A stretch of 64,000 nt of DNA, taken from assembly GCA_027490215.1 (NCBI GenBank), contig JAIXYO010000066.1:62001-126000 (forward strand), given 5' to 3'. The position numbers were made by a program, and so were the translations under genes. Source of the DNA: Rubrivivax sp. GTDB taxonomy: Bacteria; Pseudomonadota; Gammaproteobacteria; Burkholderiales; Burkholderiaceae_C. Position 1 is the first letter of the stretch, and each line of letters begins with the position of its first letter. The notes under the pieces are model-generated. The model was not told the origin of the DNA and made no database searches. It saw only the letters and a list, made by a program, of their open reading frames with translations. Positions 1 through 64,000 of the stretch are shown here, in pieces.

Positions 1-360
1 GCCGACGATGAGTACCTGGCCGCGCTGGATCACGCACTGGATCGGCTGTGGCGACACGCTGAGTCCACCGGCCTTCCGCAATTGATCTTCTACCTGGCCG
101 GCGCCGATCCCCACGAGGGCGATCGCCTGGGCCGCCTGAAACTCACCGCAGCCGGCTTGGCCGAGCGTGACCGTCGTCTGTTCGCAGCAGCCCTGGAGCG
201 CCGCATTCCGGTCGCCGTGTCGATGGCGGGCGGCTACGGGACGGTGATCGAGGACACCGTGGCGCTCCAGCTCACCACCTTGCGCCTGGCGTTCGGCCAC
301 TGGCAGACCTGGCAGTCGTTGCGCCCGCGCGCGTCTGCGCTGCACGGCGAGGTCGCCTGA
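1..360 (+). CDS. Histone deacetylase-family (AcuC/AphA-like) hydrolase, 3' end
   Basis: The reading frame is open from the first base, so the gene begins outside the window and only about 119 C-terminal residues are seen. The segment reading YLAGADPHEGDRLGRL and the later SMAGGYG match the C-terminal part of class I/II histone-deacetylase-fold enzymes, which in bacteria act as zinc-dependent deacetylases of acetylpolyamines or other acetylated small molecules. The glycine-rich GGYG loop carries the conserved tyrosine that polarises the substrate carbonyl in this family. The actual substrate cannot be told from this fragment. It lies 21 bases before rmuC on the same strand. Confidence 0.72.
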   Translation, partial: ADDEYLAALDHALDRLWRHAESTGLPQLIFYLAGADPHEGDRLGRLKLTAAGLAERDRRLFAAALERRIPVAVSMAGGYGTVIEDTVALQLTTLRLAFGHWQTWQSLRPRASALHGEVA

Positions 361-381
361 GGCGCCTGAGACAATCGGTCG

Positions 382-1785
382 ATGGAAAACCTGCCCTGGA
401 TCACGCTCGCGCTGAGTGTCCTCACGCTGCTGCTCGTGCTGTGGTTGGCGCTTCGCAATCCAGACAACGCCAGCGCGCGCGCCGACCACGAGACGCTGAT
501 CGATGCGGTCCGCAGTGGCTCGGAGCGCCTGGAGCGCGAACTGCGCGATGAACTCGGCCGCAGCGCCCAGGGCACGCGGGTCGAACTGGGCACCGCGCTC
601 GGCACGTTTCAGCAGACATTGTTGAACCAGCAGGGCGACGTCGCCCGCACCCAGACCACGCAGGCCCAGGCCTCGCGCGAATCGCTCGATGCAGCGCTCA
701 AGCGCTTTTCAGACACTTTGGGTGCGCAGCTGCGCGACATGGCCGAGGCCAATGAGCGGCGACTCGGCGAGGTCAAGACCAGCGTCGAGCAACGGCTGAC
801 CGTGCTGCAGCAGGGCAACGAAGCCAAGCTCGAACAGATGCGTGCCACCGTCGATGAGAAGCTGCATGCAACGCTCGAAGCGCGTCTGGGCGAAAGCTTC
901 AAGCAGGTCGCCGACCGGCTCGACCAGGTACACCGCGGGCTGGGCGAGATGCAGGGGCTGGCCAAGGATGTGGGTTCGCTGAACCGCGTGCTGAATAACG
1001 TGAAGTCGCGCGGTGTCTTCGGCGAGGTACAACTGGCTGGCTTGCTGGAACAGGTGTTCACGCCGGACCAGTACGCAACGAACGTCGAGACCATTCCCGG
1101 CAGCGGCGCGCGGGTCGAATTTGCGATCAAGTTGCCGGGCCGCCGCGACGATGGCCTGCCACTGTGGCTGCCGATCGATGCGAAATTCCCGCGCGAGGAC
1201 TACGAGCGCCTGCTCGATGCGCAGGAGCGCGCCGACCGGCCCGAGGCCGAAGCGGCCGGCAAGGCGATCGAGCTCCGATTGCGCGCCGAGGCGAAGACCA
1301 TCCGCGAGAAGTACGTGGCGGCGCCGCACACCACCGAATTCGCGATCCTTTTCGTGCCGACCGAGGGCTTGTACGCCGAAGCGCTGCGCCGCCCGGGCCT
1401 GATGGAAGCGCTGCAGCGCGAACACCGTGTCACGCTGGCGGGGCCGACCACGCTGCTGGCCACGCTGAACAGCCTGCAGATGGGCTTTCGCACGTTGGCG
1501 CTGGAGAAGCGCTCGACCGAGGTGTGGGAGGTGCTGGGCGCGGTGAAGACCGAGTTCAGCAAGTTCGGCGAGGTGCTCGACAAAACCAAGAAAAAGCTCG
1601 CGGAGGCCAGTGACACGATTGACAAGGCGCAGACACGTACCAACGCGATGAACCGCGCGCTCAAGAGGGTCGAGGCAGTGTCCGAGCCGCGAATGCACGC
1701 GCTGTTGCCCGGCGCAGATGCTGAGTTGCAGGCGGAAGCCGACATCGACCCCTTGTCCGCCGAGGTTCCCGCGGCGCGCGATTGA
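382..1785 (+). CDS. rmuC: DNA recombination protein RmuC
   Basis: A 467-residue protein with one N-terminal membrane-type segment (about residues 5-25, rich in Leu/Val/Trp), a long Ala/Glu/Arg coiled-coil region to about residue 190, and the conserved RmuC domain (roughly 195-420, including GVFGEVQLAGLLEQ and LWLPIDAKFPREDYERL). RmuC proteins limit recombination at inverted repeats and have a nuclease-like fold. The biochemical role is not well established. The stop overlaps the next start (TGATG), so this gene and the MFS gene are probably translationally coupled. Confidence 0.9.
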   Translation: MENLPWITLALSVLTLLLVLWLALRNPDNASARADHETLIDAVRSGSERLERELRDELGRSAQGTRVELGTALGTFQQTLLNQQGDVARTQTTQAQASRESLDAALKRFSDTLGAQLRDMAEANERRLGEVKTSVEQRLTVLQQGNEAKLEQMRATVDEKLHATLEARLGESFKQVADRLDQVHRGLGEMQGLAKDVGSLNRVLNNVKSRGVFGEVQLAGLLEQVFTPDQYATNVETIPGSGARVEFAIKLPGRRDDGLPLWLPIDAKFPREDYERLLDAQERADRPEAEAAGKAIELRLRAEAKTIREKYVAAPHTTEFAILFVPTEGLYAEALRRPGLMEALQREHRVTLAGPTTLLATLNSLQMGFRTLALEKRSTEVWEVLGAVKTEFSKFGEVLDKTKKKLAEASDTIDKAQTRTNAMNRALKRVEAVSEPRMHALLPGADAELQAEADIDPLSAEVPAARD

Positions 1786-3038
1786 TGGCGTTTTCGCGGC
1801 CGCTGCTGGCGCTGATCCTCGGTCAGGTCTTCCTGCATGCCTGCATGACGGGTGCGCGCGTCGCCGCTCCCTTGCTGATGCTGCGGCAAGGTCATCCCGA
1901 GTGGGCAGTCGGTTTGCTGCTGGGTTTGTTTGCTGCCGCGCCGGTGGCCACTGCGCTGCACTCCGGGCGCATGGCAGACCGCCACGGTTATCACAGGCCG
2001 ATGCGGCTGGCGGTCGCGCTGGCGGTTGGTGGGGCGCTACTGGCGGCTGTGGCGGTGTGGTTGACGCCCTCAGCGCCGAGCACTGGATGGCCTGTACTGG
2101 ATGAGCTTCGCCTCGCGCCTCGTGGCGCCTCCTTTGCCATGCTGTCCGTGGCCGCGATGCTGTGTGGTGTTGGCGCCAACATGGGTCTGATCACAATCCA
2201 GCGCAGCGCCGCGCGCCTGGCTTCCGGAGGCGGAGCCGAGATCACGCGGGTGTTCAGCTGGCTCGGCCTGGCCCCGGCGGTGTCGAACATGATCGGCCCG
2301 GTCGTGGCTGGCACTGTCATCGACGCGGCGGGCTTCGGCAGCGCTTTTCTCGTGCTGGCCGTGCTGCCGCTGATCAGTCTGGCATGGATGCGGCGGGTGC
2401 CCGCCGAAGTGCCGGCAGCGCCCGCACCGGGTGCGCCAGTGACCAGCGCCTGGACGCTTCTGCGCCTGCCCGGGTTGCGCCGCCTGCTGCTGGTGAACTG
2501 GCTGTTGTCGTCGAGCTGGGATCTGCACGCCTTCCTGGTGCCCGTGCTCGGCCACGAGCGTGGCCTCAGCGCGTCGGCGATCGGGCTGATCCTGGGCACG
2601 TTCGCTGCCGCGGTGGCGTCGGTCAGGCTCGTCATTCCCTGGATCGCGCACCATCTGCGCGAGGCGCAGGTCCTGACTGGCGCCATGCTGACCACGGCGG
2701 CGGTATTTGCGATCTACCCGTTCGCCCAGTCAGCGCTCGCGATGGCGATCTGCGGCGCCTCCTTGGGCATCGCTTTGGGGTGCGTGCAGCCGATGATCAT
2801 GACCGCCTTGCACCGTCTGACACCCCAGCCGCGCCACGGCGAGGCGCTGGCGCTGCGCTCGATGACGATCAACGGTGCCAGCACGCTGATGCCGCTGCTG
2901 TTCGGCGTGGTTGGCTCAGCGCTCGGTGCCGCGCCGTTGTTCTGGCTGATGGGTGTTGCCATGGCCACGGGAAGCATGGCGGCGTGGCAGGTCGGGCGTC
3001 GGTCGGATGACGCCCACCTCGCGGCGCTCAGAACTTGA
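1785..3038 (+). CDS. MFS transporter
   Basis: A 417-residue integral membrane protein with about twelve hydrophobic segments, consistent with a major facilitator superfamily permease. The ATG at 1785 overlaps the rmuC stop and is preferred to an in-frame TTG one codon earlier. The motif GRMADRHGYHRP near residue 65 resembles the loop 2-3 signature of MFS proteins (G-x3-D-R-x-G-R-R). The substrate is unknown, and an efflux role is only a guess. Its last 11 bases overlap the 3' end of the convergent gene on the other strand. Confidence 0.8.
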   Translation: MAFSRPLLALILGQVFLHACMTGARVAAPLLMLRQGHPEWAVGLLLGLFAAAPVATALHSGRMADRHGYHRPMRLAVALAVGGALLAAVAVWLTPSAPSTGWPVLDELRLAPRGASFAMLSVAAMLCGVGANMGLITIQRSAARLASGGGAEITRVFSWLGLAPAVSNMIGPVVAGTVIDAAGFGSAFLVLAVLPLISLAWMRRVPAEVPAAPAPGAPVTSAWTLLRLPGLRRLLLVNWLLSSSWDLHAFLVPVLGHERGLSASAIGLILGTFAAAVASVRLVIPWIAHHLREAQVLTGAMLTTAAVFAIYPFAQSALAMAICGASLGIALGCVQPMIMTALHRLTPQPRHGEALALRSMTINGASTLMPLLFGVVGSALGAAPLFWLMGVAMATGSMAAWQVGRRSDDAHLAALRT

Positions 3039-3702
3039 AGTCGCCTGTGCTGGGCGGTGGGTCGCGGCGCACTTCCTTCGCGTCGGTGAGCAAGGAGGGC
3101 AGCCGGGCTGACGTGTCCTTGTCCGACGCGGCGCGCTGTTCGGTCAGCGGGGTCGCTGCCGCGAACTGGTAACCGGCGGGCAACTTCGACTCTCGGGGAT
3201 ATCCGGCCGCATCGAGGTAGGACGCCCAGCCTTCAGAAGACCAGCCGCGAACCACTTGCGAGCCAATGGTGACCGCCGGCAGGTCACTGCCGCCAGTCAG
3301 GCGCAGCAGCACGGCACCGTCCTCACCGGTGACCACACTCTTCTCCGTGTAGGGAATGCCACGCTGCTGCAGGAACTGCCGTCCCGATTCGCACGGGCCG
3401 CAGTTGGCAGAGCCATACAGCGTGACCGGGTAGCGCTGCACGGCCTCTCGGAGGTCAATAGGCAATGTCGCTTGAACCCCTGCTGTGGCGCCAGTGGTCT
3501 TCAAGGTGGACAGCTTGTCGCCGCTGGCCAGCGGCGGTCGGTCGGTGTAGGTGATCCGGCCATCGCTGCCGACGACCTTGTACTGTTGGGCAAAGCTCGG
3601 CGTGGCGATGCTGGCGAGGCATGCTGTGCAGGCGAGCGTGATAGCCCACCCCGAAGCTTGGCGCAACGAAACCGGGCATTGGGTGCTTGGCGTCGAACTC
3701 AT
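3028..3702 (-). CDS. Periplasmic glutaredoxin-like protein with DUF4124-type N-terminus
   Basis: A 224-residue protein. The start at 3702 is chosen over an upstream ATG because a strong purine-rich ribosome site (GAGGGGAGA) sits just before it. An N-terminal signal peptide (hydrophobic stretch ending near SFAQ) precedes a DUF4124-like segment (YKVVGSDGRITYTDRPP). A thioredoxin-fold glutaredoxin domain follows, with the redox motif CGPC in GSANCGPCESGRQFL. Proteins of this layout are probably envelope thiol-redox proteins. The partner is not known. Confidence 0.72.
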   Translation of the reverse strand: MSSTPSTQCPVSLRQASGWAITLACTACLASIATPSFAQQYKVVGSDGRITYTDRPPLASGDKLSTLKTTGATAGVQATLPIDLREAVQRYPVTLYGSANCGPCESGRQFLQQRGIPYTEKSVVTGEDGAVLLRLTGGSDLPAVTIGSQVVRGWSSEGWASYLDAAGYPRESKLPAGYQFAAATPLTEQRAASDKDTSARLPSLLTDAKEVRRDPPPSTGDFKF

Positions 3703-3749
3703 CACTGTCTCCCCTCTAAACGTCTTGCGGTGCGGCATGGCGTAGGCGT

Positions 3750-5813
3750 TCACGTCATGCCCTGATGGCGAAGCAGGGCGTCAATGCTCGGCTCGCGCCC
3801 GCGAAAGGCCTTGAAGCTTTCCATGGCGGGCCGGCTGCCGCCAGCTTCGAGCACAGCCTGCCGATAGCGGCGGCCGGTGGCCACGTTCAGCACGCCGCCA
3901 TCCTGTGCACACTCCTCGAACGCCGACCAGGCATCGGCCGACAGCACCTCGGCCCATTTGTAGCTGTAGTACCCCGCCGAGTAACCGCCGGCGAAGATGT
4001 GCGAGAAGCTGTGCTGGAAGCGGTTCAGCGCCGGCGGCTTGAACACCGACACCTCATTGCGGACTTCGTCGAGCACTTCGGCAATTCGGTCTTCGCTGCC
4101 GGGCTCGGCATGAAGCCGCATGTCGAACAGGGAGAACTCCACCTGGCGCAGGGTCTGTAAACCGCTTTGGAAATTCTTGGCTGCCAGCATGCGGTCGAAC
4201 AGTTCGCGAGGCAGTGCTGCGCCCGTGTCGATATGGGAAGTCAAACGCTTCACCACGTCCCACTCCCAGCAGAAGTTTTCCATGAACTGACTGGGTAACT
4301 CGACAGCGTCCCATTCGACGCCGGAGATGCCGGCCACCCCGATGTCGTCGACCTGGGTCAGCATGTGATGCAGGCCGTGGCCGAACTCATGGAAGAGGGT
4401 GGTCACATCGTCGTGACTGAGCAACGCGGCGCGCCCTGACAAGGGCGGCGTGAAGTTGCATACCAACTGTGCTACCGGTGTTTGCAGCCTGCCTTCCGGC
4501 CGCGCCCAGCGGCCACGTACATCGTCCATCCAGGCGCCGGGCCGCTTGCCCGGGCGGGCGTAGGGATCGAGGTAGAACTGGCCCACCAACTCGGTATTCC
4601 CGTCGGCCGAGCCGGCACTGGCGCGCTCGATGCGGAAGAAGCGCACGCTGGGGTGCCACACTGGTGCACTGTCGGGACGGATCGTCACCTCGAACAGGGT
4701 CTCGATGATGCGGAACAGCCCTTCAAGCACCTTCGGCTCGGTGAAGTACTGCTTCACTTCGTGGTCGCTGAAGGCGTACCGAGCTTCCTTGAGCTTCTCG
4801 CTGGCGAACGGCAGGTCCCAGGCCTGCAGATCGTCGATGCCCAGCTCGGTGCGGGCAAACTCGCGCAACTCAGCCAGATCCTGCAACGCGTGTGGCCTGG
4901 CTCGGCGTGCAAGGTCTCGCAGGAAGTCCGTCACCTGGTTGGGCGAGGTTGCCATCTTTGGAACCAGCGAAACATCGGCATAGCTGGGATAGCCCAGCAA
5001 ACGTGCCTCTTCCTGGCGCAGGCGCAGTAACTCGCGCATCACTTCGCTGTTGTCTTTTTCAGGGGGACCCAGATCGCTCGCGCGGGTGGCGTTGGCGACA
5101 TAGAGCCGTTCACGCAGCGCGCGGTTGTGGGCGTATTGCATCACCGGAAAGTAGCTCGGGAAATGCAGCGTCAGCTTGTGCCCGGTCTTGCCCTCGGCGG
5201 CGGCTGCGGCCGCCGACGCCTCACGCGCATCGGCCGGGACACCCACGAGTTCGTCGGCCGAGGCGTAGTAAGCATAGCCATCGGTGGCGTCAAGCACGTG
5301 CTCGGAAAACTTCTGCGCCAGCTCGGCCTGCAATTCCTGAACGCGCTGGAAGCGTTGCTTGGCTTCGCCTTCCAATTCGGCGCCGGCAAGCACGAAATCT
5401 CGCATCGCATTGCCCAGAGCCTGCTTGCGGGCCGGACTCAGCACCTGGCCTTGCCCGACATCTGCAGCCTGCGCGATCGACTTGTACTTCGCATACAGCC
5501 GCTCGTCAGCGGCATGGCGACTGGATTGCTCCGTGACCTTGGGCAATGCCTCGGTAAACGCCGCTCGGAGTGCGGGGGTGTCGGCGACAGCATTCAGATG
5601 ACCAATGGCTCCCCAGACAAAGCGCAATCGTTCCGCTGCGGTGTCGAGGACAGCCGACACGGCATCGTATTGCGCCGGCACATCCGGGCCGACGGCCAGT
5701 TCGAGTGCGTCGTCGGCCGCCCTCAGCAGGACATCGACTGCTGGAGCGACGTGCTCCGGTCGGATCTGATCGAAGGCGGGCAGGCTGTCAGCGCTGAGCA
5801 ACGGATTGGTCAT
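3750..5813 (-). CDS. prlC: Oligopeptidase A (M3 family metallopeptidase)
   Basis: A 687-residue cytosolic zinc oligopeptidase. The M3 active-site motif HEFGH is present (in TTLFHEFGHGLHHML, about two thirds along), with a downstream glutamate region typical of thimet oligopeptidases. The start at 5813 gives MTNPLLSADSLPAFDQI, which matches the N-terminus of known OpdA/PrlC proteins. A longer in-frame extension to 5921 has no homologous look. Length is close to the E. coli enzyme (680). It degrades short peptides, including cleaved signal peptides, in the cytoplasm. Confidence 0.93.
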   Translation of the reverse strand: MTNPLLSADSLPAFDQIRPEHVAPAVDVLLRAADDALELAVGPDVPAQYDAVSAVLDTAAERLRFVWGAIGHLNAVADTPALRAAFTEALPKVTEQSSRHAADERLYAKYKSIAQAADVGQGQVLSPARKQALGNAMRDFVLAGAELEGEAKQRFQRVQELQAELAQKFSEHVLDATDGYAYYASADELVGVPADAREASAAAAAAEGKTGHKLTLHFPSYFPVMQYAHNRALRERLYVANATRASDLGPPEKDNSEVMRELLRLRQEEARLLGYPSYADVSLVPKMATSPNQVTDFLRDLARRARPHALQDLAELREFARTELGIDDLQAWDLPFASEKLKEARYAFSDHEVKQYFTEPKVLEGLFRIIETLFEVTIRPDSAPVWHPSVRFFRIERASAGSADGNTELVGQFYLDPYARPGKRPGAWMDDVRGRWARPEGRLQTPVAQLVCNFTPPLSGRAALLSHDDVTTLFHEFGHGLHHMLTQVDDIGVAGISGVEWDAVELPSQFMENFCWEWDVVKRLTSHIDTGAALPRELFDRMLAAKNFQSGLQTLRQVEFSLFDMRLHAEPGSEDRIAEVLDEVRNEVSVFKPPALNRFQHSFSHIFAGGYSAGYYSYKWAEVLSADAWSAFEECAQDGGVLNVATGRRYRQAVLEAGGSRPAMESFKAFRGREPSIDALLRHQGMT

Positions 5814-6006
5814 GGGGTGAACGCCGGCTGAATGTGGGGTGATCGAACAAGGGATGACGCATGGAGCCACTCTGTGCAGAGCTGATGCAGATGGTGCTGG
5901 CCAGCACCGCTGCAAGGGCAAAGATTACCCTTTGTCACTGCCGCGGCCCAATGCCCTTGCATCTACAACGAGAAGAACCGCACGCCTGAGGAGACCGAAA
6001 AACAGT

Positions 6007-6029
6007 AAAGGCCGCTGCAGGCGGCCTTT
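6007..6029 (-). terminator. Intrinsic terminator after the FixJ-type regulator
   Basis: A near-perfect hairpin with 9-bp arms (AAAGGCCGC / GCGGCCTTT) and a 5-base loop. Read on the minus strand it is followed within a few bases by a T-rich run (CTGTTTTTC). It lies about 40 bases beyond the regulator stop codon in the 254-base gap before the prlC start. The rest of that gap shows no gene. Confidence 0.8.
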
Positions 6030-6067
6030 GGGGAGGAAAGGGACCGGGAGTTCAGGACTCCCACCGG

Positions 6068-6691
6068 TCACGACTTTCCTTGAGCGCCCAGCGCAATCTT
6101 CAGCAGATCGGCCACCGTGTTGGCGTTGAGTTTTTCCATGATGTTGGCGCGGTGAGCCTCGACTGTCTTGATGCTGATCCCCAGATCGTCGGCGATCTGC
6201 TTGTTGAGGCGGCCGGCGACGATGCGCTCGAGCACCTGACTTTCGCGGGTGGTCAGGCGCGACAGCAGGGCGTCCCGGCTGGCGGCTTCCTGATGGTGCG
6301 AGAACGCAGCGCGAGCCTGATCCAGCATGCGTTCGACAAGGTTGACCAGTTCGGCTTCCTTGAACGGCTTCTCGATGAAATCCATCGCTCCCTTCTTCAT
6401 CGTCGTGACTGCCATAGGCACGTCGCCGTGGCCGGTGATGAAGACGATGGGCAGTGGGCTCTTGCGCTCAAGCAGACGGTCCTGCAACTCCAGGCCACTC
6501 ATGCCATCCATGCGGATGTCGGCGATCAGGCAGGCCACTTCACGTGAGTCGAAGCGCGACAGAAAGGACTCCGACGAGTCGAAGCACTTGACGCGATAGT
6601 CCTTGCCTTCGAGTAGCCACTGGAGGGAATCGCGTACCGCTTCGTCGTCGTCGACGACATAGACAGTGCCTTTTTTGGGAATCAAGCTCAT
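6068..6691 (-). CDS. FixJ/DctR-type two-component response regulator
   Basis: A 207-residue regulator. The N-terminal receiver domain has the acidic cluster VVDDD (residues 12-16), the likely phosphorylated Asp58 in LIADIRMDG, and the conserved Lys in FIEKPF. The C-terminal LuxR/FixJ helix-turn-helix (about 145-195, LTTRESQVLERI and NKQIADDLGISIKTVEAHR) binds DNA. The start codon overlaps the stop of the sensor kinase (ATGA), so the pair is one operon. Relatives include FixJ, TodT and DctR. The regulon cannot be assigned from sequence, and no target operon is adjacent. Confidence 0.88.
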   Translation of the reverse strand: MSLIPKKGTVYVVDDDEAVRDSLQWLLEGKDYRVKCFDSSESFLSRFDSREVACLIADIRMDGMSGLELQDRLLERKSPLPIVFITGHGDVPMAVTTMKKGAMDFIEKPFKEAELVNLVERMLDQARAAFSHHQEAASRDALLSRLTTRESQVLERIVAGRLNKQIADDLGISIKTVEAHRANIMEKLNANTVADLLKIALGAQGKS

Positions 6692-9240
6692 GAGATCACA
6701 GCCGCGTTGGGTGAGGGGAGCGCTTCGATTCGGCCGGGTTCAACAGGTAGTGTGAACACGAAACAGCAACCTGAGACCGACCCTCCATTGTAAAGGTTCT
6801 CTGCTCTCATTCGACCACGATGCGACTCGATGATCGAGCGGCACAGGCTGAGTCCGATGCCCAATCCTTCCGGTTTCGTCGAGAAAAATGCTTCATAAAG
6901 CCTCGCCAGCACCTCCGGCTTGATCCCGGGGCCCATGTCGGTCACCCTGAACTCGATGACTTCGCCTTCTTCGGCTGTGTGCCTTGGGACCACTCGCAGT
7001 TCGATGTTGCGGCGCGCCGATGGCAGCTTCGCCGAATCGATCGCCTCGGCCGCGTTCTTCAGCAGATTCAGCACCACCTGTTCGATCAGGATCGGATCGA
7101 CCATCAATGGCGGCAGCCGCTGTGCGACGTAGGTGTGAATGGCCACCCGCCGACGGCGCAACTCGATGTTGGCCAGGTCGACCGCATCGTCGACGATGGT
7201 TTGCGCGCTCGCTTCCTGACGCTGTGGCTCGCTGCGCTTCACGAAGGCGCGGATCCGGTGAATGATCTGCCCCGCTCGTTGCGCCTGCCGGGAGGTCTTC
7301 TCCAGGGCTGCGATCAGATCGTCTTTTTCGATCGCGTCGTTCTTGACCCGCGACACCATGCCGTTGCAGTAGTTCGCGATGGCAGTGAGCGGCTGATTCA
7401 GCTCATGGGCCACCGACGAGGCCATCTCACCCATCGTCACCAGGCGGCTCGTGACCTGGGCCTTTTCCGACTGGCTGGCGGCCTGGCTTTCGGCATGCCG
7501 CCGCGCTGTCACATCGGTGGCGATCAACATCTGCGCGAGCCGGCCATCGGTCCATTGCAGGTAGCGCACCCGCACATCGAACCATTTGTTGAGCGGCTCG
7601 ATCAGGACCTCGCGCGGGTCCGAGTTGATCGCCGTGAGCTCCTGCGTTGGCAGTCCGCCCATGTTCTCTACAAAATCCTCAGACACTTCCCCAGGGATCA
7701 CATCCACATCATCGCCAGCGAGAAGCGCATGACCCAGCGCATCGCTGCCGAACCACAGACGATAGGAGCGGTTGGCAAACAGCAATTCGCCTTGCTGCAC
7801 CGATAGCACCGACACGGCTGCGTCCAGTCCTTCGAGTACCGTGGTGAAGCGCTCGTGCGACGCGGCCAGTTGGTCGCGCACCCGCTTGGCGTCGGTGATG
7901 TTGGTCATCGAAGTCATCCAGCCGGTCTGCTGACCCTTCGGATCGACAAGTGGGGACACATACATCCGCGCGTCGAACAGGTCGCCGTTCTTGTGCATCG
8001 CCTTGATCTCGATGCCGCCAGCCGGGCTCCGGCCTTCAAGCTCCTGCTGGAGCAGACGGTGACTTTCTTCCTGGCGGTCTGGGGGCCAGTAGGGAAACGG
8101 CGGTGTGCGCCCGATCAACTCCTGTTCGCTGAACCCGGTCATTTCACAGAAGGCGGGGTTCACGTAGGTGATGCGACCCTCCTTGTCCATGGCGCGCATG
8201 CCGGTCAGCATCGAGTTCTCCATCGCACGGCGAAAGTTCGCTTCCGACACCAGCGCGGTCTGCATCTGCGAACGCCGACGCATGTGTCGCCATGTGATCA
8301 GCAGTGTCCAGACAGTCAGGAAGCTCAGAGCGACCACCATCCAGAACAGCGTGTTGCCGACCAGTCCGCCCGAGGTTCGGTAGCCCTGGCCGCGCAGCAT
8401 CAGCGCATTGCCCGAGGAAAGCACGGGCACATCGTGCGAGATGGTGGCCGCACGCAAGTCCTGGCCCGGCATCAGCATCACCGTGCTGGCGAGCAACCGC
8501 CCCTTCGGATCGATCAGGCTGATGGCGTGTCGAGCGCTGACATCGTTGGGCACCAGCACCCGTATCAGACTCTCGGCCGGGTACTCGGCCACCAGCATCC
8601 CGAGAAAGACATTGCGCACCATCAGTGGCACATGCACCTGAACGACGTTCGTCTGGGCGTTGTCTGTGAATGCGGCGGAGTAGACCGTGTCACGCGTGTT
8701 GCGGGCTGCGCGGAATGCGCTCTCAGGCGCACTGTCCGTGCCTTCTCGGGGCAGCGAATTGCCACGCTGTGCCGCGACCTCTGCCGGATCGTTGTCGGTC
8801 CGGTAACCATGCGCGGACTGCGCCGCGACGACGCCGCGTCCAGTGTCCAGCCAGTAGATGCGGCTGATCTCTGGGTGCTCACGTATGAGGTCAGCCGCAT
8901 TTCGCAGGAACAGGTTGCGGTCAGGCCGGTTCACCACCAGTTCCTGCGCGATGCGGCCGAGTTGCTCCTCGTTCTCGATCAGCCTCAGCCGGATGTGCTG
9001 CTGCGCCACCTCGGTGTCGCGCCGCACCGAATCGCCCGCCCGCTGTAACTCTTCGTTGCGCAGGTACCAGAACGCCGAAATGATCGCGGCCAGAAACAGC
9101 AGCACCGAGGCAAGCGGGGCCAGCGTCGCGTAGCGATCCTGCCGTGCTGGCGATTGACGGCGCCACCAACGCCCGAACAGTCGTCGCTCGAACGGCGCGG
9201 AGCGACGCAGTCGTTTGCCGATGTCGAGTGGTAGCCGCAT
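6688..9240 (-). CDS. Membrane-bound PAS sensor histidine kinase
   Basis: About 850 residues from the ATG at 9240 (a start nine codons earlier is also possible). Two membrane segments (about 40-62 and 300-322) enclose a large periplasmic sensing domain. Two PAS domains follow (the first with ITYVNPAFCEMTGFSEQEL), then the phosphoacceptor His in SSVAHELNQPLTAI and an ATPase domain with DMGPGIKPEVL and GLGIGLSLCRSIIE. The HELNQPL H-box is typical of FixL/DctB/DctS kinases paired with FixJ-type regulators, which fits the overlapping gene downstream. A dicarboxylate-like ligand is a guess from family resemblance. No heme-ligating PAS motif is obvious. Confidence 0.86.
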   Translation of the reverse strand: MRLPLDIGKRLRRSAPFERRLFGRWWRRQSPARQDRYATLAPLASVLLFLAAIISAFWYLRNEELQRAGDSVRRDTEVAQQHIRLRLIENEEQLGRIAQELVVNRPDRNLFLRNAADLIREHPEISRIYWLDTGRGVVAAQSAHGYRTDNDPAEVAAQRGNSLPREGTDSAPESAFRAARNTRDTVYSAAFTDNAQTNVVQVHVPLMVRNVFLGMLVAEYPAESLIRVLVPNDVSARHAISLIDPKGRLLASTVMLMPGQDLRAATISHDVPVLSSGNALMLRGQGYRTSGGLVGNTLFWMVVALSFLTVWTLLITWRHMRRRSQMQTALVSEANFRRAMENSMLTGMRAMDKEGRITYVNPAFCEMTGFSEQELIGRTPPFPYWPPDRQEESHRLLQQELEGRSPAGGIEIKAMHKNGDLFDARMYVSPLVDPKGQQTGWMTSMTNITDAKRVRDQLAASHERFTTVLEGLDAAVSVLSVQQGELLFANRSYRLWFGSDALGHALLAGDDVDVIPGEVSEDFVENMGGLPTQELTAINSDPREVLIEPLNKWFDVRVRYLQWTDGRLAQMLIATDVTARRHAESQAASQSEKAQVTSRLVTMGEMASSVAHELNQPLTAIANYCNGMVSRVKNDAIEKDDLIAALEKTSRQAQRAGQIIHRIRAFVKRSEPQRQEASAQTIVDDAVDLANIELRRRRVAIHTYVAQRLPPLMVDPILIEQVVLNLLKNAAEAIDSAKLPSARRNIELRVVPRHTAEEGEVIEFRVTDMGPGIKPEVLARLYEAFFSTKPEGLGIGLSLCRSIIESHRGRMRAENLYNGGSVSGCCFVFTLPVEPGRIEALPSPNAAVIS

Positions 9241-9411
9241 GGATCCAATTATCGGTGGCGCCCGCACATTCGCGTAAACACGTATAGGTCAGAATCTAGG
9301 CCGTCAAACCGCTTACCGCACGACCAGCCAACACTCGACGACGCCTGTATCAGAGCCGCACCGGTGCGAAAATGCACCTCAATAACAACATTTCGCCCGT
9401 CTGGAGACACC

Positions 9412-12117
9412 ATGTCCGCAATGCCTGATCAACCTGTCGGCGATGCCGTCAATGACACCGACGCACAGGAAACCCGTGAGTGGCTGGACGCGTTGTCCGG
9501 CGTCATCGCAGGTGAAGGTCCGGAGCGCGCTCATTTCCTGCTGGAACAACTGCTGGAGCACGCACGCCAGAACAGCATCGACATGCCGTTTTCGGCCAAT
9601 ACCGGCTACATCAACACGATCGAGCCCGAAGAGGAGCAGCGCAATCCAGGCAACCTCGAACTCGAAGGTCGACTGCGCGCCTACATGCGTTGGAACGCCA
9701 TGGCGATGGTGGTCAAGGCCAATCGCTTGCACCCAGCCGACGGCGGCGACCTCGGCGGCCACATCAGCAGCTTTGCCTCGCTGGCGCACATGTTCGACGC
9801 AGGTTTCAATCATTTCTGGCACGCCGAGAGCGAGGGCCACGGCGGCGATTGCCTGTACATCCAGGGCCACAGTTCCCCCGGCGTCTACGCCCGCGCTTTC
9901 ACGGAAGGGCGGCTGACCGAAGAACAACTGTTGAACTTCCGTCAGGAAGGTGCTGGCAAGGGCCTCAGCAGCTATCCGCACCCCAAGCTGATGCCCGAGT
10001 TCTGGCAGTTCCCCACGGTATCCATGGGCCTGGGGCCCTTGATGGCGATCTATCAGGCGCGCTTCCTCAAGTATCTGCATGCCCGCGGCATCGCCGACAC
10101 CGCCAACCGCAAGGTCTGGGTGTTCTGCGGCGACGGCGAGATGGACGAGCCTGAAAGCCTGGGCGCCATCGGCCTGGCGGCGCGCGAGAAGCTTGACAAC
10201 CTGATCTTCGTCGTCAACTGCAATCTGCAGCGTCTGGACGGACCGGTGCGCGGCAACGGCAAGATCATTCAGGAACTGGAAGGCGAGTTCCGCGGTGCGG
10301 GCTGGAACGTCATCAAGCTGATCTGGGGCAAGGAATGGGACGGCCTGCTGGCCAAGGACAAGGACGGTGCCCTTCGCAAGATCATGATGGACACGCTCGA
10401 CGGCGATTACCAGGCCTTCAAGGCCAACGACGGTGCCTTCGTCCGCAAGCACTTCTTCGGACGCGACCCGCGCACGCTGGAGATGGTGGCCAGGTTGTCC
10501 GACACCGAGATCTGGAACCTGCGCCGCGGTGGCCACGACGCGGGCAAGGTCTACGCCGCCTTCCACGCTGCGAATTCCCACAAGGGGCAGCCCACCGTGC
10601 TGCTGGTGAAGACGGTGAAGGGTTGGGGCATGGGCGAAGCGGGTGAAGGCAAGAACACCGCGCACCAGACCAAGAAGCTCACCGATGACGACATCCGCCG
10701 CTTCCGCGACCGCTTCAACATCCCGATCCCCGACGCCGATCTGCCGAGCATTCCGTTCTACAGGCCGGCTGACGACACGCCTGAGATGAAGTACCTGCAC
10801 GAGCGGCGCCAAGCCCTCGGTGGCTACCTGCCCAAGCGCCGCGCGAAGGCCGACGAGCAGTTCACCGTACCACCGCTGGAGACCTTCAAGGCGGTGCTCG
10901 AGCCTACCGCTGAAGGTCGCGAGATCAGCACTACGCAGGCTTATGTCCGCTTCCTGAACACGCTGCTGCGCGATGCGGCACTCGGCCCGCGAGTGGTGCC
11001 AATCCTGGTCGATGAGGCGCGTACCTTCGGCATGGAAGGCCTGTTCCGCCAGATCGGCATCTACAACCCTGCAGGGCAGAAGTACACGCCGGTCGACAAG
11101 GACCAGGTGATGTACTACCGCGAGGCCGAGAACGGCCAGATCCTGCAGGAGGGCATCAACGAAGCTGGTGGCATGGGCAGCTGGATCGCCGCGGCGACGA
11201 GCTATTCGACGAACAACCGGATCATGATTCCGTTCTACGTCTACTACTCGATGTTCGGCTTCCAGCGCATCGGCGACATGGCCTGGGCGGCCGGCGACAT
11301 GCAAGCGCGGGGCTTCCTGCTCGGCGGCACCAGCGGCCGCACCACACTGAACGGCGAAGGCCTGCAGCACGAAGACGGCCACAGCCACATCCTGGCCGGC
11401 ACCATTCCAAACTGCATCAGCTACGACCCGACCTTCGCCCACGAGGTGGGTGTGATCCTTCACCATGGCTTGAAGCGCATGGTCGAGCAGCAGGAAAACA
11501 TCTATTACTACATCACATTGCTCAACGAGAACTACGCGATGCCGGGCCTGAAGGCCGGCACCGAAGAGCAAATCATCAAGGGCATGTACCTGCTGCAGGA
11601 GGGCGCCAAGAAGAAGCTGCGCGTCAACCTGCTGGGCAGCGGCACCATCCTCCGCGAGAGCATCGAGGCGAAGAAGCTGCTCGAAGCGGAGTGGGGCGTG
11701 TCCGCCAATGTCTGGAGCTGCCCGAGCTTCAACGAGCTGACCCGTGAAGGCCAGGACGTTGAGCGCTGGAACCTGCTGCACCCCACGGCAGAAGCCAAGG
11801 TGGCTTATGTCACCCAGCAACTGGCCGCGCATGCCGGGCCGGTGGTGGCGAGCACCGACTACATGAAGAACTACGCGGAGCAGATCCGCGCATTCATGCC
11901 CAAGGGCCGCACCTACAAGGTGCTGGGCACCGACGGCTTCGGCCGCAGTGATTTCCGCAGCAAGCTGCGCGAGCACTTCGAGGTGAATCGCCACTACATC
12001 GTGGTGGCCGCGCTCAAGGCACTCAGTGACGAAGGATCGGTGCCGGCAGCGAAGGTGGCCGAGGCCATTGCGAAGTACGGTATCGATACCGACAAGATCA
12101 ATCCCCTTTACGCATAA
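9412..12117 (+). CDS. aceE: Pyruvate dehydrogenase E1 component (homodimeric type)
   Basis: A 901-residue thiamine-diphosphate enzyme that decarboxylates pyruvate and acetylates E2 lipoate. The ThDP/Mg2+ motif is visible as [17 protein letters not shown] through [11 protein letters not shown], and the length matches E. coli AceE (887). The ATG at 9412 follows a ribosome site (CTGGAGA). An in-frame ATG 16 codons upstream is less likely. It is first of three genes, with 20 bases to aceF. The 171-base gap to the divergent sensor kinase should hold its promoter, but I could not pick one out. Confidence 0.96.
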
Positions 12118-12137
12118 GAAAACCGGAGAGAGAAGAC

Positions 12138-13802
12138 ATGGCCACGGTAGAAGTCAAGGTGCCGGATATCGGCGACTTCAAGGATGTCGAGATCATTGAG
12201 TTGCTGGTCAAGGTGGGCGACACGGTCGCCGTCGACCAGTCCCTGCTGACGGTGGAGTCGGACAAGGCGTCGATGGAGATCCCCTCGTCGCATGCCGGCG
12301 TGGTGAAGGAGATGAAGGTCAAGCTTGGCGACAAGGTCGGCCAGGGCGTTCTGGTCCTGCTGCTGGAGTCAGCGGGTGCGGCAGCGCCTGCCGCGGCACC
12401 GGCGACCGCCTCGGCTGCCGCACCTGCAGCGGCGCCCGCCCCAGTGGCTGCAGCCGTCGCGGCGCCCGCGGTGGCTGCAGCGTCCGTCGGTCCGGTCGAG
12501 GTGCGCGTGCCCGACATCGGCGACTTCAAGGAAGTGGCTGTGATCGAGGTCTTCGTCAAGCCGGGCGACAGCGTGAAACTCGAGCAGAGCCTGATCACGG
12601 TCGAGAGCGACAAGGCATCGATGGAGATCCCGTCGTCCCATGCCGGCGTGGTCAGCGAACTGAAAGTCAAGGTGGGCGACAAGGTGAAGGAGGGCTCGTT
12701 GATCGCTCTCCTGCAAGGTGTCGCCAGTGCGCCTGCAGCAGCGGCGGTTGCTGCTGCGCCTGCTCCGGCCCCTGCGCCAGCGGCAGCGCCCGCTGTGGTT
12801 GCGCAAGTGGTTGCCTCCGCTCCAGCGCCAGCCGCTGCCATGCCAGCCCATGATCCGACAGCGCCCAAGGGCGCGCTGCCCCACGCGTCGCCGTCGGTGC
12901 GACGATTCGCGCGTGAGCTCGGCGTGCCGCTGCATGAGGTGGTGGGCACGGGACCGAAGGGTCGCATCACGCAGGACGACGTGCAGGGCTTCGTCAAGCG
13001 CGTGATGGCTGGCAGCATCGTCACGGCGGCGCAGAAGAGCGCGGCGCCCGCTGGCGATGGTGGCAGCTTCCCCGGACTGCTGGCCTGGCCAAAGGTCGAT
13101 TTCGCCAAGTTCGGGCCCATCGAGCGCAAGGACCTGAGCCGCATCCAGAAGATCAGCGGTGCCAACCTGCACCGCAACTGGGTGCTGATCCCGCACGTTA
13201 CCAATCACGAAGAAGCCGACATCACCGACCTGGAGGCCTTCCGTGTGGCCACCAACAAGGAAAACGAGAAGTCGGGCGTCAAGGTGACGATGCTCGCTTT
13301 CATGATCAAGGCGACAGTGGCCGCGCTGAAGAAGTTCCCGCAGTTCAATGCCTCGCTCGATGGCGAGCAGATCGTGCTCAAGAACTACTTCCACATCGGT
13401 TTCGCTGCCGACACGCCGAATGGTCTGGTCGTGCCGGTGATCAGGGATGCCGACAAGAAGGGCATCTTCGAGATCAGCGCCGAGATGAGCGACCTCGCCA
13501 AGAAGGCGCGCGACGGCAAGCTCAGCCCGGCCGACATGACCGGTGGCTGCTTCAGCATCAGCAGCCTGGGTGGTATCGGCGGGCGGTACTTCACGCCGAT
13601 CATCAATGCGCCGGAAGTCGCCATCATGGGCGTGTGCAAGAGCAGCATGGAGCCACGTTGGGATGGCAAGCAATTCGTGCCGCGACTGATCCTGCCGCTC
13701 AGCCTGAGCTGGGACCACCGCGTGATCGACGGCGCCGCTGCCGCACGCTTCAATGTCTACTTCGCATCGCTGCTGGCGGATTTCCGCCGGATCGTGCTCT
13801 GA
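12138..13802 (+). CDS. aceF: Dihydrolipoamide acetyltransferase (PDH E2), two lipoyl domains
   Basis: A 554-residue E2. Two lipoyl domains (about 1-78 and 118-195), each with the lipoylated Lys in [12 protein letters not shown], are joined by long Ala/Pro-rich flexible linkers. A peripheral-subunit-binding domain (about 250-290, [11 protein letters not shown] and [13 protein letters not shown]) comes next. The C-terminal acyltransferase domain carries the catalytic HRVIDG motif. It forms the core of the complex, passing acetyl groups to CoA. It sits between aceE and lpd in one operon. Confidence 0.96.
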
Positions 13803-14050
13803 GCCCAAGGAGCACGACATGGCAATCATTGACGTGAAGGTCCCGGACATCGGTGACTTCAAGAGCGTGGCAATCATCGAGTTGCTGGTGAAGCCCGGCG
13901 ATGTGGTCAAGGCCGAGCAGAGCCTGATCACGGTGGAGAGCGACAAGGCCTCGATGGAAATCCCGTCCTCGGCGGCAGGCGTCGTCAAGGAGTTGAAGGT
14001 CAAGATCGGCGACAAGGTCGGCGAGGGATCTGTGATCCTGTCGCTCGAGT
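12138..14050 (+). repeat. Three homologous lipoyl-domain coding segments (aceF x2, lpd x1)
   Basis: Segments at about 12138-12375, 12495-12720 and 13819-14050 encode lipoyl domains sharing [22 protein letters not shown] and GDKV. The DNA around the lipoyl-lysine codon is nearly the same in all three, consistent with duplication and ongoing homogenisation. Ala/Pro linkers separate the copies. Confidence 0.85.
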
Positions 14051-15603
14051 CGACGGCGGCCGCTGCGCCATCGCCCGCTCCCGCTGCGGCGGCTCCAGTG
14101 GCCGCTGCGCCATCGCCTGCCCCAGCGGTTTCGGCAGCAGCGCCGCAGGCGTCAAGCTACGCCGGCGGCGCCGACGTCGAGTGCGACCTGCTCGTGCTCG
14201 GCGCCGGCCCTGGCGGCTACTCGGCTGCCTTCCGTGGCGCCGATCTGGGCTTGAAGACTGTGCTGGTGGAGCGCTTCCCCACATTGGGCGGCGTCTGCCT
14301 GAACGTCGGCTGCATCCCGAGCAAGGCGCTGCTGCATGTCGCGTCTGTGATGGACGAGGTCACTCACTTCGCGGATCTGGGCATCACTTTCCAGAAGCCT
14401 GAAGTCGACCTGGGCAAGCTGCTGGCGCACAAGAACAAGGTGGTCGGCAAGCTCACGGGTGGTCTGGCCGCGATGGCCAAGATGCGCAAGGTGACGGTGG
14501 TGAATGGGGTGGGCGAGTTCGCCGATCCTTTCCACCTCAAGGTCACGGGCGCCGACGGCAAGGTCCAGACGATCAAGTTCAAGAACGCGATCATTGCGGC
14601 GGGTTCCGAGGCGGTGAAACTGCCTTTCCTTCCCAAGGACGACCCACGCATTGTCACCAGCACCGGCGCACTCGAGTTGCGCCAGAAGCCTGAGCGCATG
14701 CTCGTGATCGGTGGCGGCATCATCGGCCTGGAGATGGGCACGGTGTACAGCACCCTCGGCGCGCGGCTGGATGTCGTTGAGATGCTCGATGGCCTCATGC
14801 AGGGCGCCGACCGCGACCTGGTGAAGGTCTGGCAGAAGATGAACGCACACCGCTTCGACAAGCTGATGCTGAAAACCAAGACCGTGGGCGCCGAGGCAAC
14901 GGCTGATGGCATCAAGGTTCAGTTCGAAGGTCTGGATGGCACCAAGAGCGAGGGCGTCTATGACCTCGTGCTGCAGGCCGTGGGGCGGACGCCGAACGGC
15001 AAGAAGCTCGGTGCCGACAAGGCGGGCGTGATCATCGGTGACCGCGGCTTCATCCCTGTCGACGTGCAGATGCGCACCAATGTCCCGCACATCTTCGCGA
15101 TCGGCGACATCGTCGGCCAGCCGATGCTGGCGCACAAGGCCGTGCATGAGGCCCATGTGGCCGCCGAAGTGGCCGCTGGTGACAGCAAGGCACAGTTCGA
15201 CGCGCGGGTGATCCCCAGCGTCGCTTACACCGATCCCGAAGTGGCCTGGGTGGGCCTCACCGAAGACGAGGCCAAGGCCAAGGGCATCCCGGTCAAGAAG
15301 GGCCTGTTCCCGTGGACGGCTTCAGGCCGCGCGATTGCCAACGGCCGCGACGAGGGCTTCACCAAGCTGCTGTTCGACGACAGCCCGGAAGCCCACGGCC
15401 ACGGTCGCATCCTGGGCGGTGGCATCGTTGGTACTCACGCGGGCGACATGATCGGCGAGGTGGCGCTGGCCATCGAGATGGGTGCCGATGCCGTTGACAT
15501 CGGCAAGACCATCCATCCGCATCCCACGCTGGGAGAAAGCATCGGCATGGCCGCCGAGGTGGCACACGGCAGCTGCACTGATTTGCCGCCTGTGCGGCGC
15601 TGA
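13819..15603 (+). CDS. lpdA: Dihydrolipoyl dehydrogenase (E3) with N-terminal lipoyl domain
   Basis: A 594-residue fusion. A lipoyl domain (residues 1-78, Lys in [12 protein letters not shown]) and an Ala/Pro linker precede the FAD/NAD disulfide oxidoreductase. That part shows the FAD site ([14 protein letters not shown]), the redox-active pair in [13 protein letters not shown], the NAD motif ([12 protein letters not shown]) and the C-terminal HPHPTLGES active-site loop. The enzyme reoxidises dihydrolipoate with NAD+. The ATG at 13819 follows an AAGGAG site 16 bases after aceF. Lipoylated E3 is known in Ralstonia, Neisseria and relatives. Confidence 0.95.
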
Positions 15604-15612
15604 GGATCTTGC

Positions 15613-17010
15613 TTACGCGTGGCGCAGGGCATCCACGATGTTCATGTGCGCTGCGCGTGAGGCGGGCAGGATCGCAGACAGCGCGGCCACGATCACCAGG
15701 CCGACTGCACTGACCAGCATCAGCCCATGTTCGCCATGCAGGCTCACGGCCAGTGGCGTGGCCTCAATGCGGCCTGGGGCGATCCATGTCAGGCCGAGCT
15801 GATTGATGAGCCATGCGATGCCTAGCGCCGTGCCAATCCCGAGCACGGCGCCAAAGCAGCCAAGGACAACGCCTTCCGTGAGGAACATCGCCTTGATCCC
15901 TTTCTGCCGAAGGCCGATCGCGCGCAAGGTGCCGATCTCGACCGTGCGCTCGATCACTGCCATGCTCATCGTGTTGCTGACGGTGAACAACACGATCGCG
16001 CCGATCAGCATGGAAATGAAACCAAAGATCGATGCAAACATCGCCAGCGCTTGACCGTAATACGGGTTCAGCGTCTCGTAGTCGAACACCGCCAGCGGTT
16101 CGTCCTTCAGCGTTGTCCTCAAGATCTGGTCCAGCCGTTCTCTGGCTGCCGGAATCTGGGAGGTGTGATGCAACTGCAGCACGATGGCGGTGACCTGCGC
16201 AGGGCCGGCGCCATAGATCAGCTTCTGGGCCTGGGACAGGTGCAGTCCCACATAGACATCGTCCAGTTCTTTCAATCCCTGGAACTCGGCCCGCACGACA
16301 TCGACAGAGGCCACATTGGGGGCGCCGCGCGCGTTGCCGGCCAAAAGCTCAATGCGTTGTGCACCGTTTACCGATCGAACGGCTTGTGGCATCGATGCAG
16401 TTCCTGTCAGGTCCGCAATGTCGCTGGGTAGATCGGCGCCTTGCGGCTCGATCTTGGGCGCAGCAGCTGCGCAATCAGGCACTTTCAACGCAGTACAGAG
16501 TTCCAGCACGCGGGCGACGCCCGTCCCGATCACTGCTGAATCTCGATCGGTGTCCGTCAGCGACAAATGTCGAGACAGGATGCGCATTCCGTAGTCGTTC
16601 CATGCGCGCATCCGATTCTGGTCTTCGACCACCACACCGTTGACGAGGACCGTGCGTGAAACGCCAGCCGCGAAATTGCCCGCGACGCCTCCGAACTGTA
16701 GTGTTGGCGTCACCACCACCAGCAGCGGTGCGAGCACGGGATCTTGCTTGATGGTGGATACGATCCGTTCGTAAGACGCTATTCCATAGGCTGTCGGGTT
16801 GCCACTGCCCAGCCGAAAGTAGTCTTGGTTTTGGACCTGGAGATGCCCCGTGCGTCGCACGAACTCCGATTGCAGGCCGTACCGGATGTCCGTGACGTAC
16901 CCGCCGAACAGCAGCACCGCCACCAGACCCAGCACCATCGCGATCAGGGTCATCAGAGACCGCCGCCGATTGCGCAGCAGATTGCGCCAAGCCAACGTCA
17001 GTGTTCTCAC
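15613..17010 (-). CDS. FtsX/MacB-family ABC transporter permease, no ATPase alongside
   Basis: A 465-residue membrane protein in the LolE/MacB/FtsX layout. One transmembrane helix near residues 18-40 follows WRNLLRNRRRS, then a large extracytoplasmic domain (about 45-325), then three C-terminal helices (about 330-355, 375-400 and 430-455). The motif ERTVEIGTLRAIGLRQKGI between helices is the FtsX-family cytoplasmic coupling segment. Such permeases export or extract lipoproteins, lipids or peptides with a separate ATPase, which is absent here. It is divergent from the acyl-amino-acid synthase gene and convergent with lpdA (9-base gap). The substrate is unknown. Confidence 0.78.
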   Translation of the reverse strand: MRTLTLAWRNLLRNRRRSLMTLIAMVLGLVAVLLFGGYVTDIRYGLQSEFVRRTGHLQVQNQDYFRLGSGNPTAYGIASYERIVSTIKQDPVLAPLLVVVTPTLQFGGVAGNFAAGVSRTVLVNGVVVEDQNRMRAWNDYGMRILSRHLSLTDTDRDSAVIGTGVARVLELCTALKVPDCAAAAPKIEPQGADLPSDIADLTGTASMPQAVRSVNGAQRIELLAGNARGAPNVASVDVVRAEFQGLKELDDVYVGLHLSQAQKLIYGAGPAQVTAIVLQLHHTSQIPAARERLDQILRTTLKDEPLAVFDYETLNPYYGQALAMFASIFGFISMLIGAIVLFTVSNTMSMAVIERTVEIGTLRAIGLRQKGIKAMFLTEGVVLGCFGAVLGIGTALGIAWLINQLGLTWIAPGRIEATPLAVSLHGEHGLMLVSAVGLVIVAALSAILPASRAAHMNIVDALRHA

Positions 17011-17204
17011 GATCGCACCCTTTGCATGTCCGAACTAGGCAAGCCGCCGTCGATTCAAACATGCTAGCGGTTCCCAATGGCGCAGGAACAGCGCGGCTGT
17101 GGCCGGCCATTTCCACACCGCGCGCTGCGGAATCACTTGTACTATCCAAACAGCCTTGGCCTCGTCGTTCCGCACTGCAGCGACGGCCACCCGGCAGATC
17201 GCCC

Positions 17205-18560
17205 ATGACAGATTCCTCGGAAGCTCGCCAGACACGACGCATGCCGCAACTCGCCCGTGCCGCATTGAGCGGACTGCCGCGCGAGACGCGCTTTGCGCTG
17301 TATCGACGCATGGCTGACTGCAACCCCAACCCCGACCCTCGGTTGACGCTCGGCATTGCTGCGACGCAACATGAGCTTGAAGGCTGCTTTTCACTGCTGC
17401 ATGAAGCTTACGTGGCCAGTGGCTTCATGAAGCCAGACCCCTCTGGCCTGCGTGTGACTCCGTACCACGCATTGCCAACCACCACCACGTTGTTCGCCAA
17501 GTTCGACGAGCAGATTGTTGGCACGCTCTCCATCATCCGTGAAGGCGTGTTCGGTTTTCCCATGCAGTCGGCGTTCGACTTGACGGCCGTGCGAGCGCAG
17601 CCAGGTCGCATCGCCGAAATCTCGGCACTCGCGGTTCATGCTGAGTTCCGCGACGCCAGTGGAACGATCCTGTTCCCGCTGATGAAGTTCATGTACCAGT
17701 ACTGCACCGAGTACTTCGACACCCGCCATCTCGTCATTGCGGTCAATCCGAAGCACATCGAGATGTATGAATCACTGCTGTTCTTCCAGCGGCTGGAGGC
17801 TGATGTCGTCAACAGCTACGACTTTGCCAACGGCGCACCAGCTGTCGGTGCCACGCTGGACCTGCAGGCGGCGCCGCAGAAGTTTTACGAGGCCTATGAA
17901 GGACGCCGGCCCAACAAGAATCTGCATCACTACTTCACCAAGGTTTCGCTGCCGAACATCAAGTTTCCAGCGCGCACCTACTACACGACCAATGATCCTG
18001 TCATGTCGCCCGCGTTGCTCGATCACTTCTTCAACCAGCAAACTCGGGTCTTTGAGCAACTCGACCAAAGGCGTCGCCGGTTGCTGAAGGCGATCTACCA
18101 TGAAGACAGCTACCGCGCCGTGTTACCGACGGTTCAAGACGAATCGGCCATCCGGGAATCCTTGCGACGACATCGACGCTATTCGCTCAAGTGTCCTGCC
18201 ACGCTCACACTCGATCATCAGGGCGGCGATCAAGCGGTGGCGCTGGAGGTCATTGACGCGTCGCTCAACGGATTTCTCGCTCGCGCTGCAGTTTCACTCC
18301 CGGATCGGGCACGAGGTCAAGTCAGCATTCACCTGGGTGCAGGGCTGATTGCCACTGCCGAGGCGGTGGCCGTCCGAAGCATCATCGCCAAAGGCGGCCC
18401 CTACTTCGGGTTTCGTATCGACAATCCCGACGTGGATTGGCGCCGCAAGATCGAGAGCATGGACGAGCACCACACTGAGCCGGGCGGCCTGTCGCGCACG
18501 AGCGAGGTCGCCGATGCCTCACAGGAGTGGTCGGTTCACGACGCAGAACCTGGCAATTGA
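17205..18560 (+). CDS. FeeM-like N-acyl amino acid synthase fused to a PilZ domain
   Basis: A 451-residue protein from the ATG at 17205. In-frame alternatives lie at 17001 and 17241, and none has a strong ribosome site. Residues about 49-245 resemble the GNAT/autoinducer-synthase-type N-acyltransferases (FeeM and the PEP-CTERM-associated acyltransferases): LFAKFDEQIVGTLSII, IAEISALAVHAEFRD and HLVIAVNPKHIEMYE. Such enzymes move long acyl chains from acyl-ACP to an amino acid. Residues 321-407 form a PilZ-like domain with both c-di-GMP motifs, RRHRR (321-325) and DASLNG (351-356). The fusion suggests second-messenger control of lipid synthesis. The acyl acceptor is not known. Confidence 0.72.
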   Translation: MTDSSEARQTRRMPQLARAALSGLPRETRFALYRRMADCNPNPDPRLTLGIAATQHELEGCFSLLHEAYVASGFMKPDPSGLRVTPYHALPTTTTLFAKFDEQIVGTLSIIREGVFGFPMQSAFDLTAVRAQPGRIAEISALAVHAEFRDASGTILFPLMKFMYQYCTEYFDTRHLVIAVNPKHIEMYESLLFFQRLEADVVNSYDFANGAPAVGATLDLQAAPQKFYEAYEGRRPNKNLHHYFTKVSLPNIKFPARTYYTTNDPVMSPALLDHFFNQQTRVFEQLDQRRRRLLKAIYHEDSYRAVLPTVQDESAIRESLRRHRRYSLKCPATLTLDHQGGDQAVALEVIDASLNGFLARAAVSLPDRARGQVSIHLGAGLIATAEAVAVRSIIAKGGPYFGFRIDNPDVDWRRKIESMDEHHTEPGGLSRTSEVADASQEWSVHDAEPGN

Positions 18561-18581
18561 GCCGGCGCTACGGCTTCGATG

Positions 18582-19457
18582 TCAGCCGTTGCCCTTGAGC
18601 TTGGATCGCACCAGCATCAACAGCAGCCGCTGCAGCGGATTGTTGTTGCCGAACGGCCGCCACGTGAGCCGCAGCGTCTGTTCGTAGGCGTCAAACTGCA
18701 TCGCCCACGGAGCGGCCTTCAACGACCCTCGACCAAGTAGCACTTTCAACGCAGCGGTACCCATCAGGCCTGCGCACAGATCACAGGCCATCATCGTCGA
18801 GGGCCCTCGCATCTCGGTGAAGTTGACGGCCTCCGCGGCGACGAGATAGCGGCGCTGCAACATGGCCGGTGACAACCCGGCGATGAAGCGGGCGTACTGC
18901 TCCTGCACGGGTTGCCCTTCCAGCCGGAAGTAATCTTCGAAGCTCATGCCCTGCGGGTCGAAGTACAGCAGCGACACGCCCATGCCCAGCGGCGCGGCCG
19001 TCAGTGCCGGGATGCCACGCTCGCGACATGCGGCGAACACCATGCGCCTTGCATCGATGGCAAAGAAGTCGATCCCATCGACATACAGATCAACATCACG
19101 CAGAAACTCATCCACGTTCTCTGGCGTCACGCCTTGGCCGAATCTGCGCAACTCGGCTTCAGGGTTCACGTCCAGGGCCAACTGCGCCAGCACGTCCACT
19201 TTGGGCTGACCCAGAAAGGGCATCGAGGCACCGGCCTGCCGGTTGAAGTTGTGGACCTCGAAGTGGTCGAAATCGGCAATGTTGAACTTGGCGATACCGA
19301 GTCGGCACAAGGTCAGCAAATGGGCGCCGCCGACACCGCCAAGACCGGCAATGGCAATTCGGGCGCTGCGCAACACCGCCTGCTCAGGCTTGGTGACCCA
19401 ACCGATGTTGCGCGAGAACGCGGCCGAGTAATCGAATGAGTGATTAGAGATGTTCAA
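18582..19457 (-). CDS. ThiF/E1-like adenylyltransferase
   Basis: A 291-residue stand-alone E1-fold protein with the nucleotide-binding GLGGVGGAHLL (about residue 36), followed by the acidic/Asn stretch DFDHFEVHNFNRQ that is typical of ThiF/MoeB enzymes and contacts ATP. One CxxC (ACDLC) is visible near the C-terminus rather than the two pairs of zinc-binding MoeB/ThiF, and there is no rhodanese domain. No ATG is available near the N-terminus. A TTG at 19457, 26 bases past the methyltransferase stop, is the best start. E1-like enzymes activate carboxylates as adenylates. The substrate here is unknown. It is convergent with the FeeM-like gene. Confidence 0.75.
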   Translation of the reverse strand: MNISNHSFDYSAAFSRNIGWVTKPEQAVLRSARIAIAGLGGVGGAHLLTLCRLGIAKFNIADFDHFEVHNFNRQAGASMPFLGQPKVDVLAQLALDVNPEAELRRFGQGVTPENVDEFLRDVDLYVDGIDFFAIDARRMVFAACRERGIPALTAAPLGMGVSLLYFDPQGMSFEDYFRLEGQPVQEQYARFIAGLSPAMLQRRYLVAAEAVNFTEMRGPSTMMACDLCAGLMGTAALKVLLGRGSLKAAPWAMQFDAYEQTLRLTWRPFGNNNPLQRLLLMLVRSKLKGNG

Positions 19458-19483
19458 CCCGCAGTTTGAAGTGGCGGTGCGGA

Positions 19484-20164
19484 TTATCGAGCTGCGGGTT
19501 TGCGCGCCAGCACGTTGTAACAGTTGCCAGAAACTCCCTCGGTCACGATCTCGAACCCTGCGGCGATGATGCGCTGGCGAATGTCGTTGCGTTCATAGGG
19601 CGTGTACAGGATTCCCTTGCGCATGCCCCAGCGATTGATGCGCTCGGCGAGCGGGCGAAGCGGCCAGCGTCCTCGGGGGAAGAGCAGCACATTCGCGGCC
19701 ATCGTTCCGCCGGGCTTGAGTACCCGCAACACGCCGCGCATGCCGCCATCGACATCCGGAAAACAATGCACGGCATTTGCCACGTTGGCTGTGTCGAATG
19801 AGTCCGCTGCGAAAGGCATCTCCGCGACATCAGCATGCAGGAATTCGAGGTCGGGCTTGCCAGCAAAACGGTGTCGCGCGCCGGCCAGCATCGGTTCGGC
19901 GTAATCGACCCCGACCACCTGAACGTTCGGAAGTTTCTTCCAGCGGCGCCAGTGGAAGATCAACTCGAGCAGCGTGCCTGTACCACAGGCCACTTCGAGA
20001 TGTTGCGCGCCGAAATTCGGACCGAAGAAGCGCAACTGCTCGGTCAGAGTGCTGTTGTAAGCGAAGGTGAGGATGAAGAAGCCACGGACGTCGTACCACC
20101 ACGGCTCGGACTTGTAGGCGGCTGCAATGGCCTCCCGGCTCTTCGGTGTCGTCGGGGTTTGCAT
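19484..20164 (-). CDS. Class I SAM-dependent methyltransferase
   Basis: A 226-residue methyltransferase with motif I LEVACGTGTLLEL, the acidic residue in VVGVDYAEPML and the later DTANVANAVHCF segment of the Methyltransf_11 family. The ATG at 20164 has an AGGATC site just before it. It is the first gene of a two-gene minus-strand operon with the ThiF-like gene. Nothing in the sequence fixes the acceptor. Context suggests a product of the neighbouring acyl-amino-acid pathway, or a quinone-like lipid. No regulatory site was identified upstream on this strand. Confidence 0.8.
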   Translation of the reverse strand: MQTPTTPKSREAIAAAYKSEPWWYDVRGFFILTFAYNSTLTEQLRFFGPNFGAQHLEVACGTGTLLELIFHWRRWKKLPNVQVVGVDYAEPMLAGARHRFAGKPDLEFLHADVAEMPFAADSFDTANVANAVHCFPDVDGGMRGVLRVLKPGGTMAANVLLFPRGRWPLRPLAERINRWGMRKGILYTPYERNDIRQRIIAAGFEIVTEGVSGNCYNVLARKPAAR

Positions 20165-20364
20165 TGGTTGATCCTGGGTGTAGATCGCATCTCCCGGCCT
20201 TGGGCGGGGCTCAACTGGCTTTTAGGTTGAGACCATAGCCTGAAAAAGTTCATTGATCCGAAAGGTAGGTCGGGAAGCGGCAGGGATGTCGGAAAAACTT
20301 ACATCAGATTGGAGCCTTTTCGAAGAATCTCCCTAAGTGATTGATTCGTATGGGTTTAATTTTC

Positions 20365-20380
20365 TGGCACGACTGGTGCT
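20365..20380 (+). promoter_or_regulatory. Sigma-54 (-24/-12) promoter of the PEP-CTERM gene
   Basis: TGGCACGACTGGTGCT matches the RpoN consensus TGGCACRNNNNTTGCW at every defined base but one, with the invariant GG and GC ten bases apart. It ends 51 bases before the start codon, leaving room for a normal leader. PEP-CTERM genes in several betaproteobacteria depend on RpoN with the PrsK/PrsR pair, which agrees with this. PrsK/PrsR are not in the window. No other element was identified in the 267-base gap 20165-20431. Confidence 0.8.
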
Positions 20381-20431
20381 TAAAGAGTCTCGTGAGTGAT
20401 TCACTCGACCCCAACCCCTCTGGAGGATCTG

Positions 20432-21235
20432 ATGTCTAAGTATCTTGTTTCCATCGTCGCAACTGCCGCCGCTCTGGCGTGTGGTTCTGCGTCCGCTGCA
20501 ATTTTCGAAGAGTTTACGGTCAATGAAACCGTGATTCCTGGTGCCAATGTTTTCAGTCTTGCCAACGCAACTTTGAAGGCTGGCAAGTTGAACGGCTCTT
20601 ACACCGAGGCTCTGACGGTCACGGGCCCAGGAACCTTCGCGGCTTCGGCGTTTGCGAACTTCAGCCAATTTCTGGATACCAACGGCGGCGCTACGGTGAC
20701 CAGCTTGCTGAACTCTTTTGATCCGATTGGCGGCTACAGGATTTACGCGGTGTTTTCGGCTTCCGGCAGCATCACAGGGCCTAACACCTTTGCTTCTAAC
20801 AACAATGCATTTGACCTTTTTCTGGACCCGGGCTCGGACACAACGGGTTCCGTGACAAACGGTACCTTGCCCGCAGTCTTGGCCAACAACGGCGAAGACA
20901 TCTTGCTCGCGTCCGCAGGTGCGGCTCTGTTCTCCAGTGCCGGTACGGGCAATTTGAATGGCCCTCCTGGCGCCTTCAACATTGATTTCACAGACTTCAC
21001 GTTGACCGCCTTCGGCAAAACGGTTTTTGTGGCCCCCGATCCCTTCTTCCTGAACGTTCGCGTGAATGGAGACTATGACGGTGTCAATCCAACTACTGAT
21101 CCTGTCACCAGGTTCATCACTGGTGATGTGAGCGCGAATTTTGCGGTTCCTGAGCCAGGCAGCCTGGCCTTGGTTGGTTTGGCCCTCTTGGGTGCTGGCG
21201 TTGCAAGCCGTCGCTCTGCATCAAAGAAGAAGTAA
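20432..21235 (+). CDS. PEP-CTERM sorting-domain surface/exported protein
   Basis: A 267-residue secreted protein: signal peptide (residues 1-23, ending SASA), a low-complexity Ser/Thr/Asn/Gly-rich body without cysteines, and a C-terminal sorting signal. The signal is the motif VPEP at 239-242, a hydrophobic helix, then RRS and three lysines. Such proteins are cleaved by an exosortase (EpsH/XrtA) and help build extracellular matrix or flocs. The start at 20432 follows TGGAGG. It is transcribed from a sigma-54 type promoter and ends at a strong terminator. The body has no recognisable catalytic domain. Exosortase is not in this window. Confidence 0.9.
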   Translation: MSKYLVSIVATAAALACGSASAAIFEEFTVNETVIPGANVFSLANATLKAGKLNGSYTEALTVTGPGTFAASAFANFSQFLDTNGGATVTSLLNSFDPIGGYRIYAVFSASGSITGPNTFASNNNAFDLFLDPGSDTTGSVTNGTLPAVLANNGEDILLASAGAALFSSAGTGNLNGPPGAFNIDFTDFTLTAFGKTVFVAPDPFFLNVRVNGDYDGVNPTTDPVTRFITGDVSANFAVPEPGSLALVGLALLGAGVASRRSASKKK

Positions 21236-21250
21236 ATAGTTCTTCGAGCC

Positions 21251-21281
21251 AAAAGCCCCAGGGTTTGCCTGGGGCTTTTTT
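21251..21281 (+). terminator. Intrinsic terminator after the PEP-CTERM gene
   Basis: Twelve-bp perfect arms (AAAAGCCCCAGG / CCTGGGGCTTTT) with a 5-base loop, continuing into a T run. It lies 15 bases past the stop codon. The A-rich left arm also gives a T-rich tail on the other strand, but the convergent prsT gene ends more than 130 bases away. Confidence 0.93.
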
Positions 21282-21414
21282 GTTTCTGAGTGAACTCTTG
21301 AAGCGGTGGGAGCACTTGAAACGAACACGTCAGGTCATGCTCTGATGAGGTCTGCAGTGGGCAGTCGGGTGACGGCCAACATGGCAAAGCCTGAGCCGAT
21401 CCTGAATGTTCGCC

Positions 21415-24189
21415 TTACATCGCGTTGATGAGCGCTGCCACTTCGGCATGAACGGGCAGCTTGTCGCCCAGTTTGGCCAGCGCATCAAGCTCTGAGCGAG
21501 CCTTCGCTTTATCGCCAGAGGCCAGATAGATTTTGGCCAGATTCAGCTTGAATCCGGCGTTTGCAGGTTCTGCCAGCAGCACCTTGGTCTGCAGTTCGAT
21601 GGCCTTGGCATGCTGCCCCTTGTCGGAAAGCAACATGGCCCAGGTGTCCATCAGTGCGGGCTGATTCGGAGCGATCTGGTTGGCCTTTTCGGCATAGCCG
21701 ATGGCGTTGTCTCTGCGGAGTTGCTGGCTGACCCAAGCCAGGTTGTTCAGGGCCGCAGCGTTGTTGGGTTGGGCTTGAATGACGCCCAGGTAATGGGCTT
21801 CTGCAGCTCTGTAGTCCTTGCGTTCCGTCGCTACTGCGCCAAGGTAAAACAGAAAGCGGGCGTCCTTGGGGTGTGTTTTGACCCAGGTGGCAGCCAACCG
21901 TTCTGCCTCGGCCGCCTTGCCAGCTTCCACCGTGACGGCGTGCAGCTTGATAGCGAGTTCCGGCGCCTCGGCGACCTTCAAGCCTGAACGGTAGGCGACA
22001 GTTGCGGCATCCCAGTTTTTCTGGGCCGCTTGAATGTCTCCTTCGAATACAAAACCTGCACTTTCGTTCGAACGCTGCTTTTGCACGGTGCGCGCCACCG
22101 CCATGGCCTGCGGATACTCCTTGCGCTCCAGATTCAGCAGGATCAGTTGGCGCTGTGCCTCCAGAAAATCCGGCTTCAAGTCCAGCGCCTTGCGCAGACT
22201 CTTCTCGGCGGACGAGGCGTTCTTGTTGGCGTGTTGGACCGCCGCGAGCCGTAGCAGGGCTTGTGCCGACAAGGGCTGAGCTTCCACCAATTTGGCGAAA
22301 GTCGTTGACGCTTGGTTGAGATCGCCGGAAGCCTGCTGTGCTCTACCCAGTGCGTCCAGCAGTTCTGGACTGCCAGGTACTCCGGTGATCGCACTCTGCG
22401 CGGCTGCAAGGGCGAGCTTGCTGTCGTTGGCACGCAAATGCAGTTCGATCAGCAGCAGGCGCGGCGCCACGTCCGTGGGGTTGGCATCGACGGCCTTGGT
22501 CAGCAGCCCGGCCACTTCTTCCTTGCCAGCGCCTTGCAGAGCTGCGAGTTCGGCCAGAGCCAACAAGGCCTGGCCCTGCTTCGGGTTCTTTGCCAGCAGG
22601 CTTTCAAACCGCTTTTTCGCATCGGCGGGTTTCATGTCGATCATGTCCAGCGTAGCCAGGCTGGCGGCGGCGGAAAAGTACGACGGGTCCAGCACCAGTG
22701 CTTGCTCGAAGCTCTTGCGCGCAGCCGCAGTGTCCTTTTGCGCCAGTTGAATTTGACCGCGTAGGTTGGCAGCCAACGGCTTGTCTGGTTGCTTGGCTTC
22801 CAGTTTGGAGACCGCTGCCAAAGCCTTGCCGAAGTCCTTGCGCTGCAGGTGCGCGCTGATCAAGGTCAGGTCGGCATCGGGTGCGCTGTTCGATTCGGCG
22901 ATGCTTTCGAGTTCATCGAAAGCGCTGTTGTCGTTTCTGCCGCTCGATAGATGGGCCACGGCCAACGCGGTGCGCGTGGCTACGTTGTTCGGATCGGCTT
23001 TCAGTGCTTTCGAAAAGTATTCTTCAGCCGCCTTGGTGTCACCATTCTGAAGATAGACCTGCCCGGCAAGGCCAAAAAATCTCGGATCCAGGCCATCCTT
23101 ACGAGTGATGGCTTTCAAGGTGTCCAGCGCCTTGCGGGCCTGACCTGACTGCAGGTATGTGTTGATCAGCAGTCGTTGCGACAACACGCTTTGTGGTTCA
23201 GCCTGGGCGGCCCGCGTCAGATAGATCTCGGCCTGTGCGAGCGAGTTGGTTTTCAACTCAATGGCGCCGGCCAGTTGCAGAATACGCGCATTGTTCGATG
23301 CCAGTCGCAATAACTCCTCTGCCAACTGCCGCGCCAGTTTGTAATCCTTCTTTTGATAGGCCAGTTGCGCTTCCGCATATTTGGCCTCCGCGCTCTTGGG
23401 TGCCAGCTTCTTGATTTGATCGAGCTGGATCGAGGCCTCTTCAAGCTTGTTTTTATCCAACAGGACGGCCAGCACCGCCAAATGGCCAATCACGAACTTC
23501 GGGTTGACCTCGATGGATTTTCGATAAGCCGCCAGCGCGTCGTCGGTTTTGCCCTGGGCGTATAGGAAGATGTCGCCCTTGAGCTTCCAGGCCTCGGCGT
23601 TGGACGGGGCTTTCGTCAGGATGTCCGCCATTGCCACCATCGCGCCGTCGATGTCGCGCGCTGCTACCTTTTGCCGTGCATTGAGCATCAACGCGGGCAC
23701 GTGATTCGGGTCAGCAGCCAGTGCGGCAGCCAAGGCGGCCTCGGCCTCTTGCGGCTTGCCGAGGCTGTTCTGTGCGATGGCCAACGAGGTCTGAAGGCTG
23801 GCGTCGGCAGATGGTTGATTCAGCTTTGTGGAGCCAAACTGATCCACTATCTTTTGAGCTTGACCCAGGAGCACCAGCGTGCGGGCTAATTCAGGCACAA
23901 CGATCGGTTCGGAATACTTCGCCGCTAGCGCCTTGCGAAACTCAATTTCAGCGCCAGTGGGGTTCCCTTCTTCCAGCAGGATCTTTCCGAGCAGGAACCG
24001 GGCTTCTCCGAGGTCGGGATTCGCTTGCAGCGCGTTCTTCAATTGAATCTGCGCCGACTTGTTGTCGCTCTTCTGAATGAACTCCTTCGCCGACACAAGC
24101 TGTTGTTCGGGGGATTGGTTGCTGCAGGCCGTGAGAAGAACCGAAGCAACGAGTGCAGTCAGCAGCGACTTTTTGTGGAGTGGTTTCAT
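21415..24189 (-). CDS. prsT: PEP-CTERM system TPR-repeat lipoprotein PrsT
   Basis: A 924-residue lipoprotein. The signal peptide ends in the lipobox LLTAC, with lipidated Cys22. The rest is almost wholly tetratricopeptide-type helical repeats (recurring A-x-x-x-Y/F-x-K-A-L-x-x-x-P units such as YFSKALKADPNN and SFEQALVLDPSYF). Length and layout match PrsT, the TPR lipoprotein that accompanies exosortase/PEP-CTERM loci, thought to help export of the associated polysaccharide at the outer membrane. It is convergent with the PEP-CTERM gene. Base composition is slightly less GC-rich than flanking housekeeping genes. Confidence 0.88.
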   Translation of the reverse strand: MKPLHKKSLLTALVASVLLTACSNQSPEQQLVSAKEFIQKSDNKSAQIQLKNALQANPDLGEARFLLGKILLEEGNPTGAEIEFRKALAAKYSEPIVVPELARTLVLLGQAQKIVDQFGSTKLNQPSADASLQTSLAIAQNSLGKPQEAEAALAAALAADPNHVPALMLNARQKVAARDIDGAMVAMADILTKAPSNAEAWKLKGDIFLYAQGKTDDALAAYRKSIEVNPKFVIGHLAVLAVLLDKNKLEEASIQLDQIKKLAPKSAEAKYAEAQLAYQKKDYKLARQLAEELLRLASNNARILQLAGAIELKTNSLAQAEIYLTRAAQAEPQSVLSQRLLINTYLQSGQARKALDTLKAITRKDGLDPRFFGLAGQVYLQNGDTKAAEEYFSKALKADPNNVATRTALAVAHLSSGRNDNSAFDELESIAESNSAPDADLTLISAHLQRKDFGKALAAVSKLEAKQPDKPLAANLRGQIQLAQKDTAAARKSFEQALVLDPSYFSAAASLATLDMIDMKPADAKKRFESLLAKNPKQGQALLALAELAALQGAGKEEVAGLLTKAVDANPTDVAPRLLLIELHLRANDSKLALAAAQSAITGVPGSPELLDALGRAQQASGDLNQASTTFAKLVEAQPLSAQALLRLAAVQHANKNASSAEKSLRKALDLKPDFLEAQRQLILLNLERKEYPQAMAVARTVQKQRSNESAGFVFEGDIQAAQKNWDAATVAYRSGLKVAEAPELAIKLHAVTVEAGKAAEAERLAATWVKTHPKDARFLFYLGAVATERKDYRAAEAHYLGVIQAQPNNAAALNNLAWVSQQLRRDNAIGYAEKANQIAPNQPALMDTWAMLLSDKGQHAKAIELQTKVLLAEPANAGFKLNLAKIYLASGDKAKARSELDALAKLGDKLPVHAEVAALINAM

Positions 24190-24450
24190 TTTCGATCCGT
24201 TGAGGCCCGTGGCGTCGACAGATGGCGCAGATATTCCTGCCCCACAGCCGCCAGCCGACGGATCATCGCTCGAAATTCACAGCTCGCCGGTTCACAACAT
24301 GCTGCGGTCACCAGTGAGCATTAAATTCCTCACGATGTAGGGCAGCGTCCGCGGTGTCCGAGGAGGAACGCTCTGCCAGGAGGCAGACCACTCTGTTCGA
24401 AGGTAGGTCGGCTCGCCCACGGCGGCACTCAACGGGAGCACTCCCCGGCT
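24190..24450. other. Intergenic region between prsT and the dioxygenase gene
   Basis: No gene was recognised in these 261 bases. A perfect 6-bp hairpin with a 4-base loop (TCTGCC/GGCAGA, 24372-24387) lies downstream of the dioxygenase gene on the minus strand, but it has no T run, so it is at most a weak terminator. The prsT promoter must lie on its 5' side. No sigma-54 pattern with the right GG/GC spacing was found there. Confidence 0.4.
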
Positions 24451-25254
24451 TCAGCGGCCTCCGAACCGGTAGCTCGACACCGTGATACCGCCGAAGAAAT
24501 CGTCCTGGTGGTACACACGGGTCGCCCGGTCGTCGCCCGCAGCGCCAACGGCCACCATCAGGGGCAGGAGATGATCCTCCCTCGGGTGCGCGAGCCGAGC
24601 CGCCGGGGCGCTCTCCCAGTTGATCAGGCGGGTGATGCGCTCGGCGGGGCTGGAGGCGACCAGGGTCTGCTGCAACCACAGGTCGAATGCCGCGGAAGGG
24701 TCCCTGGCCTGGGGCCCGAACTCGCGCAGGTTGTGATAGCTCAAGCCGCTGCCCAGTATCAGGATCCCTTCGTCTCGCAGCGGCGCCAACGCGCGGCCGA
24801 CGGCAATGTGATCCTTCGGCTCGTACCCGTGCCGCAAGGACAGTTGGAGCACCGGAACGTTGGCTTGCGGGTAGATCACCGCCAATGGCGAGAACGTGCC
24901 GTGGTCGAACCCGCGCAACGGATCCAGCCTCGCTGCAAAGCCTGCGTCTTCGATGAGCCTGCGCACGCGTTCGGCGGTTCGTGGAGAGCCGGGCGCCGGG
25001 TAGGTGATGCCGTAGGTGTGCTGCGGGAAGCCAGCGTAGTCGTAGACCATCGGCGGCTGGGGGCTCGACATCGCGGTGAACTCGTGTTCTTCCCAATGCC
25101 CCGAGATCACAAGCACCGCTTGCGGTGTTTCGCCGATCTGGCCCGGCATCGCCTTCAGAGATGCCTCGAGCTGGTCGTAGGCGCCATTCGACTCGCTCTT
25201 CATCCAGGGCCAGGGGCCGCCGCCATGCGAGATGAAATAGGTCGGCAGTGTCAT
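24451..25254 (-). CDS. DODA/LigB-type extradiol ring-cleavage dioxygenase (YgiD-like)
   Basis: A 267-residue protein of the class III extradiol dioxygenase (LigB/DODA) family. It has the N-terminal metal-site histidine in YFISHGGGPWPWM, the second-site VISGHWEEHEF, the central SLRHG and ILGSGLSYHNLREF, and the C-terminal HPREDHLLPLMVAVGAAGDD. E. coli YgiD cleaves L-DOPA in this way. The physiological substrate here is unknown. The start at 25254 is chosen because the residues before it have no family match. It lies 67 bases downstream of the oleate hydratase gene on the same strand. Confidence 0.85.
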   Translation of the reverse strand: MTLPTYFISHGGGPWPWMKSESNGAYDQLEASLKAMPGQIGETPQAVLVISGHWEEHEFTAMSSPQPPMVYDYAGFPQHTYGITYPAPGSPRTAERVRRLIEDAGFAARLDPLRGFDHGTFSPLAVIYPQANVPVLQLSLRHGYEPKDHIAVGRALAPLRDEGILILGSGLSYHNLREFGPQARDPSAAFDLWLQQTLVASSPAERITRLINWESAPAARLAHPREDHLLPLMVAVGAAGDDRATRVYHQDDFFGGITVSSYRFGGR

Positions 25255-25321
25255 GGCATTCAGCTTAGCGCCTGTCCCGCCGGCCACTGCGATCGACGCT
25301 GGATCTCGCGCGCGCCCAACG

Positions 25322-26893
25322 CTACTTCAGTGCCTTCACCAGCGCATCGAACTGTGCATGCAGTGACCTGTCGTGCGGGGTCACCGGCGGAACCGGCTTC
25401 GTGATGCCGAGCAACTGGTAGACCGCCATCTGCGCGGCCCGCACCGAGAACTCGACCGTGAAGACGGTATCCAGCGGGATCTCGACGAACTGGCTGATGA
25501 AGGCGAAGTTCTTCGTGTCTGGCGGCACCGGCAGTGGGCGGTCTCCGGGCGCGCGGGGCATGAACATGCTGGTGATGTAAGGCATGCGGCAGGGGATGCA
25601 GTTGGCCGTGGCCACCGTGTCCAGATCGAAGCGCAGATGGCCGGAGAGCTCCTGCAGCAGTTCTGCTCCCGTGCAGTCGGCCATGGCTTTTGGAACGAAG
25701 TTGCCGATGCGGTCGGGGAACAGCCCGTAGCCCCAGAACACCTGCACACCAGCCGGCTGATTGGCGAAGTGTGGCTGGTGCGCCAGCACGATCGACATCA
25801 GCCAGTTCGAGCCCTTGAAGGTCACCAGCCCACCGGTGCCCGCCTCGTTGCCGCTGAAGCGCTGCATCTGCTCGAAGAAGACGGAGTCCCGGAGCGTGAC
25901 GGTGAACGAGGCCCAGTCTGATTGCGCGACGCAGCTGTTGAACACGGCCGGCTTGCCGAATGACGGCCGGCCATCGGCGAGCTTTTCCCACAGGCTCCAG
26001 CTGCCGTTGTGGGCCTTCTTCAGTTTGGCGGGCGCTGTCGTCATGGAACCCAGACTCGACGCATCGGTCATCGAGCCGTTCTGCAAGAACACCAGATCGC
26101 CTTCCTCCAGGATCATCGATTCGCTGCGACCCTTCAGAGTGCAGTGCAAACCAATGACCTCGAACCGACCTTCGGTGAGTTTGTGGTCGAGATCGGTCAC
26201 GGTGCAATCGTTGATCAACTGCACGCCTTGCGCCTCCAGCCAGCGATGCAGCGGAACGACCAGCGAGTCGTACTGATTCAGCACGGTGCGCTTGACGCCC
26301 GCCAGCGTCTCGATGCGCGAGAACTCCAGCATGAACCGGTGCAGATAGCGCCTGAACTCCACCGCGCTGTGCCACGGCTGGAAGGCGAAGGTGGTGACCC
26401 ACATGAACCAGAACTCGGTCTGGAAGAACGTTGGCGACAGGTGATCGGTGATGCAACTGGTGCCCAGCGAGGCTTCGTCAGCGCTGACCAGCCGGAGCAG
26501 TTCCACCCGGTCGTGCATCGAAAAGCCCATTGACGCCACCGGCACCTTCGCGCGGCGGCTGTCGACCAGGCGGGACATCGCGTGCGAGACATGCTTCTCG
26601 TTGAAGGCCAGCGTCTCGTCGAACACGCTGCGGCCCGGTTGCGAGAGCGAAGGGATGGACTTGAACAGATCCCAGGTGCACTCGTAGTTGTCCATGGTCA
26701 GCATGCGGCCGCCGCGCATCGAGTAGCCGCGCTCGGCGTCGCCTGAACCGTCGAGGCTGCCGCCCATCACCGAGCCGGTCTCCAGGATGCTGATCTGGCC
26801 GCCAGGCATGCCGCCGTCGCGGATCAGGAAGGCGGCGCCAGCCAAGGAGCCAATGCCCCCGCCGACAAAGTAGGCCTTGCGCGTCGATTTCAT
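25322..26893 (-). CDS. ohyA: Oleate hydratase (MCRA-family FAD enzyme)
   Basis: A 523-residue FAD-binding hydratase with the N-terminal dinucleotide motif FVGGGIGSLAGAAFLIRDG and the family-specific SRGGRM-like segment GYSMRGGRMLTMDNYECTWDLF. The start at 26893 follows the ribosome site AAGGAAGG. The enzyme adds water across the cis-9 double bond of oleic acid to give 10-hydroxystearate, a detoxification or lipid-modifying step at the membrane. The downstream dioxygenase may share its transcript. It is divergent from the Acg-type flavoprotein gene over 261 bases. Confidence 0.9.
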   Translation of the reverse strand: MKSTRKAYFVGGGIGSLAGAAFLIRDGGMPGGQISILETGSVMGGSLDGSGDAERGYSMRGGRMLTMDNYECTWDLFKSIPSLSQPGRSVFDETLAFNEKHVSHAMSRLVDSRRAKVPVASMGFSMHDRVELLRLVSADEASLGTSCITDHLSPTFFQTEFWFMWVTTFAFQPWHSAVEFRRYLHRFMLEFSRIETLAGVKRTVLNQYDSLVVPLHRWLEAQGVQLINDCTVTDLDHKLTEGRFEVIGLHCTLKGRSESMILEEGDLVFLQNGSMTDASSLGSMTTAPAKLKKAHNGSWSLWEKLADGRPSFGKPAVFNSCVAQSDWASFTVTLRDSVFFEQMQRFSGNEAGTGGLVTFKGSNWLMSIVLAHQPHFANQPAGVQVFWGYGLFPDRIGNFVPKAMADCTGAELLQELSGHLRFDLDTVATANCIPCRMPYITSMFMPRAPGDRPLPVPPDTKNFAFISQFVEIPLDTVFTVEFSVRAAQMAVYQLLGITKPVPPVTPHDRSLHAQFDALVKALK

Positions 26894-27154
26894 GATGTCG
26901 CCTTCCTTGGGGTTGCTGTGCTGCTTGCGGGTGAACGCTGGAGCCTGTTCTTTCCCGCGTGCCCTGTCTGTGCGACAGCCAACGTGTGTCGAAGCCCTCA
27001 GTTCTGCAGTGTTCGCTGCCGCACTGTTCACCAGCTTGCTCGTACGTACGCTGTGACGTTCGCCCCTGCCAATTCAGCACGGCCCGATGCATTTCCAACT
27101 GGAGTTCACGATGAACCCGAAGAGCCCCCAGAAAACTCCCCACACGCCGACGCC

Positions 27155-28306
27155 ATGATGCAAAGTGATGCGCTGACAACCCTTCGCCGGCGGCAGTTCA
27201 TGGCGGCTGCGCCCGCGTTGCTGCTCGGCGCGTCGATGCTGCCCGGATGTTCGCGAGCCGCCGACCCCGAAAGCTACGAGTCTGTCGCCGCACGGATCCG
27301 AAGGGCGGATGCCTCGGTCGGTATCGATCGCACGGTGCTCGCTCCCGCGCTGTCTGCCGAACTCGTGCACGAACTGGTGAGGTTCGCGACGCTGGCTCCA
27401 TCCAGCCACAACACCCAGTGCTGGAAGTTCGCGCAGGAAGACCTGGGGCTCACGATCGGGCCCGACGTGTCCAGGCGCTGCCCCGCGGTAGACCCCGACG
27501 ACCATCACGTATTCGTGACCCTGGGCTGCGCCGCCGAGAACCTGGCGCTTGCTGCACTGGCCCACGGGCTGCACGCCGAGGCCCGATTCGATGCGGTGAG
27601 CAGCGCCATCCACGTGGCGCTGTCACCCACGCGTGCGCAGGCCTCACCGCTGTTTCAGGCGATTCCCGCGCGGCAGTGCACGCGCGGCGACTATGACGGC
27701 AAGCCGCTGTCTGGCGAGGAGCTGAAGCTGCTTGAGCGCGCGGGCACGTCCAGCGGTGTGCGGATGCTGTTGCTGACCGATCGGCCGGCCATGGAGCGCG
27801 TGCTGGAGCACGTGATTCAGGGCAACACCGCCCAGCTGGCGGATCCTGCCTTCGTCAAGGAGCTTGAAGCGTGGATTCGCTTCAACCGCGCAGCGGCAGT
27901 GCGTACACGGGATGGTCTGTTCAGTGTGTGCTCAGGCAGCCCGAGCATCCCGACCTGGTTGGGCGACCTCGCCTTCGGTTTGCTTTTCACCGCCAAGGGC
28001 GAGAACGACAAATACGCGCGCCAGCTGCGCAGTTCGGCTGGCATTGCCGTGTTCGTGGGCGACGCAGCCGACAAGACCCATTGGGTGGCGGTGGGTCGCG
28101 CCTATGAGCGCTTTGCGCTGCAGGCCACGGCGCTCGGCATCCGCAACGCCTTCCTCAATCAACCGGTCGAGGTGGCGGCGGTGCGCTCGCCGTTCGCCGC
28201 GGCGCTCGGCCTGGCCGGGCTGCGGCCGGACCTGGTGGTGCGCTTTGGTCGCGGGCCGACCCTGCCACCGTCGCTGCGCCGGCCGGTCGAGGCGGTCATG
28301 GTGTGA
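27155..28306 (+). CDS. Acg-family FMN-binding oxidoreductase, twin-arginine exported
   Basis: A 383-residue nitroreductase-fold protein. The N-terminus has a twin-arginine-type signal (LRRRQFMAAAPALLLGA), with a possible lipidation Cys32 in SMLPGC. The body has the Acg-like FMN elements, LVRFATLAPSSHNTQCWKF near residue 70 and GLGIRNAFLNQPVEVAAVR-like sequence near the end. Relatives such as mycobacterial Acg bind FMN but often lack nitroreductase activity and may store the cofactor. ATG codons at 27155 and 27158 are both possible. The neighbouring divergent gene is oleate hydratase. Confidence 0.78.
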   Translation: MMQSDALTTLRRRQFMAAAPALLLGASMLPGCSRAADPESYESVAARIRRADASVGIDRTVLAPALSAELVHELVRFATLAPSSHNTQCWKFAQEDLGLTIGPDVSRRCPAVDPDDHHVFVTLGCAAENLALAALAHGLHAEARFDAVSSAIHVALSPTRAQASPLFQAIPARQCTRGDYDGKPLSGEELKLLERAGTSSGVRMLLLTDRPAMERVLEHVIQGNTAQLADPAFVKELEAWIRFNRAAAVRTRDGLFSVCSGSPSIPTWLGDLAFGLLFTAKGENDKYARQLRSSAGIAVFVGDAADKTHWVAVGRAYERFALQATALGIRNAFLNQPVEVAAVRSPFAAALGLAGLRPDLVVRFGRGPTLPPSLRRPVEAVMV

Positions 28307-28490
28307 AGGCGTGTGGTCGGGAACGGTGCGTTGGGCCCCGGGGGTACCAGACAACGCAAGAAAGTCTGATTGGACGGGCCCGTACGGACTATTCAAGCGC
28401 CGCGAGCCTTGTTCTGCATGACACAAAAGGTGAATAGGCTTCAGTGATCAGTCCCCCAAGGGACGGCGAATGTCCACAGGAGCATCGAGC

Positions 28491-29144
28491 ATGTTGAAAA
28501 GCAGTTTTCTTTCGGCTGCGGCTTTGATGGCGGCCCTGCTGTCGCCGGCGGTTTCTCAGGCGGCTTTCGTCAACGGGACTCTCGGATTCATTCCGTTCGG
28601 CTCGCAAGCCTCCTTCGTTGGTTCTAACTGGGCGAGCGCGACAAGTCTCACGTTTGCGTCGAATCCCCACTACGTCAACACCCTGCCGAGCGGAAACGAC
28701 TTCAACGCGGGCACGGGCGTCACACAGTTGACCGGCTTTCCGGCCGCGGCAAGTGCTCAGGTCTTCGTGTCGACCGCAGCACTGACCCTCTCCGGCGTCG
28801 GTACGACCCCGGTCTCGGTTCCGGTCACCAGCCTCTTCTCGTTCGGCAGCGGTCGCTGGCTTTTCGATCTGGTGACGCTGTCGCGCTCGAGCAGCGGGCC
28901 CAACACTGCGTCGCTGGCGGGTCAGGGTGTCCTGCGCGACACCACAGGGTTCTTCCAGAACACTCAGGCAGCATTCACCCTCAGCAATCCGACGGTGAAC
29001 GGCAACAACCTTAGCAACTATTCGGTGAGCTTTGCTGCCGGCGGCGTCAGCCCAGTCCCCGTTCCGGCGGCGCTTCCGCTGCTGGCCGCGGGTTTGGCGG
29101 CTTTTGGCGCGTTCGCGAGGCGTCGCTCCACCGCACTTGCTTGA
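28491..29144 (+). CDS. VPxPA-type C-terminally sorted exported protein
   Basis: A 217-residue secreted protein. The start at 28491 has an AGGAGC site, and an earlier in-frame ATG at 28470 does not. A signal peptide (about 1-24, ending SQAA) and a Ser/Thr/Gly/Asn-rich body lacking cysteine are followed by a C-terminal signal. That signal is VPVPAALPLLAAGLAAFGAF then RRR, which resembles the VPLPA-CTERM variant of exosortase signals rather than the VPEP form at 20432. The 184 bases before it hold no recognisable sigma-54 site. Function is unknown. Confidence 0.8.
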   Translation: MLKSSFLSAAALMAALLSPAVSQAAFVNGTLGFIPFGSQASFVGSNWASATSLTFASNPHYVNTLPSGNDFNAGTGVTQLTGFPAAASAQVFVSTAALTLSGVGTTPVSVPVTSLFSFGSGRWLFDLVTLSRSSSGPNTASLAGQGVLRDTTGFFQNTQAAFTLSNPTVNGNNLSNYSVSFAAGGVSPVPVPAALPLLAAGLAAFGAFARRRSTALA

Positions 29145-29353
29145 GGTCGCCGCATCGTCTGCGGCTTGCCGCAACACTCCGGGCGCTGAATCGAACTCCG
29201 TAGCCGCGAGCAGTGGTGGCTCGGTGGGCGGCTTCGCGTGAAAGGTATTCGGGAGCCAGCGCGAGTCATGGCGCGTGCTCCGGGGGTGTCGGGCTCGTCG
29301 AAACGCAAGGTCGTTTACTCATCCTGCGTACCTTCACATTGGCGACCGGGGCA

Positions 29354-30556
29354 TCACCTGCTGCCTGTGGGAGGCGTTGAAGCCGTGCCCTGAACCGCTG
29401 TCTGACGTGGGACGCGCATGGCGGCGTCTTCGAATGTGCCCGCCACGGCATCCAGGTGGCATGCGGCGCAGTTGCTCTTGCTCTTGACGAGTGGAAGCTG
29501 CCAGTCGGCCGCGCTGATGTCGGCGTGCTTCACCACCCAATAGGGTGTTTCGGTGATGCGCAGCGGCGTCGCGCCAGTCGGAATCGATCGATTGATCTTG
29601 AATGCCGCTTCGGTGGAACTGTTTTCGGCCGCATGGCGAACCAGGAAGGCCAGAACGCCGGCAGTTGTCTGCTCATCGAGCGCCAGGTCCGTGCCGAAGT
29701 GATCTGCTTGGCCCGCCATGATCAGCCTCCACGACCGCACAGGCAGCAGATTCGGATGGAATGCCAGATGGCAGCTGCCGCATTCCTCGCGCCACACGGG
29801 ATCGTCCGGGAGCGGCCGCCCCACGAAGGCGACGTGTGGCGAGTCTGGGCTGGCGCCGACCGGGGCAGACCCACTCAGACCGAGTTGCGCTGCGACGGGC
29901 TCATGCCACGCATAGAAGAACCACCAGCCGCCGAAGGCTGCCACCGCCAGCAACATCACTGCTGCTGATGCATTGAACGGTCTCGAGGCCACCGTGCCAT
30001 CGGGCTCGTCCTTCCTGCCGGTGAACATCGACAGCGGCAGGTTCTCCTTGTGCAGCCAACTGCCCAGCGCCACGCCCGTCAGGTGGCCGCCCACCGTCAC
30101 CATCATCAGGATGGCGAGCACTTCGTGCGCCTGCTTCATCCAGCCGGCGGCGCCAATGGACAGCAGCCCGGTGACCGCACCTTGCCCTTCCTCGCCGCCC
30201 TGCGTGAAGATGCCCGTGACGCCGACCGCCACACCCAGCACCAGCATCGCGATGATCGCCAGACTGGCGGCCGGGTTGTGGCCGATGTACGCGGCGTCTC
30301 GCCTGGCCGCGAGATCCCGCAGGTAGCGCAGACCGGCCTGCGGACTGGCGACGAAGGAGGTGAAGCGCGCGTAATGCCCACCGGTGAAGCCCCAGACCAG
30401 TCGGAAGGCGATCAGGCCCAGCATCAGATAGCCGAGGAAGATGTGAATCGACAGCCAGCGGTCGGACGTGATGGTCAGCCAGGCGCCTGCGAAGCAGGTG
30501 ACGAGCAGCCAGTGGAACAGCCGTGTCGGCAAGTCCCAGACGAGGGTGCGTTTCAC
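29354..30556 (-). CDS. Cytochrome b561 fused to a diheme cytochrome c (DHC-like) domain
   Basis: A 400-residue fusion from a GTG start (30556) just after the dhc gene. Residues 1-185 are a four-helix cytochrome b561 with WDLPTRLFHW and histidines near 15, 38, 144 and 158 as likely heme b ligands. A fifth membrane helix (about 195-216) leads to a periplasmic domain with two c-type heme sites, CGSCH (259-263) and CAACH (363-367). That domain copies the DHC protein encoded next door (HFGTD, PLRITE, SNCxACH). It probably passes electrons from quinol to DHC/SHP. The fusion is the odd point. In Rhodobacter the b-type and DHC proteins are separate. Confidence 0.82.
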   Translation of the reverse strand: MKRTLVWDLPTRLFHWLLVTCFAGAWLTITSDRWLSIHIFLGYLMLGLIAFRLVWGFTGGHYARFTSFVASPQAGLRYLRDLAARRDAAYIGHNPAASLAIIAMLVLGVAVGVTGIFTQGGEEGQGAVTGLLSIGAAGWMKQAHEVLAILMMVTVGGHLTGVALGSWLHKENLPLSMFTGRKDEPDGTVASRPFNASAAVMLLAVAAFGGWWFFYAWHEPVAAQLGLSGSAPVGASPDSPHVAFVGRPLPDDPVWREECGSCHLAFHPNLLPVRSWRLIMAGQADHFGTDLALDEQTTAGVLAFLVRHAAENSSTEAAFKINRSIPTGATPLRITETPYWVVKHADISAADWQLPLVKSKSNCAACHLDAVAGTFEDAAMRVPRQTAVQGTASTPPTGSR

Positions 30557-30590
30557 GGCGGGCTGCGGTGCCAAGGGCGATGTGATCGAC

Positions 30591-31088
30591 CTACAGCGGG
30601 ATCTTGATCGAGCGCTCGTTGAAGTCGGCCTTGTCGGCACCGGCGTGGCACGCCTGACAGTTGGAAGCGCTCTTGACGGAGGCGCGTTTCCACACGCCGG
30701 GCGGCACTTCCTCGGCGCTGTGCTTGCGCTTGAACCATTGCGCCTCGGTGATGCGCAGTGGCGCGCCTGTGCCCGTCCAGCGATTCGAAGCGTTGGCCAC
30801 CAGGAAGGCACTCACGTCCTGAACTTCCTGGGCCGTCAACGAGGCGTCCGTGCCGAAGTGCTTGTCCAGCCCCGACATCAGCTTGCGCCACGACTCGGCG
30901 GGCAGCAGGCCTGGCGCGTACGGGATGTGGCAGGCGCTGCACTCCTTGAGCCAGGTCGGGTTCAGCATGGCCGGCTGGAGCGTGCGCCCGCGTTCCTCGC
31001 CGCCATGTTTGCCGCCTTTTTCATCATCGGCCAGCACGACGCCGGGAAGCAGCGCCAGGATCAGGAGCAAGGCAGGCAGCGATTTCAT
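30591..31088 (-). CDS. dhc: Diheme cytochrome c, DHC
   Basis: A 165-residue periplasmic protein with a signal peptide (1-20), two CxxCH heme sites (CSACH 50-54, CQACH 144-148) and the conserved AESWRKLM, HFGTD and PLRITEAQWF segments. In Rhodobacter sphaeroides DHC is the electron partner of SHP and is encoded between shp and cytochrome b. The same order is seen here, with 8 bases after shp and 34 bases before the b561 fusion start. The start at 31088 is fixed by the signal peptide. Confidence 0.88.
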   Translation of the reverse strand: MKSLPALLLILALLPGVVLADDEKGGKHGGEERGRTLQPAMLNPTWLKECSACHIPYAPGLLPAESWRKLMSGLDKHFGTDASLTAQEVQDVSAFLVANASNRWTGTGAPLRITEAQWFKRKHSAEEVPPGVWKRASVKSASNCQACHAGADKADFNERSIKIPL

Positions 31089-31096
31089 GGCGGCTC

Positions 31097-31489
31097 CTAT
31101 TTCACCGACAACAGGTAGGCGATGAAGTCGCCCTTCTCGTTCGCGGTGCAGGCACGCTTGAGCACATCGCTGCAATTGCGTTTGAACCATTTCTCCACCT
31201 TGGCTGCGTCGGTGAATCTCTCGGCATTCGCCGCGGGTGCCATCGGGAGGATGTCCTTGCTCGTGGTGGCGTGCTTGCCGTGGGCCTTGGGCGAATCACC
31301 GTGGCAACTCGCGCAGGAGACACCCGCGCTCTTGGCCTGGTAGAACGCTTCACCTCGCGCCGCGGAGAAATCGACAAACGCTGCGTTCTCCTGCTTCGCC
31401 GCGGCGCGGTAGCTGTCCTGAACCGGGTTGGCCGCAACCAGCAATGGCAGTGACAGCGAGACGAGCAAGACCAGAGTGCGGTGCTGCAT
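31097..31489 (-). CDS. shp: SHP-type oxygen-binding monoheme cytochrome c
   Basis: A 130-residue protein with a signal peptide (1-20), the heme site CASCH (59-63), and the SHP-specific GKHATTSKDILPMAPAANAE region. In that region Asn88 is the candidate weak axial ligand that leaves on reduction. Two extra cysteines (106 and 114) fit the known SHP disulfide. SHP binds oxygen and nitric oxide in the reduced state. Its role in the cell is uncertain. It is first of the shp-dhc-b561 operon on this strand. A longer in-frame upstream extension lacks a signal peptide and is rejected. Confidence 0.87.
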   Translation of the reverse strand: MQHRTLVLLVSLSLPLLVAANPVQDSYRAAAKQENAAFVDFSAARGEAFYQAKSAGVSCASCHGDSPKAHGKHATTSKDILPMAPAANAERFTDAAKVEKWFKRNCSDVLKRACTANEKGDFIAYLLSVK

Positions 31490-31616
31490 GGTGTGGTTCC
31501 TCGGCGCGTCCCATGGCGGTTCGCTGACCAGGATCAGACACCTGTTGCGCTCCCTCAGTCTGTGCACTGGCGAACAGAGGGCGCGCGATCCACCTCGAGA
31601 GGCCGGGCGCCGCGCG

Positions 31617-32540
31617 TCAGCCGTTCAACCCGATCAGCAACCCCAAGGCCAGCACGGCCACAGCCAGATGGAACGCGCTCCACCACAGGTAGCGCCGTCG
31701 CGTTTTGTGCGGGGGCAGGGTGGAGATCAGGAACATGCGACCGTCGGTGGGGGCCCGCAGGATGCTGAGTTCGCCCAGCTGGCGCATCTCACGGTGCTGT
31801 TGTTCCACGGTCTTGGTGGCCAGGCGCCGCGCCAGCTCCCATTCACGCAGATCGATCTCGCCATTGCCGTCGAGGTCGAAGCGCTTCTTCAGTTGAACGG
31901 GGTCCTTTTTCCAACTGGCCAGCAGCGTGCTGACATCGGCACTGACGCTCAATGCCGTTTGCTCGCCACGCACGGTGGTGTATTCGCCCAGCACATAGAT
32001 CAGGCTGCCGGCGAACAGCATCTCCTCGACCAGCTTGTCGCCGTCTCGATACGTCACCCGTTGCTCAGGCGCCATCACTTCGGCGTGCTCGGGGTCGACC
32101 CGGCAGGCGCCGGTGCCATCTGAAATCTCGAAGGTGGTGTGGCTCGATCCGCTGTCGATCTGCTGCCATTCGCCCCGGGGCTCTTCGCGGGAGTACACGC
32201 GGTAGCGATACCAGATGCAGGCGATGTGGCTGTATGGGGTGAATATCAGCTCGCTGGGGTCGGCCTTGGCCTTGCCCATCACTTCGACATAGCCCTGGGC
32301 CGCCGAACCGATGCGAGAGGTGGCGATGTCGGCGATCGCGCGCGCGCGCCGGTAGCTGGCGGCGCTGGCCAACAGGCCGATGGCGGCGATCAGCAACAGG
32401 CAGATCGTCCTGCCTGACGCCTCCTCAAGGTGCAGCCCGAAGCCCCCCAGCAGGGTGTAGCCGATCAGGGCCAGCTGGTGGGTGTGCCGTTCGCGCAGGC
32501 CGGCCAGACGGGGCACATCGATCACCCCTGACAAATCCAT
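31617..32540 (-). CDS. GIDE-domain membrane protein with an EF-hand loop
   Basis: A 307-residue protein with two hydrophobic helices near the N-terminus (about 24-36 and 45-62) and one at the C-terminus (about 288-305). The GIDE-type beta domain between them (about 75-195: YVEVMGKA, CIWYRYRVY, FEISDGTGACRVDP) is found in MULAN-like proteins and bacterial partners of LemA. Unusually, residues 222-233 form a canonical 12-residue EF-hand calcium loop (D222, D224, N226, G227, I229, E233). No RING domain is present. It lies five bases after lemA, so the pair is an operon. Confidence 0.8.
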   Translation of the reverse strand: MDLSGVIDVPRLAGLRERHTHQLALIGYTLLGGFGLHLEEASGRTICLLLIAAIGLLASAASYRRARAIADIATSRIGSAAQGYVEVMGKAKADPSELIFTPYSHIACIWYRYRVYSREEPRGEWQQIDSGSSHTTFEISDGTGACRVDPEHAEVMAPEQRVTYRDGDKLVEEMLFAGSLIYVLGEYTTVRGEQTALSVSADVSTLLASWKKDPVQLKKRFDLDGNGEIDLREWELARRLATKTVEQQHREMRQLGELSILRAPTDGRMFLISTLPPHKTRRRYLWWSAFHLAVAVLALGLLIGLNG

Positions 32541-32545
32541 GTGTG

Positions 32546-33106
32546 TCAGGCGGTGAAGCGCTGGCCGATGTCCACGTCCTTCAGTTCCTCGCTGGCGAAC
32601 TGCAGCATCTCGAAGCGCTTGAACTTGAACCACTTCGCGATCAGCAGCTCCGGGAACTGCTCGATGCGGACGTTGTTGATGTTCACGCTCTCGTTGTAGA
32701 ACTCGCGCCGGTCAGCGATGGCGTTTTCGAGCCCGCTGATGCGCGACTGCAGGTGCAGGAATTGTTCGTTGGCCTTCAGCTCGGGATAGGACTCCACCAG
32801 TGCAAACAGGCTGCCCAGGCCGCTGCGCAGGGCGCCCTCGGCCGCGCCGAGTGCGCCGATGTTCTGCGACTCGCGTGCATCGGCGACCCGCGCGCGCGCC
32901 TGGATCACCTTCTCCAGAGTGGCCTGCTCGTGCTGCATGTACTGCTTGCAGGTGTCGACCAGCTTGGGCAGTTCATCGTGTCGCTGCTTGAGGAGCACAT
33001 CGATGTTGGCCCAGGCTTTTGCCACCGCGTTCTTCACGCTCACCAGGCTGTTGAAGAGGATCACGCCATACACCAACAGGATGGCCAGTACGAGCCAGAA
33101 AACCAT
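32546..33106 (-). CDS. lemA: LemA family protein
   Basis: A 186-residue LemA protein: an N-terminal membrane helix (about 3-22), then the long helical domain with FNSLVSVKNAVAKAWANIDVLLKQR-type sequence (split by family variation) and the conserved YPELKANEQFLHLQ and NIRIEQFPELLIAKWF-like segments. The start at 33106 places the membrane helix at the N-terminus. LemA proteins are inner-membrane proteins of uncertain function, often encoded with a GIDE- or TPM-domain protein as here. The 74 bases between it and the pyruvyltransferase-like gene show nothing recognisable. Confidence 0.88.
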   Translation of the reverse strand: MVFWLVLAILLVYGVILFNSLVSVKNAVAKAWANIDVLLKQRHDELPKLVDTCKQYMQHEQATLEKVIQARARVADARESQNIGALGAAEGALRSGLGSLFALVESYPELKANEQFLHLQSRISGLENAIADRREFYNESVNINNVRIEQFPELLIAKWFKFKRFEMLQFASEELKDVDIGQRFTA

Positions 33107-33180
33107 GCCCAAGATCGTTCTCCTTGTGTCGAGAGGGACTGCAGTCACAAGCTGTCTGTGCTGCGCCAATAGTCTGCCTG

Positions 33181-34311
33181 TCAGAGGAAGTGCTGCCGCA
33201 GTTGAGCCTCGAACGCGCGCTGTCGATCCGTGTAACCTGCACGCCAATCGCTGTGGGCAGGGGTTGCGCTGACCGTGTCGACGACCTTCTGGGCGACGTG
33301 TGGGAGGCTTGCCTGCGGCACTTCGCGCTTGGTCTCCCCCGCGATGTGAATCACTGCGCGATCAAGCCCCACCATGCCAAGCAGCACGGATTTCTTCAAT
33401 TCGTTCAGCGTCGATGAGGCAGGCGGTTCGTCGCGCACGATGCATACCGGAAGGCTGCCCTGCGACATGCTGTTCAGGGCGAAGTGGTAGGTGTCGGTCA
33501 GGCAGAAACGGGCATGTCGCATCAATGCCAGGTTGGCGACGAACCGCGTGTGCGTGAAGCGCTTGGGCCATGTTCGACCCAGCCACTGAATGGGCACCCC
33601 GCGCAGTTTCGTCAAGCGTTCGACATGTCGGACCAACTCGCTTGCGTTCTCGGCCGTCAGCGCGCGTCCAAAGCTGTAGGCGAAGTAAGGCCCGCGCCAC
33701 TGCGCCGGCGCACGGCTGCGCATCAGGCTGGCGCAGTCGAATCCGAGACTCACGTGGGGATCGGCCTGGGTTGCTTCAGACAGCCGACCGAATGAGGCGG
33801 GGTCCCTCACGACGACCGCCTCGCTGCGCTGGACGAATCGGCGCAGCGACTCGCTCACCGAGGCGTCGGCCAGCGCTGCCTCCATGCCGATGAAGCAGCC
33901 GCCGAGCGCCAGCACGCGCGTTGATGCGGGGAGCGTGCTCTCGTCAGGCAGGTACAGGCGCTGCCAGTTCTCATACGCCTGGCCCAGGTCCTCGACGCCG
34001 TGGCGTTTGATGTCCCGCAAGGCGTAGTCGGCTTGCCCCCACATGGGGTTGTTGAGAAAGTCGCCCCAGTAGACGATGGTGTCGTAGCCACGAAGCTCTT
34101 CCAGCGATCGAACCAGTCGGTGGCGCAGTGCACCGAGCCGGGGTCGCTTCTGGGTGACGAACAGGTCGTGCGTAAGGCCAAGCTTGTCGAAGAAATGTCG
34201 CGCGCCCAGGTCGACGGAATACATGCCGCTGTTGCGGACGTTGTGGGCACAAATGACGGCGATCTTCCTCAAGAGGCTAGGCGCTGGAGGGCTCGATGGA
34301 GTGCTTTGCAC
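33181..34311 (-). CDS. Polysaccharide pyruvyl transferase-like protein
   Basis: About 376 residues from a GTG at 34311 inside the end of the upstream permease gene. A TTG 13 codons later is also possible. The glycosyltransferase-B-like pattern of the pyruvyl transferase family is visible: CAHNVRNSGMYSVDLGARHFF at the start, a mid-protein VVVRDPASFGRLSE, and TDTYHFALNSMSQGSLPVC near the C-terminus (equivalent to the D-x-x-H...G-x-P acceptor site). Family members add ketal-linked pyruvate to surface sugars. No other polysaccharide gene is near, and the tight coupling to a metal importer is unexplained. The assignment is moderate. Confidence 0.55.
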   Translation of the reverse strand: MQSTPSSPPAPSLLRKIAVICAHNVRNSGMYSVDLGARHFFDKLGLTHDLFVTQKRPRLGALRHRLVRSLEELRGYDTIVYWGDFLNNPMWGQADYALRDIKRHGVEDLGQAYENWQRLYLPDESTLPASTRVLALGGCFIGMEAALADASVSESLRRFVQRSEAVVVRDPASFGRLSEATQADPHVSLGFDCASLMRSRAPAQWRGPYFAYSFGRALTAENASELVRHVERLTKLRGVPIQWLGRTWPKRFTHTRFVANLALMRHARFCLTDTYHFALNSMSQGSLPVCIVRDEPPASSTLNELKKSVLLGMVGLDRAVIHIAGETKREVPQASLPHVAQKVVDTVSATPAHSDWRAGYTDRQRAFEAQLRQHFL

Positions 34312-35140
34312 GCCGTCGGTAACTCGCTCTTGCCTGGCTGAAGGCCAGCGCTGCGAGAAAAACCATGGTCTGAACCATCACGATGGTGGGTCCGGTCGCG
34401 GCGTCGAGGTGGAAGCTGGCGATGGTTCCGATCACGCAGGAAAAAACGGCCGCCGACACGGCGATGAGGGTCAGCATGCCGAACTGCTTGGCGAGGAGGA
34501 AACCAATGGCGCCCGGCGTGATCAGCATGGCGATCACCAGGATGACGCCGACGGCCTTCAGCGACGCCACGATGGCCAGAGCGACCAACGCCAGCAATCC
34601 GTAGTGCAACAAGCCGACCGGCAGGCCCATGGCCCGGGCATGCGCCGGGTCAAAGCAGAACAGAAGCAGATCGCGGCGTTTGGCGATCACGATGGCGCTG
34701 ATCGGCGCGGCGATCAAAGAGGTCTCGATCACATCCGACCAGCGCACGCCGAGCATGTTGCCGAACAGGATGTGATTCAGATGCTGATCCGAATCTACCT
34801 TGACGAAAAGGACCAGTCCCAGGGCGAACATGCCCGAGAACACGACCGCCATGACCGCGTCTTCCTTCACGCGGCAATGCTCACGCAGATAGGCTGAGCC
34901 TGTGGTGCAGATCAAACCGGCAGCGAACGCGCCGAGCACGAGCGGGATGGACCACAGATAAGCGAGCACGATGCCGGGCAGAACGGCATGTGAGATGGCG
35001 TCGCCCATCAGCGACCAGCCCTTCAGGACCAGATAGCACGACAGCAGCGCGCAGACCGTGCCTACCAGGACAGCGATCACGAGCCCACGTTGCATGAACT
35101 CATGTGTCAAGGGCTCGGTGAACCAATGGAGCAGGCTCAT
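34277..35140 (-). CDS. Mn/Fe/Zn ABC transporter permease (second)
   Basis: A 287-residue ABC-3 family (TroD/MntB-like) permease with about eight membrane helices. The early segment SCYLVLKGWSLMGDAISHAVLPGIVLAYL is the family hallmark. The ATG at 35140 overlaps the stop of the preceding permease gene (ATGA), which rules out the much longer in-frame extension. It pairs with the upstream permease to form the membrane channel. The C-terminal tail is basic (ASYRRRAKH). Its 3' end overlaps the pyruvyltransferase-like gene by 35 bases. Confidence 0.9.
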   Translation of the reverse strand: MSLLHWFTEPLTHEFMQRGLVIAVLVGTVCALLSCYLVLKGWSLMGDAISHAVLPGIVLAYLWSIPLVLGAFAAGLICTTGSAYLREHCRVKEDAVMAVVFSGMFALGLVLFVKVDSDQHLNHILFGNMLGVRWSDVIETSLIAAPISAIVIAKRRDLLLFCFDPAHARAMGLPVGLLHYGLLALVALAIVASLKAVGVILVIAMLITPGAIGFLLAKQFGMLTLIAVSAAVFSCVIGTIASFHLDAATGPTIVMVQTMVFLAALAFSQARASYRRRAKHSIEPSSA

Positions 35141-36003
35141 GTCGTGCTGCTCGCGGCGCGTTGGGCAGCGCTCCTGCGCCAGGTGGCCAGCCGCCCATGC
35201 TTGGGCGCGAAAACGAACGCCGCAAGGAACACGAGCGTTTGAAACACCACGATCAGGCCGCCGGTCGCGCCGTCGAGAAAGTAGCTCGCATAGGCGCCGA
35301 GCCCGCCGCACAACACGCCGAACGTGACGGCCAGCATGATCATGCGGCCGAAGCGGTCGGTCAGCAGGTAGGCGGTCGCTCCGGGGGTCACAACCATCGC
35401 AATCACGAGGATCGCGCCGACGGTCTGCAAGGCGGCGACCGTGCAGGCCGACAGCAGCACGAAAAACAAGATGCTCAGGCGCAACGGATTGATGCCGACG
35501 ATGCGTGCCTGCGCCTCGTCGAAGAAGGCCAGCATCAGGTCTTTCCATTTCAAGCCGAGGATCACGAGGGAGACGGACGCGATCACAACCACCTGATTTG
35601 CATCTTCGTCAGCAATGGCAAGGATGTTGCCGTAGATCACGGATTGCAGATTGACCGAAGTCGGGTTCATCGAGACCAGGAAAAGGCCGAAGGCGAAAAG
35701 GCTGGTGAAGATGATCCCGATGACCGCGTCTTCACGCAGCAGCGTGATGCGTTTGACGGCGAGTATCGAAACTGCAGCGAGCAATCCCGAGACGAAGGCG
35801 CCCACGGCATAGGGCAGCCCCACGAGGTAAGCGATGGCCACTCCCGGCACCACCGCGTGCGACAGCGCGTCGCCCATCAGCGCCCATCGCTTCATGACGA
35901 GGTAGCACGAGAGGAAGGCGCAGACGCCAGCCACCAGGGCGCTGACCCAGATCGCCTTGAACATGTAGCTGTACTGAAACGGCTCGAGGAGCAGGTCGAT
36001 CAC
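35137..36003 (-). CDS. Mn/Fe/Zn ABC transporter permease (first)
   Basis: A 288-residue ABC-3 family permease, homologous to the next gene, with [23 protein letters not shown] near residue 33 and about eight membrane helices. The start overlaps the stop of the ATPase gene (ATGA). Two different permease genes in tandem are typical of the TroCD/SitCD type, whereas zinc importers of the ZnuABC type use one permease. This supports manganese or ferrous iron as the substrate. Confidence 0.9.
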
Positions 36004-36959
36004 TGCTTGTCCTCGCGTTCGCGGTCGAAGATGGCGGGGTCGGCCTTCTCGCCATAAAAGACGAGGGGACGTTCATCGTCGGTCAGCACGGTCACGGAGC
36101 GCGTGTCGGCGTCGTCATGAAGATCGCGGCCGCCCAGTCGGATGTGGCGCAGCACACCGCCAAAGGCGGTGGCGAGGTTGTCCTCGGTGAAGACCGCTGC
36201 GGTGGGGCCATAGGCAAGCACCGTGCGGTTGAAGAGAATCACCTGATCGCAGAAATTCGGAACCGATCCCAGGTTGTGGGTCGACACGAGCATCAGGCAG
36301 CCGTGATCGCGCATGCTGCGCATCAGGGCAATGATGGCGTCTTCTGTCTTGACGTCGACGCCCGTGAATGGCTCGTCCAGCAAGATGACCGTGGCCTCCT
36401 GCGCCAGCGCCCGCGCCAGGAAGACGCGCTTTCGTTGCCCACCGGAGAGCTCCCCGATCTGCCGATCCGCGAAGCCGCTCATGCCCACGCGATCGAGCGC
36501 GGCGGCAACCGCCGCATGGTCGGTCCTTGAGGCGATTCGCAAGGCATTCATGTGGCCGTAGCGGCCCATCATGACCACGTCGCGAACCAGGACAGGGAAG
36601 GTCCAGTCCACATCCTCGCTTTGCGGCACATAGGCCACGAGTCCTCGGGCCAGGGCCTCGTTGACTGGCAAGCCGGAGATGGCGACGCTGCCGCTGGCCG
36701 GCGTCAGGAAACCCATCAGCGTTTTGAACAGCGTCGATTTGCCTGACCCGTTGATCCCGACCAACGCGCAGATCGATGAACCGCCGAGCTCGAAACTGGC
36801 CCCTTCAATGGCCCGAACGCCGTTGGAATAGACGACGGAGATGTCCGTCACGCGAAGCCCTGCCGCGGGCGCTGCAACTCCGGAGCGTGAGCCCGCCCGC
36901 GTTCCGCTACTGGTCAGGCTCAGCATCGATCGGCCCAACGAAACGACCCGGCTGATCAT
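36000..36959 (-). CDS. Mn/Fe/Zn ABC transporter ATP-binding protein
   Basis: A 319-residue ATPase: Walker [11 protein letters not shown]-loop [15 protein letters not shown] (the ...DWxFP form is typical of the manganese/TroB-type ATPases), signature LSGGQRKRV, Walker [13 protein letters not shown] and switch His in LVSTHNLG. The N-terminus has about 35 extra residues before the ABC fold. The start overlaps the end of the binding-protein gene, so all four genes form one operon in the order A-B-C-D. An extended C-terminal tail of about 40 residues is unexplained. Confidence 0.92.
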
Positions 36960-37891
36960 TGGCCGAAGCCATTTGCAATGGTATCCACGGTCACCTCGAG
37001 AAGCTTCAGATAGGTCGGAACGGCGCCGGTCTTGGCCGAAAGCGAGTCAACAAAAAGGACGCCACCGTAGCGAGCTCCCGTTTCCCTCGCCACCTGCCGA
37101 GCCGGCTTGTCAGACACCGTGCTCTCGCTGAAGACGACCGGAATCTTATTCCTGCGAATCAGATCGATCAGGCGGCGAACCTGTTGCGGCGACCCCTGCT
37201 CGTCTGCATTGATCGGCCAGAGATAGGCCTCCCGCCAGCCGAAGTCGCGGGTCAGATAGCCGAATGCGCCCTCGCTGCTCACCAACCAGCGCTGAGCCTC
37301 CGGCACCTTGGAAAGCCGGGCTTTCAGTGGCTCCGCGAGGGCGCGAATCTGCTCTGAATAGGCGGCGGCATTCCTGGCGTAGACCTCGGCGTTCGCCGGA
37401 TCCGCATGAGCAAGCGCCTTGCGGATGTTGGCCACGTAGATGAGCGCACTGGAGGTCGACATCCATGCGTGCGGGTTGGGTCTGCCAAGGTAAGGGCCTT
37501 CGCGGATGCCGATCGGGACGATGCCCTCACTGGCCACAGCACTGGGGACGTTCTTCACGTTGTCAAAGAACTTTTCGAACCAGCGTTCCAGGTTCAAACC
37601 GTTCCACAGCACGAGATCGGCAGATTGGGCCTTCACCACGTCCAGCGGTGTGGGCTGGTAATCGTGGATTTCGGCGCCGGGCTTGGTGATCGATTCGACG
37701 ACCGCCGCGGTCCCCGCCACGTTCTGGGCGATGTCCTGGATCACCGTGAAGGTGGTCACCACCCGCAACTTCTTTGGTGTCTGCGCGACCGCTGGAGAGC
37801 CACTGGACAGAAGCACCACGCCGGCGGCGCAAGCGCCAACCAGCGAGCGTCGTGAGACATGGCGGTGATGAGGCGAGCGGGTCGGATTCAT
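36956..37891 (-). CDS. Periplasmic Mn/Fe-type metal-binding protein (cluster A-I)
   Basis: A 311-residue solute-binding protein. The start at 37891 gives a signal peptide with a twin-arginine-like [15 protein letters not shown], ending near AVAQ. The four metal ligands of the family are identifiable: His76 ([10 protein letters not shown]), His141 (NPHAW), Glu207 (SSEGAF) and Asp282 (VDSLS). The His2-Glu-Asp set, and the lack of a histidine-rich loop, mark Mn/Fe binders (TroA/SitA/MntC) rather than ZnuA. It delivers metal to the overlapping ABC genes. No Fur or MntR box was recognised upstream. Confidence 0.9.
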
Positions 37892-38071
37892 GGGTTGGGC
37901 CACAAGAGCAAGCCCCGTATTGTCGGATGGAGCCAGCCGCCGCGACCAAGTCAGGGGCACTGGGTGCCAGATCCGCCGACCGCTCGTGGCTTGATCGGCC
38001 ACCTCGGATGCGATTGCTGTCGATCAGGCCTCTGCTGCGGCGCCCGGGCATCTGGCCACGCGCGACCCTCT

Positions 38072-39745
38072 TCAGAACAGCCCCGAAACCCGCCCGTCGT
38101 CGTCGATGTCGATGCGCTCGGCCGCGGGCACCGCTGGCAAGCCGGGCATCGTCATCATGTCGCCGCACACGGCGACGACAAAGCCAGCGCCGTTGGCCAA
38201 CCGCACCTCACGGACATTGAGTGTGTGTCCGCTCGGCGCGCCGCGCACCGAGGGGTCGGCCGAGAACGACATCTGCGTCTTCGCCATGCACACCGGAAAG
38301 TGGCCATAGTCGGCATTCCACTCGTCGAGTTGCTTGCGGGCGGCTTCGGTGAAGGTGACCTGGCCGGCGCCATAGATCTTGGTGGCGACGGCGGTGATCT
38401 TGGCCTGCAGCGTGTCGCTGTCGGGGTAGACAAACTGATGGCGGCCATGGAAGTTCTCGGTCAGTTCAACCACCGTTCGTGCGAGTGCCTCGGCACCCCG
38501 GCTGCCCTCGGCCCAGTGTCGAGCCACCACGAAGCGTGCGCCCAGCGCCTCGATGCGGCCCTTCAGCAGCGCGATCTCGGCGTCGGTGTCGGCGGTGAAG
38601 TGGTTGACCGACACCACGCACGGCAGGCCGAAGTGCTCGGTGATGTTGCGTAAATGGCGCTCGATGTTGACGATGCCCTGGTCCAGTGCTGCCAGGTTCT
38701 CGTGGCTCAGGTCTTCCTTCTTGACGCCGCCGTGGAACTTCAGCGCGCGGACGGTGGCCACCAGCACCACGGCAGCGGGGTGCAACCCTGCCATGCGGCA
38801 CTTGATGTCGATGAATTTCTCGGCACCCAGGTCGGCGCCAAAGCCGGCTTCGGTGACGACGTAATCGGCCAGCTTCAGCCCGGCCTTGGTGGCGGTGACG
38901 GAATTGCAGCCGTGCGCGATGTTGGCGAACGGCCCGCCGTGGATGATGGCTGGGTTGTTTTCCAGCGTCTGCACCAGGTTCGGCTTGATCGCGTCCTTCA
39001 GCAGCGCGGCCATCGCGCCATGGGCCTTCAGGTCGCGCGCGTAGACCGGCCGCCTCTCTACCTGGGTGTAGCCGATGATGATGCGGCCCAGGCGTTCCTT
39101 CAGGTCGTGCCGCGACAACGCCAGACACAGTATCGCCATCACCTCCGACGCCACCACGATGTCGTAGCCGTCTTCGCGCAGGAATCCGTTGGCAGTGCCA
39201 CCCATGCCAACGACGATCCTGCGCAGCGCCCTGTCGTTCATGTCGACGACGCGCTTCCAGGCGATCAGCCGTGGGTCGATGCGCAGCGCATTGCCGTGAT
39301 GGATGTGGTTGTCGATCAGCGCCGAAAGCAGGTTGTGCGCGGCCGCAATCGCGTGGAAGTCGCCGGTGAAATGCAGGTTGATGTCTTCCATCGGCACGAT
39401 CTGCGCGTGCCCGCCACCGGCCGCGCCGCCCTTGACGCCGAACACCGGGCCCAGCGACGGCTCGCGCAGGCAGATCATGGTTTTCTTGCCGATGCGGTTC
39501 AACGCATCACCCAGGCCGACGGTGGTGGTGGTCTTGCCTTCACCGGCGGGCGTCGGGCTGATGGCGGTGACCAGGATCAGCTTGCCGTCGTGGCGACCTT
39601 TCAGGCTGTCGAGGTATTCCAGCGAGATCTTCGCCTTGTAGTGGCCGTAGGGTTCGAGCGCGTCTTCGGGGATGCCGATGCGCTCGGCCACCCGGGTGAT
39701 GCGCTGCATGGTGGCGCGCTGCGCGATGTCGAGGTCGGAAGGCAT
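38072..39745 (-). CDS. ftfL: Formate-tetrahydrofolate ligase
   Basis: A 557-residue enzyme joining formate to tetrahydrofolate with ATP, the entry step for formate carbon into the serine cycle. The nucleotide loop [14 protein letters not shown] (about residue 65) and the family sequence [21 protein letters not shown] are clear, and the length is typical (about 557). It is followed on this strand by the metal importer operon after 180 bases with no gene. Upstream, 42 bases away, is the malyl-CoA lyase gene, so mclA-ftfL are probably co-transcribed. Confidence 0.96.
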
Positions 39746-39787
39746 GTCGTGTCCGTGATGTGGAGTCGGTGTCGCGCGGTGATGATT

Positions 39788-40762
39788 TCAGCGCGCGGCA
39801 ATCGCCTCTGCCTTGGCAAGCAGGTTTTCGGCCATCAGGATGTTGACCGTGTCGATCAGCCGGCCATCGAGCGACACCGCGCCCAGGCCTTGCTGCCGGG
39901 CCTGATGCATCGCCTCGATGATGCGGCGTGCCTGCAGCACCTCCGCTTCCGTTGGGGTGTAGACCGCATTCCCCGGCTCGATCTGCGATGGGTGGATCAC
40001 CCACTTGCCCTCGTAGCCCAGCACGGCGGCGCGCTTGGCGGCCGACAGGAAGCCCTCCGGGTCGCTGAAGTCGCCGTACGGCCCGTCGATCGGGCGCAGG
40101 CCGTAGGCGCGGCAGGCGATCAACATCCGCGTCTGCGCCGCATGCCAGGGATCGGTCCAGTAGGTGTGGCGCTCGCCGTGCTCGTCCGCATGGCTGAGGA
40201 CGGCGCTGTCGGGGTGCACACCACCGATGCCGGTGGTGCGCGCGCGCGTCGAGGCCGCATAGTCGGCCACACCGAAGCTCATCGCTTCCAAGCGCTCTGA
40301 TGATTGCGCGATGGCTTCCACATTCGCCATGCCGAGTGCGGTCTCGATCAGCGCTTCGAACCCGATTCGCTTGGTGCGTTGCTTCGCCGCCTCGATCTGC
40401 GACACCAGCACGTCCACTGCATAAATGTCGGCCGCCACGCCGACCTTCGGGATCAGGAGCATGTCCAGTCGCGGGCAGCGCTCGACGATATCGATCACGT
40501 CGCGGTACATGTGGTGCGTGTCCAGGCCATTGATGCGCACCATCACTGTCTTGCCGCCCCAGTCGATGTCGTTGAGTGCGGCCACGATGTTCAGCCGTGC
40601 CTGGTCCTTGTCCTCGGGAGACACTGCGTCCTCGCAGTCGAGGAACACGCAGTCTGCGGCCGATCGCGCAGCTTTCTCGAACAGATGCGGCTTCGACCCG
40701 GGCACCGCCAGCTCGGTGCGGCTCAGGCGAGGTGTGGCTGGCTGGATGCGGGTGAAGCTCAT
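39788..40762 (-). CDS. mclA: L-malyl-CoA/beta-methylmalyl-CoA lyase (CitE-like)
   Basis: A 324-residue HpcH/HpaI-CitE family lyase with PGSKPHLFEKAARSAADCVF, the metal-site acidic DCEDAVSP and the second metal ligand in EALIETALGM. Length equals that of Methylobacterium MclA. It splits malyl-CoA into glyoxylate and acetyl-CoA in the serine cycle. The start at 40762 is chosen over one 13 codons upstream because it fits family N-termini. Other CitE-like lyases remain possible, but the flanking C1 genes make the serine-cycle role likely. Confidence 0.87.
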   Translation of the reverse strand: MSFTRIQPATPRLSRTELAVPGSKPHLFEKAARSAADCVFLDCEDAVSPEDKDQARLNIVAALNDIDWGGKTVMVRINGLDTHHMYRDVIDIVERCPRLDMLLIPKVGVAADIYAVDVLVSQIEAAKQRTKRIGFEALIETALGMANVEAIAQSSERLEAMSFGVADYAASTRARTTGIGGVHPDSAVLSHADEHGERHTYWTDPWHAAQTRMLIACRAYGLRPIDGPYGDFSDPEGFLSAAKRAAVLGYEGKWVIHPSQIEPGNAVYTPTEAEVLQARRIIEAMHQARQQGLGAVSLDGRLIDTVNILMAENLLAKAEAIAAR

Positions 40763-40827
40763 GGCAGTCCTGGTGGCAAGGATGTGGCGACGAGACGCCA
40801 ACGCGGGATTTTGATCGAGCCGGTTGC

Positions 40828-40844
40828 ATGATTCGCGCGATCAT
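40828..40844. promoter_or_regulatory. Inverted repeat in the divergent mclA/hprA intergenic region
   Basis: ATGAT-TCGCGCG-ATCAT has perfect 5-bp arms round a GC-rich, self-complementary core. It lies 33 bases before the hprA start and 66 bases from mclA. Its place between two divergently read C1 transcription units suits a regulator binding site (for example a LysR- or GntR-type protein), but no regulator gene is in the window. Confidence 0.35.
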
Positions 40845-40876
40845 TCGGCGAAATCACGAGCAGGCTCCCATCCATC

Positions 40877-41827
40877 ATGACCGAACACCTGGTCTTCCTA
40901 GACCGCTCCACACTGCAGGCGACGCTGCGTCGACCGTCCTTCGACCACACCTACACGGAGCACGCGACGACTTCCATCGACCAGACGGTGGTTCGCCTTC
41001 GTGACGCCACGATCGCGCTGACCAACAAGGCGCCTTTGCGCGCCGAGGCACTGGCGCAGTTGCCGGCCCTCAAGTTGATCGCGGTGGCAGCAACTGGTTA
41101 CGACATCGTCGATGTGGCCGCCTGCCGCGAACGCGGCATCGCGGTGTGCAACATCCGCAACTACGCAGTGCACACCGTGCCGGAGCATGTGTTCGCGATG
41201 CTCCTGTCACTGCGCCGCAACCTGTTTGCGTATCGCGTCGATGTCGAGCGTGGCCGCTGGCAGCAGTCAGAGCAGTTCTGCTTTTTCGACCACCCGATCG
41301 GCGACCTGCACGGCAGCACGATGGGCATCGTCGGTGGCGGGGCGCTGGGGCAAGGTACGGCGGCGCTTGCACGCGCCTTTGGCATGCGGGTGCTGTTTGC
41401 CGAGATCACACCCGGCGCAGCGGGACGCGCCGACCGCACGCCGCTGGACCTCGTGCTGGCCGATTCCGACGTGATCTCTCTGCATTGCCCGCTGACCCCC
41501 GCGACCCGGGGCCTGATCGGGCCCGCGCAGCTGCGCCAGATGAAGCGCAACGCGATCCTGATCAACACCTCGCGTGGCGGGCTGGTCGATGAGTTGGCAC
41601 TGGCCACCGCGCTCACCGAAGGCTGGATTGCCGGCGCCGGCTTCGACGTGCTGACCAGTGAGCCGCCCACGCAAGGCAATCCGCTGCTGGACTTGAGGCT
41701 GCCGAACTTCATCCTGACGCCACACGTCGCCTGGGCGTCCAAGGACGCCATGCAGGGCCTCGCCGATCAGCTCATCGACAATGTCGAGTTGTTCGTCAAA
41801 GGCACGCCCCGGAACCTGGTGACCTGA
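40877..41827 (+). CDS. hprA: D-2-hydroxyacid dehydrogenase, hydroxypyruvate reductase of the serine cycle
   Basis: A 316-residue NAD(P)-dependent D-2-hydroxyacid dehydrogenase. The nucleotide-binding loop MGIVGGGALGQGTAALARAFG (about 154), the catalytic Arg in NTSRGGLVDE, and the catalytic His in LTPHVAWAS are visible. The N-terminal segment LIAVAATGYDIVDVAACRERGI is typical of the glycerate dehydrogenase branch. It probably reduces hydroxypyruvate to glycerate. It is first of hprA-mtdA-fchA, the same gene order as in Methylobacterium, which is the main reason for choosing this function over other 2-ketoacid reductases. Confidence 0.88.
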   Translation: MTEHLVFLDRSTLQATLRRPSFDHTYTEHATTSIDQTVVRLRDATIALTNKAPLRAEALAQLPALKLIAVAATGYDIVDVAACRERGIAVCNIRNYAVHTVPEHVFAMLLSLRRNLFAYRVDVERGRWQQSEQFCFFDHPIGDLHGSTMGIVGGGALGQGTAALARAFGMRVLFAEITPGAAGRADRTPLDLVLADSDVISLHCPLTPATRGLIGPAQLRQMKRNAILINTSRGGLVDELALATALTEGWIAGAGFDVLTSEPPTQGNPLLDLRLPNFILTPHVAWASKDAMQGLADQLIDNVELFVKGTPRNLVT

Positions 41828-41847
41828 GCTTTCACCGAGAGAAACCC

Positions 41848-42711
41848 ATGAAGAAACTTCTGTTCCAGCTGGACACCGACGCGATTCCCTCGGTGTTCGA
41901 CACCGTGGTTGCCTACGACGGCGGCGCCGATCATGTGACCGCCTACGGTGGCATCACGCCCGAGAACGTCGGCGCCCTGGTCGATGGCGCCATCTTCACC
42001 CGCGCCCCGAAAGACAAGAAGCACACCGCGCTGTTCGTCGGTGGCAGCAATCTGCCGGCCGGCGAGGCGCTGCTGAAGGCGGTGCGAAAGAAGTTCTTCT
42101 CGAACTTCCGCGTGTCGGTGATGCTCGACAGCAATGGCTCGAACACGACCGCTGCAGCTGCGGTGGCCTGCGTCATCAAGAGTGCCGGCGGCAGCGTGGC
42201 GGGCAAGCGTGCGGTGATTCTGGCGGGCACCGGTCCGGTCGGGCAGCGCGCGGCGGTGATGCTGGCGAAGGAAGGCGCGGTGGTCACCATCACCTCGCGC
42301 ACGCTGGACAACGCGCAAAAAGTCGCTGATCACCTGAAGACGGCCTTTGACATCGAGGTAAGCGCCATCGCGGCCCCCGATCTCGATACGCGAGCGAAAG
42401 CGTGCGAGGGCGCACTGATCGTGTTTGCCACCGGCGCGGCCAGTTCGGTACTGCTGCGAGAGGCCGACTGGAAGGGCAATCCGACGATCGAGCTGATGGC
42501 CGATGCCAACGCGACGCCGCCGCTGGGTCTGGAAGGCATCGACATGATGGACAAGGGTGTGGCACGCCACGGGAAGATCTGCTGGGGCGCGATCGGCTTT
42601 GGCGCTGTGAAGCTGGCGGTGCATCGCGCCTGCATTGCCCAGTTGTTCGAGGCACCTGACCAGGTGCTGGATGCCGAGGCGGTTTACGCCAAGGCCAAAT
42701 CGATGGTCTGA
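41848..42711 (+). CDS. mtdA: NADP-dependent methylenetetrahydrofolate/methylene-H4MPT dehydrogenase
   Basis: A 287-residue enzyme very close in pattern to Methylobacterium MtdA: KKLLFQLDTDAIPSVFD at the start, MLDSNGSNTTAAAA in the pterin site, the NADP loop VILAGTGPVGQRAAVMLA (about 129) and HRACIAQLFE near the end. It oxidises methylene-H4F to methenyl-H4F, or works in reverse. It lies 20 bases after hprA and 14 bases before fchA. The nearby Fch favours MtdA over MtdB, since MtdA works with the folate pathway. Confidence 0.93.
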   Translation: MKKLLFQLDTDAIPSVFDTVVAYDGGADHVTAYGGITPENVGALVDGAIFTRAPKDKKHTALFVGGSNLPAGEALLKAVRKKFFSNFRVSVMLDSNGSNTTAAAAVACVIKSAGGSVAGKRAVILAGTGPVGQRAAVMLAKEGAVVTITSRTLDNAQKVADHLKTAFDIEVSAIAAPDLDTRAKACEGALIVFATGAASSVLLREADWKGNPTIELMADANATPPLGLEGIDMMDKGVARHGKICWGAIGFGAVKLAVHRACIAQLFEAPDQVLDAEAVYAKAKSMV

Positions 42712-42725
42712 GCTGGAGCACCCCC

Positions 42726-43349
42726 ATGATCGTTGAACAACCCGTCACCACCTTCCTCGACCAACTTGCGAGCGGCGCGGCCACGCCCGGCGGCGGGAGT
42801 GCTGCCGCCATCTTGGGTGCCATGGGTGCGGCACTGGTCAGCATGATGTGCAACCTGACCATCGGCAAGAAGAACTACGCCGAAGTCGAAGGCGAGATGC
42901 GTGCCGTGTTGGCCGATGCCGAATCGCTGCGCCGCAGGTTGGCTGACATGGTCGCCGAAGACATTGCTGCCTTCGACGGCTTGATGGCCGCCTATGGCCT
43001 GCCGAAGGAGAGCGACGAGCAGAAGGCGCAGCGCAGCGCGGCGATCCAGGTCGGCCTGAAGGCGGCCACCGAAGCCCCACTGGCCTGTGCTCGCGCCAGC
43101 GCGGAAGTGATCTCGCTGGCGCTGCGTGCGGCGAAGGTGGGCAACACCAACGTCATCAGCGATGCGGGTGTCGGTGCGCTGGCTGCGCAGGCGGCGTTAC
43201 GCAGCGCGGCACTGAATGTGTACATCAACGTGCCGAGCCTGAAGGACCTGACCTATGCCGCGGCGTGTCGCCAGGAAATCGATGCACTGCTGGCCAGTGC
43301 GGTCCCGATGGCCGAGCAGACCTACGACCTGGTGAAGTCCAAGCTCTGA
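42726..43349 (+). CDS. fchA: Methenyltetrahydrofolate cyclohydrolase
   Basis: A 207-residue protein of the formiminotransferase-cyclodeaminase family: FLDQLASGAATPGGGSAAAILGAMGAALVSMMC-type sequence at the N-terminus (residues about 8-40), a helical bundle, and SDAGVGALAAQAAL later. Length matches Methylobacterium Fch (208). It interconverts methenyl-H4F and 10-formyl-H4F, linking MtdA to FtfL. It ends the hprA-mtdA-fchA unit and is convergent with fabI. Confidence 0.93.
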   Translation: MIVEQPVTTFLDQLASGAATPGGGSAAAILGAMGAALVSMMCNLTIGKKNYAEVEGEMRAVLADAESLRRRLADMVAEDIAAFDGLMAAYGLPKESDEQKAQRSAAIQVGLKAATEAPLACARASAEVISLALRAAKVGNTNVISDAGVGALAAQAALRSAALNVYINVPSLKDLTYAAACRQEIDALLASAVPMAEQTYDLVKSKL

Positions 43350-43361
43350 TGTGCCCGCTCG

Positions 43362-43388
43362 GCTGAGCTGACGGCCTGGCAGCTCAGC
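43362..43388. terminator. Inverted repeat between convergent fchA and fabI
   Basis: Perfect 9-bp arms (GCTGAGCTG / CAGCTCAGC) with a 9-base loop fill the short gap between two convergent genes. There is no T run on either side, so it may be a weak or factor-assisted bidirectional terminator. Confidence 0.4.
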
Positions 43389-43393
43389 GCGAT

Positions 43394-44179
43394 TCAGCTC
43401 AGAATGCCACCACCCATCGCGTGGCTGAAACCGCCGTCGACATAGGTGATTTCCGACGTCACACCGGCAGCGAGGTCGGACAGCAGGAAAGCGGCGACAT
43501 TGCCGACGTCGTCGATCGTCACATTGCGGCGCAACGGGGCGGTGGACTCGACCACCTCGAGGATCTTGCCGAAGCCCTTGATGCCCGACGCCGCCAGCGT
43601 CTTGATCGGCCCGGCCGAGATGCCATTCACGCGGATGCCACGCGGGCCGACGCTCTCGGCCAGATAGCGCACGCTGGCCTCGAGAGAGGCCTTGGCCAGC
43701 CCCATCGTGTTGTAGTTCGGCACCGCCCGCAGCGCGCCAAGGTAGCTCAGCGTCAGCAATGCCGAGCCTGCCCGCAATCGCGGCAACGCCGCCTTGGCCA
43801 TCGCCGGGAAGCTGTAGGCGGAAATGTCGTGCGCGATGCGGAACGATTCGCGTGACAGGCCGTCGAGGAAGTCGCCTGCGATCGATTCACGCGTGGCGAA
43901 ACCGATCGAATGGACGAAACCGTCGAATTCCGGCCAGACTTCCCCCAGTTGGCTGAACAAACGCTCGATCTGCGCGTCGTCGGCGACGTCGCAGTCGTAT
44001 AGCAGCGTCGAGCCGAAGTCGGCAGCCAGTGTGCCGGTGCGCTCCTTGAATCGGTCGCCCACGTAGCTGAACGCCAGTTCGGCGCCTTCGCGGTGGCAGG
44101 CCCGGGCGATGCCGTATGCGATCGAGCGGTTCGACAGCACGCCGGTGATCAACAGACGTTTACCGGTCAGAAATCCCAT
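43394..44179 (-). CDS. fabI: Enoyl-[acyl-carrier-protein] reductase (NADH), FabI
   Basis: A 261-residue short-chain-fold reductase with FabI hallmarks: N-terminal [26 protein letters not shown], and the active site [21 protein letters not shown] (split here as Tyr-x6-Lys). It reduces enoyl-ACP in each round of fatty acid elongation. The start at 44179 begins [10 protein letters not shown] and matches family N-termini. The in-frame residues before it do not. Triclosan-site residues look conserved. It faces away from rimP, sharing a 244-base spacer with it. Confidence 0.95.
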
Positions 44180-44282
44180 GTTTTGTTCCAGGCGGTCAAA
44201 GGCGGCGGATTCTTGCACGCAGGCGGCTCAAGCTGTTCGAAGCTGTCCGTGGCCATTCGCGTACACAGAACAGCATGAGGTG

Positions 44283-44311
44283 TTGCCGGTACAAACCCCA
44301 CAAGCTACAAT
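44283..44311 (+). promoter_or_regulatory. Sigma-70 promoter of the rimP-nusA-infB operon
   Basis: TTGCCG (44283-44288) and TACAAT (44306-44311) are separated by exactly 17 bases. Transcription would begin near 44318, giving a leader of about 105 bases before rimP. This is the best sigma-70 match noticed in the window. Confidence 0.72.
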
Positions 44312-44343
44312 GCTGGTTTTCCGGGACGTTAGACCAAGAACAT

Positions 44344-44371
44344 GGGCGGACTCTTCCAGCCCTTTTTTTTT
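44344..44371 (+). terminator. Leader attenuator upstream of rimP
   Basis: A GC-rich hairpin (GGGCGGA / TCC-A-GCCC with one bulged A, tetraloop CTCT) runs directly into nine T residues. It begins only about 26 bases past the predicted transcription start and ends 52 bases before the rimP start codon. It therefore sits inside the operon leader and must be read through. NusA is made from this operon, so termination here could provide feedback. Confidence 0.65.
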
Positions 44372-44423
44372 GGCCGATCGGAATGCGCCGAATTGAGTTA
44401 GCCGAGCGGGGAATTGATCGGGA

Positions 44424-44981
44424 ATGAGTTGGCAGAGCGCCGTTGAGAAAACTGTGACCGGGCTGGGTTACGACTTGGTGGACACCGAGCGCAGCCCGAA
44501 GGGGTTGCTGCGCGTGTACATCGACAAGCTACCCTCGACGGCGCCGGTGTCCGGTTCAAGCGAGTTCATCACCGTAGAAGACTGCGAACGCGTGACCCGG
44601 CAATTGCAGCACGTGCTCGAAGTTGAAAACTGTGCGTATGAGCGCCTGGAGGTTTCGTCGCCGGGCCTCGATCGGCCGCTGAAGAAGCCGGCGGATTACT
44701 TGCGATTCAGCGGCGAGCGGGTCGACCTGACGTTGAAGCTGGCATTCAAGGGACGCAAGCATTTTCAGGGTGTCCTGGAACCTTTCGGGGAAAGCTGGCG
44801 GCTGGTTTTTAACGCCGATGGCGTCGACCAGGCACTGGGGTTCGCTTTCGACGAAGTGCGAGAAGCCCGGTTGGTGCCGGTAGTGGATTTCAAGGGGCGT
44901 CGGTTTGCGGCGCCCGCGCAAGAGCCGACCGAGCAGGTCGAGTCGGCCGCAACTGAAACGGATGGAGACCGCAAACGATGA
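44424..44981 (+). CDS. rimP: Ribosome maturation factor RimP
   Basis: A 185-residue protein with the RimP pattern: [24 protein letters not shown] near the start, [13 protein letters not shown], and the conserved [19 protein letters not shown]. It assists maturation of the 30S subunit. A C-terminal tail rich in Glu/Pro/Thr (about 155-185) extends beyond the common core. It overlaps the nusA start by four bases. First gene of the rimP-nusA-infB-rbfA-truB-typA run. Confidence 0.94.
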
Positions 44982-46456
44982 ACCGCGAACTGTTGATGCT
45001 GGTGGATGCGATTTCGCGCGAAAAGAGCGTGGACCGCGAAGTCGTGTTCAGCGCGGTCGAGGCGGCGCTGGCATCGGCGTCCAAGAAGCTGCACGGGGGC
45101 GAAGTCGACATGCGGGTGACCGTCGATCGCGATACCGGCGCCTACGAAACCTTCCGCCGCTGGCATGTGGTGGCCGACGAGGCGGGTCTCCAGTTGCCTG
45201 ACTCCGAGATACTGCACTTCGAAGCGCTGGAACAGATCGCGGACATCGAGGTCGATGACTACATCGAAGAGCCGGTCGAATCGGTGTCGATCGGCCGCAT
45301 CGGCGCTCAAGCCGCCAAGCAGGTGATCCTGCAAAAGATCCGTGATGCCGAGCGGGAGCAGTTGCTCAATGATTTCCTGTCTCGCGGCGAAAAGATCTTT
45401 GTCGGCACCGTCAAGCGTCTGGACAAGGGCGATGTGATCGTCGAATCCGGTCGGGTCGAAGGCCGGTTGCGCCGCAGCGAGATGATCCCGAAGGAAAACC
45501 TCCGCATCGGTGACCGTGTCCGTGCCTACATCCTGGAGGTCGACGCGACACTCCGCGGCCCGCAGATCATCCTCTCGCGCAGCGCGCCGGGGTTCATGAT
45601 CGAGCTGTTCGCGCAGGAAGTGCCAGAGATCGAGCAGCGTCTGCTGGAGATCAAGTCCTGCGCGCGCGACCCAGGTTCACGCGCCAAGATCGCTGTGCAG
45701 TCGCATGACAAGCGCGTCGACCCGATTGGCACTTGCGTCGGCGTGCGCGGTTCACGTGTCAATGGCGTGACCAACGAGCTGGCCGGCGAGCGGGTCGACA
45801 TCGTGCTGTGGTCGGAAGACCCTGCGCAGTTCGTCATCGGCGCGCTGGCGCCGGCGAATGTGCAGTCGATCGTCGTTGACGAAGACCGTCATGCGATGGA
45901 CGTGGTCGTCGACGAGGAAAACCTCGCGATCGCAATCGGTCGTGGTGGACAAAATGTGCGCCTTGCCTCGGAAATGACCGGCTGGCGCATCAACATCATG
46001 ACGGCTGAAGAGTCGTCGGTGAAGCAGGCCGGCGAGAGCGATGTGGTGCGCAAGCTGTTTGTCGACAAGCTCGACGTCGATGCCGAAGTCGCCGATATCC
46101 TGATCGCCGAAGGCTTCTCCAGCCTGGAGGAAGTCGCCTACGTGCCGATGCAGGAAATGCTCGAGATTGAAGGCTTCGACGAGGACACCGTCAATGAGCT
46201 GCGCACCCGCGCCAAGGACGCGCTGCTGACGATGGAAATCGCGCGTGAGGAAAGCGTCAGCGACGTATCGCAGGACCTGCGCGACCTCGAAGGCCTGGAC
46301 CCCGCATTGATCCCGAAGCTGGCTGACGGGGGTGTGCACACTCGCGATGACCTGGCCGATCTGGCGGTCGACGAACTGATTGAAATCTCTGGCATGGAAG
46401 ATGAACAGGCCAAGTCGCTGATCATGAAGGCGCGTGAACACTGGTTTACCACCTGA
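44978..46456 (+). CDS. nusA: Transcription termination/antitermination factor NusA
   Basis: A 492-residue protein, close to E. coli NusA (495). The N-terminal RNA-polymerase-binding domain (1-125) is followed by S1 (about 135-200, [21 protein letters not shown]) and two KH domains with [18 protein letters not shown] and [19 protein letters not shown]. Two C-terminal acidic repeat domains (about 365-490) are also present, as in enterics. It binds RNA polymerase and leader RNA to control pausing and termination. Confidence 0.97.
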
Positions 46457-46526
46457 TCACGCTTCAAGCATTCGCCCCCCTGACACACGCACGCTGCGCC
46501 GCTAGACCCGAAGCAAGGATTCCACA

Positions 46527-49364
46527 ATGGCTGTGACCACCGTCGCCCAACTCGCCGCCGAGCTGAACCGCCCCGCTGCTGCACTGCTCGATCAATTGCA
46601 GTCTGCGGGGGTCAGCAAGGCGTCGACGGACGATGCCCTGACCGATTCCGACAAGGAGCGGTTGCTCGATTACCTGCGTACCGCCCATGGCACCACGGGG
46701 GCCGAGCGCAAGAAGATCACGCTGACGCGGAAGTCGACCAGCGAAATCAAGCAGGCGGATTCCAGCGGCAAGGCGCGCACCATCCAGGTCGAGGTGCGCA
46801 AGAAGCGCACCTTCGTCAAGCGCGATGACGCGCCTGCAGCCTCCGAGGCTCCCGAAGCGCCGGAGATCGACACCGCTGAGCTCATGCGCCTCGAGCACGA
46901 AGCGCAGGCTCAGGCCGCGCTGTTGCGCCAGCAGGAGGCCGAACTGGCTGAGCGCCAACGCTTGCGCGACGAGAAGGAGCGCGCCGAACGCGAGGCGGCC
47001 GAAGCAGCTGCACGCGCCGAGGCGGAGGCCGAGGCCAAGAAAGCAGCGCTCGCTGCTGCTGCACGCATGGCAAGCACTCCCGCCGCTGAAGCCAACGCCC
47101 CGGTGAAAGCAGAGACCCCAGCGCCCGCCGAACCACCGAAGCCCCAGCTGCGTGTCATCAAGGCCGCCGATGTGGTTGATGAAGACAAGCAGCGCGCTGT
47201 CGATCTGGCCAAGCGCCGCAAGGCTGCAGAGGACGAAGCGTCAGCAATTCGCGCCATGATGTCGGCGCCGAAGAAGGTGCTCAGCGCGAAGAAGCCGGAA
47301 GAGCCGCCAAAGCCGGTCGAAGCGGGCAAGGAAGGCATCAAGGGCACCATTCACAAGCCAGCCGCCGTGGCCGGTGCGCCGGCTGCGGCTGGTGCGGCGG
47401 TTGCCAAGCCGGGCGACAAGAAATCGGTCAAATCGGAAAAACTGTCGTCCAGCTGGGCTGACGACGCTGCCAAGAAGCGCGGCCTGAAGGCCCGGAATGA
47501 CGCACCTGGCGGCGCCCGCGCCGGCTGGAGGGCGCCGCGTGGCGGTCGCCGTGGCGAGCGAAGCGACGGGTCCGTTTCGACCTTTGTTGCTCCAGTCGAG
47601 CAGCAGGTGCAGGAAGTTCACGTTCCTGAAACCATCAGCGTTGCCGATCTGGCGCACAAGATGAGTGTGAAAGCCTCCGAGGTCATCAAGCAGTTGATGA
47701 AGCTGGGCCAGATGGTCACCATCAACCAGCAGCTCGACCAGGAAACGGCCATGATCCTCGTCGAGGAAATGGGGCACAAGGCGTTTGCCGCGAAGCTCGA
47801 CGATCCGGACGCCTTCCTCGAGGAAGACGTCGAAGGCGAAGCCGAGCACGAATTGCTGCCGCGAGCGCCGGTGGTCACCGTGATGGGTCACGTCGACCAC
47901 GGCAAGACATCTCTGCTCGACTACATCCGCACCGCCCGCGTGGCAGCGGGTGAGGCGGGCGGTATCACGCAGCACATCGGCGCGTACCACGTCGATACGC
48001 CGCGCGGCATGATCACCTTCCTCGACACCCCGGGTCACGCGGCCTTCACCGCGATGCGTGCGCGCGGTGCCAAGGCGACCGATCTGGTGATCCTGGTGGT
48101 GGCGGCCGACGACGGCGTGATGCCCCAGACCAAGGAAGCCATTGCCCACGCCAAGGCGGCTGGCGTTCCGCTGGTGGTTGCGATGAACAAGATCGACAAG
48201 CCCGGTGCGAACCTGGAACGCCTGAAGAGCGAACTGGTCGCCGAGGAAGTCGTGCCGGAAGAGTTCGGTGGCTCGTCGCCGTTCGTGCCGGTGTCGGCCA
48301 AGACTGGTGCCGGCATCGACGACCTGCTTGAGCAGGTACTGCTGCAGGCCGAGGTGCTGGAACTGATGGCACCAAAGGCCAGCATGGCCAAGGGTCTGGT
48401 CATTGAAGCCAAGCTCGACAAGGGTCGCGGCCCGGTCGCCACAGTGCTGGTGCAATCAGGCACGCTGCGCCGCGGCGACGTGGTGCTGGCCGGCTCGACC
48501 TACGGCCGCGTGCGCGCCATGCTCGACGAGAACGGCAAGTCGATCACCGAAGCCGGACCATCGATCCCCGTCGAAATCCAGGGCCTGACCGAGGTGCCGC
48601 AAGCTGGTGACGAGTTCATGGTGCTGGCCGACGAGCGCCGTGCCCGCGAAATCTCGACCTTCCGCTCCGGCAAGTATCGCGATGTGAAGCTCGCGAAGCA
48701 GCAGGCCGCCAAGCTGGAGAACATGTTCGAGAACGTGGGCGAGGGCGCTGCACAAACGCTGGCGCTGATCATCAAGGCCGACGTGCAGGGTTCACAGGAA
48801 GCTCTGGCGCAGTCGTTGCTCAAGCTCAGCACGGCCGAGGTCAAGGTACAGGTGGTGCATGGCGCGGTGGGTGGTATCAGCGAAAGCGATGTGAACCTGG
48901 CCATCGCCTCGAAGGCCGTGATCATCGGTTTCAATGTGCGAGCCGACGCCGGGGCGCGCAAGCTGGCCGAGCACAACGGCGTAGACCTGCGCTACTACAA
49001 CATCATTTACGACGCGGTCGACGAGATCAAGGCAGCGATGACCGGCATGCTGGCGCCGGAACAGCGCGAGGAAACCATCGGCACCGCCGAGATCCGCACG
49101 GTGTTCGTGGCCTCGAAGATCGGCACGGTCGCCGGCTCGATGGTCACTGCGGGTCTGGTGCGCCGTGGCGCGAAGTTCCGCTTGCTGCGCGACAACGTCG
49201 TGATCTACACCGGTGAAATCGAATCGGTGCGCCGCCTGAAGGATGACGTGAAGGAAGTGGCCGCAGGTTTCGAGTGCGGTATCAAGCTGAAGAACTACAA
49301 CGACATCGCCGAAGGCGATCAACTGGAGTTCTTCGAGGTCAAGGAAGTGGCTCGAACCCTGTAA
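46527..49364 (+). CDS. infB: Translation initiation factor IF-2
   Basis: A 945-residue GTPase. It has an N-terminal IF2N domain (1-55), a long charged Ala/Glu/Lys region (about 60-350), and a second IF2N domain near 375. The G domain has [12 protein letters not shown] (G1), DTPGHAAF (G3) and NKIDKPGA (G4), followed by domains II-IV. It places initiator tRNA on the 30S subunit. The 70-base gap after nusA has no promoter that I could recognise. Confidence 0.97.
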
Positions 49365-49386
49365 ATCTCCCCGATCGGCAAGACAA

Positions 49387-49419
49387 CCCCGCCTTGCGGT
49401 TCAGGCGGGGTTTGTTTTT
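49387..49419 (+). terminator. Intrinsic terminator between infB and rbfA
   Basis: CCCCGCC / GGCGGGG arms (7 bp) with a 10-base loop, followed by TTTGTTTTT. It lies 22 bases past infB and 16 bases before rbfA. It likely lowers transcription of the distal genes rather than ending the unit. Confidence 0.8.
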
Positions 49420-49434
49420 CCCGGCGGCTGACAC

Positions 49435-49800
49435 ATGAAACACAAGCGTTCCATTCCCAACCGCGGCTTCCGCGTGGCTGACCAGATCCAGCGAGATGTG
49501 GCGGTGCTGATCCGCGACCTGAAGGATCCGCGCATCGGCATGGTGACGCTGCATGCGGTCGAGGTGACGCCCGACTATGCGCACGCAAAGGTGTTCTTCT
49601 CGGTGCTGGTCGGAGATCCACAGGAGTGCGAGACCGCGTTGAATGAGGCTGCCGGCTTCATTCGCAACGGCCTGTTCAAGCGCCTGCAGATCCACACCGT
49701 GCCGACCTTGCACTTTCATTTCGACCGAACCACCGAGCGCGCTGCTGAACTCAGCCTGCTGATCGCACAGGCGAACTCGACGCGAGCGAAGGAAGATTGA
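49435..49800 (+). CDS. rbfA: Ribosome-binding factor A
   Basis: A 121-residue KH-fold protein with [27 protein letters not shown] and the conserved VFFSVLVGD and [13 protein letters not shown] segments. It binds 16S rRNA and helps 30S assembly, in the same pathway as RimP at the head of the operon. The start follows the infB terminator. Its stop is one base before the truB start. Confidence 0.95.
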
Positions 49801-49801
49801 G

Positions 49802-50791
49802 TTGAGCTCCGCAGTACGTCAGCGCATCCCGCGTCGCGCCGTCCATGGCGTGTTGCTGCTTGACAAGCCCCTCGGCCTGTCGAGCAACGACGCGCTGATG
49901 AAAGCCAAGCGCCTGTACCGTGCCGAGAAGGCCGGCCACACTGGCACGCTTGACCCTTTGGCCACCGGCCTGCTGCCGCTGTGCTTCGGTGCGGCGACGA
50001 AGTTTTCACAGATTGGCCTCGATGCCGACAAGGCCTACCGCGCGACGCTCAAGCTAGGCATCACCACCACCACCGGCGATGCCGAAGGTGAAGTGCTGCA
50101 ACGCGCCGAAGTGCATGTCACGGGTGCGCAGTTCGAAGCCGTCTGCGCGACCTTCCTGGGCGACATCGCCCAGGTGCCGCCGATGCATTCGGCGCTCAAG
50201 CGAGATGGCAAGCCGCTGTACGAATACGCGCGGGCGGGCATCGAGATCGAGCGGGAAGCACGCTCGGTGACTATTCATCGCATTGACATCGCCGAGCGGC
50301 AGCATCTCGGCTTGGCCAATGGCACCGACGATGTCTGGAGCATCGACGTACGCTGCAGCAAGGGCACCTACATCCGCACACTCGCCGAAGACATCGGCCG
50401 CGCGCTCGGATGCGGCGCCCATCTGGTGGCGCTGCAACGCACCGGCAGTGGGCCGCTGACGCTGGCTGGTGCGCAGACGTTGGAGACCCTGGCAGCGATG
50501 ACCGAAGCCGAGCGCGATGCGCTGCTACATGACGCCGACAGCCTGATCGCCGATTGGCCGCTGGTTCGCCTCGATGACGAAGGTGCCGGCCGATTCTTGA
50601 GCGGCGTGCGCCGTCGCCTGCCACTGCCTAACACGCCGCGCGTGCGCGTCTACGGTCCGCAGGCCAGGGCCTTCCTGGGCAGCGGCCATATCACCGGTGG
50701 TGAACTGATTTCAACCAGGCTCCTGAGCCCGCTGGAGGTGCAAGGCCTTCTTGCCCCGATCCGAGAGACGAACGAAGTGATTACGACATGA
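49802..50791 (+). CDS. truB: tRNA pseudouridine(55) synthase TruB
   Basis: A 329-residue pseudouridine synthase. The catalytic Asp lies in [19 protein letters not shown] (about residue 48), and the TruB fold motifs [22 protein letters not shown] and [15 protein letters not shown] are present. The start is a TTG at 49802, one base after the rbfA stop, and no better start exists close by. It makes pseudouridine-55 in tRNA. The stop overlaps the typA start by four bases. Confidence 0.95.
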
Positions 50792-52614
50792 CCCAACAGA
50801 TCCGCAACATCGCCATCATCGCCCACGTGGACCATGGCAAGACCACGATGGTTGACCAGTTGCTGCGCCAGAGCGGCACCTTCGCTGAACATGAAAAGGT
50901 GGTCGACACCGTGATGGACAGCAACGCCATCGAACGCGAGCGCGGCATCACCATCCTGGCCAAGAACTGCGCGGTCAGTTGGAAAGACACGCACATCAAC
51001 ATCGTCGACACCCCGGGCCACGCGGACTTCGGCGGCGAAGTGGAGCGGGCCCTGTCGATGGTCGACGGCGTGCTGCTGTTGATCGACGCGCAGGAAGGCC
51101 CGATGCCGCAGACGCGCTTTGTCACGAAGAAGGCGCTGGCACTCGGTCTGAAGCCCATCGTGGTGGTCAACAAGGTGGACAAGCCCGGTGCCAAGCCCGA
51201 TGCCGTCATCAATGCCGCCTTCGACCTGTTTGACAAGCTCGGTGCTAACGACGAACAGCTCGATTTCCCGGTCGTGTACGCCTCGGGGATCAACGGCTGG
51301 TCGTCTTTGACAGAGGGTACTGCCGGTGAGCAATGGGGTCCTGACATGTCGGCGCTGTTCGACACGATCCTGAAGCATGTACCTGCGCAGAGCGGAGACG
51401 CGGCTGCTCCGCTGCAACTGCAGATCTCGGCGCTGGATTTCTCGACCTTTGTCGGGCGCATCGGTGTGGGCCGCATCAGCCAGGGCACCATCAAGCCAGG
51501 CATGCAGGTCGCCGTGATGGAAGGACCCGACGGCAAGTCGATCAATGGCCGCATCAACCAGGTGCTCACGTTCCAGGGCCTGGACCGTGTGCAAGTCACC
51601 GAGGCGAGGCCCGGCAACATCGTGCTGATCAACGGCATCGACGAGATCGGCATCGGTGTCACCATCACCGATCCGTCGAATCCGGCGCCGCTGCCAATGC
51701 TCAAGGTCGATGAACCGACGCTGACGATGAATTTCTGCGTCAACACCAGCCCCTTGGCCGGCCGTGAAGGCAAGTACGTCACCAGCCGCCAGATCTGGGA
51801 CCGGCTGCAGAAAGAGCTTCAGTCGAACGTGGCGCTGCGCGTTTCGGAGACCGACGAGGACGGCATCTTCGAAGTGTGCGGCCGCGGAGAACTTCACCTG
51901 ACCATCCTGCTGGAAAACATGCGCCGCGAGGGCTACGAGCTGGCCGTTTCCAAGCCGCGCGTGATGTTCAAGGACGTCGATGGGGTAAAGAGCGAGCCGA
52001 TGGAACTCGTGACCGCCGACGTCGAAGAACTCCACCAGGGCGGCGTCATGCAGGCCCTGGGTCTGCGCAAGGGTGAGATGCTCAACATGGAACCCGATGG
52101 GCGCGGTCGCGTGCGGTTGGAATACCGTATCCCGGCGCGCGGCCTGATCGGCTTCGCCAATGAGTTCATGAACCTCACGCGTGGCTCGGGCCTGATCGCG
52201 TCGATCTTCGACGGCTACGAAGCGTACAAGGGCGAGATCGGTGGTCGCAAGAACGGCGTGCTGATCTCGATGGACGACGGCGAGATCTTCACCTATGCGC
52301 TGGGCAAGCTCGACGACCGCGGCCGCATGTTCGTCAAGCCGAACGACCCGGTCTACGAGGGCATGATCGTCGGTATCCACAGCCGCGACAACGATCTGGT
52401 GGTGAACGCCACCCGCACCAAGCAGCTGACCAACTTCCGTGTCAGCGGCAAGGAAGATGCCATCAAGATCACGCCACCGATCGAGCTGACGCTGGAGTAC
52501 GGGGTGGACTTCATCGATGACGACGAACTGGTGGAGATCACGCCGAAGTCGATTCGCGTGCGCAAGCGCTTCCTGAAAGAGCACGAGCGCAAGAAGGCGT
52601 CTCGCGACAACTGA
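50788..52614 (+). CDS. typA: GTPase TypA/BipA
   Basis: A 608-residue translational GTPase: [19 protein letters not shown] (G1), RERGITI (G2), [16 protein letters not shown] (G3) and NKVDKPGA (G4), followed by the EF-G-like domains and the BipA C-terminal domain ([18 protein letters not shown]-like region near 455). Length equals E. coli BipA (607). It acts on ribosomes during assembly and under stress or low temperature. Confidence 0.96.
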
Positions 52615-52653
52615 GGGCCTGAGGCGGCCATGGGCCGGAGTGAACACTCGACC

Positions 52654-52785
52654 ATGATCATCACCGGCGCCTCTTAGCAATACGCGGTGAAGGCCATCGA
52701 CCTCGGTTCGCAGCCCAAGGCCAACAACGAAGCTCGCTCAAGCCGACTTTGGGATCTGAGTGAACGGATGGTCGGGCTGGCTTGA
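52654..52785 (+). pseudogene. Remnant of a short-chain dehydrogenase/reductase gene
   Basis: A 43-codon frame begins MIITGAS and meets TAG at 52675. It then stays open to 52785, ending with LWDLSERMVGLA. The start matches the cofactor-loop start (ITGAS) of short-chain dehydrogenases. The end resembles their frequent C-terminal LW-x-LSE-x-x-x-G form. This looks like a gene reduced to its two ends by an internal deletion, in the gap between typA and puhE. Evidence is short, so this is a tentative call. Confidence 0.4.
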
Positions 52786-52802
52786 AACCTTGCCCTGGCT
52801 CG

Positions 52803-53711
52803 TCAGTAGCTGACGCAGCTCTCGCTACCGATGCCGGAGCGAACCGACTTCATCACCGTACCGTCAGGCCTGGAGGCGTCTTCCAGGGCGACAGGCAGTG
52901 CTGGCAAGCCCGATTCATCAGGCTCGACGGTTGAGGCACTGCTCGGAACTGGCTTGCGCGAGCGCAGTCCCCAGTTCCACAAGGCTTCAAAGGGCAGCGG
53001 CAGCACCAGAAACCAGTGCTCCAGCACCGCCAATGTCAACAGGGTGGCTGCGAAAGTCAGTGCGGTGATTTCGAACGCATCCTTGTCGGCGAGATTGGCT
53101 TCCTGCCAGATCAGCGCTGCCACCAGTGTCGAAGTGATCACGGAGACTGGGAAGAGCCGGTTCATCGGTCTCCGGGTGAAGTAGGTCTGCAGGTATTTCA
53201 GGTGACTCGGCAGGAACCCTTCGTTGAGATTGCGCACGCCGAGAAAGACATTGAGCTTGGCGCTTTGCCGCATCACCCACAGAATCAGAAAAGTCCACAT
53301 GCCGGTCTGGTTCGCTCCACCCCAGGTGGCCGCGAGCACTGCAGCCCCCAGCATCACCAGCGCCAACTCGTGGTGCATCACGGCCATGAATGCATACCGT
53401 GCGCGCCGCCAGCCTGTCGAGTCAACCGGGCATTCAATGCGCCGCGGGCCGGTGACATAGCCGAGCAAAAACGCGACCTCCTGCCATGCCCACACCAGCA
53501 GCCCGAAGGTAAAGGCCAGGTAGGCGCCGGTGATCCGGGTGTCGTCGCGGGTCGCACCGAGGCCGACCAACGCCATCAGCAGCAAGAAGGTCGTGCCGCC
53601 CATGGTCCACTTGAAGGTCCAGCGTGGCAGCCCGTTGAGGTAGAGGATGACGCCTGTGCTGAACCACCAGATGAACAGGGTGTAAGCGACGGGCAAGAGG
53701 TACTGGGACAT
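52803..53711 (-). CDS. puhE: Photosynthetic complex putative assembly protein PuhE
   Basis: A 302-residue membrane protein with about seven or eight helices and the PuhE-family sequence LLPVAYTLFIWWFSTGVILY at the N-terminus, plus KLNVFLGVRNLNEGFLPSHL in the middle. PuhE is found only with phototrophic reaction-centre genes and affects bacteriochlorophyll and complex levels. The C-terminal 45 residues are soluble and Pro/Ser-rich. It lies 40 bases after acsF in the minus-strand run. Confidence 0.87.
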   Translation of the reverse strand: MSQYLLPVAYTLFIWWFSTGVILYLNGLPRWTFKWTMGGTTFLLLMALVGLGATRDDTRITGAYLAFTFGLLVWAWQEVAFLLGYVTGPRRIECPVDSTGWRRARYAFMAVMHHELALVMLGAAVLAATWGGANQTGMWTFLILWVMRQSAKLNVFLGVRNLNEGFLPSHLKYLQTYFTRRPMNRLFPVSVITSTLVAALIWQEANLADKDAFEITALTFAATLLTLAVLEHWFLVLPLPFEALWNWGLRSRKPVPSSASTVEPDESGLPALPVALEDASRPDGTVMKSVRSGIGSESCVSY

Positions 53712-53751
53712 GGGGCTTTACTGCTGAAGAGCCGGGTCGCAGGTCAGCTGA

Positions 53752-54819
53752 TCACCACGCCGGCGCCACACGCACGTTGACGGGCAACTGGTTCGGCTGG
53801 GCTGGCAGGCAGTACAGCCGAACGAAGGTGGCACCAGCGGCGATGCCGTAACCGACTCGCTTGACGGCGCCGACGAGGCCGCCACGGGCCCGGGCAGCTT
53901 CTGTGGCGTCTGACAACTTCCTCAACCGTTCAAGGCCGTTGCGGAAGCGTGGGTCATCAATGTTCAGCGTCAGCGGGAATACCTGCTTGGTGATTTCGGA
54001 AGTGATGCGGAACACGTGGTAGTCGTATTCGGTCGGGTTCAAGCCCATCGCAGCGTGCATCTCCGGGCGCTGGTGATCTCGGACGTACATCGTCGCGTAG
54101 ACCGCCAACACGAAGAAACGGATCCACAGCTTGTTGACACCAGTCAGCAGTTTCGGGTTCGCGCGCATCAACAGCGCGAATGCCTCGCCATGACGGAATT
54201 CGTCGTTGCACCAGAGCTCGAACCACTTGAAGATGGGGTGGAAACACAGTTCAGGGTGCCGCTCGACCTGACGATAGATCGCGATGTAGCGTGCGTAGCC
54301 GATCTTCTCGGAAAGGTAGGTCGCATAGAAGATGAACTTCGGACGGAAGTAGGTGTACTTCTTCGCCTTCACCAGGAAGCCGAGATCGACGCCGATGCCG
54401 AAATCCTTCAGCCACTGGTTGATGAAACCAGCGTGGCGGCTCTCATCTCGCGCCATCAGCGACATCAGCTCCTTGATGTCAGGGTTGGTGACACGCTTCT
54501 TCATCTCGGTGTACAGCACACAGCCGGAGAATTCGCTGGTGACCGAACTGATCAGGAAGTCGCCGAATTCCTTGTACAGCGCAGGCGGCAGTGTGGAGGA
54601 GTAGTCCTTACCCACCATGTCATCCGGGCGCTGGAAGTGGTCGGTGTTTGAGTCGGCACGAAACTCTTCCATCAGTACATCCCATTGCGCGCGCACCGAA
54701 CTGACGTCCATGCGGTCCATCGCGTCGAAATCGGTGGTGTAGAAGCGCGGCGTCAGCACTGTGTTTTGCAGTGCGGTGGTGGTGGCTTCGTTGGGGGCGC
54801 GTTGGGCGACTGTGTTCAT
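53752..54819 (-). CDS. acsF: Mg-protoporphyrin IX monomethyl ester oxidative cyclase (aerobic)
   Basis: A 355-residue diiron enzyme. Two iron-binding motifs, [14 protein letters not shown] and [13 protein letters not shown], are clear. It uses oxygen to form the isocyclic ring of (bacterio)chlorophyll after BchM. The gene was first characterised in Rubrivivax gelatinosus, beside the same puh genes. Its presence means pigment synthesis can run in air. The anaerobic cyclase BchE is not seen in the window. The 45 bases between puhC and acsF show no recognised regulator site. Confidence 0.95.
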
Positions 54820-54864
54820 TTACTGCTCCGAGCGTTGTAGATGTTTCCGGCCTCAGTGGGGAGG

Positions 54865-55302
54865 CTAGTTGGTCATGAAACGGGCAAAAACGGCTGCATT
54901 GGTGGGGCCGAAGGATTCAAGGTCGATGCGCTGTCCCGTCGCGGGGTCGACGAGTGTAAGTCGACCATCGGCGCGGCCGATCAACTGAAACGGCTGCTCC
55001 GAGCCCAGCCCGGCGCGGCGGCGTTCGCGAGCCAGACCGCGCAGCGCGCCACGAAAGAAGCCGTTCTCTCCTGTCATCGTGTGGATCACCGATTTGGTCG
55101 TGGCGTCGATCACCACCACGCTGCCATCCGGCCGATCTTCGAATCGCAATTCACGGACAGCAACCGCTGCCTCGTCGGGCACCGAGATGTTGGTGCCCGA
55201 AATTCGAACCGCTGCCACAGCGATCAGCGTGGCGAGCAGCACAAGGCCGATGCTCAGCAGCACACGGCGCGGGAGAACGTTGGTCGCAGTGAGGGCAACC
55301 AT
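54865..55302 (-). CDS. puhC: Photosynthetic complex assembly protein PuhC
   Basis: A 145-residue protein with one N-terminal membrane helix (about 14-33) and a periplasmic beta-rich domain (LRFEDRPDGSVVVIDATT, GFFRGALRGLARERR). In Rhodobacter, PuhC is needed for normal assembly of the RC-LH1 core. It begins one base after the puhB stop codon. The divergence typical of PuhC makes domain boundaries uncertain, but the context is decisive. Confidence 0.87.
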   Translation of the reverse strand: MVALTATNVLPRRVLLSIGLVLLATLIAVAAVRISGTNISVPDEAAVAVRELRFEDRPDGSVVVIDATTKSVIHTMTGENGFFRGALRGLARERRRAGLGSEQPFQLIGRADGRLTLVDPATGQRIDLESFGPTNAAVFARFMTN

Positions 55303-55303
55303 C

Positions 55304-56002
55304 TCAAGCGCCTTGAGTCAGGCGAGGTTCGCTCGACACATTGAAACCGCGATGACGTGGCGCTGTTGTCGTGTTCGGCGTCATCGGATTCAGTTCGAGG
55401 CCACGGGATTGCGACCATGCTTGCCCGAGCACCCGTGCCACTTCTTCGCCTTGCGGCACGCACCTGAGCATGGGTTCGGACTTTGCGATGCGCCACGGCC
55501 GCGCGTGCGGCCAGAGGTGCAGATACGCGATCTGGTCCGTGCCAGCCAAGGTCAATGGAATGTCTCCCGCACCGTTGCCGACTTGGCGAAAGCCTGCGCC
55601 AGCGATGCGTTTGAAGGGGAGGTTGAGGGTCAGGTTCAGCACGATGCCGATGCGCATCGTCACGCGCTTGTCGGTGATGGTGTACACAGTCGTGCGTGCG
55701 CACAAGATCGCCAGTCCGAGCGCGATTCCGATGGCCAGTGCCACGAGGGGCAAGGTCATGCCAATCGCTTTCAGGGCGGCGGCGGATGTGCCGCCATCGC
55801 TCAATACGAAAGCACCGCGGAGAGCCAGGATCGCCGAGAAGTACAGTGCCAGCGTTCGCACATGAAACACATGGCGTGCCAGCACCCGCCAATCTGGCGA
55901 ACCCTGCCACAACACACGCTCCCCAGCGGGAAGCGGTTCAGGCAGGCCGTACTCAGGCTCGAACTCGTGTTCGTGCGTGTGGCCTTCGTAGTTGACCTTC
56001 AT
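55304..56002 (-). CDS. puhB: Photosynthetic complex assembly protein PuhB
   Basis: A 232-residue protein with three membrane helices (about 51-70, 78-98 and neighbouring), a soluble N-terminus (EYGLPEPLPAGERVLWQGSPDW) and a PH-like C-terminal domain (TVYTITDKRVTMRIGI, LNLPFKRIAGAGFRQVG). PuhB is a dimeric assembly factor for the reaction centre. The ATG overlaps the puhA stop (ATGA), fixing the start. Confidence 0.9.
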   Translation of the reverse strand: MKVNYEGHTHEHEFEPEYGLPEPLPAGERVLWQGSPDWRVLARHVFHVRTLALYFSAILALRGAFVLSDGGTSAAALKAIGMTLPLVALAIGIALGLAILCARTTVYTITDKRVTMRIGIVLNLTLNLPFKRIAGAGFRQVGNGAGDIPLTLAGTDQIAYLHLWPHARPWRIAKSEPMLRCVPQGEEVARVLGQAWSQSRGLELNPMTPNTTTAPRHRGFNVSSEPRLTQGA

Positions 56003-56775
56003 ACCAGCGGTTCCTGACGATCAGGGGTGGCGTACAGCGTACCGCCACCGTAGTAGGCCATGATCTTCTCTTCTTCCAGCATCGTGATCTGTTCGGCGCT
56101 CTTGGTTCCAGGCACCTGCGCGAACTGATGGCTGAGGATCGATGCAACCTTCACATGGTCAGACTTGAAGCGGGCGAAATTCATTGGCAGCAACACGTTG
56201 CGGGTTGCGGCGCCGGCAGGCACGGTGACCTCGATGTAGCGGAACATCATTTCTGATTTGTCGACCCACAGATCGTGCACCGTGCCAGCGACCTCGCCAT
56301 CGGCCCCGATCACTTCCTGGCCGCGTGGGTCGCGATCGTTAGATGCGACTCCGAAATCGGAAGCCATGCGCAATGGCACGATCTTCGCGTCACCTTCCCA
56401 GGTGTAATCAGGCACATCGGCACGGTCGGCATAAGCGCCGGGTCCAACACCGTCGAGCATCGGGTTGCCGGTGGGCACGAGCGGCGCACCCATCATGTGA
56501 TGCAGCGGCTCGGCATGCAGCGTCTGAGGCGAGACCTTGTCATTGGGAACCGTCACCGACTCACCGTGTGGCAGCAGGAAAGTCTTCGGTGTGGGCATGC
56601 TGACAAAGCCTGGTGTCTGGCGCATCTCGCCGGATGGATAGACGGTTTCAAGCGGGAAGCCTTCGCGCTTGCTTTCCATCTGGAGGTAATACACCAGACC
56701 GAAAAAGAATATCCAGAAAGCGTAGAGCACGAGTTGTGCAACGTCGACGTACGCCGTGATGGCTCCAGTACCCAT
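55999..56775 (-). CDS. puhA: Photosynthetic reaction centre subunit H
   Basis: A 258-residue protein with a short periplasmic N-terminus, one membrane helix (about 9-30, LVLYAFWIFFFGLVYYLQ) and a cytoplasmic PRC-barrel domain containing VGTVHDLWVDKSEMMFRYIE-like sequence (near 160-180). It caps the L/M core and sets proton entry to QB. Acidic and other proton-path residues cannot be judged without alignment. L, M and cytochrome subunit genes (puf) lie outside the window. Confidence 0.95.
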   Translation of the reverse strand: MGTGAITAYVDVAQLVLYAFWIFFFGLVYYLQMESKREGFPLETVYPSGEMRQTPGFVSMPTPKTFLLPHGESVTVPNDKVSPQTLHAEPLHHMMGAPLVPTGNPMLDGVGPGAYADRADVPDYTWEGDAKIVPLRMASDFGVASNDRDPRGQEVIGADGEVAGTVHDLWVDKSEMMFRYIEVTVPAGAATRNVLLPMNFARFKSDHVKVASILSHQFAQVPGTKSAEQITMLEEEKIMAYYGGGTLYATPDRQEPLV

Positions 56776-56807
56776 GATTTGATCTCCTTCTTCTCTGAAA
56801 CAAAAGA

Positions 56808-58247
56808 TCAGCCGGGAAACTCGGCCAACCCAAACTTATGACTTTTGTTGACACGTGGTTCGGTGGACATGCGTACCAGCGGACCAATCGCAATCAGTGC
56901 GGCAAACATCAACGCGATCTCGACGTGATAGACGACGCTGTATCCGACGGATGGATCAGACAGCCCCGTTCCCAGCATGCCTTGGGATGCCATGCTCGTC
57001 ACGACGTCGCGCAGGGCGCCGCCGACAGCAATGGACACGCCAGCGGCTGTCGCCTGGACCGCGCCCCAGGCCCCCAGCGCCAGACCGATCTGCCCGGGCT
57101 TTTCGAGGCTCATCGCCACTGTCAGGGTGCTCACGGCGAACAGGCCGCCACCGAATCCAATCAAGGCGGCACCGATGCGAAAGAGCGCTGGCGAGTCGAG
57201 GGGCGCAGCGAAGATCACCGCGGAAAATGCCACGATGCCGACCATGATCCCGATAGACGCGAGTCGCAAGGCGTCGACGCCCTGACCAAGCCAGCGCGCC
57301 GCGAGGCCGAACGCCAGCAGGGCACCACCGGCCAGCAGGGCCGTGAGCACGGTTGTCGCGCCCACTGTCAGCTTGAGGATTTCGCCACCGTAGGGCTCAA
57401 GGATGATGTCCTGCATGCTGAAAGCAGCCGTCCCGAGGCCAACGACCACGAGGAAGCGCAGGGTGCGACCTTGACTTACGAACGATTGCCAACTGGTGCT
57501 GAAGTCAGGACGAGGCCGGCTTTTCGCGGTGCCGTCTGGGTTGCGGGCTTCCTGTTTCCACAAGGCAATCAGATTGAGTGCCAGCGTGACTGCAGCAGCG
57601 CCCTGCACGACCTTGATCAGGCGCAATTGACTGAAGTCGGCCAGCAGCAAGCCGAAGATCAGACCACTGAGCACCATGCCCACCAGCAGCATCACGTACA
57701 TCAGTGCGACCACGCGCGGCCGGGCTTTTTCGGGGGCGATGTCGGTGGCCAAGGCGAGGCCTGCGGTCTGCGTGATCTGCGAACCAGCGCCCACCATCAG
57801 GAATGCCACCGCTGAACTCACTTGTCCCAACCATGGTCCGGCGTGTGAGTCTCCCGACAGCAGGATCAGGGCGAACGGCATGATGGCGAAGCCGCCAAAT
57901 TGCAGCCAGGTTCCGATCCAGATGTAGGGCACACGCTTCCAGCCCAGCACGGATCGGTGTGTATCGGACTTGAAGCCGACCAAGGCCCGGAACGGTGCGA
58001 ACACCAGAGGCAGTGCAACCATCAGCGAGACCAGCCAGGCGGCCATTCCCATCTCGACGATCATCACCCGGTTGAGCGTACCGATCAGCAGCACGGTTGC
58101 CATGCCGACCGTGACCTGGAACAGAGACAGACGCATCAGGCGGCCGAGCGGCAACTCGTTGGTTGCCGCATCGGCGAACGGAAGGAAGCGCGGCGCAACG
58201 TCGAGCCATTGCTTGGCTCGCAGCATCAGCAGCGTCGGTCTGCTCAT
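56808..58247 (-). CDS. lhaA: LH1 assembly factor LhaA (PucC/BCH2 MFS family)
   Basis: A 479-residue protein with about twelve membrane helices and the BCH2-family segments RVMIVEMGMAAWLVSLMVA and FRALVGFKSDTHRSVLGWKR. It delivers bacteriochlorophyll to, or assembles, light-harvesting 1. The start at 58247 overlaps the bchM stop (ATGA), so the longer in-frame extension is rejected. The puhA promoter in other purple bacteria often lies inside lhaA. I found no clear TGT-N12-ACA pair in the 32-base gap before puhA. Confidence 0.92.
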   Translation of the reverse strand: MSRPTLLMLRAKQWLDVAPRFLPFADAATNELPLGRLMRLSLFQVTVGMATVLLIGTLNRVMIVEMGMAAWLVSLMVALPLVFAPFRALVGFKSDTHRSVLGWKRVPYIWIGTWLQFGGFAIMPFALILLSGDSHAGPWLGQVSSAVAFLMVGAGSQITQTAGLALATDIAPEKARPRVVALMYVMLLVGMVLSGLIFGLLLADFSQLRLIKVVQGAAAVTLALNLIALWKQEARNPDGTAKSRPRPDFSTSWQSFVSQGRTLRFLVVVGLGTAAFSMQDIILEPYGGEILKLTVGATTVLTALLAGGALLAFGLAARWLGQGVDALRLASIGIMVGIVAFSAVIFAAPLDSPALFRIGAALIGFGGGLFAVSTLTVAMSLEKPGQIGLALGAWGAVQATAAGVSIAVGGALRDVVTSMASQGMLGTGLSDPSVGYSVVYHVEIALMFAALIAIGPLVRMSTEPRVNKSHKFGLAEFPG

Positions 58248-58957
58248 CGCCGCACAAGCTCCAGCGCTTGAGAAGTGTAGAAACCGCTGGAGATGCGCTG
58301 CGTGCGCCCGCGCTTCCAATCCTGCAGGGAAGGATCGGCTGCCAGCAGACGATGCAACGTCGACTCGGCCACCGGCTCGATCCACGGCGCGCGGTCGCTG
58401 CGGGGCAGCATGCGTCCAATCGCCCTGAAGACGATCAACGCCGGGTTGCTGGGTGCGTAGGTGAACAGCAGGCCGCGGCGAGTTCGCTCGGCCAGACCCG
58501 CAACGACACGCACTGCATCCGGCGTGCAGTAGTGGATCAGCGAGTCCATGCCAACCACGTAGTCAAATTCGCCGAGCGCCGGATCCAGCATGTCGCCCGA
58601 TCGGAAATCAATGCGACCCGTGCTGTATTCACTGGTCAACTCGGCCGGTTGGCGGTCGCGCGCCAGATCGACGAGTGTCGGAGACAGATCAATCGCCAGC
58701 ACGTGCGCACCACGTTGCGCCGCTTCAACCGCAAGGGCGCCAGTACCACAGCCGGCATCCAGCACGCGCATTCCGCTGAGGTCGTCGGGCAGCCATCCAA
58801 GCAGCGTCGAGCGCATGCGGTCTCGGCCGGCACGCACGGTGGCGCGGATGCGACCGACCGGTGCGTCTGAGGTGAGCCGAGCCCAGGCCTGCACGGCGGT
58901 GCGATCGAAATAGTCTTCGATCTTGCCGCGGCGTTCGAGATAGCTCAGTGGATTCAT
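58244..58957 (-). CDS. bchM: Mg-protoporphyrin IX O-methyltransferase
   Basis: A 237-residue SAM methyltransferase: motif I RVLDAGCGTGALAVEAA, DLSPTLVDLARDR and the family C-terminal ISSGFYTSQALELVRR. It methylates the propionate of Mg-protoporphyrin IX, between BchH/D/I and AcsF. It lies 40 bases after bchL and overlaps lhaA by four bases. Confidence 0.94.
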   Translation of the reverse strand: MNPLSYLERRGKIEDYFDRTAVQAWARLTSDAPVGRIRATVRAGRDRMRSTLLGWLPDDLSGMRVLDAGCGTGALAVEAAQRGAHVLAIDLSPTLVDLARDRQPAELTSEYSTGRIDFRSGDMLDPALGEFDYVVGMDSLIHYCTPDAVRVVAGLAERTRRGLLFTYAPSNPALIVFRAIGRMLPRSDRAPWIEPVAESTLHRLLAADPSLQDWKRGRTQRISSGFYTSQALELVRR

Positions 58958-58997
58958 GGGTTCCTTCAGTACTTCAAGGAGAGGCTAGTGCGAACGA

Positions 58998-63704
<4,707 letters not shown>

Positions 63705-63733
<29 letters not shown>

Positions 63734-64000
63734 AGAGTGTCTCTACGGTGATCACCGGTACGTTGTGTTCTTGCGCGTATCGCTCGGTGTTGCGGCGAGC
63801 TTTGCCGCGCACGAAGAAGGGGATCTTTCGAAGTTCCTTCTCCGCATCCGGAGCCCAGCTTGCCGGGATCGCGGCCGCGGGGCTTTCTGAGTGGGTGGGT
63901 GGCAGTTGTTCTTCACTTGCGACCGCTTCCATGCGGGCATCGCCGGCGTCGCTGTTGGCAGGCGTGGGCGCTGCGGGGCGAGGGCTCGCATGCCCACCAA
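63705..64000 (-). CDS. bchB: Light-independent protochlorophyllide reductase subunit B, 3' end
   Basis: The frame is open from the window edge, so only about 98 C-terminal residues are seen. The final domain [19 protein letters not shown] and [11 protein letters not shown]...[12 protein letters not shown] is the hallmark BchB/ChlB C-terminus. An Ala/Pro/Ser-rich linker precedes it. BchB and BchN form the catalytic NifDK-like component that BchL serves. The order bchB-bchH-bchL-bchM is as in other betaproteobacterial phototrophs. Confidence 0.92.

Follow-up and report, generated by a model that had tools for sequence, protein, structure and literature searches.

Putative N-acyl amino acid synthase, ThiF and methyltransferase genes beside an XrtA/PEP-CTERM matrix locus of Rubrivivax sp.: a possible route to a modified lipid

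The window analysed here, a stretch of 64,000 nucleotides from Rubrivivax sp., holds five genes between positions 17205 and 24189. They were all found where the original prediction had placed them, in the arrangement that it described: an N-acyl amino acid synthase (NAS) with a PilZ domain, a methyltransferase-ThiF pair, a PEP-CTERM gene and a PrsT gene. The features of the locus are as follows:

17205..18560, + strand: NAS-PilZ, predicted FeeM-type N-acyl amino acid synthase with C-terminal PilZ (451 aa; Pfam FeeM, PilZ)
18582..19457, − strand: ThiF, assigned by sequence to the oxazolone-cyclase kind (PRK08223/PRK14851; 291 aa, TTG start)
19484..20164, − strand: SAM-dependent methyltransferase (226 aa; Pfam Methyltransf_11, 68.3 bits)
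20365..20379, + strand: sigma-54-type −24/−12 box of pepA (TGGCAC-N5-GTGC)
20432..21235, + strand: PepA, flocculation-type PEP-CTERM protein (floc_PepA NF033554, 166.7 bits, cut-off 80)
21415..24189, − strand: PrsT, XrtA/PEP-CTERM TPR lipoprotein (TIGR02917, 815.8 bits, cut-off 312.2)
27200..28306, + strand: Acg/Rv3131-type nitroreductase-fold protein, FDO-B kind (NF047509, 281.7 bits, cut-off 199; ORF 26918-28306)

The NAS and ThiF genes converge and are thus not one operon; the methyltransferase gene is the first of a pair with ThiF, with 26 bp between them. Locus maps were drawn with a custom simple gene caller and custom profiles.

The assignment of NAS-PilZ as a predicted FeeM-type synthase draws on Pfam (FeeM, 149.9 bits; PilZ, 23.6 bits, cut-off 22.5) and on an AlphaFold model built from 25 sequences (mean pLDDT 78.5). 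In a fold search the model matched FeeM 2g0b chains (TMt 0.75-0.83), and the c-di-GMP PilZ structures 4p00 (BcsA) and 5y6g (YcgR) were among the matches listed. E138 aligns with the catalytic Glu of FeeM and is invariant in the 85 rows of the alignment, from which one short NAS row was left out. Relatives of NAS-PilZ made N-acyltyrosines in E. coli, for which the conserved Glu was needed (PMC4897644). Both PilZ motifs, RxxxR and (D/N)xSxxG, are present (R321, R325, D351, S353, G356); R321, R325 and S353 are invariant in the 85 rows and G356 is kept in 84, whereas position 351 is E in 65 and D in 17, so that the second motif is atypical in most relatives. An order-wide search found NAS-PilZ in 2 of 200 genomes, its own included. 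A scan of genome contigs gave 283 relatives; among the loci of the best 80, XrtA/PEP-CTERM families were present in 60.

The window ThiF scored 436.6 bits against PRK08223 (cut-off 266), 300.8 against PRK14851 and 244.6 against PRK14852, and on this sequence evidence it belongs to the N-acyl oxazolone-cyclase kind. R73, K86 and D130, compared by MoeB residue numbers, are conserved in 95% or more of the 81 aligned rows. N-acyl oxazolones (Oxz, Tyz, Trz) are the products of three enzymes: a NAS, a cyclase of the ThiF type, and FDO, an oxidase of nitroreductase type; relatives of the latter two cyclise and desaturate N-acyl amino acids (PMC10404671, PMC12856293). The original prediction knew of no characterised pathway with just its trio of enzymes; the oxazolone pathway shares the first two of them.

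The sample of ThiF loci has one entry, the top match, per further genome with such a gene (42 from the family and 38 more from the class; a second ThiF place in genome G259 was left out), and because 20 of these 80 stretches are shorter than 15 kb, the following neighbour counts are lower bounds. An FDO, counted from 40 bits up and with several matches at 42-52 bits, lay within 600 bp of ThiF at 49 loci, 13 times in one ORF; a NAS of one type or another, detected with a profile made by iteration (ten hits were checked against curated models and all ten were of NAS type), lay within 5 kb at 39; and strict XrtA/PEP-CTERM markers were found at 52. The PEP-CTERM and PrsT neighbours of the window are a recurring context and not a random one.

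PrsT and the PEP-CTERM protein (TIGR02917, NF033554) place the XrtA/PEP-CTERM system at the locus itself, while exosortase A lies on another contig of the same genome (C61; 341.5 bits, cut-off 208). No EPS export or chain-length genes were seen beside the block within the locus. The sigma-54-type box of the proposed pepA promoter (TGGCAC-N5-GTGCT, at 20365), judged by the sigma-54 consensus, is by itself not above chance: matches with one mismatch number 9 in the window, against 8.2 expected. Like boxes lie upstream of pepA-type genes at five other loci, counted without a shuffled control (TGGCAC-N5-nTGCT at L017, L018, L159 and L185; TGGCAT at L223). As L017 and L018 are near-identical, three of the five are independent. 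At the corresponding place on the chromosome, two sister species have different tailoring enzymes next to NAS and PrsT; this genus-level comparison covers those two genomes, lpdA not having been found at 1e-150 in a third (G471).

The methyltransferase is of a generic SAM type that falls below the cut-off of every NCBIfam model shown (the best, UbiE, gave 58.2 bits against a cut-off of 216), and its AlphaFold model, with three near-identical sequences as input, is poor (pLDDT 38). The gene is rare: an intact copy was found in three other sampled genomes, in all of which it lies at most 4.6 kb from ThiF, divergent from pepA and among XrtA-locus genes. A proposed check, co-occurrence of NAS, ThiF and the methyltransferase elsewhere, was borne out in two of these genomes. 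In G548, from another family of the class, a span of 3.7 kb contains pepA, the methyltransferase, ThiF and a NAS of exosortase type; in G339, from the same family, NAS-PilZ, ThiF, the methyltransferase, pepA and prsT lie inside about 18 kb. The third, G335, agrees in part, with the methyltransferase, pepA, prsT and ThiF grouped but the NAS genes about 45 kb away. Because the linkage recurs in other genera and in another family, we rejected chance neighbours as unlikely. An anti-phage E1 system was also rejected, PADLOC matches being weak (ThiF, best 42 bits; methyltransferase, 44.4 bits, mads_2).

These arrangements bear on what the methyltransferase modifies. It is possible, though we think it doubtful, that NAS and ThiF yield a derivative of an N-acyl amino acid while the methyltransferase serves PepA or an exopolysaccharide, shares the pepA control region and leaves the lipid untouched. 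Both in the window and at L017, L018, L159, L185 and L223 the methyltransferase is divergent from a pepA-type gene, a tighter arrangement than that with ThiF, whose distance ranges from 0.03 to 4.6 kb, and its operon with ThiF is seen in the window lineage only. Against this, all three other intact copies lie near a ThiF that is present in just 43 of 299 and 40 of 369 genomes in two sets, and in a genome with no ThiF match at 1e-60 (G398) just a broken methyltransferase piece was found.

Less probable still, and in our view unlikely, is that the N-acyl amino acid is the end product of NAS-PilZ, with ThiF and the methyltransferase in an unrelated pathway, adjacent since matrix loci gather accessory genes. 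Among the best 80 of the 283 NAS-PilZ relatives, this ThiF kind occurs in the fetched flanks of 9 loci and is absent from those of 71, which suggests that most NAS-PilZ enzymes work without a ThiF nearby, and tailoring genes vary even between sister species. The frequent presence of a NAS within 5 kb of ThiF argues the other way, as do the combination of the two in one family model (NAS and ThiF match adjoining parts of the 989-position PRK14852, and FDOs weakly match its last part) and the joint action of characterised homologues. That ThiF is instead E1-like and serves a sulfur carrier, a tRNA or a protein conjugate is highly improbable: among solved proteins, TcdA and E. coli ThiF are related to it in sequence, but the named ThiF, MoeB and TcdA models give at most 79.9 bits, far under their cut-offs, and none of its Cys residues reaches 95% conservation in the 81 rows, on which grounds we rejected those three identities, while the genome has two further ThiF-family genes and FDO and NAS neighbours recur across the 80 ThiF loci.

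We lean, with moderate confidence, towards a c-di-GMP-responsive N-acyl amino acid cyclised by ThiF, the block being a lipid-making satellite of the XrtA/PEP-CTERM matrix system. The proposed order of steps is as follows: NAS-PilZ would couple a long acyl chain with an amino acid, most likely tyrosine or another aromatic, with binding of c-di-GMP to the PilZ domain as the probable control. ThiF would then adenylate the carboxylate with ATP, and the amide oxygen would close a five-membered oxazolone ring, which in many relatives the flavin oxidase FDO would afterwards desaturate. Here O- or C-methylation by the methyltransferase may complete the product instead, and PepA and PrsT would stand for the matrix within this locus. 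The order first suggested (acylation, activation or cyclisation, methylation) was a fair guess. Its first two enzymes belong to a characterised pathway, in which an oxidase and not a methyltransferase usually comes third. Counting against this reading are the missing partner-type FDO, the convergence of NAS and ThiF, the small share of NAS-PilZ loci (9 of 80) with this ThiF in the fetched flanks, the 31 of 80 ThiF loci that have no FDO within 600 bp, the failure to see oxazolones in Stieleria and related producers with ThiF (PMC12479983), and the location of exosortase A on another contig.

Partner-type FDO (FDO-A, beside or fused to ThiF) was not found in the window's own genome, where an FDO-A query gave one FDO-like match of 25.6 bits, a remote homologue of the Acg type at a distance of 7.7 kb; this protein (27200..28306) is a possible candidate desaturase. 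A bolder version, which we regard as improbable, makes the methyltransferase a ring-locking step that replaces the flavin desaturase: c-di-GMP-driven NAS-PilZ and ThiF would yield a saturated oxazolone, methylation of the ring enol would give a stable aromatic 5-methoxyoxazole lipid serving as matrix part or signal, and the NAS/PrsT slot would be a site where tailoring enzymes are swapped. Partner-type FDO was likewise not found in the three other genomes with an intact methyltransferase. Since 31 of the 80 ThiF loci have no FDO within 600 bp, all three would lack one by chance about 5% of the time (hand calculation), and four genomes without the methyltransferase (G276, G280, G282, G309) are, in the same search, also without FDO; both points count against replacement.

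The Discussion of PMC12856293 names the physiological role of the recently found oxazolone lipids as a major question still to be answered. Matrix loci of the exosortase type repeatedly contain this ThiF kind, and a c-di-GMP receptor domain can be part of its NAS partner, so that one role can be put to the test, namely that of a lipid of the biofilm state linked with matrix anchoring or with flocculation. In a literature search mostly without subscription papers, no link between exosortase/PEP-CTERM and oxazolones was found, although one may be published, and in the passages covered PEP-CTERM and ThiF met in a gene table. In that table, for the biofilm EPS locus of Rubrivivax gelatinosus, THIF-type genes immediately precede a polysaccharide export gene and, in the part of the paper available, are listed without interpretation (PMC3684757).

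Other known systems share parts of the block. The pepA-prsT flocculation locus of Aquincola tertiaricarbonis has an RpoN-type promoter and adjoining pepA and prsT, but its text makes no mention of methyltransferase, acyltransferase, N-acyl or ThiF (PMC9850573). Nas343 and Nas354, compared with the window NAS by domain content, are type I NAS with a FeeM-type domain, PilZ and the catalytic Glu, but were judged to lie outside any pathway operon (PMC4897644). The stieleriacine candidate locus of Stieleria neptunia groups NAS, a UbiE-like methyltransferase and ThiF, as the window does, but with an adjoining nitroreductase; in the available portion of that report PEP-CTERM genes are not mentioned, the authors rated the methyltransferase less likely, and oxazolones were not seen in Stieleria and related producers with ThiF (PMC12479983). 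OxzAB, TyzACB and TrzAS likewise have a NAS and a ThiF-type cyclase (PMC10404671, PMC12856293), and relatives of the window ThiF adjoin or are fused to an FDO. The window differs from them in having no partner-type FDO, a NAS with PilZ, and added methyltransferase and PEP-CTERM genes, which points to a variant with methylation where desaturation is usual; relative to the known pathway, the methylation step and a likely c-di-GMP switch would be new.

The original prediction had an N-acyl amino acid synthase of the FeeM type with a C-terminal PilZ domain (NAS-PilZ), an E1-like cyclase candidate (ThiF) and a methyltransferase building a modified lipo-amino acid beside pepA and prsT. Re-inspection with family models upheld both the positions and the identities of these five genes, which lie within 17205-24189:

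NAS-PilZ, (+) strand, converging on the methyltransferase-ThiF pair
Methyltransferase-ThiF pair, (-) strand, 26 bp between the two genes
pepA, (+) strand, PEP-CTERM protein of the flocculation type, divergent from the methyltransferase
prsT, (-) strand, XrtA/PEP-CTERM TPR lipoprotein, convergent with pepA

We read the block as a recurring oxazolone-type lipid pathway built on NAS and ThiF, its product predicted, that is tied to loci of exosortase A (XrtA) and PEP-CTERM proteins. Two features are local: the NAS bears a PilZ domain, and many relatives have a desaturase where this block has a methyltransferase. The source genome comprises 3.51 Mb in 72 contigs, with the window at 62001-126000 of contig C44, and near-identical loci occur in two Burkholderiales bacterium MAGs (L017 and L018; NAS 98% and 96%). 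G+C content is 57-61% across 17-25 kb of the window, as against 62.5-66% in the remaining 2-kb steps between 9 and 39 kb.

A housekeeping ThiF, MoeB or TcdA was ruled out on model scores; the window ThiF matches PRK08223 and the ThiF portions of PRK14851 and PRK14852. Related ThiF genes were found in 43 of 299 family genomes (E 1e-60) and 40 of 369 class genomes (E 1e-50), the source genome included in each count, and 80 neighbourhoods were fetched (42 family, 38 class). The third enzyme of N-acyl oxazolone pathways, a nitroreductase-type flavin oxidase/desaturase (FDO), lies within 600 bp of ThiF in 49 of these, sharing one ORF with it in 13. A NAS lies within 5 kb of ThiF in 39 loci and anywhere in the fetched stretch in 48; chance would yield about 1 locus in 80 at 5 kb, by a rough estimate from the 3-4 NAS-like genes per genome (seven genomes). 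Both FDO and NAS are near ThiF in 28 loci, strict XrtA markers are present in 52, and 38 carry an export or chain-length gene. Within PRK14852, which spans 989 model positions, the NAS matches the opening portion; FDO proteins show a weak match to its closing portion and a better one to the end of PRK14851. As read from the PRK14852 model rather than from member proteins, these matches suggest that the three activities may also occur fused.

The N-terminal part of the NAS has the FeeM family and fold, by sequence model and structure match. The sequence match of its C-terminus to PilZ is weak (23.6 bits, cut-off 22.5), and the assignment is supported by predicted fold matches to BcsA and YcgR. 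E138 (catalytic Glu), R321, R325 and S353 are invariant across 85 aligned NAS rows, and G356 is kept in 84; the equivalence of E138 to the published FeeM Glu rests on alignment and an excerpt of PMC4897644. That excerpt reports N-acyltyrosines made in E. coli by two environmental-DNA NAS-PilZ enzymes (PMC4897644).

Neighbours were counted in the fetched flanks of 80 NAS-PilZ loci, the best 80 of 283 relatives: at least one XrtA/PEP-CTERM family is present in 60, PrsT is the immediate neighbour in 33, and ThiF of the window kind occurs in 9. The title of Craig et al. 2011 reportedly claims a link between NAS genes and PEP-CTERM systems. A trypsin-like, MarP-like protease family (L035:11290-12060, 75 bits, below cut-off) occurs in 46 of the 80, mostly directly 3' of the NAS. 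The source genome has a second, single-domain FeeM-type NAS (L004:1309-2109, contig C47, 164.8 bits); C14 and C56 hold weaker NAS-like matches. An FtsX/LolC-type permease (15613-17010, (-) strand) is divergent from the NAS with no partner visible; its family was found in seven sources, and in L022 it is followed by another two genes, of 260 and 426 aa, that match no NCBIfam model.

The chromosomal slot holding the block differs among three species of one genus.

Gene content of the slot between lpdA and the conserved block (from 31617)
Window, 16.0 kb: NAS-PilZ, ThiF, methyltransferase, pepA, prsT and more
G301, 8.6 kb: ThiF, FDO, PrsT, PepA-like PEP-CTERM gene (76 bits, under the cut-off of 80), exosortase-type NAS (TIGR03694, 249 bits)
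G398 (probably the same MAG as L019), 12.8 kb: NAS-PilZ, WbuX-like, GlcD-like, thioester-reductase-like, AMP-ligase-like, PrsT (the four "-like" genes all score below curated cut-offs)

The G398 run, NAS-PilZ followed by the four "-like" genes (L019:11370-17103; also L020 and L022), is possibly another tailoring set. A notable common position directly before the XrtA export gene is held by ThiF in 6 of the 9 ThiF-bearing NAS-PilZ loci and by the GlcD-like gene in 12 of its 15. The two never share a NAS-PilZ locus, a non-overlap not significant by itself (~0.16, by hand). The GlcD-like FAD oxidase family fills the ThiF place in L023, L028-L032, L034, L037, L039, L041, L042 and L055; two members scored against models gave 57.5 and 46.9 bits, below cut-off.

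Aquincola pepA adjoins prsT and has an RpoN promoter (TGGCAC, CTGCTT), according to part of PMC9850573. The same layout is present at the window pepA and at pepA-type genes elsewhere, and suggests that pepA, perhaps with the divergent methyltransferase-ThiF pair, may be controlled by RpoN and Prs regulators. The stretch beside PrsT (24451-28306) encodes a LigB-type dioxygenase, an Acg-type nitroreductase-fold protein and an oleate hydratase that scores 678 bits (cut-off 567); the NAS-PilZ loci contain no member of these three families. A second sorting-signal protein, of VPLPA-CTERM type, follows at 28470-29144 ((+) strand; 29.6 bits, cut-off 25.35), and further exosortase-like genes occur on C61 (8980-9747, 191 bits) and C40 (33358-34140, 142 bits), below the XrtA cut-off.

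The methyltransferase (METHYLTRANSFERASE) is rare: at E 1e-40, 4 of the 299 family genomes and 2 of the 369 class genomes have a match, and each count includes the source genome. In G398 the match is confined to residues 2-95, with a stop codon, and a ThiF match is absent at 1e-60. In G335, G339 and G548 the gene lies 1.3, 4.6 and 0.24 kb from ThiF, respectively, amid EPS and XrtA-kind Prs genes, and is transcribed divergently from a pepA-type gene whose product is 27-34% identical to PepA. In G548 the matched stretches of ThiF and of an acyltransferase of the exosortase-associated type (TIGR03694, 248 bits) are 86 bp apart. No FDO lies near ThiF in these three genomes, and a genome search with the L035 FDO gave no match at 1e-5. 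A replacement of FDO by the methyltransferase is suggested rather than shown, because four genomes lacking the methyltransferase were likewise without FDO in the same search.

In the portion of the Stieleria neptunia study cited here (PMC12479983), a NAS, a UbiE-like methyltransferase, ThiF and a nitroreductase are grouped; its authors favoured a different methyltransferase for the known O-methylation and did not see oxazolones. The gene set of the ThiF loci (NAS, ThiF, FDO) is that of N-acyl oxazolone pathways, for which excerpts of PMC10404671 and PMC12856293 assign ATP-dependent ring closure to ThiF and desaturation to FDO. Judged by FDO, the block is not a full member of these pathways; its first two steps, NAS and ThiF, would work as they do there.
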